Shown: piece after piece, positions 1 to 42,503 of the stretch
How positions within the stretch are numbered: the first letter of the stretch is position 1
Layout of the letters: the number at the start of each line of letters is the position of its first letter
From: Trueperaceae bacterium
GTDB taxonomy: Bacteria; Deinococcota; Deinococci; Deinococcales; Trueperaceae
NCBI GenBank assembly: GCA_019454765.1
Contig: JACFNR010000020.1
Coordinates: forward strand, 1-42,503
Reading direction: 5' to 3'
Length of the DNA stretch: 42,503 nucleotides
The notes under the pieces: generated by a model
Told to the model about the DNA's origin: nothing
What the model saw: only the letters and a program-made list of their open reading frames with translations
The model's database searches: none
Position numbers and translations under genes: made by a program

Positions 1-678
1 TCAGCCGACCGCCACGGCCCGCCCGAAGCTCGTCAGCCAGTCGGTCACGCGCCTGACGTCCTCCTCGACCAGCTCGTGGCCGGCGGCGACGGTCAGCTCC
101 TCGAGCGCGGCGCCGCCCTTCCGCAGGTAGGGCCCGACGTCGCGGGCGTGCGGGGCGTACGGGTCGCGGGCGCCCGTGAGGAGCAGGACCGGCTTGCCGC
201 CGAACCGGGCGGCGGGGGGCTGCTCGAGCGGCATGACGGCGCGTAGGAGGACGGCCGCCGCGAAGGCGTCCGGGTCGTAGGCGAGGGTGGCCAGGGCGAT
301 GTTGGCGCCGTTCGAGTACCCGAGCGCCGCCAGGCCCCTTGGCGAGAAGCCGTAGGTGGCGGCCGCCCGGCGCGTGAACTCCCCCAGCGCTACCGCCTCG
401 GCGACGATGTTCTCTTGGTCGTAGCTCGTGGGGCCGAAGCGGCGGAAGAAGCGTGGCGTCCCCTCGTCGAGGGAGCGGCCGCGCACGGCGAGGAGGTTGG
501 CGCCGGGCGCCACGAGTCGGCCGAGGCCCACGAGGGAGTTCTCGTCGCCCCCCGTGCCGTGCAGCAGCAGCAGCGTGACGGTCCCTGGGGGCACGGGCGC
601 CTTCGCGCCCGCACCCAGGTCCGGCGCGGGGACGTAGCGGTGGACCCAGGCGAGGCCGGGCGCGGGAGCGTTCGTCAT
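1..678 (-). CDS. Phospholipase/carboxylesterase-family alpha/beta hydrolase (MhqD-like)
   Basis: Predicted cytoplasmic serine hydrolase of 225 residues, the usual size for the family. Seen: an HGTGGDE oxyanion-hole segment near the N terminus, the nucleophile elbow GYSNG, an acid residue in GARDPYAP and a late histidine in AGHE, which together form a Ser-Asp-His triad. The ATG at 676-678 is chosen because it overlaps the stop of the upstream dioxygenase gene as ATGA, so the two are translationally coupled; the frame stays open further upstream, but that part is arginine-rich shadow sequence. In Bacillus the hydrolase MhqD accompanies the dioxygenases MhqO/MhqA in hydroquinone and quinone stress. 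A similar role here is inferred from this pairing. The substrate cannot be read from the sequence. Confidence 0.85.
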
Positions 679-1640
679 GGGAGCGGCTCGAGCCGGGCCT
701 CGATCGCCGCCCGGTGAGGCTCGAGGAACGGCGGGAGGACGAGCCGCTCGCCGAGGGTGGCGGCGTCCTCGTCGACGGCGAAGCCGGGACCGTCGGTGGC
801 TACCTCGAACAGCACGCCGCCGGGTTCTCGGAAGTAGATGCTGCGGAACCAGAAGCGGTCGACCCAACCGCTGTTGGGTACGCCCAGGCCGGCGAGGTGG
901 TCGAGCCAGTCGCGGTGGATGTGCTCGTCGGGCGCGCGGAACGCGACGTGGTGCACCCCGCCGGCGCCGCTACGCGCCGGGGGCAGGTCGGGGCGCACGG
1001 CCACGTGAAGCTCGGCGTGGGGCCCGGTGACGCCGTCCGCCATGCCGTAGACGTGCACCGCGTGGCGGGGGTCCTCCGGGTCGGGGTAGTCGCGCAAGGG
1101 GCGCATGTTCGTCACGCCCTGGAGCGCGCGGTCCGTGGGGTTCAGGGCCGGGACGGTGATGACCACTGGCCCGAGCCCGCGGAGCTGATGTTGGGGCGGC
1201 AAGGGGCTGTCGTCCCAGGGGACGGGTTCGTCGCCGCTGCCCCCGTCCACTACGAGCGCCAGGCGTTGGCCCTCCGGGTCCTCGAAGCGGAGCTGGGCGC
1301 GGCCGTCGACCGTCTCGAGCGGGCCGGCGTCTACGCCCAGGCGAGCGAGACGCTCGCGCCAGTACTCGAGCGAGCCCTCGTCGGCCACGCGCAACCCGGT
1401 GCGCGTGACCGCGTGACCGCCACGCCGCTCGCGCGGCAGGCGCCAGTCGAAGAACGTCAGGTCGGTGCCGGGGCTGCCGGCTCCGTCGGCGTAGAAGAGG
1501 TGGTAGGCGCCGGTGTCGTCCTGGTTCACGCTGCGCTTCACGAGCCGCATGCCGAGGGTGTCCGTGTAGAAGCGCTTGTTGGCGGCGATCTCGGCCGAGA
1601 CGGCCGTCAGGTGGTGGAAGCCGGTGAACTGGAGTGTCAA
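675..1640 (-). CDS. Ring-cleaving dioxygenase, VOC (glyoxalase) superfamily
   Basis: A 321-residue two-domain vicinal-oxygen-chelate protein, the length of MhqO/LinE/PcpA-type hydroquinone dioxygenases. Seen: metal-ligand candidates His in [10 protein letters not shown] (N-terminal module), His in [10 protein letters not shown] and Glu in [10 protein letters not shown] (C-terminal module), matching the family's 2-His-1-Glu Fe(II) site. I place the start at the TTG at 1638-1640 because a perfect AGGAGG lies 6 nt before it and the protein then opens directly on the first VOC strand; the open frame extends upstream but is not protein-like. The gene is coupled to the hydrolase by a 4-nt overlap and follows an FAD monooxygenase, a plausible hydroxylation then ring-opening order. 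Probable reaction: oxidative ring cleavage of a (hydro)quinone or catechol-like aromatic; substrate unknown. Confidence 0.85.
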
Positions 1641-1731
1641 CTCGTGCCTCCTCTCGCCCTGCGAGGGCCGGCCGCCGCCGGGCGACCGGGAGCCGGGCGC
1701 GGGCATACATACCCGGCCGCGCGTGCCTCCG

Positions 1732-2979
1732 TCACTCGAGACCCAGGAAGCGCCGCTTGGCGCCGTCGTCGCTGGGCCCGTCCGGCCCTAGGAGTACCAC
1801 GTCGGGGACCCGGTCCGGGTCGCGGGCGTAGAGGGGGAAGAGCGAGGCGCGCACGGCGTCGGCGGCGGGGCCGGGCGCCCGGAAGACGTCAGCCAACCAC
1901 GATGTCTGGCGGTGCAGGGCGGCGAAGTCGGCGCGGGCGGCGCCGGCGTACGCCTCGCCGGCTTCGTCCACCGCCTGCGGCGCGAACGAACCAGCGCGGA
2001 GCAGCGCCGCGGTAAGGCGCGCCGCGCCGCGCAGGGCCAGCGCGACGCCGCATCCGAAGCTGGGGTCGGCGGCGCCTGCCGCGTCGCCGACCAGCGCGAC
2101 GCCCCGCAGGTAAGGCGGGTCTACCCAGGTGTCGGCGCCGGGGAACTGGCTCAGCGGCCCCGCCACCTCGGCGCCGGCGAGCCAATCGGGCGGGACGCCG
2201 GCCGCGGCGCTGAGGCGCGAGAACTCCGGGAAGGCGGTCGGTCCGCCGAGGCGGTGCCGCCCGGCGGCGAGGTGGTAACCGAGATAGGCGCGGGTCCGGC
2301 TCGCGTCGAGGGGTACCAGCGTGGCGAGCAGGCCGGTGGCCGGGGCGAGGAAGACGTGGGCGGTGTCGAGCGCCTCCGTCGTGAAGCCCACGCCGGCGCC
2401 CACCAGGAGGACGCCCGCGAACATCAGCTTGGCGGGGTCGGCGAAGAGCTCGAACCCGCCCCACGCGCGCGTGCGCGAGCCGCGCCCGTCCGCGCCTATC
2501 ACGAGCCGCGCCGGGTGGTCGACGGGGGTGGTGCCCACGCGCGCCTCCACCAACGCGAGTCGCTCGGGACCCGGCAGCCGGCGCACCTGGGTGACGGCGG
2601 TGCCCCGCACCACCTCGGCGCCGGCACGCTCGGCGGCGCCGAGCAGGGCCGTCTGGAGTTCGGGGTGAAGGAAGGCGCGCACGCCGAGCCCGCCGCTCTC
2701 CGCGGCCATGTCTCGCGGCGGCCGCTCCGCCAGCCCGACGACGCGCGTGCGCCAGTAGCGCACCGGCCTGCTCACGGCGCCCAGCGCCCCCATGAGGCCG
2801 AGCCTAACGGCCTCCCTCACCCCCCACGGGTAGACGACGTCGCCGCGCACGCGATCGACGAACTGGTGCTCCCGCTCGAGGACCAGCACGTCGGCGCCGG
2901 CGGCCGCGAGGCGGTGGGCGCAGGCCGCGCCCGCCACTCCGCCGCCCACGATCACGACGTCGCGGACCCGTTCGCTCAC
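1732..2979 (-). CDS. FAD-dependent oxidoreductase, aromatic hydroxylase-like
   Basis: A 415-residue group A flavoprotein monooxygenase or geranylgeranyl-reductase-like enzyme. Seen: the N-terminal Rossmann dinucleotide fold [13 protein letters not shown], the central FAD/NADPH motif [10 protein letters not shown], and the C-terminal GD motif in [17 protein letters not shown], in the standard order. The GTG start at 2977-2979 is assigned because the FAD fold begins at once; the Shine-Dalgarno is weak. It lies 36 nt behind the MFS gene and 91 nt ahead of the ring-cleaving dioxygenase on the same strand, so a shared transcript is likely. Known family members hydroxylate aromatics or reduce polyprenyl double bonds. 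The dioxygenase neighbour favours an aromatic or quinoid substrate, which is an inference. Confidence 0.82.
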
Positions 2980-3015
2980 GCGCCGCCTACGTCCTGCCGT
3001 CGGGCGCTCATGGCG

Positions 3016-4353
3016 TCAGTCGGCGGCAACCGCGGCCACCCGCGGGAGGCGCACGACGACGGCGAGGAGCCCCGCCGTCACCACCGCCCCCGCCAGGCCC
3101 ATCGCAAGGTAGCCGGCGCGGGCCATTATCAGCCCGCCGACGATGGTGGCGCCCGCCGCCGCCCCACCTACGAGCAGGTCGTTGAACCCCTGCATGCGGC
3201 CCTTCTCGGCGGGCGAGAGGGCGTCGGTCAGGAGCGCGGAACCGGCCACGTAGCAGAGGTTCCAGCCCAGCCCGAGCAAGAACAGCGCGAAGGCGACCGG
3301 CAGGAGCCGGGGCGACAGCGGCGCCAACAGGCACGAGGCGAGCAGCGTGACGGCGCCGATGCCCAGCACCCGGCGCCTGCCCCACCTGTCGGTCAGCCAT
3401 CCCGCCACCGACGAGAAGGCGTACATGCCGAACGTGTGACTGGAGAAGACGAGCGAGATGTTGGTGAGCGAGTGCTCGATCTGGTGCATGTGAAGTGACG
3501 TCATCTGCATCAGGCCGACCATGACCATGTGTGCCAGCACGACGCTGGTGACGGCGGTCCGCACGGCCGCGTCGCCGAGCAGCTCGCGCAGGCCGCGCGT
3601 GGGGCCGAGGCGGTGCGTGCCCGCCTCGTCGAGGGCGATGGCCTCCCCGATCAGGCGCGGTTCCGGTCTCAGGGCAAGGAAGAGGAGGCCGGCCGTGAGG
3701 AGGTAGCCGGCGCCGGTGGCCAGGTAGGGGCCGGCGATCTCGCTCCACCCCCACGCCGTGACGAGGCGCCCGGTCGGTCCCACGAGCGCGGGGCCGAGCA
3801 CGCTGCCGACCGTGCCGCCGAGCACCACCGTGGAGAGCGCGCGGGCGCGCCGCCGGCGCGGGTTCACCTCGGCCGCCACGAAGCGCCCGAGCTGCACGGC
3901 CGAGTTGCCCGAGCCGGTGATGAAGAGAGCCACGAGGACGAGCAGGAAGTTGCCGTTGGCCACGCCGAGCAGCGAGAGCGTGGCGCCGAAGGCGCCGGTG
4001 AGGAGGGCGGCGGTGAGGGCGCCGCGGCGTCCCAGCCGGTCGGACAGCCGGCTCCAGAAGTAAGCGCCCACCGCGACGCCGACCTGCACGACGGCCGCGG
4101 GCAGCCCGGCGAGCGAGTCGCGCCCGGAGAGCTCGGCGCCCACGATGGCCGCGACGGTGGCCGCGGCGATGGAGCCGGCCGAGCCGAGGCTCTGGCTCAC
4201 GAACAAGGCGCTGGTGATCCTGCGTGCGTGGCGGGCGCGCACCGCGGGGTCGGCGAGCGGCCGCGCGCGTGGTGGGTGCGGCGTCGCTGCTGGCGTCGCG
4301 GCAGGCGCGACGGTCGCGCCGACCTCCAGGCTCGGGGGTTCGGGGGACGGCAT
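3016..4353 (-). CDS. MFS transporter
   Basis: A 445-residue major facilitator superfamily carrier with about twelve hydrophobic segments by eye. Seen: the loop 2-3 signature in SRLSDRLGRRGAL and its repeat in the second half, GWLTDRWGRRRVL, as expected for the duplicated MFS fold. The first 45 residues are Pro/Ala-rich and cytosolic. Two adjacent start codons exist, GTG at 4354-4356 and ATG at 4351-4353; I take the ATG, with GGAG upstream. The gene is followed by flavoprotein, dioxygenase and hydrolase genes on the same strand, so it could export a toxic aromatic or import their substrate. Direction of transport and substrate are not visible. Confidence 0.85.
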   Translation of the reverse strand: MPSPEPPSLEVGATVAPAATPAATPHPPRARPLADPAVRARHARRITSALFVSQSLGSAGSIAAATVAAIVGAELSGRDSLAGLPAAVVQVGVAVGAYFWSRLSDRLGRRGALTAALLTGAFGATLSLLGVANGNFLLVLVALFITGSGNSAVQLGRFVAAEVNPRRRRARALSTVVLGGTVGSVLGPALVGPTGRLVTAWGWSEIAGPYLATGAGYLLTAGLLFLALRPEPRLIGEAIALDEAGTHRLGPTRGLRELLGDAAVRTAVTSVVLAHMVMVGLMQMTSLHMHQIEHSLTNISLVFSSHTFGMYAFSSVAGWLTDRWGRRRVLGIGAVTLLASCLLAPLSPRLLPVAFALFLLGLGWNLCYVAGSALLTDALSPAEKGRMQGFNDLLVGGAAAGATIVGGLIMARAGYLAMGLAGAVVTAGLLAVVVRLPRVAAVAAD

Positions 4354-4464
4354 CACGCCAGACTACTCCGCCGACGCGCCGCGCGCGGCCTTCGGCGCGG
4401 CAGTGCGGCCGCCGGGCCGAAGGGAGCGACCCGGCGCGCCAGGCGCCTCAGCGAGGGGCCGCGC

Positions 4465-4953
4465 TCAGACCCGGCCGATGCGCACGCGCCAGACCTCGGG
4501 TCCCTCCTCTAGCGGTTCCCAGCTGAACTCGCCCGGGTACTCGGCGGCGAACTGGTAGTAGAGCGGCTTGGGGTCGTGGTCGTTGACGAGCACGAAGGCG
4601 TTGCCCGACGCCAGTCCGAGGTACGTCTCGAGGATGAGGCGGTGGCGTTCGGCGGGTATCAGGTGGCGCACCTCCAGCAGCACGTCCTCGGCCGTCGGGG
4701 CTGCCGACTTGCGCGGCCTCACCGTGCGCGTGAGGTAGTGGAGGGTGCCGTTCAGTCGTTCGCCCTCGCGGGGCCAGGCGTGGCGCAGGAGCGTCCACCC
4801 TTGGGCCGCCAGCTCGCAGGCGTCGTCCTGCTTACCGGCGTCGCCCAGCGCCCTGAGCGCCGAATCGAAGAGCTTGTTGAGACGGGCCACGGCCTCGTCG
4901 GGGGTGAGTTGGGCCGCCTCTGACGCGGACCGGTCGGCTGACGTCTGACTCAT
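4465..4953 (-). CDS. DUF2249 domain protein
   Basis: A 162-residue soluble protein. The C-terminal half (about residues 85-160) has the DUF2249 signature: a leading strand EVRHLIPAERH, then VLVNDHDPKPLYYQF, and the closing EEGPEVWRVRIGR. The N-terminal half is helical and charged. DUF2249 proteins are small TusA-like-fold proteins of unknown function, often found with nitric-oxide, haem or respiratory genes and sometimes fused to hemerythrin domains. No such partner is visible here. The gene is 111 nt upstream of the MFS gene on the same strand and may be the first gene of that unit. Start at the ATG 4951-4953. Confidence 0.8.
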   Translation of the reverse strand: MSQTSADRSASEAAQLTPDEAVARLNKLFDSALRALGDAGKQDDACELAAQGWTLLRHAWPREGERLNGTLHYLTRTVRPRKSAAPTAEDVLLEVRHLIPAERHRLILETYLGLASGNAFVLVNDHDPKPLYYQFAAEYPGEFSWEPLEEGPEVWRVRIGRV

Positions 4954-5059
4954 CCGGGCACGCTAACCAAGCCCGTCGTGGCGCCACCATGACCTGGGCC
5001 AAGGCCGAGCGCGCGGGGCCGGGGCCGCTGCCACGCCGCGCCGTGTGCGGGCCGCTGCC

Positions 5060-5659
5060 TCACCCGCCGGCGGCGGCGGTGACCGCGGCGCTCACCTGCG
5101 GGACCGACTCGAAGCGGACGGCGACGATGCCGAGCGCGGCCGCCGCCGCCACGTTCTCGGGCATGTCGTCGACGAAGAAGGCGGCCGTCGGCTCGGCTCC
5201 TTCGGCTTCGAGGATGGCGCGCCAGAAGGCCGGGTCGGGCTTGGAGACGCCCATCAGGTTGGACGCGTAGACGCGGTCGAACACGTCGTAGTCGCCGCGG
5301 CGCACGTGCGCCTCGTAGTGCGGGTCGATGGTGTTGGTGCCCGCCACCACGCGCGCGCCCGAGCGCCTGAGGCGGTCGACGAGGGCGTACATGGCCGGGC
5401 GCCGGCTCGGGTGGAAGTAGTCGGCCCACGGCTCGCCGCGTGGGCGCCTGCCGGTCGCCGCCTCGAAACGGTCCCAGAACTCGGCCACGGGGATCGCGCC
5501 CTCGTGGAGGGCGCGGGAGCCCGCCTCGGCAAGCGCCGCCTCGAGCGAGGCCGGGTCCATGCCGAACTCCGCCGCCATGGCGGGCGCAACGTCGAAGCCG
5601 TCTACCATCACGCCACCAACGTCGAAGATGAACAGGGGCGTGGCGCGCGCCGCGGTCAC
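5060..5659 (-). CDS. HAD-superfamily hydrolase (phosphatase-like)
   Basis: A 199-residue haloacid-dehalogenase-fold hydrolase of the YihX/epoxide-hydrolase-N-terminal-like group. Seen in order: motif I FDVGGV with the nucleophile Asp (the second Asp of the classical DxD is a Gly, as in many FDxGG/FDxGN members), motif II in VAGTNT, motif III Lys in SKPDP, and motif IV FVDDMPENV with the metal-binding acid pair. The start is the GTG at 5657-5659, which overlaps the TGA of the sugar permease gene as GTGA and marks translational coupling. The upstream open frame is antisense-like and rejected. As last gene of a sugar ABC operon it probably dephosphorylates a sugar phosphate, which is an inference. 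Confidence 0.88.
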   Translation of the reverse strand: MTAARATPLFIFDVGGVMVDGFDVAPAMAAEFGMDPASLEAALAEAGSRALHEGAIPVAEFWDRFEAATGRRPRGEPWADYFHPSRRPAMYALVDRLRRSGARVVAGTNTIDPHYEAHVRRGDYDVFDRVYASNLMGVSKPDPAFWRAILEAEGAEPTAAFFVDDMPENVAAAAALGIVAVRFESVPQVSAAVTAAAGG

Positions 5660-6552
5660 TCCTTGCCCGCCGAGAACACGTTGGCGCCCCTCAAGAACAC
5701 GCTCGAGAGGCTGAAGAAGATGACGAGCATGGGCAGGCTGGCGAGCGCCGCCACGGCCACCATGGCGCCCTCGTTCGTGCTCTTCTCCTCCATGAACGTC
5801 ACCACGTAAAGCGGCATGGTCTTGAGCTCCTGCGACTGCACCACGAGCAGCGGCCAGATCAGGTTGCGCCACTGCTCCTCGAACGTCAGCACGGCCAGCA
5901 CGGCCATGATGGGCACCATGTTGGGGACGACGATCCGGAAGAAGATGCCGACCTCGGAGGCGCCGTCGATGCGGGAGGCGTCGATGAGCTCGTCCGGGAA
6001 CGTGAGCAGCGACTGCCGCATGAGGAACACGCCGAAGGCGCTGAGCAGGAAGGGGACGATGAGGCCGGGGTAGCTGTCCTGCATCCCCAGGCCCGTGACG
6101 ACCACGTAGAGGGGGATCATGACCGTCTCGAACGGGATCATGAGGGTCGAGAGGATGAGCATGAAGACGAGGTTGCTGCCGCGGAAGCGGAGCTTGGTCA
6201 GGCCGTAACCGGCGAGGGCCGAGAAGAACACGGTGGTCGCCGCCACGCAGCCCGCCACGATGACGGAGTTGAGCAGGGCGCGCGGGAAGATGAACTTGCC
6301 GTCGTTGCCGCGGATGGCCTGCCAGAAGTTGTCGAGGTAGAGGCCATCCGGCCACCAGGGGAACGGCATGCGCATGATGTCGCGCGCCGGCATGAACGAG
6401 GCCACGAACATGAAGGCGAGCGGCGTCAGCACGAGCAGCACCGCCACGACGAGCACCACCCAGCCGAGGAGGTGGAAGAAGGCCTCGAGCGCGGTGCGCC
6501 GGTGGCCGGCCGCGGCGGGGAGGGCGTTCCGCCCCGCTGTCCTGGCGGCCAT
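5656..6552 (-). CDS. Carbohydrate ABC transporter permease (MalG type)
   Basis: A 298-residue inner-membrane permease with about six transmembrane segments. Seen: a short N-terminal tail, a long first periplasmic loop containing MRMPFPWWPDGLYLDNF typical of MalG-type permeases, and the EAA loop with IDASRIDGASEVGIFF that docks the ATPase. It starts immediately after the stop of the MalF-type gene and overlaps the HAD gene by 4 nt, so binding protein, two permeases and phosphatase form one operon. No ATPase gene is present in the operon. A shared ATPase of the MsiK/UgpC kind encoded elsewhere would be needed. Confidence 0.93.
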   Translation of the reverse strand: MAARTAGRNALPAAAGHRRTALEAFFHLLGWVVLVVAVLLVLTPLAFMFVASFMPARDIMRMPFPWWPDGLYLDNFWQAIRGNDGKFIFPRALLNSVIVAGCVAATTVFFSALAGYGLTKLRFRGSNLVFMLILSTLMIPFETVMIPLYVVVTGLGMQDSYPGLIVPFLLSAFGVFLMRQSLLTFPDELIDASRIDGASEVGIFFRIVVPNMVPIMAVLAVLTFEEQWRNLIWPLLVVQSQELKTMPLYVVTFMEEKSTNEGAMVAVAALASLPMLVIFFSLSSVFLRGANVFSAGKE

Positions 6553-7458
6553 TCAGGCGTCCCTCGTCCCGCCGAGGCGGAACTGGACCATGGCGAGGAC
6601 GAACATCACGAGGAGCAGGACGATGCTCATGGCGCTCGCCAGGCCGATCTGGAAGTCGCGGATGCCCGTGTTGTAGATGCCGAGCGTGACCACGTTGATG
6701 GGCTCCAAAGGCGCGCCGGCCCTGGTGAAGAGGTACTGGGTGGCGAAGGTGCGCATGCAGAAGATCATCGCCATGATCGACACGAGCAGCGTGGTCGGCT
6801 TCAGTAGTGGCAGGGTGATGTAGCGGAAGAGCTGGATGCCGGTGGCGCCGTCGACGGTGGCGGCCTCCTTCACGCTCCGCGGTATGGCGCCCAGCCCGGC
6901 GATGAAGATGATGGTGAAGAAGCCGAGCTTGCCCCAGAGGTACACGAGCGAGGTTGAGAGGCGCACCATGTCCGGGTTGGCAAGCCAGTGGTGGTCGACG
7001 CCCGGCGTGCCGAGGACGAAGTTGACCCACTGGTTGGCGATGCCGCGCGGGTCGAGCAGGAGCAGCCACACGGCGGCGGCGACCACGCCGGGTATGACGG
7101 CGGGGGCGTAGAACGCCATCTGGAAGAAGCGCTGCAGCCGCAGCCGCGAGAAGATCAGCCACGCGAGGAGGAGGCTGAGGACCACGAGCGGCACGGCGGT
7201 GCTCAGGGTGAAGAGCCCGGTGGCCTTCCAAGAGTTCCAGAACGTGGCCGAGCCGGCCAGGTCGAGGTAGTTGCGCAGGCCGACGAAGCGCGGCGGCCTG
7301 AGCGACAGGACGTTCTTGCTGTGGAGCCCAAGCCAGAAGGCGTTCAGGATCGGGTAGAAGCTGAACAGCGCGAAGTAGATGAGGGCTGGGAGTACGAACG
7401 CCCAGCCCCACAACGCTCTTCTGGCGGCGACCGTCAGCGCGGGCCGCTTACGGGTCAC
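6553..7458 (-). CDS. Sugar ABC transporter permease (MalF type)
   Basis: A 301-residue membrane permease paired with the MalG-type protein. Seen: a basic start followed by a first TM around WGWAFVLPALIYFALFSFYP, about six TM segments in total, and the EAA loop KEAATVDGATGIQLF that contacts the ATPase. The GTG start at 7456-7458 lies 9 nt behind the stop of the binding-protein gene. In this family the two permeases form a heterodimer fed by the periplasmic binding protein. The exact sugar is not readable from the sequence. Confidence 0.93.
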   Translation of the reverse strand: MTRKRPALTVAARRALWGWAFVLPALIYFALFSFYPILNAFWLGLHSKNVLSLRPPRFVGLRNYLDLAGSATFWNSWKATGLFTLSTAVPLVVLSLLLAWLIFSRLRLQRFFQMAFYAPAVIPGVVAAAVWLLLLDPRGIANQWVNFVLGTPGVDHHWLANPDMVRLSTSLVYLWGKLGFFTIIFIAGLGAIPRSVKEAATVDGATGIQLFRYITLPLLKPTTLLVSIMAMIFCMRTFATQYLFTRAGAPLEPINVVTLGIYNTGIRDFQIGLASAMSIVLLLVMFVLAMVQFRLGGTRDA

Positions 7459-7467
7459 CGCGCCTAC

Positions 7468-8754
7468 TCAGTACTCGCCGCGCATGGCGCGCTCGACGCC
7501 CTCGCGCATGGTCTTGAGCACGTCGGCGGGCTCCTTGCCCTGGAGCATCACGGCCTCGACGGCGTCCTTGAGGACCTGCTGTACGCGGGGCGCGTCCTCG
7601 GCGTAGTAGATGACGTGGGCGTTGGCGAGGTCGTCCATGAACACGGCCGAGTAGGGCGCGTCCTTGAAGAGGGGCGAGCCGATCAGCTCGTGGGTGGGCT
7701 GGAGGACGGCGACCTCCTCGAAGAAGTCGGCGGCGTGCTGCGCGAAGTAGCCGAGGAGCGTCCAGGCCGCCCGTTGCTTCTCCTTGGAGGACTGGGCGTT
7801 GACCATCCAGTAGTGGCCGTAGTAGGGCTCGGCGACGCGCTCCACGGCGTCCGCCCACTGCGGGAAGGGGATGACCATCCAGCCGTCGCCGGGGAGGAAG
7901 GTGGGGTTGTCGTGGACGATGCGTTCGGCCTGGTACTGGCCCGACTCCATCATGCCGATGTCGTCGTTGTTGAAGTTGAAGATCTTGCGGGCGGCGGTGT
8001 AGGTGGGCGAGCCGAGGTTCTTGCCCGTCGGGCCCCACTCCTTGAAGTACTCGAGCACGCGCAGCCACGCCTCGTCGTTGACGATGGCGCTCTTGCCGTC
8101 GTCGCTCACGAGCTTGCCGCCGAGCTGTTCGGCCATGGGCACCATGAAGTTCAGGTAGTAGGGGTAGCGGAAGTCGAAGCCGCGGCGCGTGATGATGTCG
8201 CCGTCGCGGACGGTGAGCTTCTCGGCCACCGCCATCATCTCCTCCCACGTCTTCGGGTAGTCCGTGAGGGGATCGAGGCCGGCGCTCCTGAAGACGTTCA
8301 TGTTCAGGTAGATGGCCCAGTTCGTGACCTCGAGCGGCAGACCGTACAGCTGGCCTTCGTACGAGACCGGGTCGAGCGTGCCGGGGAGGTAGGCGTCGTA
8401 GATGGCCTGCGCGTCGACGTAGCCGGCGGCGGCGGGGTCGATGGGCGCCACGCGCGCGTTCACGATGTACGGGTACTCGTTGAAGATCTCCATGTTGAAG
8501 ACGTCGGGACCGCGGTTGGCGGCGAAGGCGGCCAGGTTGAGCTGGGCGATCTGATCGGACGGGTTCGTGACGCGCGTGACCTTGATGTCGGGATGGTCGA
8601 CCTGGAACTGGGCGATCAGCCGCTCCTCGAGGGCCGTGCGGTTGGGGTCCTCGTGGGTCCAGTAGACGATCTCGGTCTGGGCGAGCGCGGCGCCGCCGAC
8701 GAGCAGCAGCGTGAGGAGGGCGAGGGAGAGCTTCCTTGCCGTGCGGGTGAACAT
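7468..8754 (-). CDS. Sugar ABC transporter substrate-binding protein (family 1)
   Basis: A 428-residue extracytoplasmic binding protein. Seen: a signal peptide with basic n-region FTRTARK, a hydrophobic core and a probable signal peptidase I site after GGAALA, then the family-1 opening IVYWTHEDP and a segment around GPDVFNMEIF. There is no lipobox cysteine. The ATG at 8752-8754 is preferred over an in-frame TTG four codons upstream because GGAGG stands 5 nt before it. It is the first gene of the operon binding protein, MalF-like, MalG-like, HAD phosphatase. A sigma-70-like promoter lies about 120 nt upstream (8875-8904). The sugar is unknown. Confidence 0.93.
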   Translation of the reverse strand: MFTRTARKLSLALLTLLLVGGAALAQTEIVYWTHEDPNRTALEERLIAQFQVDHPDIKVTRVTNPSDQIAQLNLAAFAANRGPDVFNMEIFNEYPYIVNARVAPIDPAAAGYVDAQAIYDAYLPGTLDPVSYEGQLYGLPLEVTNWAIYLNMNVFRSAGLDPLTDYPKTWEEMMAVAEKLTVRDGDIITRRGFDFRYPYYLNFMVPMAEQLGGKLVSDDGKSAIVNDEAWLRVLEYFKEWGPTGKNLGSPTYTAARKIFNFNNDDIGMMESGQYQAERIVHDNPTFLPGDGWMVIPFPQWADAVERVAEPYYGHYWMVNAQSSKEKQRAAWTLLGYFAQHAADFFEEVAVLQPTHELIGSPLFKDAPYSAVFMDDLANAHVIYYAEDAPRVQQVLKDAVEAVMLQGKEPADVLKTMREGVERAMRGEY

Positions 8755-8874
8755 CGTTGCCTCCAACCGGCCGCGGCGCCGGCGTCACGCTGGGCGCGAC
8801 GCCGGGGACGGCGCCGCCGCCCCGGGAAACGCCTTGGACCGGCGCGACGCCGGACGCCTGGCTCGTTCCGGGAG

Positions 8875-8904
8875 AGCATAGTTGGTGCCTGCGGGCCGGG
8901 TCAA
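8875..8904 (-). promoter_or_regulatory. Promoter of the sugar ABC operon
   Basis: On the minus strand a -35 TTGACC (8899-8904) and a -10 TATGCT (8875-8880) are separated by 18 nt. This is one of the best sigma-70-like matches in the window, and it is correctly oriented about 120 nt before the binding-protein start. The rest of the 223-nt gap 8755-8977 shows no other clear signal. The roughly 110-nt leader after the promoter could carry regulation, but I recognise no known riboswitch in it. Confidence 0.65.
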
Positions 8905-8977
8905 CGTGACGAACGCCCCGCGCCGCCCCTACCGCATGGGCGTCAGGGCCGCGCCGAGAGGCGCCAGGGGCCGGGTG

Positions 8978-9796
8978 TCACCGCGTGGCGCAGGCGCTCG
9001 GGTCGCCGGTGCGGTAGCCGGTGCCGAACCACTGGGTGCGCTGGGCCGAGCTGCCGTGCGTGAACGTCTCCTGGTTGGGGATGCGGCCGGCGCGCTTGGC
9101 GAGGGTGTCGTCGCCGACGGACGCGGCGGCGGTGAGCCCCTCCTGCAGGTCGCCCGGCTCCATGATGCCGCGGCGCTCGGCGGAGGCGGCCCACACCCCG
9201 GCGTAGCAGTCGGCCTGCAGCTCGGTGGCGACGGACCCGCCCCGGGCCTGCGCGCCGCCGAGCGCGCCGAGGAGGTTCTGGACGTGGTGCCCGAGCTCGT
9301 GGGCGATGACGTACGCCTCGGCGAAGTCGCCCGGCGCTCCCAGCCGCCTACTCAACTCGTCGAAGAAGGACAGGTCGAGGTAGACGGTGAGGTCGCCCGG
9401 GCAGTAGAACGGACCGGTGCTGGCGGGCGCCACGCCGCAGGCCGACTGCACGGCGTCGCGGTAGAGCACGAGCTTGGCGTCGCGGTAGCCGAGGTCGCTG
9501 GCCGTGAACGCCTCCTGCCAGTAGGCCTGCACGTCGTCGAGGACGAACGACACGAACCGCACCTGCGGCTCCTCGGCCTGGAGCTGCGACTGGTCCATTG
9601 GCGCCTGCGTGCCGGTGGCGGCGGTGGGGCCTACCCCCAGCAGCGAGAAGAGGTCGGTGCCGGTGAGGAGGCTCAGCGCCAGGACCACGAGCACGCCCCC
9701 GATGCCGAGGGGTATGGCGGTCCGGCCGGGCCCGGCCCGACCGCGCCTGTCTTCGAGGTTCTTGCTGCGTCCGGCGTCTTCCCACTTCACGGTCAT
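8978..9796 (-). CDS. ypfJ: Neutral zinc metallopeptidase (YpfJ family)
   Basis: A 272-residue membrane-anchored protein. Seen: a basic cytosolic N terminus, one TM helix at about residues 27-45, the zinc motif HELGHH at residues 166-171, and a downstream Glu in ATELQADCYAGVW that serves as the third ligand in this family. A conserved C-terminal segment runs GRIPNQETFTHGSSAQR. Length fits the YpfJ/neutral zinc metallopeptidase family, whose substrates are poorly known. The ATG at 9794-9796 is preceded by GGGAG with short spacing. It is transcribed away from the phosphatase gene across an 81-nt gap. The start is moderately sure, because the frame is open far upstream in shadow sequence. Confidence 0.9.
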   Translation of the reverse strand: MTVKWEDAGRSKNLEDRRGRAGPGRTAIPLGIGGVLVVLALSLLTGTDLFSLLGVGPTAATGTQAPMDQSQLQAEEPQVRFVSFVLDDVQAYWQEAFTASDLGYRDAKLVLYRDAVQSACGVAPASTGPFYCPGDLTVYLDLSFFDELSRRLGAPGDFAEAYVIAHELGHHVQNLLGALGGAQARGGSVATELQADCYAGVWAASAERRGIMEPGDLQEGLTAAASVGDDTLAKRAGRIPNQETFTHGSSAQRTQWFGTGYRTGDPSACATR

Positions 9797-9863
9797 CAGC
9801 TCCCGCGGGCGGCGCGCCGCCCGCGGGCATGCTACTACGCGGCGTCCGGCCGCCGCGGCGCGG

Positions 9864-9869
9864 TACACT
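9864..9869 (+). promoter_or_regulatory. -10-like box TACACT 8 nt before the phosphatase start
   Basis: TACACT lies 8 nt upstream of the ATG at 9878, and no Shine-Dalgarno precedes that ATG. This spacing is what leaderless transcripts show in Deinococcus-like bacteria. No clear -35 hexamer is seen. Confidence 0.35.
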
Positions 9870-9877
9870 CCCGCTGC

Positions 9878-10630
9878 ATGAGCAGCACCCCCTCCCCCAC
9901 TCACGACGCGCGCTTCGTGCCGCTGAACGGCACGCTGAACACCCGCGACCTCGGCGGCCTGCCAGTGGCGGGCCACGGCCTCACCCGCTCGGGCGTCTTC
10001 TACCGTTCCGACATCCCCATGGCGCTGAACGGAGCCGACCTGGAGCGGCTGCGGTCGCTCGGTCTCACCACGGTGATCGACCTGCGCCAGCCGCAGGAGC
10101 TGGAGCGCGACCCCAACAGCCTCGCGGGCACGAACGGCATCGATTACCAGAACGTCGAGATCTGGGGCCACATCGACGCGGCGGACGACCGCCCGACGGA
10201 CCCCTACGACATCACGGCCTTCTACCTGCGCGCGCTCGATCACGCCGGTCCCGCCTTCGTGCGGGTCCTGTCGTTGCTGGCGGCCGCGCCGGGCGCCGCG
10301 CTGTTCCACTGCACCGCCGGCAAGGACCGGACGGGGCTGGTGGCGGCGCTGCTGCTCGAGAGCGTCGGCGTCGACCGGGCGACGATCGTCGACGACTTCG
10401 CGCTCACCCACGACCGCATCGGTCCGCTGCGGGAGCGGCTCCTCAACGACGCCGAGCAGAACGGCGTGAAGCGCGAGGACTTCGTGCGGCTGCTGGGCGC
10501 CACGCCGGAGCTGATCGGCCCGGCGCTCGACCACCTCGACGAGCGGTTCGGCGGCGCGGTGGCGTACCTGAAGGCGAACGGCTTGGCGGCCGAGGCGCTG
10601 GGGACGTTGCGGCGGAAGCTGCTGGGCTAG
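9878..10630 (+). CDS. Tyrosine-protein phosphatase-like protein
   Basis: A 250-residue soluble protein of the Tyr_phosphatase_3 (IphP/LipA-like) family. Seen: the N-terminal signature NTRDLGGLP, then GVFYRSDIP, VIDLRQPQE, and the P-loop HCTAGKDRTG with nucleophile Cys145 and phosphate-binding Arg151 (a CX5R site). Such proteins hydrolyse phosphotyrosine, phosphoserine or phosphoinositides in bacteria. The physiological substrate cannot be assigned. Start at the ATG 9878. The long upstream extension of the frame is antisense to the metallopeptidase gene and is rejected. It reads toward the TetR gene but is separated from it by an operator and its own promoter signals. Confidence 0.9.
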   Translation: MSSTPSPTHDARFVPLNGTLNTRDLGGLPVAGHGLTRSGVFYRSDIPMALNGADLERLRSLGLTTVIDLRQPQELERDPNSLAGTNGIDYQNVEIWGHIDAADDRPTDPYDITAFYLRALDHAGPAFVRVLSLLAAAPGAALFHCTAGKDRTGLVAALLLESVGVDRATIVDDFALTHDRIGPLRERLLNDAEQNGVKREDFVRLLGATPELIGPALDHLDERFGGAVAYLKANGLAAEALGTLRRKLLG

Positions 10631-10652
10631 GCGCGCCGCGCGCCGCAGACAA

Positions 10653-10670
10653 CTGGAACGCATGTTCCAG
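10653..10670. promoter_or_regulatory. TetR operator O1 (inverted repeat)
   Basis: CTGGAAC-GCAT-GTTCCAG: two perfect 7-bp arms around a 4-bp centre, 20 nt before the TetR start. The same arms recur at 11344-11361 before the exporter gene. Placement beside a TetR gene and repetition at its presumed target support an autoregulatory operator. Inference from sequence only. Confidence 0.75.
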
Positions 10671-10677
10671 AATGTGC

Positions 10678-10683
10678 TAGCCT
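10678..10683 (+). promoter_or_regulatory. -10-like box TAGCCT 7 nt before the TetR start
   Basis: TAGCCT stands 7 nt before the TetR ATG, directly downstream of operator O1. No good Shine-Dalgarno is present, which suggests a leaderless message repressed by a dimer on O1 covering the -35 zone. Confidence 0.35.
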
Positions 10684-10690
10684 GGGGCCG

Positions 10691-11296
10691 ATGGCGAGGC
10701 CCAAGGAGTTCGACCACCAGACGGCCGTGTTGAAGGCGGCGGCGCTGTTCGGGCGGCAGGGGTTCGAGGCCACGTCGGTCCGCGACCTCCTCGACGAGCT
10801 CGGGCTGAGCGCCAGCTCTTTCTACGCCGCCTTCGGCGGCAAGGAGCAGCTGTTCATGGCGGCACTCGCCGCCAACGCCGAGGCCGAACGCGACCAGCTG
10901 CGCCTCGCCCTCGTCGGGCGCGGATCGTTCCGCGACAAGTACGCGGCCCTCCTCGCCACCCTCGTCGACGAGCTGGCGACCACCGGCGCGAGCAGCTCAC
11001 TGACGCTGCGCGCCGCCGTCGAGCTGGCCGGCGCCAAACCCGACGTCCTCCGCTACCTCTCCCACTACCTCACGGGGCTCATCGGCATGGTCGAGGGGCT
11101 GATCTGGGCCGCCGCCGACCGCGGCGACCTCGCCCCGCGCTTCGGCCCGGAGCAGCTCGCCCGCTACCTCCTCTTCGGCACCTTCAACCTCGGCTTCGTC
11201 GCCAAGGTCGACAACCGCCGCGAGGTGCTGGAGGGCCACGCGGCCATACTGCTCGGCGCCCTCGACGACTCACCCGACCCCACCCCAGCCGCCTAG
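10691..11296 (+). CDS. TetR/AcrR-family transcriptional regulator
   Basis: A 201-residue repressor. Seen: an N-terminal TetR helix-turn-helix at about residues 10-55 (AAALFGRQGFEATSVRDLL, then GLSASSFYAAFGGKEQLF), and a helical ligand-binding and dimerisation domain after residue 70. It is the first gene of a unit with an RND exporter, a LolA-like protein and an outer-membrane barrel. Matching inverted repeats stand before this gene and before the exporter, so it very probably represses both and is released by a lipid-like or hydrophobic ligand that the exporter handles. The stop TAG is part of a TAGGAGG that could serve the following small ORF. The ligand is unknown. Confidence 0.92.
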   Translation: MARPKEFDHQTAVLKAAALFGRQGFEATSVRDLLDELGLSASSFYAAFGGKEQLFMAALAANAEAERDQLRLALVGRGSFRDKYAALLATLVDELATTGASSSLTLRAAVELAGAKPDVLRYLSHYLTGLIGMVEGLIWAAADRGDLAPRFGPEQLARYLLFGTFNLGFVAKVDNRREVLEGHAAILLGALDDSPDPTPAA

Positions 11297-11311
11297 GAGG
11301 CCCGTGCAGCC

Positions 11312-11377
11312 ATGACCCGATCCCCACTTGCCCCCACCCTCATCTGGAACGGCCGTTCCAGCGGGGGGGCGGGATGA
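11312..11377 (+). CDS. Possible 21-residue leader ORF before the RND exporter
   Basis: Short frame opening at the ATG 11312, about 11 nt behind AGGAGG, and closing at a TGA that overlaps the exporter ATG as ATGA (11374-11377). Residues 11-16 (IWNGRS) are encoded by the operator palindrome itself. This geometry is typical of a translationally coupled leader. The peptide has no recognisable domain and may be only a coupling device. Alternatively it is chance and the exporter is initiated alone from the GGGGGGG-rich stretch before its ATG. Confidence 0.4.
   Translation: MTRSPLAPTLIWNGRSSGGAG
11344..11361. promoter_or_regulatory. TetR operator O2 (perfect 18-bp palindrome)
   Basis: CTGGAACGGCCGTTCCAG is a perfect 18-bp palindrome 12 nt before the exporter ATG. 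Its arms are identical to O1 (10653-10670). Two copies of one rare motif beside a TetR gene make this a strong operator candidate. Confidence 0.8.
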
Positions 11378-13635
11378 CCCCCACCGGACGGCGCCGCGAT
11401 TGGGCCACGGTCGTCGCCTTCGCGCTCGTGTCCGTCGGCCTCGGCCTGGGCGCGTTGCGCCTTCAGCTCGACGCCTCCGTGACCGCCATGCTGCCAGACA
11501 AGAGCGAGGTCTCGGCGTTGCAGACGGAGATCTCGGACGTCTTCGGCGCCAAGGTCGTCATGGTCGCGCTCGTCGAGGGCGACATCTACACGCCCGAGGC
11601 CGTGGCCACCCTCCGGCGGCTGACGACCGACCTCGCCAAGGTGGAAGGCGTCAGCAGCGTGACGAGCGCCGCCAACGCCCAACGCATGGTCGACGACGAC
11701 GGCTTCCTCCTCGTCGAGGATCTCCTGCCGGCCACCCCGGACGCCAAAGACCTAGCCACGGCGCGCGCCTACCTGGAGACGTCGCCCCTCTACCGCGGCG
11801 GCCTGCTGGTGGCCGAGGACGGGCGGGCCGCGAACGTCGTGCTCGAGGTGTCGGGCGACGTCGACTCCGCCGCCCTCAGCCAGGACATCCGCGCCGTGCT
11901 CGAGCGCGACTGGCAGGGCGCCGGCATGGGCGCCGTCCACCTGGTCGGCGGCCCGCTCATCAACGGCGAGATGCAGATGACCCTCGCCCGCGAGATGCCC
12001 CTGCTGGGCGGCGTGGCCGCGGCCCTGATCCTCGTCATGCTCTTCCTCAACTTCCGCACCGTGCGCGGCGCGATCCTGCCCCTCATGACGGTGCTGGTCG
12101 GGCTCCTCTGGGCGCTCGGCGTCATGGGCTGGCTCGGCGCCAAGCTGAACATGCTCAGCGTCATCGCCCCCGTCGCCATCCTCGCCGTCGGCAGCTCCTT
12201 CTCTCTCCACCTGCTCGGCCGCTTCTTCCAGGAGCTGGCGCACGGCAAGGCCAAGCCGGAGGCCATCCGCACGGCGCGCAGGGAGACGGGCCTCGGGGTG
12301 CTGATCTCAGGCCTCGCCATCTCCGCCGCCCTCACCACCTTCACGCTCTCGGGCATGCCCACCGTCCGCACCCTGGGCCTACTCACCGCCGGTGGGGTGC
12401 TCGCCACCCTCGTGGCCGCCCTACTGCTCCTCCCCGCCGTCCTAGGCCTCATGAAGCCGCCGCGGCGCGTCGTCGACCCCGAGCAGCCGGGCGCCATCGC
12501 CGGTTTCCTCGAGGCCGTCGCCCGCTTCACCGACCGGCGCCGCCACGCCATCCTCGCGACCTCGGCCCTCCTGCTCGTCCTCGCCGTCGTCGGCGCCACC
12601 CGCATCGTGCCCAACACCGCCGTCATCGACTACTTCAACGTCGACTCACCCCTGCGCAAGGACTACGCGGTGGTGGAGGAGGCGTTCGGCGGCTCCAGCG
12701 AAGTGCAGGTGATGGTGGAGGGCGACATGACCGACCCGGCCACGCTGCAGGCCATGCTGGCGTTCCAGGAGGGCGTGGCCGCCATCGACGGCGTTGGGCC
12801 CACCACCTCCATCGTCACCGTGCTGCGCGCCATCCACTCCACCCTGACGGGAGAGGACGGGCTCCCGACCACGCGCGAGGAGATCGCCCAGGAGCTCCTC
12901 CTCTACCAGCTCTCCGGCGACCCGAAGCAGGTGAGCAAGTACCTCACCCTCGACTCGCGCGCGGCCCTCGTCGACGTGGCCACCAAGTCCGAATCGACCT
13001 CGGTCATGCGCGGCATGATGGACGAGATCGAGGCCGTCGGCGCCGACACGCTGGGCCGGCACGCGACCCTCGGCTACGCGGGCGCCACGATGGTCCAGCT
13101 CGCCATCGAGGACGCCCTGCTTCACGACTTCGTGATAAGCCTGTCGCTCGCCATCCTGCTCGTCCTGATCATCGACTCGTTCGTGCGCTCCGTGCGGGCC
13201 GCCATCGTCACCATCCTCGCGCTGCTCCTGACCATCGCCCTGCAGTACGGCCTGCTCGGCCTGCTCGGCATCCCGCTCGACCTCGCCACCATGCTCCTCG
13301 GCGCGCTCGCCATCGGCGTCGGCGACTACGCCATCCACCTCACCGTGAGGTACATGGAGGAGCGGCGCGCCGGCCGCGCGCCCGAGCGGGCGATGAGCCA
13401 GGCGCTGCACTCCTCCGGCCGCTCCATCCTCTTCACCGCGCTCACGCTCGGCGCCGGCTTCCTCGCCATGGTGTTCAGCCAGTTCGTGCCCGTGCGCACC
13501 CTCGGCTCACTCATGGCCTTCACCGTCCTGTCGGTCGGCACCGCGTCCCTCACGCTCCTGCCGGCAGCCTGCCTCGTGTTCCTGCGCAACCCCCGCGGTT
13601 CGGCGCCCGCCAAGGCCGCCACCAACCGCGCCTGA
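11374..13635 (+). CDS. RND-superfamily exporter (MMPL/HpnN-like)
   Basis: A 753-residue inner-membrane protein with the duplicated RND layout: one TM near residues 10-30, a periplasmic domain of about 170 residues, five TMs clustered around residues 200-360, then the same plan again (TM near 390, periplasmic domain, TM cluster about 585-750). Sequences such as LGVLISGLAISAALTTFTLS and LFTALTLGAGFLAMVFSQF mark the sterol-sensing-like helices. Members (HpnN, MmpL) move lipids or hydrophobic molecules out of the inner membrane. Downstream LolA-like and DUF1302-like genes suggest a complete lipid or hydrophobic-compound export path. Start at the ATG 11374, coupled to a leader ORF; regulation by the adjacent TetR is likely. 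Confidence 0.92.
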   Translation: MTPTGRRRDWATVVAFALVSVGLGLGALRLQLDASVTAMLPDKSEVSALQTEISDVFGAKVVMVALVEGDIYTPEAVATLRRLTTDLAKVEGVSSVTSAANAQRMVDDDGFLLVEDLLPATPDAKDLATARAYLETSPLYRGGLLVAEDGRAANVVLEVSGDVDSAALSQDIRAVLERDWQGAGMGAVHLVGGPLINGEMQMTLAREMPLLGGVAAALILVMLFLNFRTVRGAILPLMTVLVGLLWALGVMGWLGAKLNMLSVIAPVAILAVGSSFSLHLLGRFFQELAHGKAKPEAIRTARRETGLGVLISGLAISAALTTFTLSGMPTVRTLGLLTAGGVLATLVAALLLLPAVLGLMKPPRRVVDPEQPGAIAGFLEAVARFTDRRRHAILATSALLLVLAVVGATRIVPNTAVIDYFNVDSPLRKDYAVVEEAFGGSSEVQVMVEGDMTDPATLQAMLAFQEGVAAIDGVGPTTSIVTVLRAIHSTLTGEDGLPTTREEIAQELLLYQLSGDPKQVSKYLTLDSRAALVDVATKSESTSVMRGMMDEIEAVGADTLGRHATLGYAGATMVQLAIEDALLHDFVISLSLAILLVLIIDSFVRSVRAAIVTILALLLTIALQYGLLGLLGIPLDLATMLLGALAIGVGDYAIHLTVRYMEERRAGRAPERAMSQALHSSGRSILFTALTLGAGFLAMVFSQFVPVRTLGSLMAFTVLSVGTASLTLLPAACLVFLRNPRGSAPAKAATNRA

Positions 13636-13652
13636 CCCAGGAGGTCTCACCG

Positions 13653-14429
13653 ATGATCAAGACCGCCCGCCACACCGGAGCGCTTCTCGCCGCCCTCGCC
13701 ACCCTGGCCCTGCTGGCCACGGCCACGGCCCAGCGCTACGCCACCGCCCAAGAGGTCGTCGACGCCATGAAGGCGCAGCCGGCGCCGACCACCACCATCG
13801 CCACGCTGAGCATGACCATCACCTCCGCCGCCGGGCACTCCCTCTCGCGCACCATGCAGATCTGGACGGCCGACGACGGCAAGGCGCAACTCATCAAGTT
13901 CCTGGAGCCCGCCGACGTGCGCGGCTCCGGCTTCCTCAACGTAGAGAAGGCGTCCGGCGAGACCGAGACCCTCATCTACCTGCCGGCGCTTGGCCGCGTG
14001 CGGCGCGTGGCCGGCGGCCAGAAGCAGGACTCGTTCTTCGGCTCCGACTTCTCCTACGAGGAGATCTCGAGCCTGAGCGGCGACTTCGGCGACGACTTCG
14101 AGACCGCCCTCCTGGAGGTCCTCCCCGGCCCCGTCTACGTCCTGGAGGGCAAGGCCCTACCCGGCGCCGAGAGCAGCTACGACCGCATCGTCTACCAGGT
14201 GCCCGAGAGCACGCTCGTGCCGCGGCGCGTGGAGTTCTACACGGCGGGCGCGCTCGTGAAGGTGCTCACCATCGAGGCCACCGAGGAGGTCGGCGGCTAC
14301 ACGCTACCGAGCGTCATCCGCATGGAGACGGTGGCGGCGGGCTCCGCCACCACCATCACCCAGTCGGGGTACCAGGTCGACGAGGAGATCCCCGCCGACG
14401 TCTTCACCGAGCGGTTCCTGCAGCGTTGA
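13653..14429 (+). CDS. Outer-membrane lipoprotein-sorting-like periplasmic protein (LolA/LppX-like)
   Basis: A 258-residue secreted protein with a cleavable signal peptide (hydrophobic core LLAALATLALLATATAQ, cleavage likely after ATA) and the COG2834-type beta-sandwich. Seen: FLEPADVRGSGFLN, YLPALGRVRRV and SFFGSDFSYEEI, all typical of this group that follows RND exporters. The fold is a half-barrel with a hydrophobic groove that shuttles lipids or lipoproteins. Start at the ATG 13653, preceded by AGGAGG 8 nt upstream. It lies 17 nt behind the RND gene and 44 nt before the barrel gene, which argues for a carrier between exporter and outer membrane. Confidence 0.9.
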   Translation: MIKTARHTGALLAALATLALLATATAQRYATAQEVVDAMKAQPAPTTTIATLSMTITSAAGHSLSRTMQIWTADDGKAQLIKFLEPADVRGSGFLNVEKASGETETLIYLPALGRVRRVAGGQKQDSFFGSDFSYEEISSLSGDFGDDFETALLEVLPGPVYVLEGKALPGAESSYDRIVYQVPESTLVPRRVEFYTAGALVKVLTIEATEEVGGYTLPSVIRMETVAAGSATTITQSGYQVDEEIPADVFTERFLQR

Positions 14430-14473
14430 CGCGCGCGGCCGCGCCACTCACTCCCCACCAGCGAGGTGCACTC

Positions 14474-15745
14474 ATGAGAAGCCTCCCAACCCGTCGCATC
14501 GTCGCCGCCCTCGCCGCCGGCGTGCTCCTGACGGCCATGCCCGCGGCCGCGCAGGTCAGCTACCGCCTCGGCGGCGCCGTCGCGGCGGAGTTCGGCGTCG
14601 CCGTCGACGGCGCCATCCCGGTGGCGGCCGCCGACCTGACCGTGAGGCTCGACGGCGAGGTCGGCGCCGGCTTCTTCCCCGACGCGGTCTTCGTCGCCGA
14701 GGCGAAGGCGCGCTACGACGCCGCCGCTCCGGAGCCGTTCGGCGCGCGGCTCGGCCGCGCCTACGCCACCGTCTACCTCGGCCCCGTCGACCTGACGGTC
14801 GGCAACCAGGTGGTGGCGTGGGGCTCCGTCGACGCCGTCAACCCGGTCGACGTGCTCAACCCGCGCGACATGACGGACCCCGTGGCCGACCCCGCCGACC
14901 AGCGCCTGCCCACCCCCCTCGTCCGCGCCACCGTCCACGGCCAGGAGGGCGTGACGGTCGACCTCGTCCTCGTGCCCGTCTTCGTCCCCTCGACCCTGCC
15001 GGGAGCCCGCTGGCAGGGGGCGGCCGTCATGCCCGACCTCCCGCCCGGCGTGACCGTGGTAGGCGTCCTCGACCCGGTGACCGCCGTACCGGCGTTCGAG
15101 GTGGCCAACATGCAGTTCGGCGGGCGGGTCACCCTCGACCTCGAGGTGGGCGGCGGAGCCGACGCCAGCGTGATGGCGTACCGCGGCTTCAGGCACCTGC
15201 CGACGGTGACCGCCGAGCTGGAGCCGACCGGCGTCCCCGGCCAGTTCCTGTTGCGCCCGCGCCTCGGTTACGACCGCGTCACCGTCCTCGGCACCGACTT
15301 CTCGGTCGTCCTCGGCAGCTACGTGCTGCGGGGCGAGGCGGCATACACCTTCTCGGCCGACCCGGGCGGCACCGACCCGGCGGTCGGCAACGACGCCTTC
15401 GCGGCGGTGCTCGGGGCCGAGACGAACTTGGCCGGCGGACCGTTCGTCACGCTTCAGGTCGCGTACCAGCGCACCGCCCCCGACGCGGGGAAGGCGCCGG
15501 ACGAGTCGCTGACGACGGTGCTGGCGGCCAAGTTCGAGCAGGGGCAGCGCCTCGGGCTCGACGTAGCTTGGCTGCACGACTGGCTGGACGGCGGCGGGGC
15601 CGTACGGCCGCGCCTCACCTACGCCTTCGCCGACGGCCTCACGGGCACGGCCGGGGCGACCGTCCTCTACGGACCCGCAGGGAGCATGTATGGGGCATGG
15701 AAGGACAACAGCGAGCTACGGCTCGGCCTCGAGTTCGCGTTCTGA
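14474..15745 (+). CDS. Outer-membrane beta-barrel protein (DUF1302-like)
   Basis: A 423-residue exported protein with a signal peptide ending near AMPAAAQ, then alternating hydrophobic strands consistent with a beta barrel, and a terminal phenylalanine (LRLGLEFAF) as in outer-membrane proteins. The segment VVAWGSVDAVNPVDVLNPRD at residues 113-132 is the hallmark of DUF1302/alginate-export-like proteins. In proteobacteria DUF1302 and LolA-like DUF1329 proteins occur beside RND exporters, the same trio as here. Start at the ATG 14474 with GAGGTG upstream. Its likely role is the outer-membrane end of the export route. The presence of such a barrel implies a diderm envelope. Confidence 0.85.
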   Translation: MRSLPTRRIVAALAAGVLLTAMPAAAQVSYRLGGAVAAEFGVAVDGAIPVAAADLTVRLDGEVGAGFFPDAVFVAEAKARYDAAAPEPFGARLGRAYATVYLGPVDLTVGNQVVAWGSVDAVNPVDVLNPRDMTDPVADPADQRLPTPLVRATVHGQEGVTVDLVLVPVFVPSTLPGARWQGAAVMPDLPPGVTVVGVLDPVTAVPAFEVANMQFGGRVTLDLEVGGGADASVMAYRGFRHLPTVTAELEPTGVPGQFLLRPRLGYDRVTVLGTDFSVVLGSYVLRGEAAYTFSADPGGTDPAVGNDAFAAVLGAETNLAGGPFVTLQVAYQRTAPDAGKAPDESLTTVLAAKFEQGQRLGLDVAWLHDWLDGGGAVRPRLTYAFADGLTGTAGATVLYGPAGSMYGAWKDNSELRLGLEFAF

Positions 15746-16493
15746 GCCGGCGCAGCGCCACGGGAGGGGAGGCCCGAGGGCGGCGCTCCTGACGGCGCTC
15801 CTGACGGCGTTGCCGCTGGGCGCCCTGCCGAGCGCCTTGGCGCAGACGCCGGCCGCGCTGGGCGACCGCGGCGAGTACGCCGCCGCCTGGGAGCGCGCCC
15901 ACACGGTGCCGACGGCCGCCATGCAGACCAGCGCGGCGCGCGCCGCCACCGACGAGGTCGTCTACCACCTCGTGCCGAGCGGCGCGCCCCTGGCGGAGCA
16001 GCTGCCGTGGCTCCAGCGCGCCGTGACCGCCGCGGAGCAGGCGACGAAGCTCGACCCTAGCTCCGCGGCGGCCGTCGTGCAGCTAGCGCGGGCGAAGGGC
16101 GAGATCGCGCGGCGCTCCGGCGTGCTGCAGAACCTGGGGGTGGCGTCCGAGCTCAAGGCGCTCTTCGACAGGGCGCTCGAGCTCGACCCGGACGACGCCG
16201 ACGCGCTCGTGGGCCTGGCGATGTGGCACCTCGAGCTGGTGCAGAACGGCGTCGGTTGGTTGTACGGCGGGCGCAAGGACGCCGTGAGGCCGCTGCTGGA
16301 GCGGGGCGTGGCCGCCGCGCCCCGCCAGCTGAACCTGCGCGTCGAGTACGCCACCGCGTTGATCGCGCTCGGCGACGAGGCGAGCGCCAGGGAGCAGCTC
16401 GAGCTGGCGCTCGAGCTTCCGGCCGCGCGCGCCTCCGACGAGCTGGAGCGGGCCAGGGCCGCCGCCATGCTGGCGACGCTGGACGACCGCTGA
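15690..16493 (+). CDS. Secreted TPR-like protein
   Basis: Up to 267 residues. The body (about residue 50 on) is helical with tetratricopeptide-like repeats: KLDPSSAAAVVQLARA, ALELDPDDADALVGLAMWH and QLNLRVEYATALIALGDEA. A hydrophobic stretch (ALLTALLTALPLGALPSALAQ) is a signal peptide. The start is uncertain: the ATG at 15690 overlaps the barrel gene by 56 nt but has GGGAG 5 nt upstream; a CTG near 15788 would give a normal-length signal peptide behind a GGGAGGGGAGG. It is the last gene of the RND unit and may act as a periplasmic adaptor or assembly factor. Function not known. Confidence 0.75.
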   Translation: MGHGRTTASYGSASSSRSEPAQRHGRGGPRAALLTALLTALPLGALPSALAQTPAALGDRGEYAAAWERAHTVPTAAMQTSAARAATDEVVYHLVPSGAPLAEQLPWLQRAVTAAEQATKLDPSSAAAVVQLARAKGEIARRSGVLQNLGVASELKALFDRALELDPDDADALVGLAMWHLELVQNGVGWLYGGRKDAVRPLLERGVAAAPRQLNLRVEYATALIALGDEASAREQLELALELPAARASDELERARAAAMLATLDDR

Positions 16494-16589
16494 CGCTGAC
16501 CGGCCGGCACGCCCGGCCCCCGGCCGCCGGCCCGTATCGCGGCCAGCCGCACCCTGGCCGTCCCTCGCCACCCATGCGCACCGGGGGTG

Positions 16590-16595
16590 TAGACT
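16590..16595 (+). promoter_or_regulatory. -10-like box TAGACT upstream of the peptide ABC operon
   Basis: TAGACT sits 56 nt before the start of the binding-protein gene, in the 158-nt gap 16494-16651. The same hexamer occurs at 37419 before the subtilase gene. No convincing -35 is seen. The rest of the gap holds nothing I recognise. Confidence 0.3.
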
Positions 16596-16651
16596 CCGCC
16601 TACCCGTGACCCTTTACGGGCAGACAACCAGACTCGCTAGACGGAGGCAGC

Positions 16652-18235
16652 ATGAGGTTCAAGCGGATGGCAACCTTTGCGGTCGCGCTCGGCATCGCCG
16701 TCGTTACCGCGTTCGGAGCCGCCCAGTCGGCGCGGCAGTCCACGTTGGTGATCGGCGGCGACTGGGGCGACCTGCTCACCATCGACCCCGGCGTCAGCTA
16801 CGAGTTCTCGGGCACCATCGTCATCGACAACATCTACGAGCGCCTCGTCAAGTTCGACGGCGCCGACCTCTCCCAGGTCGTGCCCGGCCTGGCCGAGTCG
16901 TGGGAGATCGCGCCGCGCGACGGTGGCGGCACCAGCATCACCTTCCACCTGCGCGAGGCGAACTTCTCGACCGGCCGGCCCGTCAAGGCCTCCGACGTCG
17001 TGTTCAGCTTCGACCGCGCCATATTGCGCGACGGGCCGTCGGCGTTCCTGTTCACCGACGTGGCGGGCATGGAGGTCGGCTCCACCGTGGCGGTCGACGA
17101 CCGCACGGTGCGCCTCGATCTGCCCGCGGGCGTCAACCCCAGCATCGTCTTGAACCTGCTCACGTTCAACATCGGCGGGGTCATGGACCAGGCGGCGGTG
17201 GAACCGAACTTCGAGGACGGCGACTACGGGCAGAACTGGCTCAACGACCACTCGGCCGGCTCGGGCCCCTACATGCTCGAGCGTTGGGACCGCAGCGCGC
17301 AGGTCGTGCTCGTCGCCAACCCCGAGTACCGTGCGCCGGGCCCCATCACGCGCGTGATCATGCGCTACATGCAGGAGTCGAACGCCCAGCGCACGGCCCT
17401 CGAGTCGGGCGAGATCGACATCGCCTGGGACTTCACCCCCGAGGCGTTCAAGGCCGCCGCGAGCAACCCGGACCTGAAGACCTACAACACCGACACCTTC
17501 CAGATGACCTACCTCGGCATGAACTCGGGCGAGGGCGCCAAGTTCGCCGACAACCGCGTGCGTGACGCCGTCCGGTACGCCGTCGACCAGCAGGCCATCA
17601 TCGACGCCCTCCTCCTGGGCGGCGCCCGCCGCATGCAGACGATCGTCCCCGCCGGCCTGCTCGGCGCTGACACGCACATCTACTACGAGCGCGACGTCGA
17701 GAAGGCCAAGGCGCTGCTCGCGGAGGCGGGCGCCACCGGGCTCACCGTCGAGTTCCTCGTCTCGACCGGCGCCTGCGGCGGCGGCATCCCCTGCGCCGAC
17801 CTGGCCGCCAAGATCCAGTCCGACCTCGCCGAGGCGGGCATCACCGCCAACATCAAGGCGACGGTCGACAGCGAGCTCTACACCATCTACCGCGCCCAGA
17901 AGGCCGAGCTCGTCCTGGCGGCCTGGAGCCCCGACTACCCCGACCCCGACGGCAACGCCACGCCGCTCTCGAGCTACGCCGCCAAGTCGATCGCCTGGCG
18001 CAACGTGTGGGACAACGCCGAGGCAGCCGCGCTCGCCGCCGAGGCCGCCACCACGATCGACGTGGCCAAGCGCACGGAGCTCTACGCGCAGCTGACCCGC
18101 CTCGTGGCCACCGAGGGCCCCTACGAGATGCTCTACCAGCCGTTCAAGCCGATCGTGACGTCGGCCAAGGTCGAGGGCTTCGAGCGCAGCGCCGGCGGCG
18201 ACGTGGAGTTCGACCGGATCAGCAAGCTCCCGTAG
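16652..18235 (+). CDS. Peptide-type ABC transporter substrate-binding protein (family 5)
   Basis: A 527-residue SBP_bac_5 protein. Seen: a signal peptide (MRFKRMATFAVALG onwards, cleavage near AFGAAQ), the domain opening VIGGDWGDLLTIDPGVSYEF, the conserved VPGLAESWEI and the strand ITFHLREANFSTGRPVKASD that define family 5, and a late DAVRYAVDQQAIID helix. Start at the ATG 16652 with GGAGG upstream. It heads a three-gene operon with two DppB/DppC-type permeases. Family members bind di- and oligopeptides, opines, nickel or glycosides, so the ligand is not fixed by sequence. A strong hairpin follows the gene. Confidence 0.93.
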   Translation: MRFKRMATFAVALGIAVVTAFGAAQSARQSTLVIGGDWGDLLTIDPGVSYEFSGTIVIDNIYERLVKFDGADLSQVVPGLAESWEIAPRDGGGTSITFHLREANFSTGRPVKASDVVFSFDRAILRDGPSAFLFTDVAGMEVGSTVAVDDRTVRLDLPAGVNPSIVLNLLTFNIGGVMDQAAVEPNFEDGDYGQNWLNDHSAGSGPYMLERWDRSAQVVLVANPEYRAPGPITRVIMRYMQESNAQRTALESGEIDIAWDFTPEAFKAAASNPDLKTYNTDTFQMTYLGMNSGEGAKFADNRVRDAVRYAVDQQAIIDALLLGGARRMQTIVPAGLLGADTHIYYERDVEKAKALLAEAGATGLTVEFLVSTGACGGGIPCADLAAKIQSDLAEAGITANIKATVDSELYTIYRAQKAELVLAAWSPDYPDPDGNATPLSSYAAKSIAWRNVWDNAEAAALAAEAATTIDVAKRTELYAQLTRLVATEGPYEMLYQPFKPIVTSAKVEGFERSAGGDVEFDRISKLP

Positions 18236-18269
18236 GCCGAGGCGAGCAGGCTTGCCGACGAGTTCGAAC

Positions 18270-18299
18270 GGGGAGGGTCCGGTCGACCGGGCCCTCCCC
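18270..18299 (+). terminator. Hairpin between binding-protein and permease genes
   Basis: GGGGAGGGTCCGG - TCGA - CCGGGCCCTCCCC forms a 13-bp stem (one G-U wobble) with a 4-nt loop, 35 nt after the binding-protein stop. No T-tract follows, so it is more likely a partial attenuator or 3'-end mRNA stabiliser than a full terminator. It would let the binding protein be made in excess over the permeases. Confidence 0.7.
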
Positions 18300-18319
18300 G
18301 GCCTCGCGGAGGGTGAGCG

Positions 18320-19327
18320 GTGGCCGCGTTCCTTCTGAGGCGCCTCGGCTCCCTCGTCTTCGTCGTGTGGGGCGTGGGGTTCGCGGCCTTCTTCATCTCG
18401 CAGGTCGTGCCGGCCGACCCGGCCGCCGCTGCGCTCGGCAACAACGCCCGTCCCGCCCAGATCGCCGCCTACCGCGAGAAGCACGGGCTCGACCGGCCCG
18501 CCTGGCAGCAGTACCTGCTCTACATGCGCGCGCTCGCGACCGGCGACCTCGGCAGGTCGCTGCGCACCGGCCGCCCCATCGTCAGCGACCTGAAGGACTT
18601 CTTCCCCGCCACGCTCGAACTCACGCTCGGCGCGATGCTCTTCTCGCTGCTGCTCGGCATCCCGTTCGGGATCCTCGCGGCGGTCAAGCAGGACGGACCG
18701 CTCGACCTGGGGGTCAGGACCCTCGCCCTGGTGGGCGGCGCCACCCCCGTCTACTGGCTCGCCATCCTCGCGCTGCAGCTCTTCCACGCCAAGCTCGGCT
18801 GGCTGCCGGGCCCGGGGCGCCTCGACGCCTACCTGCTGGCGCCGCCGCGCATCACCGGCATCCTCACGCTCGACGCGCTGGTGGCGGGCGACTGGGAGGT
18901 GCTCGGCGACGCGCTCAGGCACCTGCTCCTGCCGGCCCTGGTGCTCGGCGCCTTCTCGACGGCGCTGGTGGCGCGCATGGTGCGTAGCGCCATGCTCGAG
19001 GTGTTGTCGCAGGACTTCGTGCGCACGGCCAGGGCCAAGGGCCTGCCCGGCGGCAAGGTCGTCATGAAACACGCGCTACGCAACGCGGCGCTCCCCGTCC
19101 TCACCGTGCTGGGTAGCCTGCTCGGCTCGCTCCTCACGGGCGCCGTCCTCACCGAGACCATCTTCTCGTGGCCCGGCCTCGGCTCGTACGCCACCGCCAG
19201 CGCCACGGCCCTCGACTTCCCGGCCGTGATGGGCGTGACGCTCGTGGCGGGTCTGGCGTATAGCCTCATCAACCTACTCGTGGACGTCATGTACGCCGTC
19301 TTCGACCCGAGGATCGCCTACTCGTGA
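18320..19327 (+). CDS. Peptide-type ABC transporter permease (DppB type)
   Basis: A 335-residue inner-membrane permease. Seen: the family's N-terminal FLLRRLGSLVFVVWGVGF TM segment, the EKHGLDRPAWQQYL loop, and the EAA-type cytoplasmic loop VRTARAKGLPGGKVVMKHAL that contacts the ATPase. The C-terminal DVMYAVFDPRIAYS is typical of DppB. The GTG start at 18320-18322 has GGAGG 7 nt upstream. Its stop overlaps the next permease start as GTGA. It pairs with the DppC-type protein. No DppD/DppF ATPase genes follow, since the next gene is convergent, so the energising subunit must come from elsewhere. Confidence 0.94.
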   Translation: MAAFLLRRLGSLVFVVWGVGFAAFFISQVVPADPAAAALGNNARPAQIAAYREKHGLDRPAWQQYLLYMRALATGDLGRSLRTGRPIVSDLKDFFPATLELTLGAMLFSLLLGIPFGILAAVKQDGPLDLGVRTLALVGGATPVYWLAILALQLFHAKLGWLPGPGRLDAYLLAPPRITGILTLDALVAGDWEVLGDALRHLLLPALVLGAFSTALVARMVRSAMLEVLSQDFVRTARAKGLPGGKVVMKHALRNAALPVLTVLGSLLGSLLTGAVLTETIFSWPGLGSYATASATALDFPAVMGVTLVAGLAYSLINLLVDVMYAVFDPRIAYS

Positions 19328-20193
19328 CGGCGACGACCGGCGGGCGGCGCGGGGCGCTCGTTCGCAACAAGGCCCTGAGGCGCTTCCTCAGGAACCCTGG
19401 CACCGTCGTGGGTAGCCTCCTGGCCCTGGCCCTCGTGCTCGTCGCCCTCCTCGCGCCCTACCTCGCGGGCGACCCGCTGGCGCAGGACCTGGGCGCGCGC
19501 CTCCAAGGCCCGAGCGCCGCCCACCCGTTCGGCACCGATCAGCTGGGCCGCGACGTGATGGCGCGCGTGGTGCACGGCTCGCGCATCTCGCTCCTCATCG
19601 GCCTGACCGTGGTGAGCGTGTCGCTCGTCGTCGGTGGGCTGGTCGGACTCCTGGCGGGCCTGTTCGGCGGCGTCGTCGACGAGGTCGCCATGCGCATAAC
19701 CGACATATTCTTCGCCTTCCCCGCCCTCATCCTCGCCATGGCCATCGCTGGCGCCCTCGGGCCCAGCCTCGGCAACCTCATGATCGCCGTCGCCGCCGTG
19801 TCGTGGCCGTACTACGCCCGGCTCATCCGGGCGCAGGTCTTGAGCCTGAAGACGCTCGACTTCGTCGACGCCTCCCGCGCCCTCGGCGCCGGTCGCTGGC
19901 GCCAGGCGTTCAAGCACGTACTGCCCAACGCCCTCACGCCGTTGCTCGTGCAGGCGAGCTTCGACGTCGGCGCCGCCATCCTCACGGCTGCCGGCCTCGG
20001 CTTCATCGGCTTCGGGGCGCAGCCGCCCACGCCGGAGTGGGGCGCGGTCGTGTCGGAGACGCGGTCGTTCATCGCCGAGGCGCCGTGGGCGTCGTCAGCG
20101 CCCGCCCTGGCCATCCTCGTGACCGTGCTGGCCTTCAACCTGCTCGGCGACGGCCTGCGCGACGTGCTCGACCCGCGCGGCCGCCGGCACTGA
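19324..20193 (+). CDS. Peptide-type ABC transporter permease (DppC type)
   Basis: A 289-residue permease. Seen: the cytosolic N terminus with the FLRNPGTVVGSLLAL first TM segment, the diagnostic HPFGTDQLGRDVMARVVHG loop of DppC/OppC proteins, the EAA loop DASRALGAGRWRQAF and the C-terminal NLLGDGLRDVLDPR. The GTG start overlaps the upstream gene by 4 nt (19324-19327). It is the last gene of its operon. A convergent glycosidase gene ends 19 nt further on, separated by an inverted repeat. Confidence 0.94.
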   Translation: MTATTGGRRGALVRNKALRRFLRNPGTVVGSLLALALVLVALLAPYLAGDPLAQDLGARLQGPSAAHPFGTDQLGRDVMARVVHGSRISLLIGLTVVSVSLVVGGLVGLLAGLFGGVVDEVAMRITDIFFAFPALILAMAIAGALGPSLGNLMIAVAAVSWPYYARLIRAQVLSLKTLDFVDASRALGAGRWRQAFKHVLPNALTPLLVQASFDVGAAILTAAGLGFIGFGAQPPTPEWGAVVSETRSFIAEAPWASSAPALAILVTVLAFNLLGDGLRDVLDPRGRRH

Positions 20194-20211
20194 GTACCCG
20201 TCGCCGGCGGC
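20180..20211. terminator. Inverted repeat between convergent genes
   Basis: GCCGCCGGC (20180-20188) and GCCGGCGGC (20203-20211) are perfect 9-bp complements around a 14-nt loop that contains the DppC-type stop. It could act as a terminator for both convergent units, but there is no T-tract. Confidence 0.45.
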
Positions 20212-20212
20212 G

Positions 20213-22468
20213 TCACCTCACGCGGTCGAACAGGCCGGGCTCGCCCAGCGGGGCCGGCACCTCCACCCACGCCCCCGTGCCCTCGTGGGCGGCGCCCGTC
20301 CAGCGGTGCCGCCACGCCCCGCTGCCGGCAGGCAAGTAGGCCCGCACGGAGGCGGCGCCGGGCCGGAGCACGGGCGCGACGAGCAGGTTGGGGCCCAGGA
20401 AGAACTGCTCGGTCAGGTCGGCGCAGGCCGGGTCGCCCGGGTACTGCAGCCACGGGTGGCGCGCCACCGGCATGCCGCCGGCGGCGGCCTCGGCCATGAG
20501 CTCGCCCCGCAGCGCGCGCCAGGAGGCGTGCAGCCGCGCCGCTTGGGCGAACGCCTCCCGGGTGGCCGCGTCCGAGTAGACCTGCACGTTGTGGTCGGGC
20601 CGGTTCCCCTCGTGGCTGCGCAGCACCACCGTGAACGCCATCAGCTCGCCCCAGCGCGCGAGCAGCTCGGGGGTGCGCAAGGTGGTGGGCAGTGGCGGCA
20701 GGGTCGAGGTGTAGCCGCCAACGTCGCCGTGCTGCAGCGCGAACCCCGAGAAGCCGCTCGACAGGAGCCCCGTGAGGGCGCTGGCGAGGCCGTCGAAGCG
20801 GTCCCACGTGACGGTCTGGTCGCCGAGCCAGAAGAGCCCGGCGCTACCCGGGCTCCGCGTGAAGCCGGAGCGGTGGAACGTCACGATCTCGTTCGGAGCC
20901 ACGCCGCGCAGCGCGGCGACGGCGCCGCGGAGGTCGCGGCCGAACTCGGCCCACGCCTCGGGGTAACGGTTGTGCCACTCGAGGGCGTTGCCGGCGTGGA
21001 GCACGGCGTCGAACGGCAGACCCTCGCCGAAATCGGCCATCCAGCCGCACGCGCCGCTCTCGTGGATGTTGGCGGCCAGGCGCTCCAGGTACCAGGCGCG
21101 GGCGCCGGGGTTCGTCAGGTCGACGAGGCCGGCCACGAAGTCGCCCTGGTCGGTCAGGTAGGTGCTGCCGTCCGGGCGCCTCACGAAGTACCCGCGCGCC
21201 TCGGCCTCCTCGAACAGGCCCGGGCGGCCGCCGGGCCGGTCGGTCACCGGTGACAGGAACGGGTTCACGTAGGTGAGGAGCCTCACGCCCTGCGCCGCCA
21301 ACCGCCGCCGCATGCCGTGCCAGTCGGGGTAGCGCTCCCTGTCGCGCTGCCAATCCCACCAGAGGCGAGTGCCGAACGGCACCTGGCGGTTGCCGACCCA
21401 GTCCTGCAGCCACACGCCCGCCACGGGCGCTTGGGCGGCGCGGAGCTCGGCCACCACGCGCTCCACCTTGGCCTCGCCGCCCTGCAGGCCGATGACGGCG
21501 CCCGCGTGCACCCAGTCGGGGAGTGGCGCCATGCGGCCCGTTGCGCGCGTGTGGCGCTCGAGCAGGGCGGCGGGCGTGGCCGCGGCGTAGGCGAGGACCC
21601 GCAGGGTGGGGGCGTAGACGCGCACGGCGGCCACCCCGGGCCGGCGCAGGTCGAAGCGCGCCGGCTCCGTGCCCGTCACCAGCAGGCCCGTCAGGTCGGT
21701 GGTGAGGAAGCCGGGCACGGGCGCGTAGGTGCTCCACCAGTCGCCGCCGGCGCCGCCGAGCGCCTCCGTCCAGCGCGTGAGCGGCTGCGCCCCGCGGCCG
21801 ACGCCCTGCTCGGCGCTGAGGATGGGCACCGCCCGGCCGCGCATGTCGAGGTAGGTGAACTGCGCGCCGAAGCCGAACACGCGCGCGTGAGGCGACTGCT
21901 GCCAGAACAGGTCGGCGATGGCGGGTGCCTCGGCCTCGGCGCCGGCAGCGGCGAACAGGTCGAATTCGAGGCCGAGCCGCTCGCCGTCTACGTCGACGAG
22001 GCGCAGCTCGTAGCCGCAAGCCCCAGTAGGCGTGGCGCCGGCCGCCGCCGCGGCCAGGTCGCCCGGCTGGGCCGTGAGCAACCCCCGCAGCCGCAGCGCG
22101 GGCCGCTCCGCGACGCGCGTTGGCGCCACCTCCGCCAACCACTGGTGCCGGTACGAGGCGCCCAGGCGCTCCTCGGGCCTCAGGTGGCCGGCGCGGCCCG
22201 TCGCGCGGTAGCTCCCGGCACTTCCCGCCAGGAAGGCGCGTCCTGCGGGGGTGCGGAATGGCGGCGCGCCGAACGCGCCCGCCTCCGACCGGCCGTAGAC
22301 GAGCAGGTGCGCGCCGCTATCGGCCGTGATCACGAGGGTGAAGGCGCCGAACTCGAAGTCCTGCTCCGCCAAGCGGGGCGCCACTGCCAGCCGCCCCGGT
22401 CTGACGGCGCGGCGGCTGGTGGCGAGCGGGAACGCCCGCGTCAGCCCGGCGGCGCCATGGCCGGGCAC
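20213..22468 (-). CDS. yihQ: Sulfoquinovosidase-like GH31 alpha-glycosidase (YihQ family)
   Basis: A 751-residue cytosolic glycoside hydrolase, longer than E. coli YihQ mainly through its N-terminal beta domain. Seen: the nucleophile Asp479 in [11 protein letters not shown], the acid/base Asp550 in WLGDQ, and the sulfoquinovose-recognition set known from YihQ (the QQRWY residues): Gln329 in GLQGG, Gln355 in WLQDW, Arg368 and Trp371 in TRLWW, and Tyr586 in GDVGGYT. Spacings within this set (26, 13, 3 and 36 from the acid/base) equal those I recall for E. coli. It should release sulfoquinovose from sulfolipid-derived glycosides. No other sulfoquinovose pathway gene is in the window. The GTG start (22466-22468) lies 4 nt behind a small membrane-protein gene. 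Confidence 0.88.
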
Positions 22469-22472
22469 GGCG

Positions 22473-22646
22473 CTACTTGCCGCGCCTGCCGCGGTCGACG
22501 CCCTGCCAGGCCCCGATGGCCATGCCGAAGGCCAGCGCCGAGAGGAAGTAGAAGAGCGGACCGCCGCCCCCCAGCGCGCGCCACAGCAGGTAGGCGCCGA
22601 TCAGCACGAACACGACCACCAGGGCCAGGCTGTTGCCGCTCTTCAC
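22473..22646 (-). CDS. Small membrane protein of 57 residues
   Basis: Two hydrophobic helices ([20 protein letters not shown] and [18 protein letters not shown]) are separated by a GGGG turn and end in a basic tail VDRGRRGK. The GTG start at 22644-22646 is chosen because GGAAGG lies 7 nt upstream and the frame before it is not protein-like. Its stop is 4 nt before the sulfoquinovosidase start, so the two are probably co-translated. I do not recognise a family. It may be an accessory membrane peptide or unrelated to sugar breakdown. Confidence 0.65.
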
Positions 22647-22771
22647 GCCGTCACCTTCCCGGGGCGCCACGTCGACCCGTACGAGGAGAAGGTATCACGC
22701 CCGCTTCGCTCGTCGGACGCGGGGTAGCCGCCGTCGGTTACCGCTGCGCCCTACGTCCGGGCGAGAGGGCT

Positions 22772-22777
22772 TATAGT
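22772..22777 (+). promoter_or_regulatory. -10-like box TATAGT upstream of tctC
   Basis: TATAGT, in an unusually AT-rich patch of the 161-nt divergent gap 22647-22807, stands 31 nt before the tctC start. It is a plausible promoter -10 for the tct operon. No strong -35 is visible. Confidence 0.4.
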
Positions 22778-22807
22778 CGATATGAGTCTGAAAGTCGAGG
22801 TGTTGGC

Positions 22808-23767
22808 ATGCGTACGTTCGTCCGTGGTGTCTCGACGCTCCTGTTGGCGCTGGCCGTCGGTGCGGCCCTCGCCGCCCCGCCCGCCAGCCTGCGGATCATG
22901 GCCCCGGCCTCGCCCGGTGGCGGCTGGGACGGCACCTCCCGCGCCATGCAGTCCGCGCTGCAGGAGGCGGGCATCGTCAAGTCGGTGGAGGTCTTCAACG
23001 TCCCCGGCGCCGGCGGGACCATCGGCTTGGCGCAGTTGGCCACGGCCGAGAAGGGCAAGGACGACATCCTGATGATGATGGGCCTCGTGATGGTGGGTGC
23101 CATCCTCAGCAACGACGCCCCCGTCACCCTGGCGCAGACCACGCCCATCGCGCGGCTGACCGCCGAGTACGAGGTCATCGTCGTGCCGGCCAACTCGCCC
23201 CTCAAGACGCTCGCCGACCTGGTGGCCGCCCTGAAGGCCGACCCCGGCGCCGTCTCGTGGGCCGGCGGCTCGGCGGGCGGCACCGACCATATCCTGGTCG
23301 GCCTCTTCGCCAAGGCGGTCGGCGTCGACCCGAAGGCCATCAACTACATCGCCTTCTCTGGCGGCGGCGAGGCGCTCGCGTCCATCCTCGGTGGCCAGGT
23401 GACGGCCGGCGTGTCGGGCTACTCGGAGTGGGCCGGCCAGATCGAGGCGGGCGACCTGCGCGTCCTGGCGATCTCATCGCCCGAGCGGCAGCCCGGCATC
23501 GACGCCCCCACCATGCGTGAGGGGGGCGTGGACCTCGACCTCGCCAACTGGCGCGGCGTGGTCGCTCCTCCGGGCATCAGCGACGCCGCCAGGGACGCTC
23601 TCGTGAGCGCCATCGACGCCATGGTGGCGAGCGACGCCTGGGCGGCCAAGCTCGAGCAGTTCGGGTGGACGAGCGCCTACATGGGCGGCGACGCCTTCGC
23701 CGACTACCTCGTCAACGAGGACGCGCGCGTCACCGAGATCCTCAAAGACATAGGCCTCGTCGACTGA
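22808..23767 (+). CDS. tctC: Tripartite tricarboxylate transporter substrate-binding protein
   Basis: A 319-residue periplasmic protein of the Bug/TctC family. Seen: a signal peptide ([20 protein letters not shown]), the first-loop motif [17 protein letters not shown] that binds the ligand's carboxylate, the family segment [14 protein letters not shown] and the late [11 protein letters not shown]. Start at the ATG 22808 with GAGGTG 5 nt upstream; the long upstream frame is antisense to the glycosidase and rejected. It is followed 5 nt later by tctB and then tctA, the full TTT importer, which uses an ion gradient rather than ATP. Ligands in the family are citrate and other carboxylates. The specific one is unknown. 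Confidence 0.93.
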
Positions 23768-23772
23768 GCGAA

Positions 23773-24276
23773 GTGCCGGCCGACGAGCCCGCCCCGCCGA
23801 GCCGGGTCTCCTGGGGCGACCTGCTGGTCGCCCTGGGGGTGCTCGGCCTCGGCGCCTTCTTCCTCCACGGCGCCACCGTCATCAGGGTTCTGCCGAGTTA
23901 CGCCCGGGTGGGTCCGCGCTTCTTCCCGTTCGCGGTGGCGGGCGCGCTCCTCGCCTGCGGCGCCGTGCTCGCCATCTTGGCGCTCTCGGGCCGGCGGGGC
24001 CTGCCCGAGGACTCGGAGGACGCGGACGCGGAGGCGCCCACCGACTGGCGGGTGCTCGCCGTGATCGGCGCCGCGCTCGTGTTGGACCTGTTCCTGATCG
24101 AGCCCGCGGGCTTCGTGCTCTCCTCCACCCTCCTGTTCTGGGGGGTAGCGCTAGGCTTCGGCGACAGGCGCCCCCTTCGCACGATCCCCATCGGCTTCGT
24201 GCTGGCGGCCGGCGTCTACCTCGCCTTCACGCGGCTGTTGGGGCTCACGCTGCCGGCCGGGATCCTGCCCCTATGA
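23773..24276 (+). CDS. tctB: Tripartite tricarboxylate transporter small membrane subunit
   Basis: A 167-residue membrane protein with four hydrophobic segments ([53 protein letters not shown] and the pair after [12 protein letters not shown]), the normal TctB pattern, including the [10 protein letters not shown] loop. I use the GTG at 23773-23775, 5 nt after the tctC stop; the Shine-Dalgarno is weak and the start is the least certain part. The acidic linker [13 protein letters not shown] separates the two helix pairs. TctB is the small integral subunit that partners TctA. Confidence 0.88.
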
Positions 24277-24297
24277 GGGACCCGTCCGGTCGCGCGC

Positions 24298-24372
24298 GCC
24301 GCTTGTCGGCGCGCCGCTTGCCGGCGCGCTGCTTTCCGGCGCGCTGCTTTCCGGCGCGCCGCTTTCCGGCGC
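24298..24372. repeat. 15-bp tandem minisatellite, five copies
   Basis: Five contiguous 15-bp units of the form GCYGCTTKYCGGCGC fill half of the 145-nt gap between tctB and tctA. Units 3 and 4 are identical, units 1, 2 and 5 differ at one to three positions, and a partial sixth unit follows. The CCGGCGCG / CGCGCCG parts let neighbouring units pair, so the transcript could fold into several hairpins. Copy number is likely to vary between strains. Confidence 0.9.
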
Positions 24373-24421
24373 GCCGCGGCCGCGTGCCCCGCCGTCGCTC
24401 GGCGCGGTCGCGGGAGGGCGC

Positions 24422-25933
24422 ATGGACACGCTGACCGCGCTCCTGCACGGCTTCAGCATCGCGCTCACCTGGCAGAACCTGCTGTGGGCGCTCGCCGGCG
24501 TGACGCTCGGCACGATGGTGGGCATCCTGCCAGGCATCGGCCCGGCGCTTACGGTCGCGCTGCTCCTCCCCGTCACCTACAACCTCGACCCGGTCGCCAG
24601 CTTCATCATGTTCGCGGGCATCTACTACGGCGGCATGTACGGCGGCTCCACCACCTCCATCCTCCTGAACACGCCGGGCGAGTCGGCCTCCATCATCACG
24701 GCCATCGAGGGGAACCAGATGGCGCGGCGGGGGCGTGGCGCCGCGGCCCTCGCCACGGCCGCCATCGGGTCGTTCGTGGCCGGCACCCTCGCCACGGCGG
24801 CGCTCACCTTCGTGGCGCCCGTGATGGTGCGGCTCGGCTTGGCGTTCGGGCCGGCGGACTACTTCGCCCTGATGGTCCTCGCCTTCACGACCGTCACGGC
24901 GGTGCTCGGGTCGTCGCTCGTGCGCGGCCTCACGAGCCTGCTGTTCGGCATCGGCCTCGGCATGGTCGGCATCGACCTGCAGAGCGGCCAGGCGCGCTAC
25001 ACGCTCGGCAGCCTGGAACTGCTCGATGGCATAAGCGTCATCACGGTGGCGGTGGGGCTCTTCGCCGTGGGCGAGACGCTCTACGTGGCGTCGCGGCTCC
25101 GCCGCACCCAGCAGGACGTGGAGGCCATCAAGGGGTCCGTCTGGATGAGTCGCGAGGAGTGGGCGCGGTCGTGGCGGCCCTGGCTGCGCGGCGCGCTCCT
25201 CGGCTTCCCCCTTGGGAGCCTGCCCGCCGGCGGGGCCGAGATCCCGACGTTCCTCAGCTACAGCCTCGAGAAGCGCCTGAGCAAGCACAAGGAGGAGTTC
25301 GGCAAGGGCGCCATCGAGGGGGTGGCGGGGCCGGAGGCGGCCAACAACGCCGCGGCGGCCGGCGTCCTCGTGCCGCTGCTCACCCTCGGCATCCCCACGT
25401 CGGCGACGGCCGCCATCATGCTGGCGGCGTTCCAGCAGTTCGGCCTGCAACCGGGCCCGCTCCTGTTCCAGAACGCGCCGGGCCTCGTGTGGGGCCTCAT
25501 CGCCAGCCTCTACGTCGGCAACGCCATGCTGCTCGTGCTCAACCTGCCGCTGGTCGGCATGTGGGTCAGGCTGTTGACCATCCCGCGGCCGCTCCTCTAC
25601 GCGGGCATCCTGCTGTTCGCCACGCTGGGGGTGTACAGCCTCGCCAACTCCGTCGTCGACCTGATCACCCTCTACGCCATCGGCCTCGTGGGCTTCCTGA
25701 TGCGGCGCTTCGGTTTCCCGGTGGCGCCGGCGGTGATCGGCATGATCCTCGGACCGTTGGCGGAGCAGCAGTTCAGGCGCGCGCTCGCCATCAGCCAGGG
25801 CGATTACGCCGTCTTCGTGGCGCGGCCCCTATCGCTGAGCCTCCTCGTCGTTGCCGCCCTGGCGCTGGTCGTCCCCGTGATCCTCGACGCGCGCGTGAAG
25901 CGGCGGCAACGCCTGCGGGAGCTCGACGACTAG
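24422..25933 (+). CDS. tctA: Tripartite tricarboxylate transporter large membrane subunit
   Basis: A 503-residue polytopic carrier with about 12 TM segments. Seen: the N-terminal [19 protein letters not shown] and [19 protein letters not shown], the latter being the TctA signature of the ion/substrate pathway, and its internal repeat in the second half ([20 protein letters not shown]). Start at the ATG 24422 behind GGGAGGG. It completes the tctC-tctB-tctA importer, though the 15-bp repeat array separates it from tctB by 145 nt, an unusual gap for this operon. Confidence 0.95.
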
Positions 25934-25950
25934 GGACGCGCGGGACCGGT

Positions 25951-26265
25951 TCAGGCGACGAGGCGCAGCCCCGCGATGCAGGCGACGAGCCCGGCGAGGA
26001 GGGCGGCCTTGGCCCACGAGAACGGCTCGTTGCCGCTGAGCATGGCGAACGCCACCGCCACGCCCGCGCCTACGCCCACCCACACGGCGTAGGAGGTGCC
26101 GGTGGGCAGCGACCTCATGGCGTAGGCTAGGCCCCCCATGCTCACGGCCAGGGCGGCGAGGAAGACGAGGCTTGGTACGGGCCGCGTGAGGCCGGCCGAG
26201 CGGCCGAGGGCGGTGGCCCAGACGGCCTCGAACAACCCGGAGACGATGAGGACGATCCACGCCAT
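25951..26265 (-). CDS. gdx: SMR-family guanidinium exporter (Gdx/SugE)
   Basis: A 104-residue four-TM small multidrug resistance protein. Its sequence tracks E. coli SugE/Gdx closely: an MAWIVLIVSGLFEAVW start with the essential Glu13, MRSLPTGTSYAVWVGVGA in the middle, and a final IAGLRL helix. Gdx proteins exchange guanidinium for protons as dual-topology dimers. Start at the ATG 26263-26265 with GGAGGTG just upstream. The leader carries a guanidine-III riboswitch (26280-26319), which fixes the physiological role independently of homology. It is convergent with tctA and unrelated to it. Confidence 0.95.
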   Translation of the reverse strand: MAWIVLIVSGLFEAVWATALGRSAGLTRPVPSLVFLAALAVSMGGLAYAMRSLPTGTSYAVWVGVGAGVAVAFAMLSGNEPFSWAKAALLAGLVACIAGLRLVA

Positions 26266-26279
26266 GAGGCACCTCCATG

Positions 26280-26319
26280 GCGACGTCTTGTCGTTACCGG
26301 GTACGTCGCGCTCGTCCGG
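26280..26319 (-). ncRNA. Guanidine-III riboswitch (ykkC-III class)
   Basis: On the minus strand the 40-nt element opens CCGGACGAG, has helix arms GCGACGT and ACGTCGC (7 bp, perfect), a central ACCCGGT whose CCGG can pair with the 5' CCGG as a pseudoknot, and the conserved ACAAGACG. From memory it matches the crystallised Thermobifida fusca guanidine-III aptamer almost position for position, with a compensatory base-pair change in the helix. It ends only a few nt before the GGAGG of the gdx gene, so ligand binding should control translation initiation (switch on with guanidine). Confidence 0.9.
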
Positions 26320-26407
26320 GACCGGGTGGCCATGGGGCGCGCCCTCCGGGGCGGCCACCCCACCTGGTCGAGGTCGGATGCTAGCACGCCCGCCCACGGC
26401 GCCCCGG

Positions 26408-27517
26408 TCAGGCGGGCTTCAGCACCTGCGTGCGGCGCGTCAGGCGCGCCACGAGGTCGTCCCTGAGGGTCACTCCCGTGCCGGGGCCCTCCGGCACCGT
26501 CTGCACGCCGTTCACGGCCTCGAGCGGCTGCTCGACGATGTCCTCGGTCCAGTAGCGGCTGGCGCTCGAGGTGTCGCCGGGAAGCGTGAAGTTCTCGAGG
26601 GTGCTCACGTGCAGGTTGTGGGCGCGGCCCACGCCGCTCTCGAGCATGCCGCCGCACCAGACGGGCGCCCCGAAGGTCCTGGCCACGTCGTGGACGGCCC
26701 GGGCCGCGAGCAGGCCGCGGACGCGGCCCGTCTTGACGTTGATGACGCGGCCGGCGCCGATGGCGAGGCCCTTGCGCGCGTCCTCGGGCGAGTGGACGCT
26801 CTCGTCGAGGCAGATGGCCGTGCTCAGTTGCGCCTGCAACTCGGCGTGGTCGACGAGGTCGTCGTAGGCCAGCGGCTGCTCGATGTAGGTGAGCCGCAGG
26901 TCGTCGAGTTCGAGCAGGCGGGGGGCGTCGTTCAGGCGGTAGGCGCTGTTGGCGTCGACGGTCAGCTCGATGTCGGGGAGGGCGGCGCGCACGGCGGCCA
27001 CCGGCTCCACGTCCCAACCCGGCTCGATCTTGAGCTTGACGCGCCGGTAGCCGAGCGCGGCGTTGTGGCGCGCCAGGTCGACCGTCTCCTCGATGGAATC
27101 CTGGATGCCGAGCGAGATGCCCACGGGGATGGGCCGCAGCCGCCCGCCCAGGAGCTGCCACAGCGGCACGCCGAGCGCGCGGGCCTGCAGGTCCCAGAAC
27201 GCCATCTCCACGGCGGCGACGGCCATGTTGTGGCCGCGCACGTAGCGCAGGGCGTGGAGGAGTTCGGCGGGGGTCGCGAAGTCGTGACCCACCAGGGTGG
27301 GGGCGATGAAGTCGCTGATCACGTGCCAGGCGGTCTCCACCGTCTCGTAGGAGTAGCCGGGGAACTCGCCGGCGGTGCACTCTGCCATCCCGGTCAGCCC
27401 CCCGGACTGGACCGACACGAGCATGATGCGCCGGTCGCGCTCGACCCCGAACGAGGTGCGGAACGGGAACTTGAGGCGCATGGCCACTTCGCGGAGCTCG
27501 ATGCGGTCGATCTTCAT
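26408..27517 (-). CDS. Enolase-superfamily N-acylamino-acid racemase / o-succinylbenzoate synthase-like enzyme
   Basis: A 369-residue MLE-subgroup enzyme. Seen: the capping domain (residues 1-125, with the mobile loop FRTSFGVERDR) and the barrel residues: Lys161-x-Lys163 in KLKIEPG, metal ligands Asp188 (VDAN), Glu213 (IEQPL) and Asp238 (LDES), and Lys262 (NVKTGR). These positions coincide with the two catalytic lysines and three ligands of the Amycolatopsis NSAR/OSBS enzyme. No menaquinone genes are nearby. It follows an RpiR gene by 35 nt and lies divergent from a peptide importer with hydrolases, so racemisation of N-acyl (for example N-succinyl) amino acids is favoured over menaquinone synthesis. 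Start at the ATG 27515-27517. Confidence 0.88.
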   Translation of the reverse strand: MKIDRIELREVAMRLKFPFRTSFGVERDRRIMLVSVQSGGLTGMAECTAGEFPGYSYETVETAWHVISDFIAPTLVGHDFATPAELLHALRYVRGHNMAVAAVEMAFWDLQARALGVPLWQLLGGRLRPIPVGISLGIQDSIEETVDLARHNAALGYRRVKLKIEPGWDVEPVAAVRAALPDIELTVDANSAYRLNDAPRLLELDDLRLTYIEQPLAYDDLVDHAELQAQLSTAICLDESVHSPEDARKGLAIGAGRVINVKTGRVRGLLAARAVHDVARTFGAPVWCGGMLESGVGRAHNLHVSTLENFTLPGDTSSASRYWTEDIVEQPLEAVNGVQTVPEGPGTGVTLRDDLVARLTRRTQVLKPA

Positions 27518-27552
27518 GGTCGTCCTATCTCCCGTCTGGGCGCGGGGTGCCC

Positions 27553-28380
27553 TCAACCGTCCTCCTGGAAGAGCCCGAGCTCGGCCCACAGCGCCTCGGC
27601 CCGCTCCAGGCGCTCGGGCACGCCCTTGGCGAGACGAGCGACGGCCAGCACGAGCACGTGAGCGGTAGCGTACGCCGCCACGTCGGACGGCAGGCCGGAG
27701 ATGCTCTCGGTTGCGAACAGCACGCTGGTGGTGGCGAAGGGCAGCAGCGGCGAGCTCGCCTCGTTCGTGAGGAGGACGATGGGGAGTTGCGTCCGCACGC
27801 GGCGCGCCAAGGTCACCGAGTCGCGCGAGTAGCGGCTCATGCTGGTCAGGAGGAGGGCGTCGGTCGCTTGCATGTCGAGGAGCCGGTCGGCGTACCCGGC
27901 GGCGTTGCCCGGGAGGAGGCGCACGCCTGGCCTGATCATGCGGAGGTAGTGGGCGGTGTAGGCGGCCACCTGGGCGCTGGCGCGGTCGCCGCCCACCCAG
28001 AGCGTGGCGGCGCCGGCCAGGACGGTGGCGGCGCGCTCGATCACCTGGGCCTGCCGCGCCAGACCGGCAAGGTTCTGGGCCTGGGCGGCCACGAACTGCT
28101 CGATGTACTCGGCGCCCTCGGGCGCGAGGCTGACGAGGCGCCGCGTCTCGCGGAGCTGGCGGCGCAGCTCGGCCTGCAGGGTGGGCCAGCCGTCGTAGCC
28201 GAGGGCCTGGGCGAAGCGGACGACGCTGGAGGCCGACACGCCCAGCTCGCGCGCCACCTGGGTGGCGCTGGCGTAGGCGAGTTCGTGCTGGCGGCTATGC
28301 AATTGATCGGCGACCGCGCGTTGGGCGGCCGTCAGGTCGTCGGCTCTCTGCGCCAGCCGGGCTTGCCACGAATCTTGCAT
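27553..28380 (-). CDS. MurR/RpiR-family transcriptional regulator
   Basis: A 275-residue regulator. Seen: an N-terminal HTH_6 domain (residues 1-77; SATQVARELGVSASSVVRFAQ is the recognition helix region) and a C-terminal SIS domain (about 110-245; TLWVGGDRASAQVAAY and ALLLTSMSRYSRDSV mark the phosphosugar-binding loops). Start at the ATG 28378-28380. It is transcribed divergently from the peptide importer operon and together with the racemase gene. The shared control region has a perfect inverted repeat beside the importer promoter. SIS domains usually sense phosphosugars such as N-acetylmuramate-6-phosphate; the ligand here is unknown. Confidence 0.92.
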   Translation of the reverse strand: MQDSWQARLAQRADDLTAAQRAVADQLHSRQHELAYASATQVARELGVSASSVVRFAQALGYDGWPTLQAELRRQLRETRRLVSLAPEGAEYIEQFVAAQAQNLAGLARQAQVIERAATVLAGAATLWVGGDRASAQVAAYTAHYLRMIRPGVRLLPGNAAGYADRLLDMQATDALLLTSMSRYSRDSVTLARRVRTQLPIVLLTNEASSPLLPFATTSVLFATESISGLPSDVAAYATAHVLVLAVARLAKGVPERLERAEALWAELGLFQEDG

Positions 28381-28392
28381 AGGTAGTACAAT
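28363..28392 (+). promoter_or_regulatory. Promoter of the RpiR-controlled importer operon
   Basis: TTGCCA (28363-28368) and TACAAT (28387-28392) are 18 nt apart on the plus strand. Transcription would start near 28399, inside or next to the inverted repeat at 28406. The -35 lies inside the RpiR coding region and the -10 just outside its start. Confidence 0.6.
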
Positions 28393-28405
28393 CCTTACAA
28401 GAAAC

Positions 28406-28420
28406 GTTGCACAATGCAAC
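28406..28420. promoter_or_regulatory. Candidate RpiR operator
   Basis: GTTGCA-CAA-TGCAAC is a perfect 6-3-6 inverted repeat just downstream of the importer -10 box. A further TTGCA half-site lies at 28375. The patch is much more AT-rich than the surroundings. A repressor bound here would block transcription to the right. The remainder of the 196-nt divergent gap (28421-28562) shows no other signal. Confidence 0.65.
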
Positions 28421-28576
28421 CCGCCGGGGCACGGAGGTGGCGACCACGGCGCGGGCACCGACAGGAGGTCGAGCGCCGCCACGGCCACGGACCAACCACC
28501 AGACGCCTCGCCCCGTCACCGGACCCGCCGGCGACCCCCGAAGCACCCGATCCGCCCCACCAAGGAGGAGGACAAG

Positions 28577-30181
28577 TTGAGCCGCAACCACGCACCCCAC
28601 CGACGCCACACCCTCGTCGCCATCGCCGCCATCGCGATGCTGCTCTCGACCCTGTTCGGCACGGCCGCGGCCCAGGTCGTCGGCGGCCGCCTCGTCATCG
28701 GCCGCTCCACGCCCCCCTCGACGCTCGACGCCCAGAAGACCGGCGAGGTCGCCGCCTACGACGTGCTTGCCCTGGTCGGCGGCGCCCTGGTGGCCGCCGA
28801 TCCCGAGACCCTCGCCGTGATCCCCGCCCTGGCGGAGTCGTACGAGCTCTCGGGCGACTCCCTCACCTACACCTTCCACCTCAAGCAGGGCGTCAAGTTC
28901 CATAACGGCGACCCCCTCACCGCCGCCGACTTCAAGTACACCTTCGAGCGCGCCCTCGACCCCGCCACCGAGTCGGTGGTCTCGGGCGACCTGCTCTCGG
29001 CCGTCAGCTCAATCGAGGCCCCCGACGCGAGCACCCTCGTGATCACCCTCGACGGGCCCAGCCCCGTGTTCCTGCGCAACCTCGGTAGCGCCTACCTCCA
29101 GCCGCTGTCGAAGCGCGCCGTCGAGTCGCTCGACCCCGGCCAGCACCCCGTAGGCGTCGGCCCCTACCGCTTCAAGGAGTGGGTGGCCGGCTACTCGATC
29201 ACCCTCGAGCGCAACCCCGACTTCGCCTGGCCCACCTCCCCGTACGCCAACCGCGGCCCCGCCTACCCGGACGAGATCGAGTTCCGCTACATCCCCGAGC
29301 AGGGCACCCTCGTTGCCGCCCTCGAGGTCGGCGAGGTCGACCTGGCCGGCGTGACGGCGGGCGACCTCTTCCTGTTCGACGGCAACCCCAACTTCTACGT
29401 CTACTCGAGCCTGCGCACGGGCATCGGCCGGCTGTTCCTCTTCAACATGAACGACCCCGTCATGGCCGACCTGCGGGTGCGCCAGGCGTTCAGTCACGCC
29501 GTCGACAAGCAGTTCTTCATCGACACGCTCGTCGAGGGCCGCGCCATCCCCGCCACGAGCGCCCTGCCCCCGTCGCTCCCCGGTTACGACCCGGCCACGG
29601 CCGACACCGACTACGACTTCGACCGCGAGGCGGCCGCTAGGCTCCTCGATGAGGCCGGCTGGAAGCTGGGCGCGGGCGGCGTGCGTGAGAAGGACGGCCA
29701 GAAGCTGACCGTCCGCATCGTGGCCTACACCGACACCGCCGTGATGCTCGCCTCCGAGCTCCTGCAGAGCCAGCTCAAGGCCATCGGCGTCGACGCCACC
29801 CTGGAGAGCTACGAGCGCAGCCTCCAGATGCCCATGCTCATCGAGGGCGACTTCCAGATCGCGCCGCTCGGTTGGGCCTACGACGACCCCGACATCCTCT
29901 ACATCCTCTACCACTCGAGCCAGCACCCCAACGGCCTCAACCTGGGCGCCGTCAGCGATCCGACCCTCGACAAGGCGCTGGAGGCCGGCCGCACGACCGT
30001 CGACGACGCTCAGCGCATGCTCGCCTACCACGACGCGCAGCGCATCATCAACGAGGAGGCCTACATCATCCCCGTCTACATCGAGGAGATCTACACCGTC
30101 TCGCGCAACAACGTGCACGGCCTGCGCTTCGACGCGCTCGGCGGCATGATGCTGCACGACGTCTGGGTCCAGGACCGCTGA
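28577..30181 (+). CDS. Peptide-type ABC transporter substrate-binding protein (family 5)
   Basis: A 534-residue SBP_bac_5 protein. Seen: a signal peptide (basic N terminus, LVAIAAIAMLLSTLFGTAAAQ), the mature start VVGGRLVIGRSTPPSTLDAQ, the family segment IPALAESYELSGDSLTYTFH, and KFHNGDPLTAADFKYTFERA. The TTG start at 28577-28579 is supported by AGGAGGAGGA about 5-12 nt upstream and the absence of any ATG near the signal peptide. It is the first gene of the operon importer - serine hydrolase - M81 peptidase - GH172, opposite the RpiR regulator. Peptides or glycopeptide fragments are the likely cargo, by context. Confidence 0.93.
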   Translation: MSRNHAPHRRHTLVAIAAIAMLLSTLFGTAAAQVVGGRLVIGRSTPPSTLDAQKTGEVAAYDVLALVGGALVAADPETLAVIPALAESYELSGDSLTYTFHLKQGVKFHNGDPLTAADFKYTFERALDPATESVVSGDLLSAVSSIEAPDASTLVITLDGPSPVFLRNLGSAYLQPLSKRAVESLDPGQHPVGVGPYRFKEWVAGYSITLERNPDFAWPTSPYANRGPAYPDEIEFRYIPEQGTLVAALEVGEVDLAGVTAGDLFLFDGNPNFYVYSSLRTGIGRLFLFNMNDPVMADLRVRQAFSHAVDKQFFIDTLVEGRAIPATSALPPSLPGYDPATADTDYDFDREAAARLLDEAGWKLGAGGVREKDGQKLTVRIVAYTDTAVMLASELLQSQLKAIGVDATLESYERSLQMPMLIEGDFQIAPLGWAYDDPDILYILYHSSQHPNGLNLGAVSDPTLDKALEAGRTTVDDAQRMLAYHDAQRIINEEAYIIPVYIEEIYTVSRNNVHGLRFDALGGMMLHDVWVQDR

Positions 30182-30191
30182 GGCAGCGGGA

Positions 30192-30209
30192 CTCGGCCCC
30201 GGGGCCGAG
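30192..30209 (+). terminator. Palindromic hairpin between binding-protein and permease genes
   Basis: CTCGGCCCCGGGGCCGAG is a perfect 18-bp palindrome 10 nt after the binding-protein stop, without a T-tract. It is the same placement as the hairpin at 18270-18299 in the other peptide ABC operon, so a 3'-stabiliser or attenuator is likely. Confidence 0.6.
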
Positions 30210-30234
30210 ACGCCCCTAGGAGCCCCCAGCCCTG

Positions 30235-31161
30235 ATGGCGCGCTTCTACTTGCAACGCCTGCTGTCGTTGTTCGCCGTGTTGGCGGGAACGCTCGTGCTC
30301 GTGTTCCTGATGCTGCACCTCACGCCGGGCGACCCGGCGAGGGCGCTCGTCAGCAACCGGCCGGTATCGGCGGAGGCGTACGAGAGGTTGCGCGCCGAGC
30401 TGGGACTCGACGAGCCCCTGCCCCTCCAGTTCGTCCGCTTCGCCGGTGGCGTCCTGCGGGGCGACTTCGGGAGGTCGCACTTCACGAAGCAGCCGGTGCT
30501 CGCCGAGGCGGCCAGCCGCTTCCCCATCACCCTGCGACTCATGATCGGCGCGATGCTGGTGGCGCTGGCCCTCGGCCTGCCCGCCGGCATCGTCGCCGCC
30601 GCCCGCTTCGGCAGCGCCTTCGACTTCCTCGTCATGAGCGTCGCGACCCTGAGCGTCAGCATGCCGGGCTTCTGGGTCGGCCTCATGCTGATCCTCGCCT
30701 TCAGCGTCCACTTGGGGTGGTTGCCCGTGGCGGGCGTTGGCGGCCTGCGATACTACGTGCTGCCGTCCATCGCCCTCGGCACGGGCGCCGCCGCCATCCT
30801 CGCGCGCCTCATGCGCTCCAACCTCGTCGAGGTCCTGCGCTCCGACTACGTGCGAACGGCGCGGGCCAAGGGCGTCGCCCCGGTCAGGGTCATGCTGGTC
30901 CACGCCTTCCGCAACGCCTTCATCCCGGTCCTCACCGTCATCGGCCTGCAGGTCGGCTCGCTCCTCGCCGGGGCCGTCGTCATCGAGACGGTGTTCGCCC
31001 TGCCGGGCCTTGGGCGCCTGCTGGTGCAGGGCGTGTCGAGCCGGGATTACCCCCTCGTCCAGGGCCTGAGCCTGCTCATCGCCGCCACCTACGTGATCGT
31101 CAACTTCGTCGTCGACCTGCTCTATAGCGTCGTCAACCCACGCATCCGGTACGTGGACTGA
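30235..31161 (+). CDS. Peptide-type ABC transporter permease (OppB/DppB type)
   Basis: A 308-residue permease. Seen: the N-terminal FYLQRLLSLFAVLAGTLVLV TM, MLHLTPGDPARALV, the ELGLDEPLPLQFVRF loop, the EAA loop VRTARAKGVAPVRVMLVHAF and the C-terminal VVDLLYSVVNPRIRY, the standard DppB layout. Start at the ATG 30235; GGAG is 13 nt upstream, a loose Shine-Dalgarno. It pairs with the next gene. Confidence 0.94.
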   Translation: MARFYLQRLLSLFAVLAGTLVLVFLMLHLTPGDPARALVSNRPVSAEAYERLRAELGLDEPLPLQFVRFAGGVLRGDFGRSHFTKQPVLAEAASRFPITLRLMIGAMLVALALGLPAGIVAAARFGSAFDFLVMSVATLSVSMPGFWVGLMLILAFSVHLGWLPVAGVGGLRYYVLPSIALGTGAAAILARLMRSNLVEVLRSDYVRTARAKGVAPVRVMLVHAFRNAFIPVLTVIGLQVGSLLAGAVVIETVFALPGLGRLLVQGVSSRDYPLVQGLSLLIAATYVIVNFVVDLLYSVVNPRIRYVD

Positions 31162-31174
31162 TGGGTCGTCACCC

Positions 31175-32056
31175 TTGACGACCACCGGCACGGCCACGGC
31201 CGCGCCCCGCGAGGCGCGGTCCGGCAGACGCAGGGCCACCTTCAAGCGCCTACTCCGGAAGCCCGGCTTCGTCTTCGGCGTGTTGGTGCTCGTGCCGCTC
31301 GTGCTGTCGGCGGTCTTCGCGCCGCAACTCGCCCCCTATGATCCCAGCGCGATGAGCAGCGCGCGCCTCCTCCCCCCGGGTAGCCCCGGGCACCTGCTCG
31401 GCACGGACAACGTGGGGCGCGACGTCCTGAGCCGCATGATGTACGGCGGCCGCCTGTCGCTCTTTGTGGGCATCGTCGTGATCGGCATCGGCGCCTCCGC
31501 CGGCTCGCTACTCGGCGTGATCGCGGGCTACTTCGGCGGCGTGGTCGACAACGTCATCATGCGCGTCACCGACGTCATGTTGGCCTTCCCCGACATACTG
31601 TTGGCGCTCCTCCTCATCACCATGCTCGGCCCGGGTATCTTCAACGTCATGATCGCCCTCGGCTTCGCCACCATCCCCGGCTTCACGCGCCTCGTGCGCT
31701 CCAGCACGCTGGAGGTCCGGAGCCTCGAGTACGTGGAGGCCAGCCGCGCCCTCGGCAACAGGTCGCTGCGCCTGCTACTCCACCACGTGCTCCCCAACGT
31801 GTTCCAACCCGTCATCGTGGTGGCCTCCCTGGGGGTGGCCACGGCCATCCTCGCCGCTGCCGGCCTCAGCTTCATCGGCCTGGGCGCCGCGCCCGGCACC
31901 GCCGAATGGGGGGCCATGCTCAACGACGCCCGCACCTACATGCGCCGCGCCTGGTGGCTCGCCACCGTGCCCGGCGTGACCATCACCCTCGCCGTCCTGG
32001 CCATCAGCCTCATGGGGGAGGCGCTGAGGGAAGCGTTCGACCCCCGCATCGGCTGA
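31175..32056 (+). CDS. Peptide-type ABC transporter permease (OppC/DppC type)
   Basis: A 293-residue permease. Seen: the basic cytosolic N terminus with FKRLLRKPGFVFGVLVLVPL, the diagnostic HLLGTDNVGRDVLSRMMYGG loop, the EAA loop EASRALGNRSLRLLL and the terminal LMGEALREAFDPRIG. The only usable start is the TTG at 31175-31177, with no good Shine-Dalgarno. A five-codon ORF (31161-31178) overlaps both the previous stop and this start and could couple translation. No ATPase genes follow: the next gene is a hydrolase that begins in the stop codon (TGATG). Confidence 0.92.
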   Translation: MTTTGTATAAPREARSGRRRATFKRLLRKPGFVFGVLVLVPLVLSAVFAPQLAPYDPSAMSSARLLPPGSPGHLLGTDNVGRDVLSRMMYGGRLSLFVGIVVIGIGASAGSLLGVIAGYFGGVVDNVIMRVTDVMLAFPDILLALLLITMLGPGIFNVMIALGFATIPGFTRLVRSSTLEVRSLEYVEASRALGNRSLRLLLHHVLPNVFQPVIVVASLGVATAILAAAGLSFIGLGAAPGTAEWGAMLNDARTYMRRAWWLATVPGVTITLAVLAISLMGEALREAFDPRIG

Positions 32057-33498
32057 TGGCGGCGCCCACGAAGGACGCCTACCTCGCCTACCTGGAGGCG
32101 GCCGTGGAGCGACGGCGGCTGCCCGGCCTGGCGGCGCAGGTGACCCGCGGCGGCGAGACGCTCTTCACGGCAGGGGTGGGGCTCGCCGACCGCGAGGCCG
32201 GTCGCCCCGTCACCCCTAACACCATCTTCGGCGTCGGCTCCATCACCAAGTCGTTCACGGCCCTCGCCGTCATGCAGCTCGCCGACGCGGGGGCGCTGCG
32301 GGTGGACGACGCGGCGGCCGACTACCTCCCCGCCCTGGCGCGCTCGGCCAACCGCGACTACGAGCGCATCACGCTGCACCACCTGCTCACCAACACGAGC
32401 GGGCTCCCGCCCCTCCCCTACCTGGCGCGCGCCCTGGCGCGCAGCGTGATGGCGGACCCCGCCCGCGAGCTGATCGGTCTCAAGGCGGAGGACTACCGGG
32501 CGCCGCTCGACACGGTCGACGAACTGGTCGAGGCGTTGGCGGACGCCGCCACGCCCCTGGTGCGCCCCCCGGGCACGATCTTCAGCTACTCCAACGACGG
32601 CTTCGCCATGCTGGGCCGCGTCGTCGAGGTCGTCTCCGGCCTAGGGTACGAGGCGTACGTGCGAGAGCGCATCCTGACCCCCTTGGGCATGACGCGCAGC
32701 CTCTTCGCCGCCGCCGAGCTGGCGGCGCACGACGACGTCACCGAGCTCTACTCGTACGTTGGCGGCTTCGAGCGGGTGGAGCGCACCCCCGGGTGGTGGG
32801 AGGCGTCGGCCATGACGAGCGCCGGCTTCCTCAAGTCGACGGCCGCCGACATGACGCGCTACGCGGCCGTCTACCTCGGCGAGCGCCCCGACGTCATCTC
32901 GCCCGCGGCCCTGGCGCAGATGACCAGCCCGCACGCCCGCACCGGGCCGGAGCGGTGGTACGGCTACGGCGTGATGGTGCAGCCCGACTACCGGGGCCGC
33001 AAGCTCGTGGAGCACGGCGGGAACATCAAGGGAGTAGGCGCCTGGTTCGGCGCCGTCACCGGCGTGGGGGTCCCCGGAGTGGGGGTCCCCGGCGGGGGGT
33101 CCCCTGCGGGGGGGGTCACGAGCGTGGTCCTCGCCAACATCACGGGCGGCCCGGTCGCCGAGCTCGCGCTGGGCGGCGTCAACCTGGCGCTCGGCGCCCC
33201 GCTCGACGCGCGGCGCGTGACCTTCGCCGCCACGCCCGACCTCACGGACGAGCAGTTGGAGCGGTTCGCGGGCGTCTACCGGAGCGCCGAGGGCACCCAG
33301 GTCACGGTGGGGCGCCACGCCGACGGCAAGCTGTCCGTGCGGGTGAACAAGGACGAGCTGCCCACGCGCGCCGTGAGCGACTCCGCGCTCCTCCTCGACC
33401 TGAACGGGCAGGACGCCCTCGTCGAGTTCATCGAGCCGACACCGGCGGGCTTCGCGGCCGTCACCTTCGGTTACCGCGTGCTGGAGCGCCAGGCGTGA
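32056..33498 (+). CDS. Serine hydrolase, beta-lactamase / D-aminopeptidase (S12) family
   Basis: A 480-residue penicillin-binding-protein-fold hydrolase. Seen: Ser62-x-x-Lys65 in GSITK, Tyr178-Ser-Asn in FSYSN, the HGG triad near residue 320 (VEHGGNIKG), and a C-terminal lipocalin-like strand domain (about 395-480, GVYRSAEGTQVTV), as in S12 D-aminopeptidases and esterases. There is no signal peptide, so it is cytosolic. The ATG shares one base with the previous stop (TGATG), and its own stop overlaps the M81 gene as GTGA. After the HGG motif a Gly/Pro/Val run is encoded by a 15-bp tandem repeat (33064-33117). Its likely role is the hydrolysis of D-amino-acid-containing peptides or esters after import; this is inference. 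Confidence 0.88.
   Translation: MAAPTKDAYLAYLEAAVERRRLPGLAAQVTRGGETLFTAGVGLADREAGRPVTPNTIFGVGSITKSFTALAVMQLADAGALRVDDAAADYLPALARSANRDYERITLHHLLTNTSGLPPLPYLARALARSVMADPARELIGLKAEDYRAPLDTVDELVEALADAATPLVRPPGTIFSYSNDGFAMLGRVVEVVSGLGYEAYVRERILTPLGMTRSLFAAAELAAHDDVTELYSYVGGFERVERTPGWWEASAMTSAGFLKSTAADMTRYAAVYLGERPDVISPAALAQMTSPHARTGPERWYGYGVMVQPDYRGRKLVEHGGNIKGVGAWFGAVTGVGVPGVGVPGGGSPAGGVTSVVLANITGGPVAELALGGVNLALGAPLDARRVTFAATPDLTDEQLERFAGVYRSAEGTQVTVGRHADGKLSVRVNKDELPTRAVSDSALLLDLNGQDALVEFIEPTPAGFAAVTFGYRVLERQA
33064..33117. repeat. In-frame tandem repeat with GGGGGTCCCC cores
   Basis: Two near-identical 15-bp units (GTGGGGGTCCCCGGM) are followed by two degenerate ones inside the serine hydrolase gene. 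Each core GGGG(G)TCCCC is an inverted repeat. The unit length keeps the frame, adding a VGVPG-type pentapeptide per copy. The run of eight G at 33108-33115 could slip and shift the frame. Confidence 0.8.
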
Positions 33499-34991
33499 CC
33501 TGGCCCCCAGCGGGCCGGAACGTGCGCGTGTTCGCGGCGGCCATCAACACCGAGACGAACACCTTCTCGCCCTTCCCCACGACCCTGGCCGACTTCACGG
33601 TGGTGCGGCCCGCCCAGGCGGCCGCCTCCGGCTTCGCCGAGGAGCCAGGCCTGGAGGAGACCCGCCGCCTGACGCTCGAGCGCGGCTGGGAGTTCCACTT
33701 CGGCCTGCAGGCCGCCGCGCAGCCGGCCGGCGTCACGACGCGCGCGGCCTACGAGGGCCTGCGGGACGAACTCCTCGAGCGGCTGCGCGCCGCCCTCCCG
33801 GTCGACCTCGTCATCCTCCCGCTGCACGGCGCGATGGTGGCCGAGGGGTACCTGAACTGCGAGGTGGACCTGGCGCGGCGCGTGCGGACGGTGGTGGGGC
33901 CGAACGTGCCCATCGGCGTCAGCCTCGACCTCCACTGCCACCTCTCGCAGGACCTGCTCGACGCCGCCGACGTGGTGGTGACGTACAAGGAGTACCCCCA
34001 CACCGACATGGGCGCTCGTGCGGCGGACCTGTTCGAGCTCACGGTCGGCACGGCCGCCGGCCGCGTGCGGCCCACCATGGCCCTCTTCGACTGCCGCGCC
34101 ATCGGCCTCTACCCCACCGAGCCCCAGCCGCTGCGCGGCTTCGTCGACGCCATGCTGGCGGCGGAGGCGCGCGGCGAGGCGCTGTCGCTGTCGCTCGGCC
34201 ACGGCTTCCCGTGGGGCGACGTGCCGGACCAGGGCACCAAGCTGCTGGCCGTCACCGACGACGACCCGGAGGGCGCGGCGCGCCTGGCGCGCGAGTGGGG
34301 GGAGCGCTTCTACGCCATCCGGCGCGAGGCGCCGTTCCGCCCGCTCGGGCTTCACGAGGCGCTGGACCGCGCCCTCGCCGCCGAGCGCGGGCCCGTGGTG
34401 GTCGCCGACCAGGCCGACAACCCGGGCGGCGGGGCACCCGGCGATTCCACCTTCGCGCTGGCGGCGCTGCTAGCGCGCGGCGCGACCGACGCCGCCCTGG
34501 GCATGATCTACGATCCCGAGACGGTGCGGCTCGCCACAGCAGCCGGCGTGGGCGCCACGGTGCGCGTGAAGCTCGGGGGCAAGCAGGCGCCCGGCGCCGC
34601 CTCCGGTCGCCCCGTGGAGGCAGACGCCACCGTGCTGGCCCTCAGCCCCGCCCTCGTGCAGGACTGGCCGCAGGCGGGCGAGCGCCTCGAGATGGCGTGC
34701 GGCGCGGCCGCCGCGCTCCGGCTCGGCGGCGTCGACGTGGTCGTGAACGACAAGCGCGGTCAGGTGTTCAGCCCCGACGTCTTCACCAACCTGGGCATCG
34801 ACGCTTCCGCCAAGCGCCTGCTGGTGGTGAAGTCGACCCAGCACTTCTACGCCGGCTTCGCTCCGGTGGCCAGCGAGGTCGTCTACCTGGGCGGTCCCGG
34901 GGCGCTGGCGCCCCGCATGACCGACATCCCCCTCGTGAACGCGGACACGGACAAGTACCCGTGGGTCGAGGACCCGCTCGGTTTGGGCTGA
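33495..34991 (+). CDS. M81-family metallopeptidase (MlrC/microcystinase C-like)
   Basis: A 498-residue cytosolic protein, the usual length for M81. Seen: the N-terminal INTETNTFSP, the LPLHGAMVAEGY motif, zinc ligands Asp145 and His147 in SLDLHCH and His169 in EYPHTDMGARA (spacings 2 and 22 as in MlrC), and DNPGGGAPGDST in the C-terminal half. MlrC cleaves the linear tetrapeptide of microcystin; relatives occur in many peptide-uptake loci with unknown substrates. The GTG start overlaps the serine hydrolase stop by 4 nt. Tight coupling with S12, the importer and the divergent N-acylamino-acid racemase suggests breakdown of peptides with unusual residues. Confidence 0.92.
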   Translation: MTWPPAGRNVRVFAAAINTETNTFSPFPTTLADFTVVRPAQAAASGFAEEPGLEETRRLTLERGWEFHFGLQAAAQPAGVTTRAAYEGLRDELLERLRAALPVDLVILPLHGAMVAEGYLNCEVDLARRVRTVVGPNVPIGVSLDLHCHLSQDLLDAADVVVTYKEYPHTDMGARAADLFELTVGTAAGRVRPTMALFDCRAIGLYPTEPQPLRGFVDAMLAAEARGEALSLSLGHGFPWGDVPDQGTKLLAVTDDDPEGAARLAREWGERFYAIRREAPFRPLGLHEALDRALAAERGPVVVADQADNPGGGAPGDSTFALAALLARGATDAALGMIYDPETVRLATAAGVGATVRVKLGGKQAPGAASGRPVEADATVLALSPALVQDWPQAGERLEMACGAAAALRLGGVDVVVNDKRGQVFSPDVFTNLGIDASAKRLLVVKSTQHFYAGFAPVASEVVYLGGPGALAPRMTDIPLVNADTDKYPWVEDPLGLG

Positions 34992-35081
34992 CAGCCCGCC
35001 AATGCGGCGCCCCGCGCCGACCGACCCCACACCAGCCCCCGGCCGCCCCGCGGCGCCGGCGAGGAACACCGGAGGATAGCG

Positions 35082-36239
35082 ATGCTCGAGACCCTCATCC
35101 ACCCCCGCAAGGGCCTGCGCGCCCGCAGCTCCAGCTGGGACCCCACCGGCGGCAACGCCGACTTCGTGGCGGTCGCGCCCGGCGAGTCGCACGACCTCCT
35201 CGACGTGGCCGGCGCCGGCACGGTCAAGCACATCTGGCTGACGCTCAACACGGAGAACCGCAACTACCTGCGCGACCTCGTCATCGAGATGCGTTGGGAC
35301 GGCGCCACCCACCCGGCCGTAGCCACCCCGCTCGGCGACTTCTTCGCCCTCGGTCACGCTCGCGCGACCTCGTTGACGAGCCTGCCGATCACGGTGGTCG
35401 CGGGTGGGCGCTCCGGCCAGCTCAACATGGCCGCCTTCAACTGCTGGTGGCAGATGCCGTTCGGCTCGGGCGCCAGGATCTCCATCCGCAACGAGGGCGA
35501 GGCGCCCGTGTCGCACCTCTACTACTACGTCGACTACGACTCCCTGGACGCGGCCGAGTCGCCGCTGCGCTTCCACGCCCACTACCGCCAGGAGCGCCCG
35601 ACCGAGGCCACCATCGACCTGAGCCGCGAGGACGGCGACTGGTCGGACGTGATGAAGCTCCGCAACCCCTCGGCGGAGGGCAACTACGTGATCCTCGACA
35701 CGGAGGGCGCCGGGCACTACGTGGGCTGCCTCCTGAACGTGGATCACATCAACCCCATCCGCAGCCAGGGCTGGTTCGGGGAGGGCGACGACATGATCTT
35801 CGTCGACGGCCGCCCCGGCACGGGCGCCCCCGCCCGCCCCGAGTCGGCGGAGGGCGCGAACGACGCCTGGCCCCCCACCCTCCACGGCACGGGCACCGAG
35901 GACTACTTCGGGGCCGCCTGGTGCTACCCGGCCGGGCAGCAGAACACGCCGTTCCACGGCGTGAGCCTCGCCGGCGAGGGCGAGGGCAAGGTCCTCGACT
36001 ACGGCGGGAAGTGGTCCATGTACCGCTTCCACGTCACCGACCCCGTCATGTTCGAGCGCTCCGTGCGGGTGACCATCGAGCACGGTCACGCCAACTGCCA
36101 CGCGGACGACTTCAGCAGCGTGGCCTACTGGTACCAGACGCCGCGCGCCGCGCCGCTCCCCCCGCTCCCGCCGGCGGCCGAGCGGCGCCCCCTCACCGAC
36201 CGCGAGAGCTTCGCGGCGTTCCTGCGCACGCGGGTCTGA
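35082..36239 (+). CDS. GH172 (DUF2961) glycosidase-like protein
   Basis: A 385-residue protein with the DUF2961 jelly-roll architecture. Seen: the N-terminal SSSWDPTGGNADFVAV, AGTVKHIWLTL, the active-site segments WFGEGDDMIFVDG (Glu234) and HGTGTEDYFGAAWCY (Glu273), and the terminal FSSVAYWYQT. Known GH172 members act on alpha-D-fructofuranosides, difructose anhydrides and D-/L-arabinofuranosides. There is no signal peptide, so it would act inside the cell. It starts at the ATG 35082 behind CGGAGGA, 90 nt after the M81 gene, and ends the RpiR-controlled operon. A sugar-decorated imported substrate would explain its presence; this is inference. Confidence 0.88.
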   Translation: MLETLIHPRKGLRARSSSWDPTGGNADFVAVAPGESHDLLDVAGAGTVKHIWLTLNTENRNYLRDLVIEMRWDGATHPAVATPLGDFFALGHARATSLTSLPITVVAGGRSGQLNMAAFNCWWQMPFGSGARISIRNEGEAPVSHLYYYVDYDSLDAAESPLRFHAHYRQERPTEATIDLSREDGDWSDVMKLRNPSAEGNYVILDTEGAGHYVGCLLNVDHINPIRSQGWFGEGDDMIFVDGRPGTGAPARPESAEGANDAWPPTLHGTGTEDYFGAAWCYPAGQQNTPFHGVSLAGEGEGKVLDYGGKWSMYRFHVTDPVMFERSVRVTIEHGHANCHADDFSSVAYWYQTPRAAPLPPLPPAAERRPLTDRESFAAFLRTRV

Positions 36240-36244
36240 GCGTC

Positions 36245-36305
36245 AGCGCGGTTCCGGCCGCGCTCAAGATGGGTCCGGGGGCGCGTCCAGGCGGCGTGCC
36301 CCCGG
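36245..36305. terminator. Two inverted repeats in the convergent gap
   Basis: The 103-nt gap between the GH172 and deoxyhypusine-synthase-like genes holds AGCGCGG-N6-CCGCGCT (36245-36264) and CCGGGGGC-N15-GCCCCCGG (36275-36305). Either could stop transcription from both sides. No T-tracts are present, so the assignment is tentative. Confidence 0.4.
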
Positions 36306-36342
36306 GTCGTCGTGCATCGAGCCGCCTCCCGCCGCCCCCGAC

Positions 36343-37356
36343 TCACTGCCCGAGTATCAGCGCGAACATCAAAGGCGCCACGATGGTGGCGTCGGATTCG
36401 ATGATGAACTTGGGCGTGTCGATCCCGAGCTTGCCCCAGGTGATCTTCTCGTTGGGCACGGCGCCCGAGTACGAGCCGTAGCTCGTGGTGGAGTCGCTGA
36501 TCTGGCAGAAGTAGCCCCACAGGGGGGTGGGGCGCCGCATGTCCTGCTCGAGCATGGGCACGACGCAGATGGGGAAGTCGCCGGCGATGCCGCCACCGAT
36601 CTGGTAGAAGCCCACCGAGCGCTTCGCGGCCATCTCCGTGTACCAGTCGGCGAGGAACATCATGTACTCGATGCCGGTCTTCACGGTGTGCACGTTCTTG
36701 ATCTCGCCCATCAGGTTGTGCGCCGCGTACATGTTGCCGCTGGTCGAGTCCTCCCAGCCCGGCACGACGATGGGCAGGTTCTTCTGCGCCGCTGCGAGGA
36801 GCCAGGAGTCCTTCGGGTCGATCTGGTAGTTCTGCTCGAGCCGGCCCGACAGCAGGATGCGGTAGAGGACCTCGTGCGGGAAGAGCCGCTCGCCGGCCCT
36901 GTCGGCGCGCGTCCACTCGTCGACCAACGCCCCCTCCAGGCGCCGCATGGCCTCGCCCTCGGGGATGCACGTGTCGGTCACGCGGTTCAGGTGGCGGTCG
37001 AGCAGGGCCTGCTCGTCCTGGGGCGTGAGGTCGCGGTAGTGCGGCACGCGCTCGTAGAAGTCGTGCGCGATCAGGTTGTAGACGTCCTCCTCGAGGTTGG
37101 CGCCCGTGCAGGTGATGATCTGCACCTTGTCCTGGCGGATCATCTCCGCGAGCGACAACCCGAGTTCGGCGGTGCTCATGGCGCCCGCCAGCGTGATCAT
37201 CATGGCGCCGCCCGCGTCGAGATGATGACGGTAGGCGTCCGCGGCGTCGATCAGCGCGGCGGCGTTGAAGTGGCGGTAGTGGTGGCGCAGGAAGGCGCCG
37301 ATGGGGCCTTGCGCGCCCTTAGTGGCGGCGTGGCGGTCGTCGTGGGTCGGGGTCAT
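36343..37356 (-). CDS. Deoxyhypusine synthase-family protein
   Basis: A 337-residue NAD-dependent enzyme of the DHS/homospermidine-synthase-like family. Seen: the N-terminal MMITLAGAMSTAELG, TGANLEEDVYNL (NAD-binding), GWEDSTSGNMY, and GGGIAGDFPICVVPMLEQD. The C-terminal PNEKITWGKLGIDTPKF puts Lys309 at the position of the catalytic lysine of eukaryotic DHS (SWGKI). Bacteria lack eIF5A, so its product is probably a polyamine or an aminobutyl-modified acceptor rather than hypusine. Start at the ATG 37354-37356 with GGAGGAG 7 nt upstream. It is convergent with the GH172 gene and divergent from the subtilase gene. Confidence 0.92.
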   Translation of the reverse strand: MTPTHDDRHAATKGAQGPIGAFLRHHYRHFNAAALIDAADAYRHHLDAGGAMMITLAGAMSTAELGLSLAEMIRQDKVQIITCTGANLEEDVYNLIAHDFYERVPHYRDLTPQDEQALLDRHLNRVTDTCIPEGEAMRRLEGALVDEWTRADRAGERLFPHEVLYRILLSGRLEQNYQIDPKDSWLLAAAQKNLPIVVPGWEDSTSGNMYAAHNLMGEIKNVHTVKTGIEYMMFLADWYTEMAAKRSVGFYQIGGGIAGDFPICVVPMLEQDMRRPTPLWGYFCQISDSTTSYGSYSGAVPNEKITWGKLGIDTPKFIIESDATIVAPLMFALILGQ

Positions 37357-37418
37357 GATGTCACTCCTCCCGGCCATGTTACGAGAGCAGCCGCGGCGCC
37401 GGCGCTCCCGGAAACGAG

Positions 37419-37424
37419 TAGACT
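37419..37424 (+). promoter_or_regulatory. -10-like box TAGACT upstream of the subtilase gene
   Basis: TAGACT lies 79 nt before the subtilase ATG in the 147-nt divergent gap 37357-37503. No clear -35. The gap also contains TGGCA-GT-TGCCA (37436-37447), a small inverted repeat of unknown meaning. Confidence 0.3.
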
Positions 37425-37503
37425 GCGGGCCAAGCTGGCAGTTGCCAAGGTCGCGGTTCCCCACCCCCCTGGCGCCTCCACCGGCGAACGGAAGGAAGCC
37501 CCG

Positions 37504-39372
37504 ATGAAGCGCACGCTCGTCCCACTGGTCGTCCTCGTGATGCTAGCGGCCCTCGCCGCGTGCGGCGGCGAGCCGCCGCGCCGGTTGGGGTCCATCTCGG
37601 GTAGCCTCGTCTACCCCGGCTCCATGGGCGCCGCGGCGCGCGCCGCCCTGCCGCTGAGCTCCGCTCCGGTGGTGGCGACCGCCCGCAACGACCTCGGCCG
37701 CGGCCGCGCGCCCCAAGTGGTGCCCGGCGAGGTGCTCGTGTTCCTCGCGCCCGACGCGCGCGCGCAGGCGTTCGACGCGAGCTCCTTCGGCATGACCGCC
37801 GTCCGCGCTCTGCCCACCGCCGGCGCCGGGGCGCGGCTCATGCGGGCCGAGGGACTCGACCAGGCCGGGACCGTACGCCTGGCGGAGCGCGTGGCACGCG
37901 AGCCCGGCGTCGTGGCCGCCTTCCCGAACTGGGTGCTCCACGCCTTCAAGACCCCCGACGACGAGCACTTCCCGCTCCAGTGGCACTACGGCGCCATGAA
38001 CCTCCCGGCCGCGTGGGACAGCGAGGACGGAAGCAGCAACGCCGTCACCGTGGCCGTGGTGGACTCGGGCTACGTGGCGCACCCCGACCTGGTGCCCAAC
38101 CTGCTGCCCGGCTACGACTTCATCAGCGACCCGAGCTCCGCCGGCGACGGCGACGGCCGCGACGCCGACCCGTGGGACGAGGGCGGCGAGTCCGGCTACC
38201 ACGGCACGCACGTGGCCGGGACCGTGGCGGCGGCGACGGACAACGCCACGGGCGTGGCCGGCGTGAGCTGGGGCGCCAAGGTCGTGCCGGTGCGCGTGCT
38301 CGGCGTCACCGGCAGCGGCTCGACGGCCGACATCCTCGACGGCACCGCCTGGGCGGCCGGCAAGGCGGTGCCGGGCGTTCCCGCTAACGTCAACCCGGCC
38401 AGGGTCATCAACCTGAGCCTGGGCGGCGACCTCGGCCAACCGTGCCCGGCCGAGCTGGGGGACTTCTTCACCGCCCTCGCCGACGAAGGCACGATCGTCG
38501 TGGTGGCCGCCGGCAACGACAACGTCGACGCGGCCACGACCTTCCCCGCCAGTTGCGCCGGCGTCATCACCGTCGGCGCCACGGGCCCCGCCAACACCCG
38601 CGCCCCGTACTCGAACTACGGCGCCGTCATCGACGTCATGGCCGCCGGCGGCGACGTCAGTCGCAGCTTCCAGTGGGGCGGGAGCACCTACCCGGCGGGC
38701 GTGCTCAGCACCCTGGCGGAGGAGACCCCCGGTGGGCTGATGGCCACCTACGCCTTCTACCAGGGGACCTCGATGGCGAGCCCGCACGTGGCGGGCATCG
38801 CCGCGCTGATGCTGTCGCGCGACCCGGGCCTGGGTTTCGCCGACGTGCGGGACCGCCTCAAGCTGGCGGCCACGCCCTTGGACGCGGCCGACTGCGAGCG
38901 ACCGTCGGGCACGGCCTGCGGCGCCGGGCTGGTGGACGCCGCCAAGGCCTTGGTCGCGGGCGGCACCCCACCCGAGCCGCCGGGGCCGCCGACGACGGCC
39001 AAGCTGACCACCTACGTGGCCGCCCTGTACTGCGACCTCGGGTGCTACGACTTCGACCTCGAGCACTCCAAGCTCGTGGAGGTGGAGGTCACGTCGAGCG
39101 TCGTCCCCTACGTCATAGGGACGTTGGAGCCCGGCGTCTACGTGGCCGCGGCGTGGCAGGACCTCGACCGCGACGGCGAGATCGACGACGGGGAGCCGTT
39201 CGGGGTCTTCGGCGCGGCCCCCGGCGGCAGCCCCATCACCGTGCAGGCGGGCGAGGACAAGCGCGACGTGATCATCGTGATGACGCCGCTGACGCTGTCG
39301 GACCTGCTCGCCCCGAACGCTGCCGGTTCGCGGATCGGCCCGCTGGGCGCGCTCGAGCGGCTACCGCGCTGA
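37504..39372 (+). CDS. Subtilisin-like S8 peptidase, predicted lipoprotein
   Basis: A 622-residue exported protease. Seen: a lipoprotein signal with lipobox LAAC (Cys20), an inhibitor-I9-like propeptide region (about residues 70-145, ending AFPNWVLHAF), then the S8 triad Asp187 (VVDSGY), His233 (YHGTHVAG) and Ser423 (GTSMASPHVAG) with the oxyanion Asn in AAGNDN. After the catalytic domain a Pro-rich linker leads to a C-terminal beta domain (about 500-600) with DLDRDGEIDDGEPFG, which looks calcium-binding. Start at the ATG 37504 with GGAAGG upstream; the upstream open frame is antisense to the DHS-like gene. Probable role: nutrient or surface-protein proteolysis outside the cell. Confidence 0.93.
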   Translation: MKRTLVPLVVLVMLAALAACGGEPPRRLGSISGSLVYPGSMGAAARAALPLSSAPVVATARNDLGRGRAPQVVPGEVLVFLAPDARAQAFDASSFGMTAVRALPTAGAGARLMRAEGLDQAGTVRLAERVAREPGVVAAFPNWVLHAFKTPDDEHFPLQWHYGAMNLPAAWDSEDGSSNAVTVAVVDSGYVAHPDLVPNLLPGYDFISDPSSAGDGDGRDADPWDEGGESGYHGTHVAGTVAAATDNATGVAGVSWGAKVVPVRVLGVTGSGSTADILDGTAWAAGKAVPGVPANVNPARVINLSLGGDLGQPCPAELGDFFTALADEGTIVVVAAGNDNVDAATTFPASCAGVITVGATGPANTRAPYSNYGAVIDVMAAGGDVSRSFQWGGSTYPAGVLSTLAEETPGGLMATYAFYQGTSMASPHVAGIAALMLSRDPGLGFADVRDRLKLAATPLDAADCERPSGTACGAGLVDAAKALVAGGTPPEPPGPPTTAKLTTYVAALYCDLGCYDFDLEHSKLVEVEVTSSVVPYVIGTLEPGVYVAAAWQDLDRDGEIDDGEPFGVFGAAPGGSPITVQAGEDKRDVIIVMTPLTLSDLLAPNAAGSRIGPLGALERLPR

Positions 39373-39398
39373 GTGGCGCGGTGGCCCGCGCCACTCAG
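39369..39398. terminator. Bidirectional terminator hairpin containing both stop codons
   Basis: CTGAGTGGCGCGG and CCGCGCCACTCAG are perfect 13-bp complements around TGGC. The left arm contains the stop TGA of the subtilase gene and the right arm the stop of the convergent barrel gene. This is the strongest stem in the window, although T-tracts are lacking. Confidence 0.8.
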
Positions 39399-39913
39399 AA
39401 GTGGTAGTTGACGCCCAACGCCGCGCCGAAGGTGGGCACCTGGGCGGGCGCTCCGTTGCCAAGCCCGAACGAGCCGCCCAGCGTCGCCTCGAGGAAGAGC
39501 CCGAGCGGCGCGAGGCCTAGGTCACTGAAGCGGAACTCCCCGCCGAAGAGGGCGTGCACGTCCAGCCACGCGCCGCCGCTACCGAACTCGATGGCCGGGC
39601 CGGCGCCGAGGTAGGCGGAGAACGGCCCCTCGCTCGCCACCGTGGTCATGGCGTCGACGCCGACTCCGAAGCGCGCGCTGCCGCCTCCCGCCGTCACGCG
39701 CCCGCTGACCCGCAGGTCGAAGCCGTTGGAGAGCACGTTCTGCATGCCGTAATGGAGCGTGACTCCCAGCGGGTAGCCGCTGCGCACCCCGAACCAGCTC
39801 TGGGCGCTGCTCGTGCCGAGTAGGAGCAGGAGCACGGTGCAGGCGACGGCGAGGGCGGGGCGGGGGGCGGTGGTGCGGGCGCGGGGGCGCGGTGGTGGGT
39901 ACATGGCGTCCAT
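39395..39913 (-). CDS. Small outer-membrane beta-barrel-like protein
   Basis: A 172-residue exported protein. Seen: a basic Pro/Arg-rich n-region, a hydrophobic core LAVACTVLLLLLGTSSAQ as signal peptide, then alternating strands rich in Gly and aromatics (GVRSGYPLGVTLHYGM, GPFSAYLGAGPAIEF) and a final YHF, the C-terminal pattern of small barrels. Two in-frame ATGs exist (39911-39913 and 39902-39904); neither has a strong ribosome site. Function unknown; it may be a surface structural or adhesion barrel. Confidence 0.75.
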   Translation of the reverse strand: MDAMYPPPRPRARTTAPRPALAVACTVLLLLLGTSSAQSWFGVRSGYPLGVTLHYGMQNVLSNGFDLRVSGRVTAGGGSARFGVGVDAMTTVASEGPFSAYLGAGPAIEFGSGGAWLDVHALFGGEFRFSDLGLAPLGLFLEATLGGSFGLGNGAPAQVPTFGAALGVNYHF

Positions 39914-39997
39914 TCTGCGAGACGGCGGCCGCCGTGACTGCGGAACGCCTTACGTTCGGGGGCGCGGCCGGCGCGCGGCAGCCGCGCGCGCCCGGGT

Positions 39998-40033
39998 TAT
40001 GGTCGGGGCGCCCCGGCCCCTCGGGCCGGCGCC
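39998..40033 (+). promoter_or_regulatory. -10-like TATGGT and 5'-leader hairpin of the B3/B4 gene
   Basis: TATGGT (39998-40003) is followed at once by GGCG-CC-CCGGCCC-CTC-GGGCCGG-CGCC (40007-40033), an 11-bp stem with a 2-nt bulge. The stem ends directly against the AGGAG ribosome site at 40034. If the -10 is real, the mRNA begins with this stem. The rest of the gap 39914-40043 holds no clear signal. Confidence 0.35.
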
Positions 40034-40043
40034 AGGAGCCGCC

Positions 40044-40745
40044 ATGACCGACCCGCTCAGCATCAGCCCCGCCGTGGCCGCGCGCTTCCCCGACTACCAC
40101 GCCCTCGTGCTGGTGGCAGACGGGCTCGTGAACGGGCCCACGGACGCCCGGAGCGACGCGTGGCTGCACGAGGCCGAGACCGAGGTGCGGCACGCGTTCG
40201 CGGCGCTCGCACCGGCCGAGCACCCGCACCTGGCCGCCTGGCGCGAGGCGTTCCGCGCCTTCGGCGCCAAGCCGCAGAGGACCATGAACTCCGCCGAGGC
40301 GCTCATCACCCGCGTGACGAGGGGCGGGGAGTTGCCGCGCGTGAACAGCCTAGTCGACGCCTACAACGCCGTGAGCGCGCGCTTCGTCGTGCCCGCGGGC
40401 GGCGAGGACCTGGCCCGGGTGGTGGGCCGCGTCACGCTCGCGGTGGCGGACGGCACGGAACCGTTCGAGACCGTCAAGGACGGCGCCCCCTTCGTCGACC
40501 GCCCGCGGCGCGGCGAGGTGGTGTGGGCCGACGCCGCCGGCGTGACGTGCCGCGCCTGGAACTGGCGCCAGGGCACGCGCACGCGCCTGACCGAGGCCAC
40601 GACCAGCGCCTACTTCCTGTTCGACGCGCTGGCGCCATGCTCCCCGGACGCGCTGGACGCCGCCGGCGACGAGCTCGAACGGCTGTTGGCGCTGGCTGCG
40701 CCGACCGCGTCGGTGACGCGTTTCCGCCTGACCGCGTCACCCTAG
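40044..40745 (+). CDS. B3/B4 tRNA-binding-domain protein
   Basis: A 233-residue cytosolic protein with the B3/B4 domain of phenylalanyl-tRNA synthetase beta subunit, here stand-alone. Seen: AFRAFGAKPQRTMNSAEAL and LPRVNSLVDAYNAVSARFVVPAGGED, the two conserved blocks of the family, and the C-terminal GVTCRAWNWRQGTRTRL. In the synthetase this domain helps edit mischarged tRNA; free-standing relatives are presumed to act on aminoacyl-tRNA or related nucleotides. Start at the ATG 40044 with AGGAG 5 nt upstream. It is a single gene with its own leader hairpin. Confidence 0.88.
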   Translation: MTDPLSISPAVAARFPDYHALVLVADGLVNGPTDARSDAWLHEAETEVRHAFAALAPAEHPHLAAWREAFRAFGAKPQRTMNSAEALITRVTRGGELPRVNSLVDAYNAVSARFVVPAGGEDLARVVGRVTLAVADGTEPFETVKDGAPFVDRPRRGEVVWADAAGVTCRAWNWRQGTRTRLTEATTSAYFLFDALAPCSPDALDAAGDELERLLALAAPTASVTRFRLTASP

Positions 40746-40845
40746 GACCGGACCGCCATCCTCCGACCGGCCGGGCGCCGCAGGCGCGGTCGTGCGCGGC
40801 GAGGGCGCTCCCGGCGGCGTGTCCGGTCGTCGTGGTCAGCTGCGA

Positions 40846-40874
40846 TTGACGAGTCGCCGCGCGTCTGCTAGTCT
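40846..40874 (+). promoter_or_regulatory. Strong promoter before the small-ORF cluster
   Basis: TTGACG (40846-40851) and TAGTCT (40869-40874) are exactly 17 nt apart, one of the best -35/-10 pairs in the window. Transcription would start near 40881 and read into three consecutive small ORFs. Confidence 0.75.
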
Positions 40875-40904
40875 TTCGCCCGGCTGGGGAGTCGCACGCC
40901 CCAA

Positions 40905-40923
40905 CCCGGCGCCGAGCGCCGGG
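40905..40923 (+). promoter_or_regulatory. Leader hairpin
   Basis: CCCGGCGC-CGA-GCGCCGGG is a perfect 8-bp stem with a 3-nt loop, placed between the promoter and the first small ORF, about 8 nt before its GGGAGGAGG ribosome site. It may modulate access to that site. Confidence 0.55.
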
Positions 40924-40943
40924 ACGCCGGGAGGAGGTAGACG

Positions 40944-41027
40944 ATGGAACGAACCGCGATGGTCGCGCAAGTTGGCGCGCGCCAGGTCGTCGTCGTCGTG
41001 CCCGCCCGGCCGACCCCGATCCACTGA
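40944..41027 (+). CDS. Small ORF 1, 27 residues with a valine run (possible leader peptide)
   Basis: ATG at 40944, 6 nt behind AGGAGG, opens a 27-residue frame ending in TGA at 41025. The peptide contains five consecutive valines (GTC x4, GTG) followed by PARPTPIH and the stop. Position after a strong promoter and a hairpin fits a leader or stalling peptide; a run of one residue just before a Pro-rich end is typical of such peptides. There is no homologous family I know and no branched-chain amino-acid gene downstream. Its status as a translated peptide rests on the ribosome site only. Confidence 0.5.
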   Translation: MERTAMVAQVGARQVVVVVPARPTPIH

Positions 41028-41200
41028 CCTGACCCCCGACTGATGCCGCTGCAAGGCAGCGACGCTGCCATGCGCCGCCGCTCTCCCGCAGCGCCCTCGC
41101 GCCGCAGCGCCGTTCCGGGCGCCGACGCGCCTCGACCCCCAGCGCTCCGCGCCGGGGGACGCCACCACCCCACGCGACTGCAAGCAGGAAGGAAGGTGTC

Positions 41201-41341
41201 ATGCTCGAGCGCACCCTCGAACGGACGAACCCGCAACGCCGGCTCCGCGCGCCCCGCGCCGCCGGCAGCCGCTGCCGCCAACGCCGCCGCCGCTCCGGCG
41301 AGCGCGCGAACCACCCACCACGAGACCGGGTCGCCCGCTGA
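41201..41341 (+). CDS. Small ORF 2, 46 residues, arginine-rich
   Basis: ATG at 41201 behind a purine-rich GGAAGGAAGG opens a 46-residue frame that starts MLERTLERTNPQRR and is about one third arginine; calculated charge is strongly positive. No domain is recognised. It could be a nucleic-acid-binding peptide or a chance frame in GC-rich DNA. The strong ribosome site and its place between ORF 1 and ORF 3 favour a real gene. The 173 nt between ORF 1 and this ORF (41028-41200) contain the small hairpin GGCAGC-GAC-GCTGCC (41055-41069) and little else. Confidence 0.4.
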   Translation: MLERTLERTNPQRRLRAPRAAGSRCRQRRRRSGERANHPPRDRVAR

Positions 41342-41397
41342 GATAGACCGCAGCCCCGTGACCCGCCGCTGGCTAGAGCCCGGGAGGGCCAACCGAG

Positions 41398-41646
41398 ATG
41401 CTAGAGCAGAGTCACTCTCACTTCCTCGCCTCGCAAGAACGAGCACGCGCGTTACGCGAACACGCCGCCAACGTGGCCGTGGTGCGCGCCATCCGCGCCG
41501 AGAAGCGGCGCGCCGCCATCGCGGCCATCCTGCGGACCCTGACCGCCGAGCTGCAGGAACTCGAGCGGAGGACGGACACCGCCTGGCGCGCCCGGCACGA
41601 GGAGCGGGCCGCTCACTCGCGCGGGCGGCTCCAGCAGGTCCGCTGA
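41398..41646 (+). CDS. Small ORF 3, 82 residues, helical coiled-coil-like protein
   Basis: ATG at 41398 behind GGGAGGG. The protein is almost wholly helical and highly charged (ALREHAANVAVVRAIRAEKR, then LTAELQELERRTDTAWRARH), with heptad-like spacing that suggests a coiled coil or helical hairpin. Third-position GC is high through the middle, as in real genes of this window, while the first 18 codons use rarer A/T-ending codons, a feature of true 5' ends. No family is recognised. It is the last of three small ORFs behind the promoter at 40846, and ends 70 nt before the convergent DUF411 gene. Confidence 0.65.
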   Translation: MLEQSHSHFLASQERARALREHAANVAVVRAIRAEKRRAAIAAILRTLTAELQELERRTDTAWRARHEERAAHSRGRLQQVR

Positions 41647-41716
41647 TACCGCGCTAGGTGGCCGCGAGCGACGGCCGAGCGTGCATGTGCCCGGCCGTCT
41701 CGCGACGCCGCCGACG

Positions 41717-42220
41717 TCACAGCGTCATGTAGGGGCTCAGCCGGCCGCCCTTGAGGGCGAGCACCTCGAACGGGGCGCTCTTCTCGCCCGGCATGCCGGG
41801 CGTGCCGACGGGCATGCCCGGCAGCACCAGGCCGTCGATGGCGGGCCGCTCGGCGAGCAGCCGCTCGAGGGCCTCGAGCGGTACGTGCCCCTCGACCACG
41901 TAGCCCGCCAACTCGAACGTGTGGCACGAGTACCCGGCGACGGGGATCGCGTGCCGGCGCTTGGCCGCGGCCAGGGCGGCGTCGCCGTCGACGAGGCGCA
42001 CCACCGCGCCGGCCGCTCTCAGGGCCTCGGCGTACTCGGTGCAGCAGCCGCAGGTGGGGCTCTTGTGGAGCACGACGTGTTGCCCGGCGAGGTGGGTGGC
42101 TGCGACCGCCGACCCGGCGGCCTGCGCGGCGGTGGGGGCCGCGGCGCGGCGCGCGACGGTGGCCGCCAGGGCGGCCACCGTCGCGACCACGAGGAGCAGC
42201 GTGACGACACGGCGTTGCAT
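41717..42220 (-). CDS. DUF411 metal-binding protein
   Basis: A 167-residue exported protein. Seen: an N-terminal signal or anchor helix (VTLLLVVATVAALAATV), then the DUF411 core with SPTCGCC (Cys57, Cys59, Cys60), the GYSCHTFEL Cys/His pair, VEGHVPLEAL, and the methionine-rich LPGMPVGTPGMPGEK. This family includes CopG-like periplasmic proteins associated with copper resistance, where the Cys and Met residues bind metal. No other copper gene is in the window. Start at the ATG 42218-42220; the ribosome site is weak. Confidence 0.9.
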   Translation of the reverse strand: MQRRVVTLLLVVATVAALAATVARRAAAPTAAQAAGSAVAATHLAGQHVVLHKSPTCGCCTEYAEALRAAGAVVRLVDGDAALAAAKRRHAIPVAGYSCHTFELAGYVVEGHVPLEALERLLAERPAIDGLVLPGMPVGTPGMPGEKSAPFEVLALKGGRLSPYMTL

Positions 42221-42288
42221 GGCGCCACGCTAGCGGCACCCCGGCGGGACAGATGTCCCGACCGCTCCGACCGCCCGACCGCGCGTGG

Positions 42289-42294
42289 TGTAAT
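42289..42294 (+). promoter_or_regulatory. Extended -10 box TGgTGTAAT 6 nt before the DUF4870 start
   Basis: TGTAAT with an upstream TG (42286-42287) lies 6 nt before the ATG at 42301, and no Shine-Dalgarno is present. This fits a leaderless transcript. Divergent from the DUF411 gene across an 80-nt gap. Confidence 0.45.
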
Positions 42295-42300
42295 CGCGCC

Positions 42301-42503
42301 ATGGACGAGCGCAACGACGCCGCGGCGTTGGCCGCCCGCGACTGGGCGATGGTGGCCCACCTATCGGCCCTGGTGGGCCTCCTCGGCAACGGCATCGGCT
42401 TCGTGTTGGGGCCCCTGGTGGTGTGGCTCTGGAAGCGGGACGACCACGAGTACATCCGCGAGCAGGCGCTCGAGGCCCTCAACTTCCAGATCACGATGTT
42501 CAT
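42301..42503 (+). CDS. DUF4870 membrane protein (partial, runs off the window)
   Basis: The first 67 codons are present. Seen: DWAMVAHLSALVGLLGNGIG, GPLVVWLWKRDDHEYIREQA and EALNFQI, the conserved N-terminal pattern of DUF4870 (Tic20-like) small membrane proteins, which are usually about 110-130 residues with three to four TMs. The C-terminal part lies beyond the window. Function is unknown in bacteria. Confidence 0.9.
   Translation, partial: MDERNDAAALAARDWAMVAHLSALVGLLGNGIGFVLGPLVVWLWKRDDHEYIREQALEALNFQITMF

Follow-up and report, generated by a model that had tools for sequence, protein, structure and literature searches.

The guanidine-III riboswitch of T. fusca (RF01763; structure 5NWQ, PMC5696562) combines a pseudoknot, a helix P2, a pocket made up of C6, G7 and G17 and a J strand of 10 nt, and it is placed directly before the ribosome-binding site of an exporter gene. 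Translational control has been proposed for the class (PMC5696562, PMC12186494). A described transporter of the corresponding kind is Gdx-Clo (PDB 6WK5/6WK8), an SMR guanidinium/H+ antiporter in which W16 is Gdx-specific and separates Gdx from Qac proteins (PMC7695847). The range of guanidine-III, given as mostly actinobacteria and proteobacteria in a first-pass annotation of the DNA studied here, is mainly Actinobacteria (PMC12186494), and the present genome belongs to Deinococcota. We describe a guanidine-III element and its exporter gene from this genome, located in a stretch of 42,503 nt that was analyzed as a whole (the window).

A guanidine-III aptamer directly precedes a gdx gene

The assignment to the ykkC-III class, made in the first-pass annotation from sequence inspection, was confirmed by the Rfam covariance model. 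RF01763 (Guanidine-III) matched positions 26336-26277 of the minus strand with 53.8 bits (E 1.6e-8; gathering cut-off, 36 bits). This was the sole Rfam match in the window at the gathering threshold and the only RF01763 match in the whole 2.9-Mb genome, in which neither guanidine-I nor guanidine-II elements were found. The segment from 26319 to 25951 (minus strand) spans exactly the region from C1 of a 41-nt-type guanidine-III core to the stop codon of gdx, and it contains the following features.

26280..26319, minus strand: guanidine-III aptamer core, an H-type pseudoknot of 40 nt (RF01763, shuffles, P2 covariation)
25951..26265, minus strand: gdx, encoding a sugE-type SMR protein of 104 aa, predicted guanidinium exporter (PF00893, NCBIfam, 6wk5/6wk8 alignment, contact residues)

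Numbered after the T. fusca structure (PMC5696562), the core consists of C1 to A8 (CCGGACGA), a 2-base third strand (GC), the 5' strand of P2 (GCGACGU), ACCCGG, the J strand (UAACGACAAG) and the 3' strand of P2 (ACGUCGC), and it includes ACAAGACG. The conserved blocks ACGA, GUACCCGG and GACAAGACG were all present, alongside the CCGG/CCGG pseudoknot strands and P2, in which seven of seven pairs are standard. A search for this conserved-block pattern gave a single match in the window and no match in 100 shuffled sequences. The guanidinium-contact bases C6, G7 and G17 are all there when the sequence is compared with PMC5696562, and the J strand has 10 nt as in T. fusca. The core is one base shorter than the 41 nt of T. 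fusca, the difference lying in the third strand of P2.

Another difference from T. fusca is pair 15-38, which is C-G there and A-U here. The first-pass annotation had read this as a compensating change, and rightly so, since across 76 aptamers the pair switches among standard pairs (CG in 54, AU in 12, UA in 2 and GU in 1, with 7 nonstandard). Both sides of pairs 16-37 and 14-39 vary too. We also looked for regular base-triple covariation of third-strand positions 9 and 10 with P2, but this was rejected because no consistent rule emerged.

The downstream gene had been described as a SugE/Gdx gene keeping Glu13, and E13 is indeed present in a protein that matches PF00893 with 62 bits. The best NCBIfam model was SugE NF008512 (87.1 bits, under its 126-bit cut-off), an equivalog whose name refers to the quaternary-ammonium transporter SugE and which is not as such a definition of Gdx. 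Residues 1-102 aligned full-length to the PDB 6wk5/6wk8 family (SMR, Gdx-Clo kind; E 9e-19), and E13, W16, S42, Y59 and W62 are conserved, while R101 and a general divergence set the protein apart from Gdx-Clo. Judged by these residues, the product is a Gdx-type SMR transporter, and guanidinium is its predicted substrate.

The gene lies downstream of an enolase-superfamily gene (menC-type, 26408-27535) on the same strand and is probably monocistronic. It converges with a TctA gene (24422-25933), and a scan found no terminator-like site between the two gene ends. TctB and TctA, genes of a tripartite tricarboxylate transporter, occupy 23665-25933 of the plus strand and end 17 nt from the gdx stop codon; upstream of them, a likely TctC-type binding protein was spotted by eye only.

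A predicted long hairpin abuts the 5' end of the aptamer

Upstream of the core, the leader contains three predicted features.

26378..26386, minus strand: candidate extended -10 TGCTAGCAT of the gdx promoter, without a good -35
26370..26373, minus strand: putative transcription start at the base of the 5' hairpin, 5-8 nt 3' of the candidate -10
26320..26369, minus strand: 5' hairpin with a long stem, GACC...GGUC, that abuts C1 of the core (folding and comparison)

Most of 76 related leaders contain a TA...T sequence resembling a -10 element at a distance of 28-39 nt upstream of C1; in three congeners it occupies -43 to -47. From its placement in these leaders, in the congeners and in the window, the transcript probably starts at the foot of the hairpin. 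Since a strict sigma-70 scan returned no promoter at TGCTAGCAT, the promoter is proposed by comparison with related leaders.

The 50-nt hairpin (26369-26320) has a minimum free energy of -31.8 kcal/mol (z -2.2), a value reached by 6 of 200 shuffles. T. fusca differs from the window in this long 5' hairpin, whereas stems were found at the same site in congeners (GACCGC/GCGGUC in L004 and L005, GGCCGC/GCGGUC in L008), where they abut C1 and differ in sequence from the stem of the window. A hairpin abutting C1 is common to many of the 76 leaders, including many actinobacterial ones; when contiguous stems were scored strictly, 16 of the 76 went beyond their own shuffles at the 5% level. The 40-nt element with both helices and the CCGG/CCGG pseudoknot drawn in the first-pass annotation is confirmed. 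The upstream helix of the Rfam alignment, with four pairs (GGCC/GGUC), is probably misplaced, and folding suggests that the longer 50-nt stem closes there instead.

Guanidine-III is sporadic in Deinococcota

RF01763 was found in 11 of the 111 genomes of the phylum, Deinobacterium chartae being the sole control genome with a match, and Gdx-like SMR matches were found in 53 of the 111. The Gdx of the window is unlike most others of the phylum and is closest to actinobacterial Gdx (65-71% identity). In the tree, its type grouped with actinobacterial Gdx, apart from the other deinococcal Gdx, on a branch supported at 100/100, but in an AU test a single clade of all Gdx of the phylum was not rejected (p 0.29). 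Transfer of the gdx of this genus from Actinobacteria is therefore likely, though not proven. Actinobacterial guanidine-III and gdx units (L012-L091), which include the closest Gdx proteins, have the same gene order and spacing as the window. Overall, the sequence evidence indicates that the unit is genuine and probably functional: a known sensor type and, in that sense, an ordinary further example, found in a phylum where guanidine-III is rare.

Apparent riboswitch losses were seen in the gdx leaders of L098, L105, L108 and L112. The congener L098 retains a 3' relic of the riboswitch and L105 a degenerate copy, L108 has kept the promoter-like sequence and lacks the riboswitch, and L112 is possibly leaderless.

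Other loci had an altered arrangement. In L103 (1330-1465), the J strand of a guanidine-III core that lies 5' of gdx is interrupted by an insert of about 100 nt. The insert contains a 22-bp tandem repeat in 3.8 copies and is able to form a hairpin with GACC/GGUC as its closing pairs; this split core gave no Rfam match. In L006 (1501-1900), an intact guanidine-III element precedes a gdx with a broken frame, in two overlapping pieces in different frames, which is either a pseudogene or a sequencing error. L096, from another genus of the family, carries an actinobacterial-type gdx (73% identical) without a riboswitch and beside a tRNA gene, perhaps a separate transfer.

The start codon may be sequestered by a hairpin that shares bases with P2

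The first-pass annotation had placed the aptamer a few nucleotides before GGAGG, and the Shine-Dalgarno (SD) sequence does begin 3 nt after P2, compared with 16 nt in T. fusca. The ATG of gdx is at 26265 (minus strand), 14 nt after P2. A hairpin over the SD and AUG that overlaps P2 again distinguishes the window from T. fusca.

26272..26276, minus strand: Shine-Dalgarno GGAGG, 3 nt after P2 and 6 nt before ATG
26260..26282, minus strand: candidate OFF hairpin CGCCAUGGAGGUGCCUCAUGGCG, in which the AUG and some of the SD are paired and C39-G40-C41 of P2 take part

The CGCCAUGGAGGUGCCUCAUGGCG hairpin was calculated at -11.0 kcal/mol (z -2.2), a modest edge over shuffles, 6 of 200 (3%) being as low. 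Once P2 has formed, about -3.4 kcal/mol of the start-site hairpin remains. P2 plus this residual hairpin amounts to -13.0 kcal/mol versus -11.7 kcal/mol for the OFF hairpin, so that, with the pseudoknot excluded from the energies, the two are mutually exclusive and nearly isoenergetic folds. Similar SD/AUG hairpins (-10.1 kcal/mol) were found in L004, L005 and L008, whose other leader parts differ, while that of L009 (-6.0 kcal/mol) is no clear counterpart. Because the bases are mostly fixed by the SD and the start codon, this conservation is weak evidence.

We then modeled apo and holo accessibility in 75 complete leaders, with chimeric leaders as a control. For the window, the local hairpin model favored release of the start site; in the fuller folding model, formation of the bound aptamer opened the AUG (0.02 to 0.49) and closed the SD (0.54 to 0.18). 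Over the 75 leaders, mean SD accessibility fell on aptamer formation from 0.58 to 0.42, as it did in the chimeras, and mean AUG accessibility rose slightly from 0.42 to 0.51, within the chimera range. A class-wide unmasking of the SD by the aptamer is thus unsupported, the real leaders doing no better than the chimeric ones. For this reason, competition between P2 and the AUG hairpin is put forward as a candidate mechanism for this genus only. The translational control that the first-pass annotation had deduced from the tight spacing is plausible and matches the proposal in the literature (PMC5696562, PMC12186494), but given the class-wide result it is something that we still infer.

We favor the following model as the likely one, in which the aptamer, exporter, spacing and covariation are read from the sequence and the start site and the OFF and ON folds are predicted. 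Transcription would start just 5' of the long hairpin adjoining the pseudoknot. In the absence of guanidine, bases at the 3' end of P2 would pair with codons 1-3, giving a leader hairpin in which the AUG is sequestered along with some of the SD. Guanidinium bound between G7 and G17 would fix the pseudoknot and P2. The OFF hairpin, having lost the three pairs at its base, would weaken from about -11.7 to -3.4 kcal/mol and allow ribosomes to start; the Gdx made would then export guanidinium against protons. With the sensor directly before the ribosome site of the pump gene, the pump would therefore be made only when guanidine, which is toxic, is present. The same general switching logic was proposed by Huang et al. 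2017 (PMC5696562). We are nearly certain of the identity of the element and of its acting as a guanidine-dependent ON switch for gdx, and control is very probably post-transcriptional rather than exerted through a terminator, while the particular exchange between P2 and the AUG hairpin has slightly less than an even chance of being correct.

Alternatively, guanidine could act mainly through the stability of the mRNA. The locked pseudoknot, together with the 5'-terminal hairpin, would block 5'-end-dependent scanning by a putative RNase E-like nuclease, and a longer-lived mRNA would yield more Gdx. Stabilization of mRNA has been reported for guanidine-III (Richards and Belasco 2021, as summarized in PMC12186494), a stable hairpin next to the aptamer is predicted to form the very 5' end of the transcript, and the 75 leaders gave no class-wide sign of SD unmasking. 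An SD located only 3 nt from P2, however, suggests an effect at the level of the ribosome as well, and we regard stabilization as the less probable account, though one to be taken seriously.

As to how the unit arose, the genus may have retained a guanidine-III sensor of the phylum type and exchanged its exporter gene for a gdx of the actinobacterial type, and the hairpin at the start codon, with bases in common with P2, may serve as a compact expression platform. The J strand has 10 nt in all nine scored members of the phylum, window included, whereas it has at least 11 nt in 63 of 67 scored actinobacterial aptamers and 10 nt in none; the exact form UCAnGACAAG was absent from 396 sampled actinobacterial genomes, a figure that counts the genomes sampled and not the guanidine-III carriers. 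A 10-nt J strand is nonetheless not exclusive to the phylum, as T. fusca has one (PMC5696562), and a chimeric origin is for this reason possible but rather doubtful. If this combined reading, which we consider improbable, is true, the start-codon hairpin would define an OFF state explicitly in a class for which the mechanism of switching is described as less well established.

That the riboswitch is a decayed relic, no longer sensing guanidine and leaving gdx constitutive, is very improbable. Loss is frequent in the phylum, as the degenerate or deleted leaders of L098, L105, L108 and L112 illustrate, and the window has A26 where the other eight scored members have C26; yet no ligand-contact or pseudoknot position is altered, P2 is paired along its full length and the covariance score is high, and PMC5696562 describes contacts of U25 and A27 in its text and none of position 26. 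Least probable of all is attenuation at an intrinsic terminator upstream of gdx, as used by guanidine-I and guanidine-IV riboswitches (PMC12186494), because the terminator scan was negative for the stretch from the aptamer to the gene and the gap from P2 to the start codon is only 14 nt.

In relatives, guanidine-III precedes a PF06695 gene

In two genomes of genus g4, in the same family as the window, guanidine-III elements (L010:856-919 and L011:602-665; 43.4 and 41.7 bits) precede not an SMR gene but a gene for a PF06695 'small multi-drug export' membrane protein. Their J strand, UCAUGAAAG, is one base shorter, and C6, G7 and G17 are intact. No Gdx was detected in these genomes, which are 83-89% complete. 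In genus g14, a close PF06695 homologue is preceded by a degenerate guanidine-III element (L130:1959-2021, minus strand; 24 bits, below the cut-off). Upstream of the remaining PF06695 homologues analyzed (L131-L135), RF01763 gave no match; several of these homologues come immediately after another reading frame. Our literature search found no paper joining PF06695 with guanidine riboswitches. The PF06695 protein of L010 and L011 is thus a candidate new guanidinium exporter, and guanidine-III before PF06695 without a detected Gdx could indicate a second kind of guanidinium exporter.

For the switching step of guanidine-III, which is poorly described, the locus offers a base-level model. Guanidine sensing and export extend to Deinococcota, where they are sporadic (11 of 111 genomes) and have apparently been lost several times.

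Follow-up and report, generated by a model that had tools for sequence, protein, structure and literature searches.

A putative leader-ORF attenuator upstream of small charged proteins in a Trueperaceae bacterium

What is a run of three small open reading frames, none resembling a known family, doing between otherwise ordinary genes of a Trueperaceae bacterium? The window analyzed here (42,503 nt; contig C20 of assembly G000, which has 93 contigs and 2.9 Mb in all) places this run between the gene of a B3/4-domain protein upstream and the convergent gene of a DUF411 protein downstream, and literature searches found no published work on the locus. A first-pass annotation had proposed three small protein-coding ORFs of 27, 46 and 82 codons, each with a purine-rich ribosome site, as a possible stress, attenuation or small-protein system. 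ORFs of these lengths are present on the forward (+) strand (ORF1, 40944-41027; ORF2, 41201-41341; ORF3, 41398-41646), preceded by GGAGGAGG, AAGGAAGG and GGGAGGG, respectively. As developed below, comparison across related genomes agrees in part with that proposal. A terminator behind the leader ORF in other genera and selection on the proteins of ORF2 and ORF3 fit its attenuation and small-protein parts, and a stress role stays conjectural. The three ORFs are not equivalent: ORF3 stands as a protein gene, ORF1 behaves as a leader, and the 46-codon ORF of the window is hardly recognizable as a member of its family. On sequence comparison, we consider it somewhat better than an even chance that the locus is an operon of small proteins controlled by a transcription attenuator that is coupled to translation.

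To place the locus in context, we assembled 20 loci with a leader ORF preceded by a Shine-Dalgarno (SD) site, from 20 genomes and 9 genera within a sampled family of 39 genomes and 17 genera. The SD leader ORF was the selection criterion for these 20 loci, all of which hold it at the same position, so that independent support for it comes from the six loci found through ORF3 (G000, G001, G002, G003, G004 and G009, hereafter the window's clade), where SD and ORF1 likewise recur in place in 6/6. The clade layout consists of an extended -10 promoter with an exact 17-nt spacer, 5′ hairpins, an SD, a leader ORF of 23–42 aa, a gap and small ORFs ending in ORF3. Outside the 20 loci are units with no SD leader ORF (G012, G017, the first unit of G025, and second units in G000 contig 33, G003, G004 and G005) as well as G018, which was left out because its match fell in coding-looking sequence; since the small ORFs of G012, G017 and the first G025 unit stand without an SD leader ORF, the leader is dispensable in some lineages, a point against the attenuator reading. 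ORF3 types of other genera have no clear sequence homology to that of the window, a G004 paralogue being the exception (E 5.6e-7, set of 11). What ties the window to the wider family is therefore the pair G002 and G009, where a clear HWANR-type ORF2 (see below) and a window-type ORF3 occur together, and an ABC-transporter neighbor of the G009 locus that is also found at G020 and G033. Among those listed, 5 of 7 loci (G010, G017, G019, G025 and G035) have the unit following a gene that we take, from its sequence features, to be proS, and a conserved ORF of about 115–125 aa lies between the two in G010, G019 and G035 (L111, L097 and L099 among the loci). Two of these intervening ORFs gave nothing above cutoff against Pfam, with one weak ribosomal S9-like match (E 0.01). 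At L108 (G025:C79), tandem units follow proS, the first without a leader ORF and the second with both a leader ORF and a terminator.

The putative promoter (40846..40874, +) is made up of TTGACG (40846-40851), a 17-nt spacer, a TGC extension and TAGTCT (40869-40874), all read directly in the window sequence at the place claimed for them. The annotation's "strong" has no backing for this promoter: its -10 element shares just 3 of 6 bases with TATAAT, and a consensus scan gave no promoter. What the comparison does show is recurrence, as TTG-N17-TGCTANNNT is common to 20/20 assembled leader loci at the same place, with the qualification that this looser pattern was drawn up after several loci had been seen and that three loci (G015, G020 and G033) were found via the promoter pattern and hold it by construction. 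Across 111 genomes of the phylum, a search for the narrower pattern TTGCATA-N13-TGCTANNNT gives 20 occurrences, of which 15 belong to the leader locus; the other five lie before a substrate-binding protein gene (two, G011/G023), in coding-looking sequence of G012 (one) and in family f3 (two). By eye, a candidate operator-like inverted repeat spans the -35 element in loci outside the window's clade (L104, L108, L111 and others; in G017, for example, GAATATGCGCTTGCATATTC), which suggests a repressor site.

Downstream of the promoter, folding gives a pair of neighboring hairpins at the predicted 5′ end of the RNA (40885..40923, +; 40885-40903 and 40905-40923), and the second is the perfect leader hairpin noted in the first-pass annotation, an 8-bp stem with arms CCCGGCGC and GCGCCGGG around a CGA loop. 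The window leader is more structured than its shuffles (z -2.74), and the folding z is negative in 20/20 loci (mean -1.97). A known RNA was rejected as the identity of the leader, since nothing in Rfam came close to threshold (the best, on the opposite strand, had E 0.5), and similarity at the DNA level was dismissed as only short GC-rich matches.

ORF3 (41398..41646, +), an 82-aa charged protein predicted to be helical, is the clearly conserved gene of the run. Relatives were found in four of five sister genomes (G001, G002, G003 and G004), with none at a comparable score in the fifth (G005), and a profile search added one from another genus (G009). A wider scan of genome contigs returned a single locus, apparently that of G003. 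A profile built without the window sequence ranked ORF3 first of 779 window frames (E 5.4e-17; next, 0.39), bearing out its conservation in relatives. Upon comparing synonymous and nonsynonymous change, with one pair per group, we obtained significant pN/pS ratios of 0.50 for ORF3 (5 pairs) and 0.22 for ORF2 (3 pairs), so that these two ORFs are, by this measure, evolving as proteins; ORF1 gave 0.85 (5 pairs, p 0.42). Predicted from two sequences, ORF3 is one continuous helix (pLDDT 95, pTM 0.59), a kind of model that is easily overconfident. Pfam, NCBIfam and PHROGs held no match of note for ORF3, the PDB no relative, and tblastn gave no convincing match among phages or plasmids. PADLOC returned nothing for ORF1 or ORF2 and only two weak matches for ORF3 (E 0.0027 and 0.036) over the charged helix; as the better of these is a desaturase-named model and was taken to reflect composition, an anti-phage or toxin-antitoxin reading was rejected. 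The statement that no known family fits is therefore sound at the thresholds used for Pfam, NCBIfam, PHROGs, PADLOC, Rfam and PDB, none of which gave a convincing match. Elsewhere, an 89-aa ORF3 paralogue lies between a TTGACA promoter, which it follows directly, and a large gene (L092, G004:C7; L076, G005:C16), and in genus g11 (L054-L057) a further small-protein gene (59–62 aa) with its own TTGACA promoter lies downstream of ORF3.

The intermediate ORF2 (41201..41341, +; 46 codons, Arg-rich) is, by its position and SD, the putative counterpart of a family of small proteins that we call HWANR. ORF2 profiles led to small ORFs in other genera that end in a GYADGER-PR-HWANR motif and share the same locus plan. 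Within the window's clade, an ORF2 lies between ORF1 and ORF3 in four of six loci, with none in G003 and G004. A family profile built without the window's ORF2 did not recover it (score -4.2), and its C-terminally anchored identity to the family amounts to a weak likeness (p 0.019); the ORF2 of the window thus appears weakly conserved. The selection signal on ORF2 comes mainly from the pairs G006/G022 and G030/G036, the pair G029/G035 giving 1.05 on four changes. Searched against Pfam with a cutoff of E 1, 12 ORF2 relatives, the window's among them, had no match, and NCBIfam had none for ORF2. A second ORF2-like gene (58–61 aa), with an HWANQP motif and an extra Arg/Ser tail, occurs beside a different neighbor and behind a long leader with no SD leader ORF (L122, G000:C33:22267-22347, minus strand; L105, L106 and L107 in G003, G005 and G004, respectively).

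ORF1 (40944..41027, +; ribosome site at about 40930-40937) is conserved by position only. Its peptide is under no detectable selection, its start codon in G001 is TTG, and in the close pair G003/G004 it differs at 8/129 positions, compared with 3/228 for ORF3. The Val run that the first-pass annotation noted is unsupported as a functional peptide, and the pN/pS ratio led us to reject a sequence-specific leader peptide. Since its position is kept while the peptide drifts, as would be expected if translation itself were the signal, what counts in ORF1 appears to be the act of translation, not the peptide.

We next consider the gap between ORF1 and ORF2. We scored as a terminator any hairpin with 6 or more pairs and a T run behind it. 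In this scoring, 13 of the 20 gaps are positive: an intrinsic terminator follows the ORF1 stop in 13/14 loci outside the window's clade (the exception being G030) and in 0/6 loci within it. Terminators by this measure are concentrated in the gap (13 in 2452 nt, 5.3/kb) relative to elsewhere in the same loci (12 in 54,484 nt, 0.22/kb), and 8 of the 13 have a stem that starts 22–24 nt past the ORF1 stop. Under a stricter loop limit, 11/20 gaps score, as do 3–9% of same-gap shuffles (29% for G025). Classical antiterminator pairing of ORF1 with a terminator arm was rejected as no better than shuffles, 0/13 loci reaching p below 0.05.

The gap of the window (41028..41200, +; 173 nt) holds no intrinsic terminator and is C-rich (C 0.45, G 0.31); by extension from other genera, it is a putative attenuation region of the Rho type. 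Gaps of the clade (141–211 nt) are longer than in other genera and mostly C-rich. Compared with same-size stretches of its own locus, C minus G in the window gap falls at the 95th percentile, with the 91st, 99th, 97th, 98th and 71st in G001, G002, G003, G004 and G009, respectively; this makes five of six gaps C-rich (91st–99th), in related loci that are not independent. Such C-richness is moderate and not specific to Rho; it looks like a site of Rho loading, which falls short of proof.

The nearest experimentally studied case that we found is the duf1127_1 leader of Sinorhizobium (S.) meliloti (PMC12218461). In that account, the start site lies 279 nt before the gene and is followed by a 29-aa uORF with no intrinsic terminator, and termination, presumably Rho-dependent, is relieved by tetracycline or chloramphenicol; translation of the uORF is needed, its second half can be scrambled, and the product is a small Arg-rich protein whose function is not clear (PMC12218461). 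The window shares with this case the succession of start site, short leader ORF, gap and small Arg-rich protein, the lack of an intrinsic terminator throughout its clade, and a close geometry (predicted start about 320 nt before ORF2, 27-aa ORF1) (PMC12218461). Unlike duf1127_1, its relatives in other genera carry an intrinsic terminator. The proteins also differ, as ORF2 has no Pfam match and ORF3 none to DUF1127 (PF06568). The likeness in layout, with unrelated proteins, suggests that the attenuator would work as the duf1127_1 leader does and leads us to favor an attenuator that responds to translation status. The whiB7 leader is an attenuator that combines a leader ORF with an intrinsic terminator, and the 13 terminator-bearing loci resemble it in having the terminator close behind the leader ORF; they differ in that the downstream products are small helical proteins, where whiB7 encodes a transcription factor, and that no antiterminator was found, and the window's clade differs further in having no terminator. 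In E. coli, the leader uORF of TopAI-YjhQ is reported to sense ribosome-targeting antibiotics (PMC12121999). Control of downstream small genes by uORF translation status, proposed here, would be a common feature, whereas no toxin-antitoxin family was found at the window locus.

From the common layout, the terminator of other genera and the protein-level selection on ORF2 and ORF3, we infer how the locus may operate. Transcription would start at about 40881, producing the stable hairpins and then a well-initiated ORF1. With ORF1 normally translated, RNA polymerase would tend to terminate before it reaches the small ORFs: most relatives have an intrinsic terminator in the gap, and in the window's clade a C-rich, Rho-type region would presumably serve instead, attenuation there being argued by analogy because none of the six clade loci has an intrinsic terminator. 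If too few ribosomes were available, or if they stalled on ORF1 (the presumed signal), the polymerase would read through and the Arg-rich ORF2 and ORF3 would be made, proteins whose charge and helical prediction hint that they might act on RNA or ribosomes.

The main rival to this attenuator is an unregulated stable leader, in which ORF3 is a constitutive small-protein gene, the long structured 5′ UTR only stabilizes its mRNA, and ORF1 and ORF2 of the window are decaying or accidental. The stable 5′ hairpins, the unconstrained ORF1 peptide, the failure of the profile to recover the window's ORF2 and the want of a terminator in the clade all suit such an arrangement, which leaves unexplained, however, why SD and ORF1 persist in 6/6 clade loci and why a terminator follows ORF1 in 13/14 loci outside; we regard it as unlikely, if a serious contender. 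A structured 5′ end closed by a terminator would also yield a short discrete RNA in other genera, raising the prospect that hairpin, ORF1 and terminator form a trans-acting regulatory RNA with the small ORFs as read-through passengers. Such an RNA is improbable given that the leader sequence is not conserved between genera, that Rfam offers no candidate and that ORF2 and ORF3 are under selection as proteins.

Amino-acid-specific attenuation, through cysteine, or nascent-peptide arrest within ORF1 drew on the finding that 17/20 leader peptides contain one Cys or more, where base shuffling within codon positions gives a mean of 8.1. Cysteine is hardly commoner in frame than out of frame, however (23 of 644 codons, compared with 19 and 19 in the other two frames of the same DNA), so that a cysteine-sensing attenuator was rejected as the leading model; with no Cys in the window's ORF1 and no conserved motif in ORF1 at large, we hold either version to be very improbable.

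Returning to the translation-coupled attenuator, its broadest form is one that we put forward tentatively, at somewhat less than an even chance: a family of Deinococcota may possess its own translation-status switch, in which a leader ORF and terminator release lineage-specific Arg-rich helical small proteins when ribosomes falter, the terminator being intrinsic in most genera and Rho-dependent in the window's genus, with the type swapped within one conserved locus, and the whole having arisen separately from the DUF1127 systems of proteobacteria and the whiB7 systems of actinobacteria. If true, this would be an independent case in which a leader ORF ties small Arg-rich proteins to translation status, in a phylum that has seen little regulatory work, and a case of an attenuator that exchanges intrinsic for another kind of termination while its leader ORF stays put. 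It would also add two uncharacterized small-protein families, together with an easily built reporter test.
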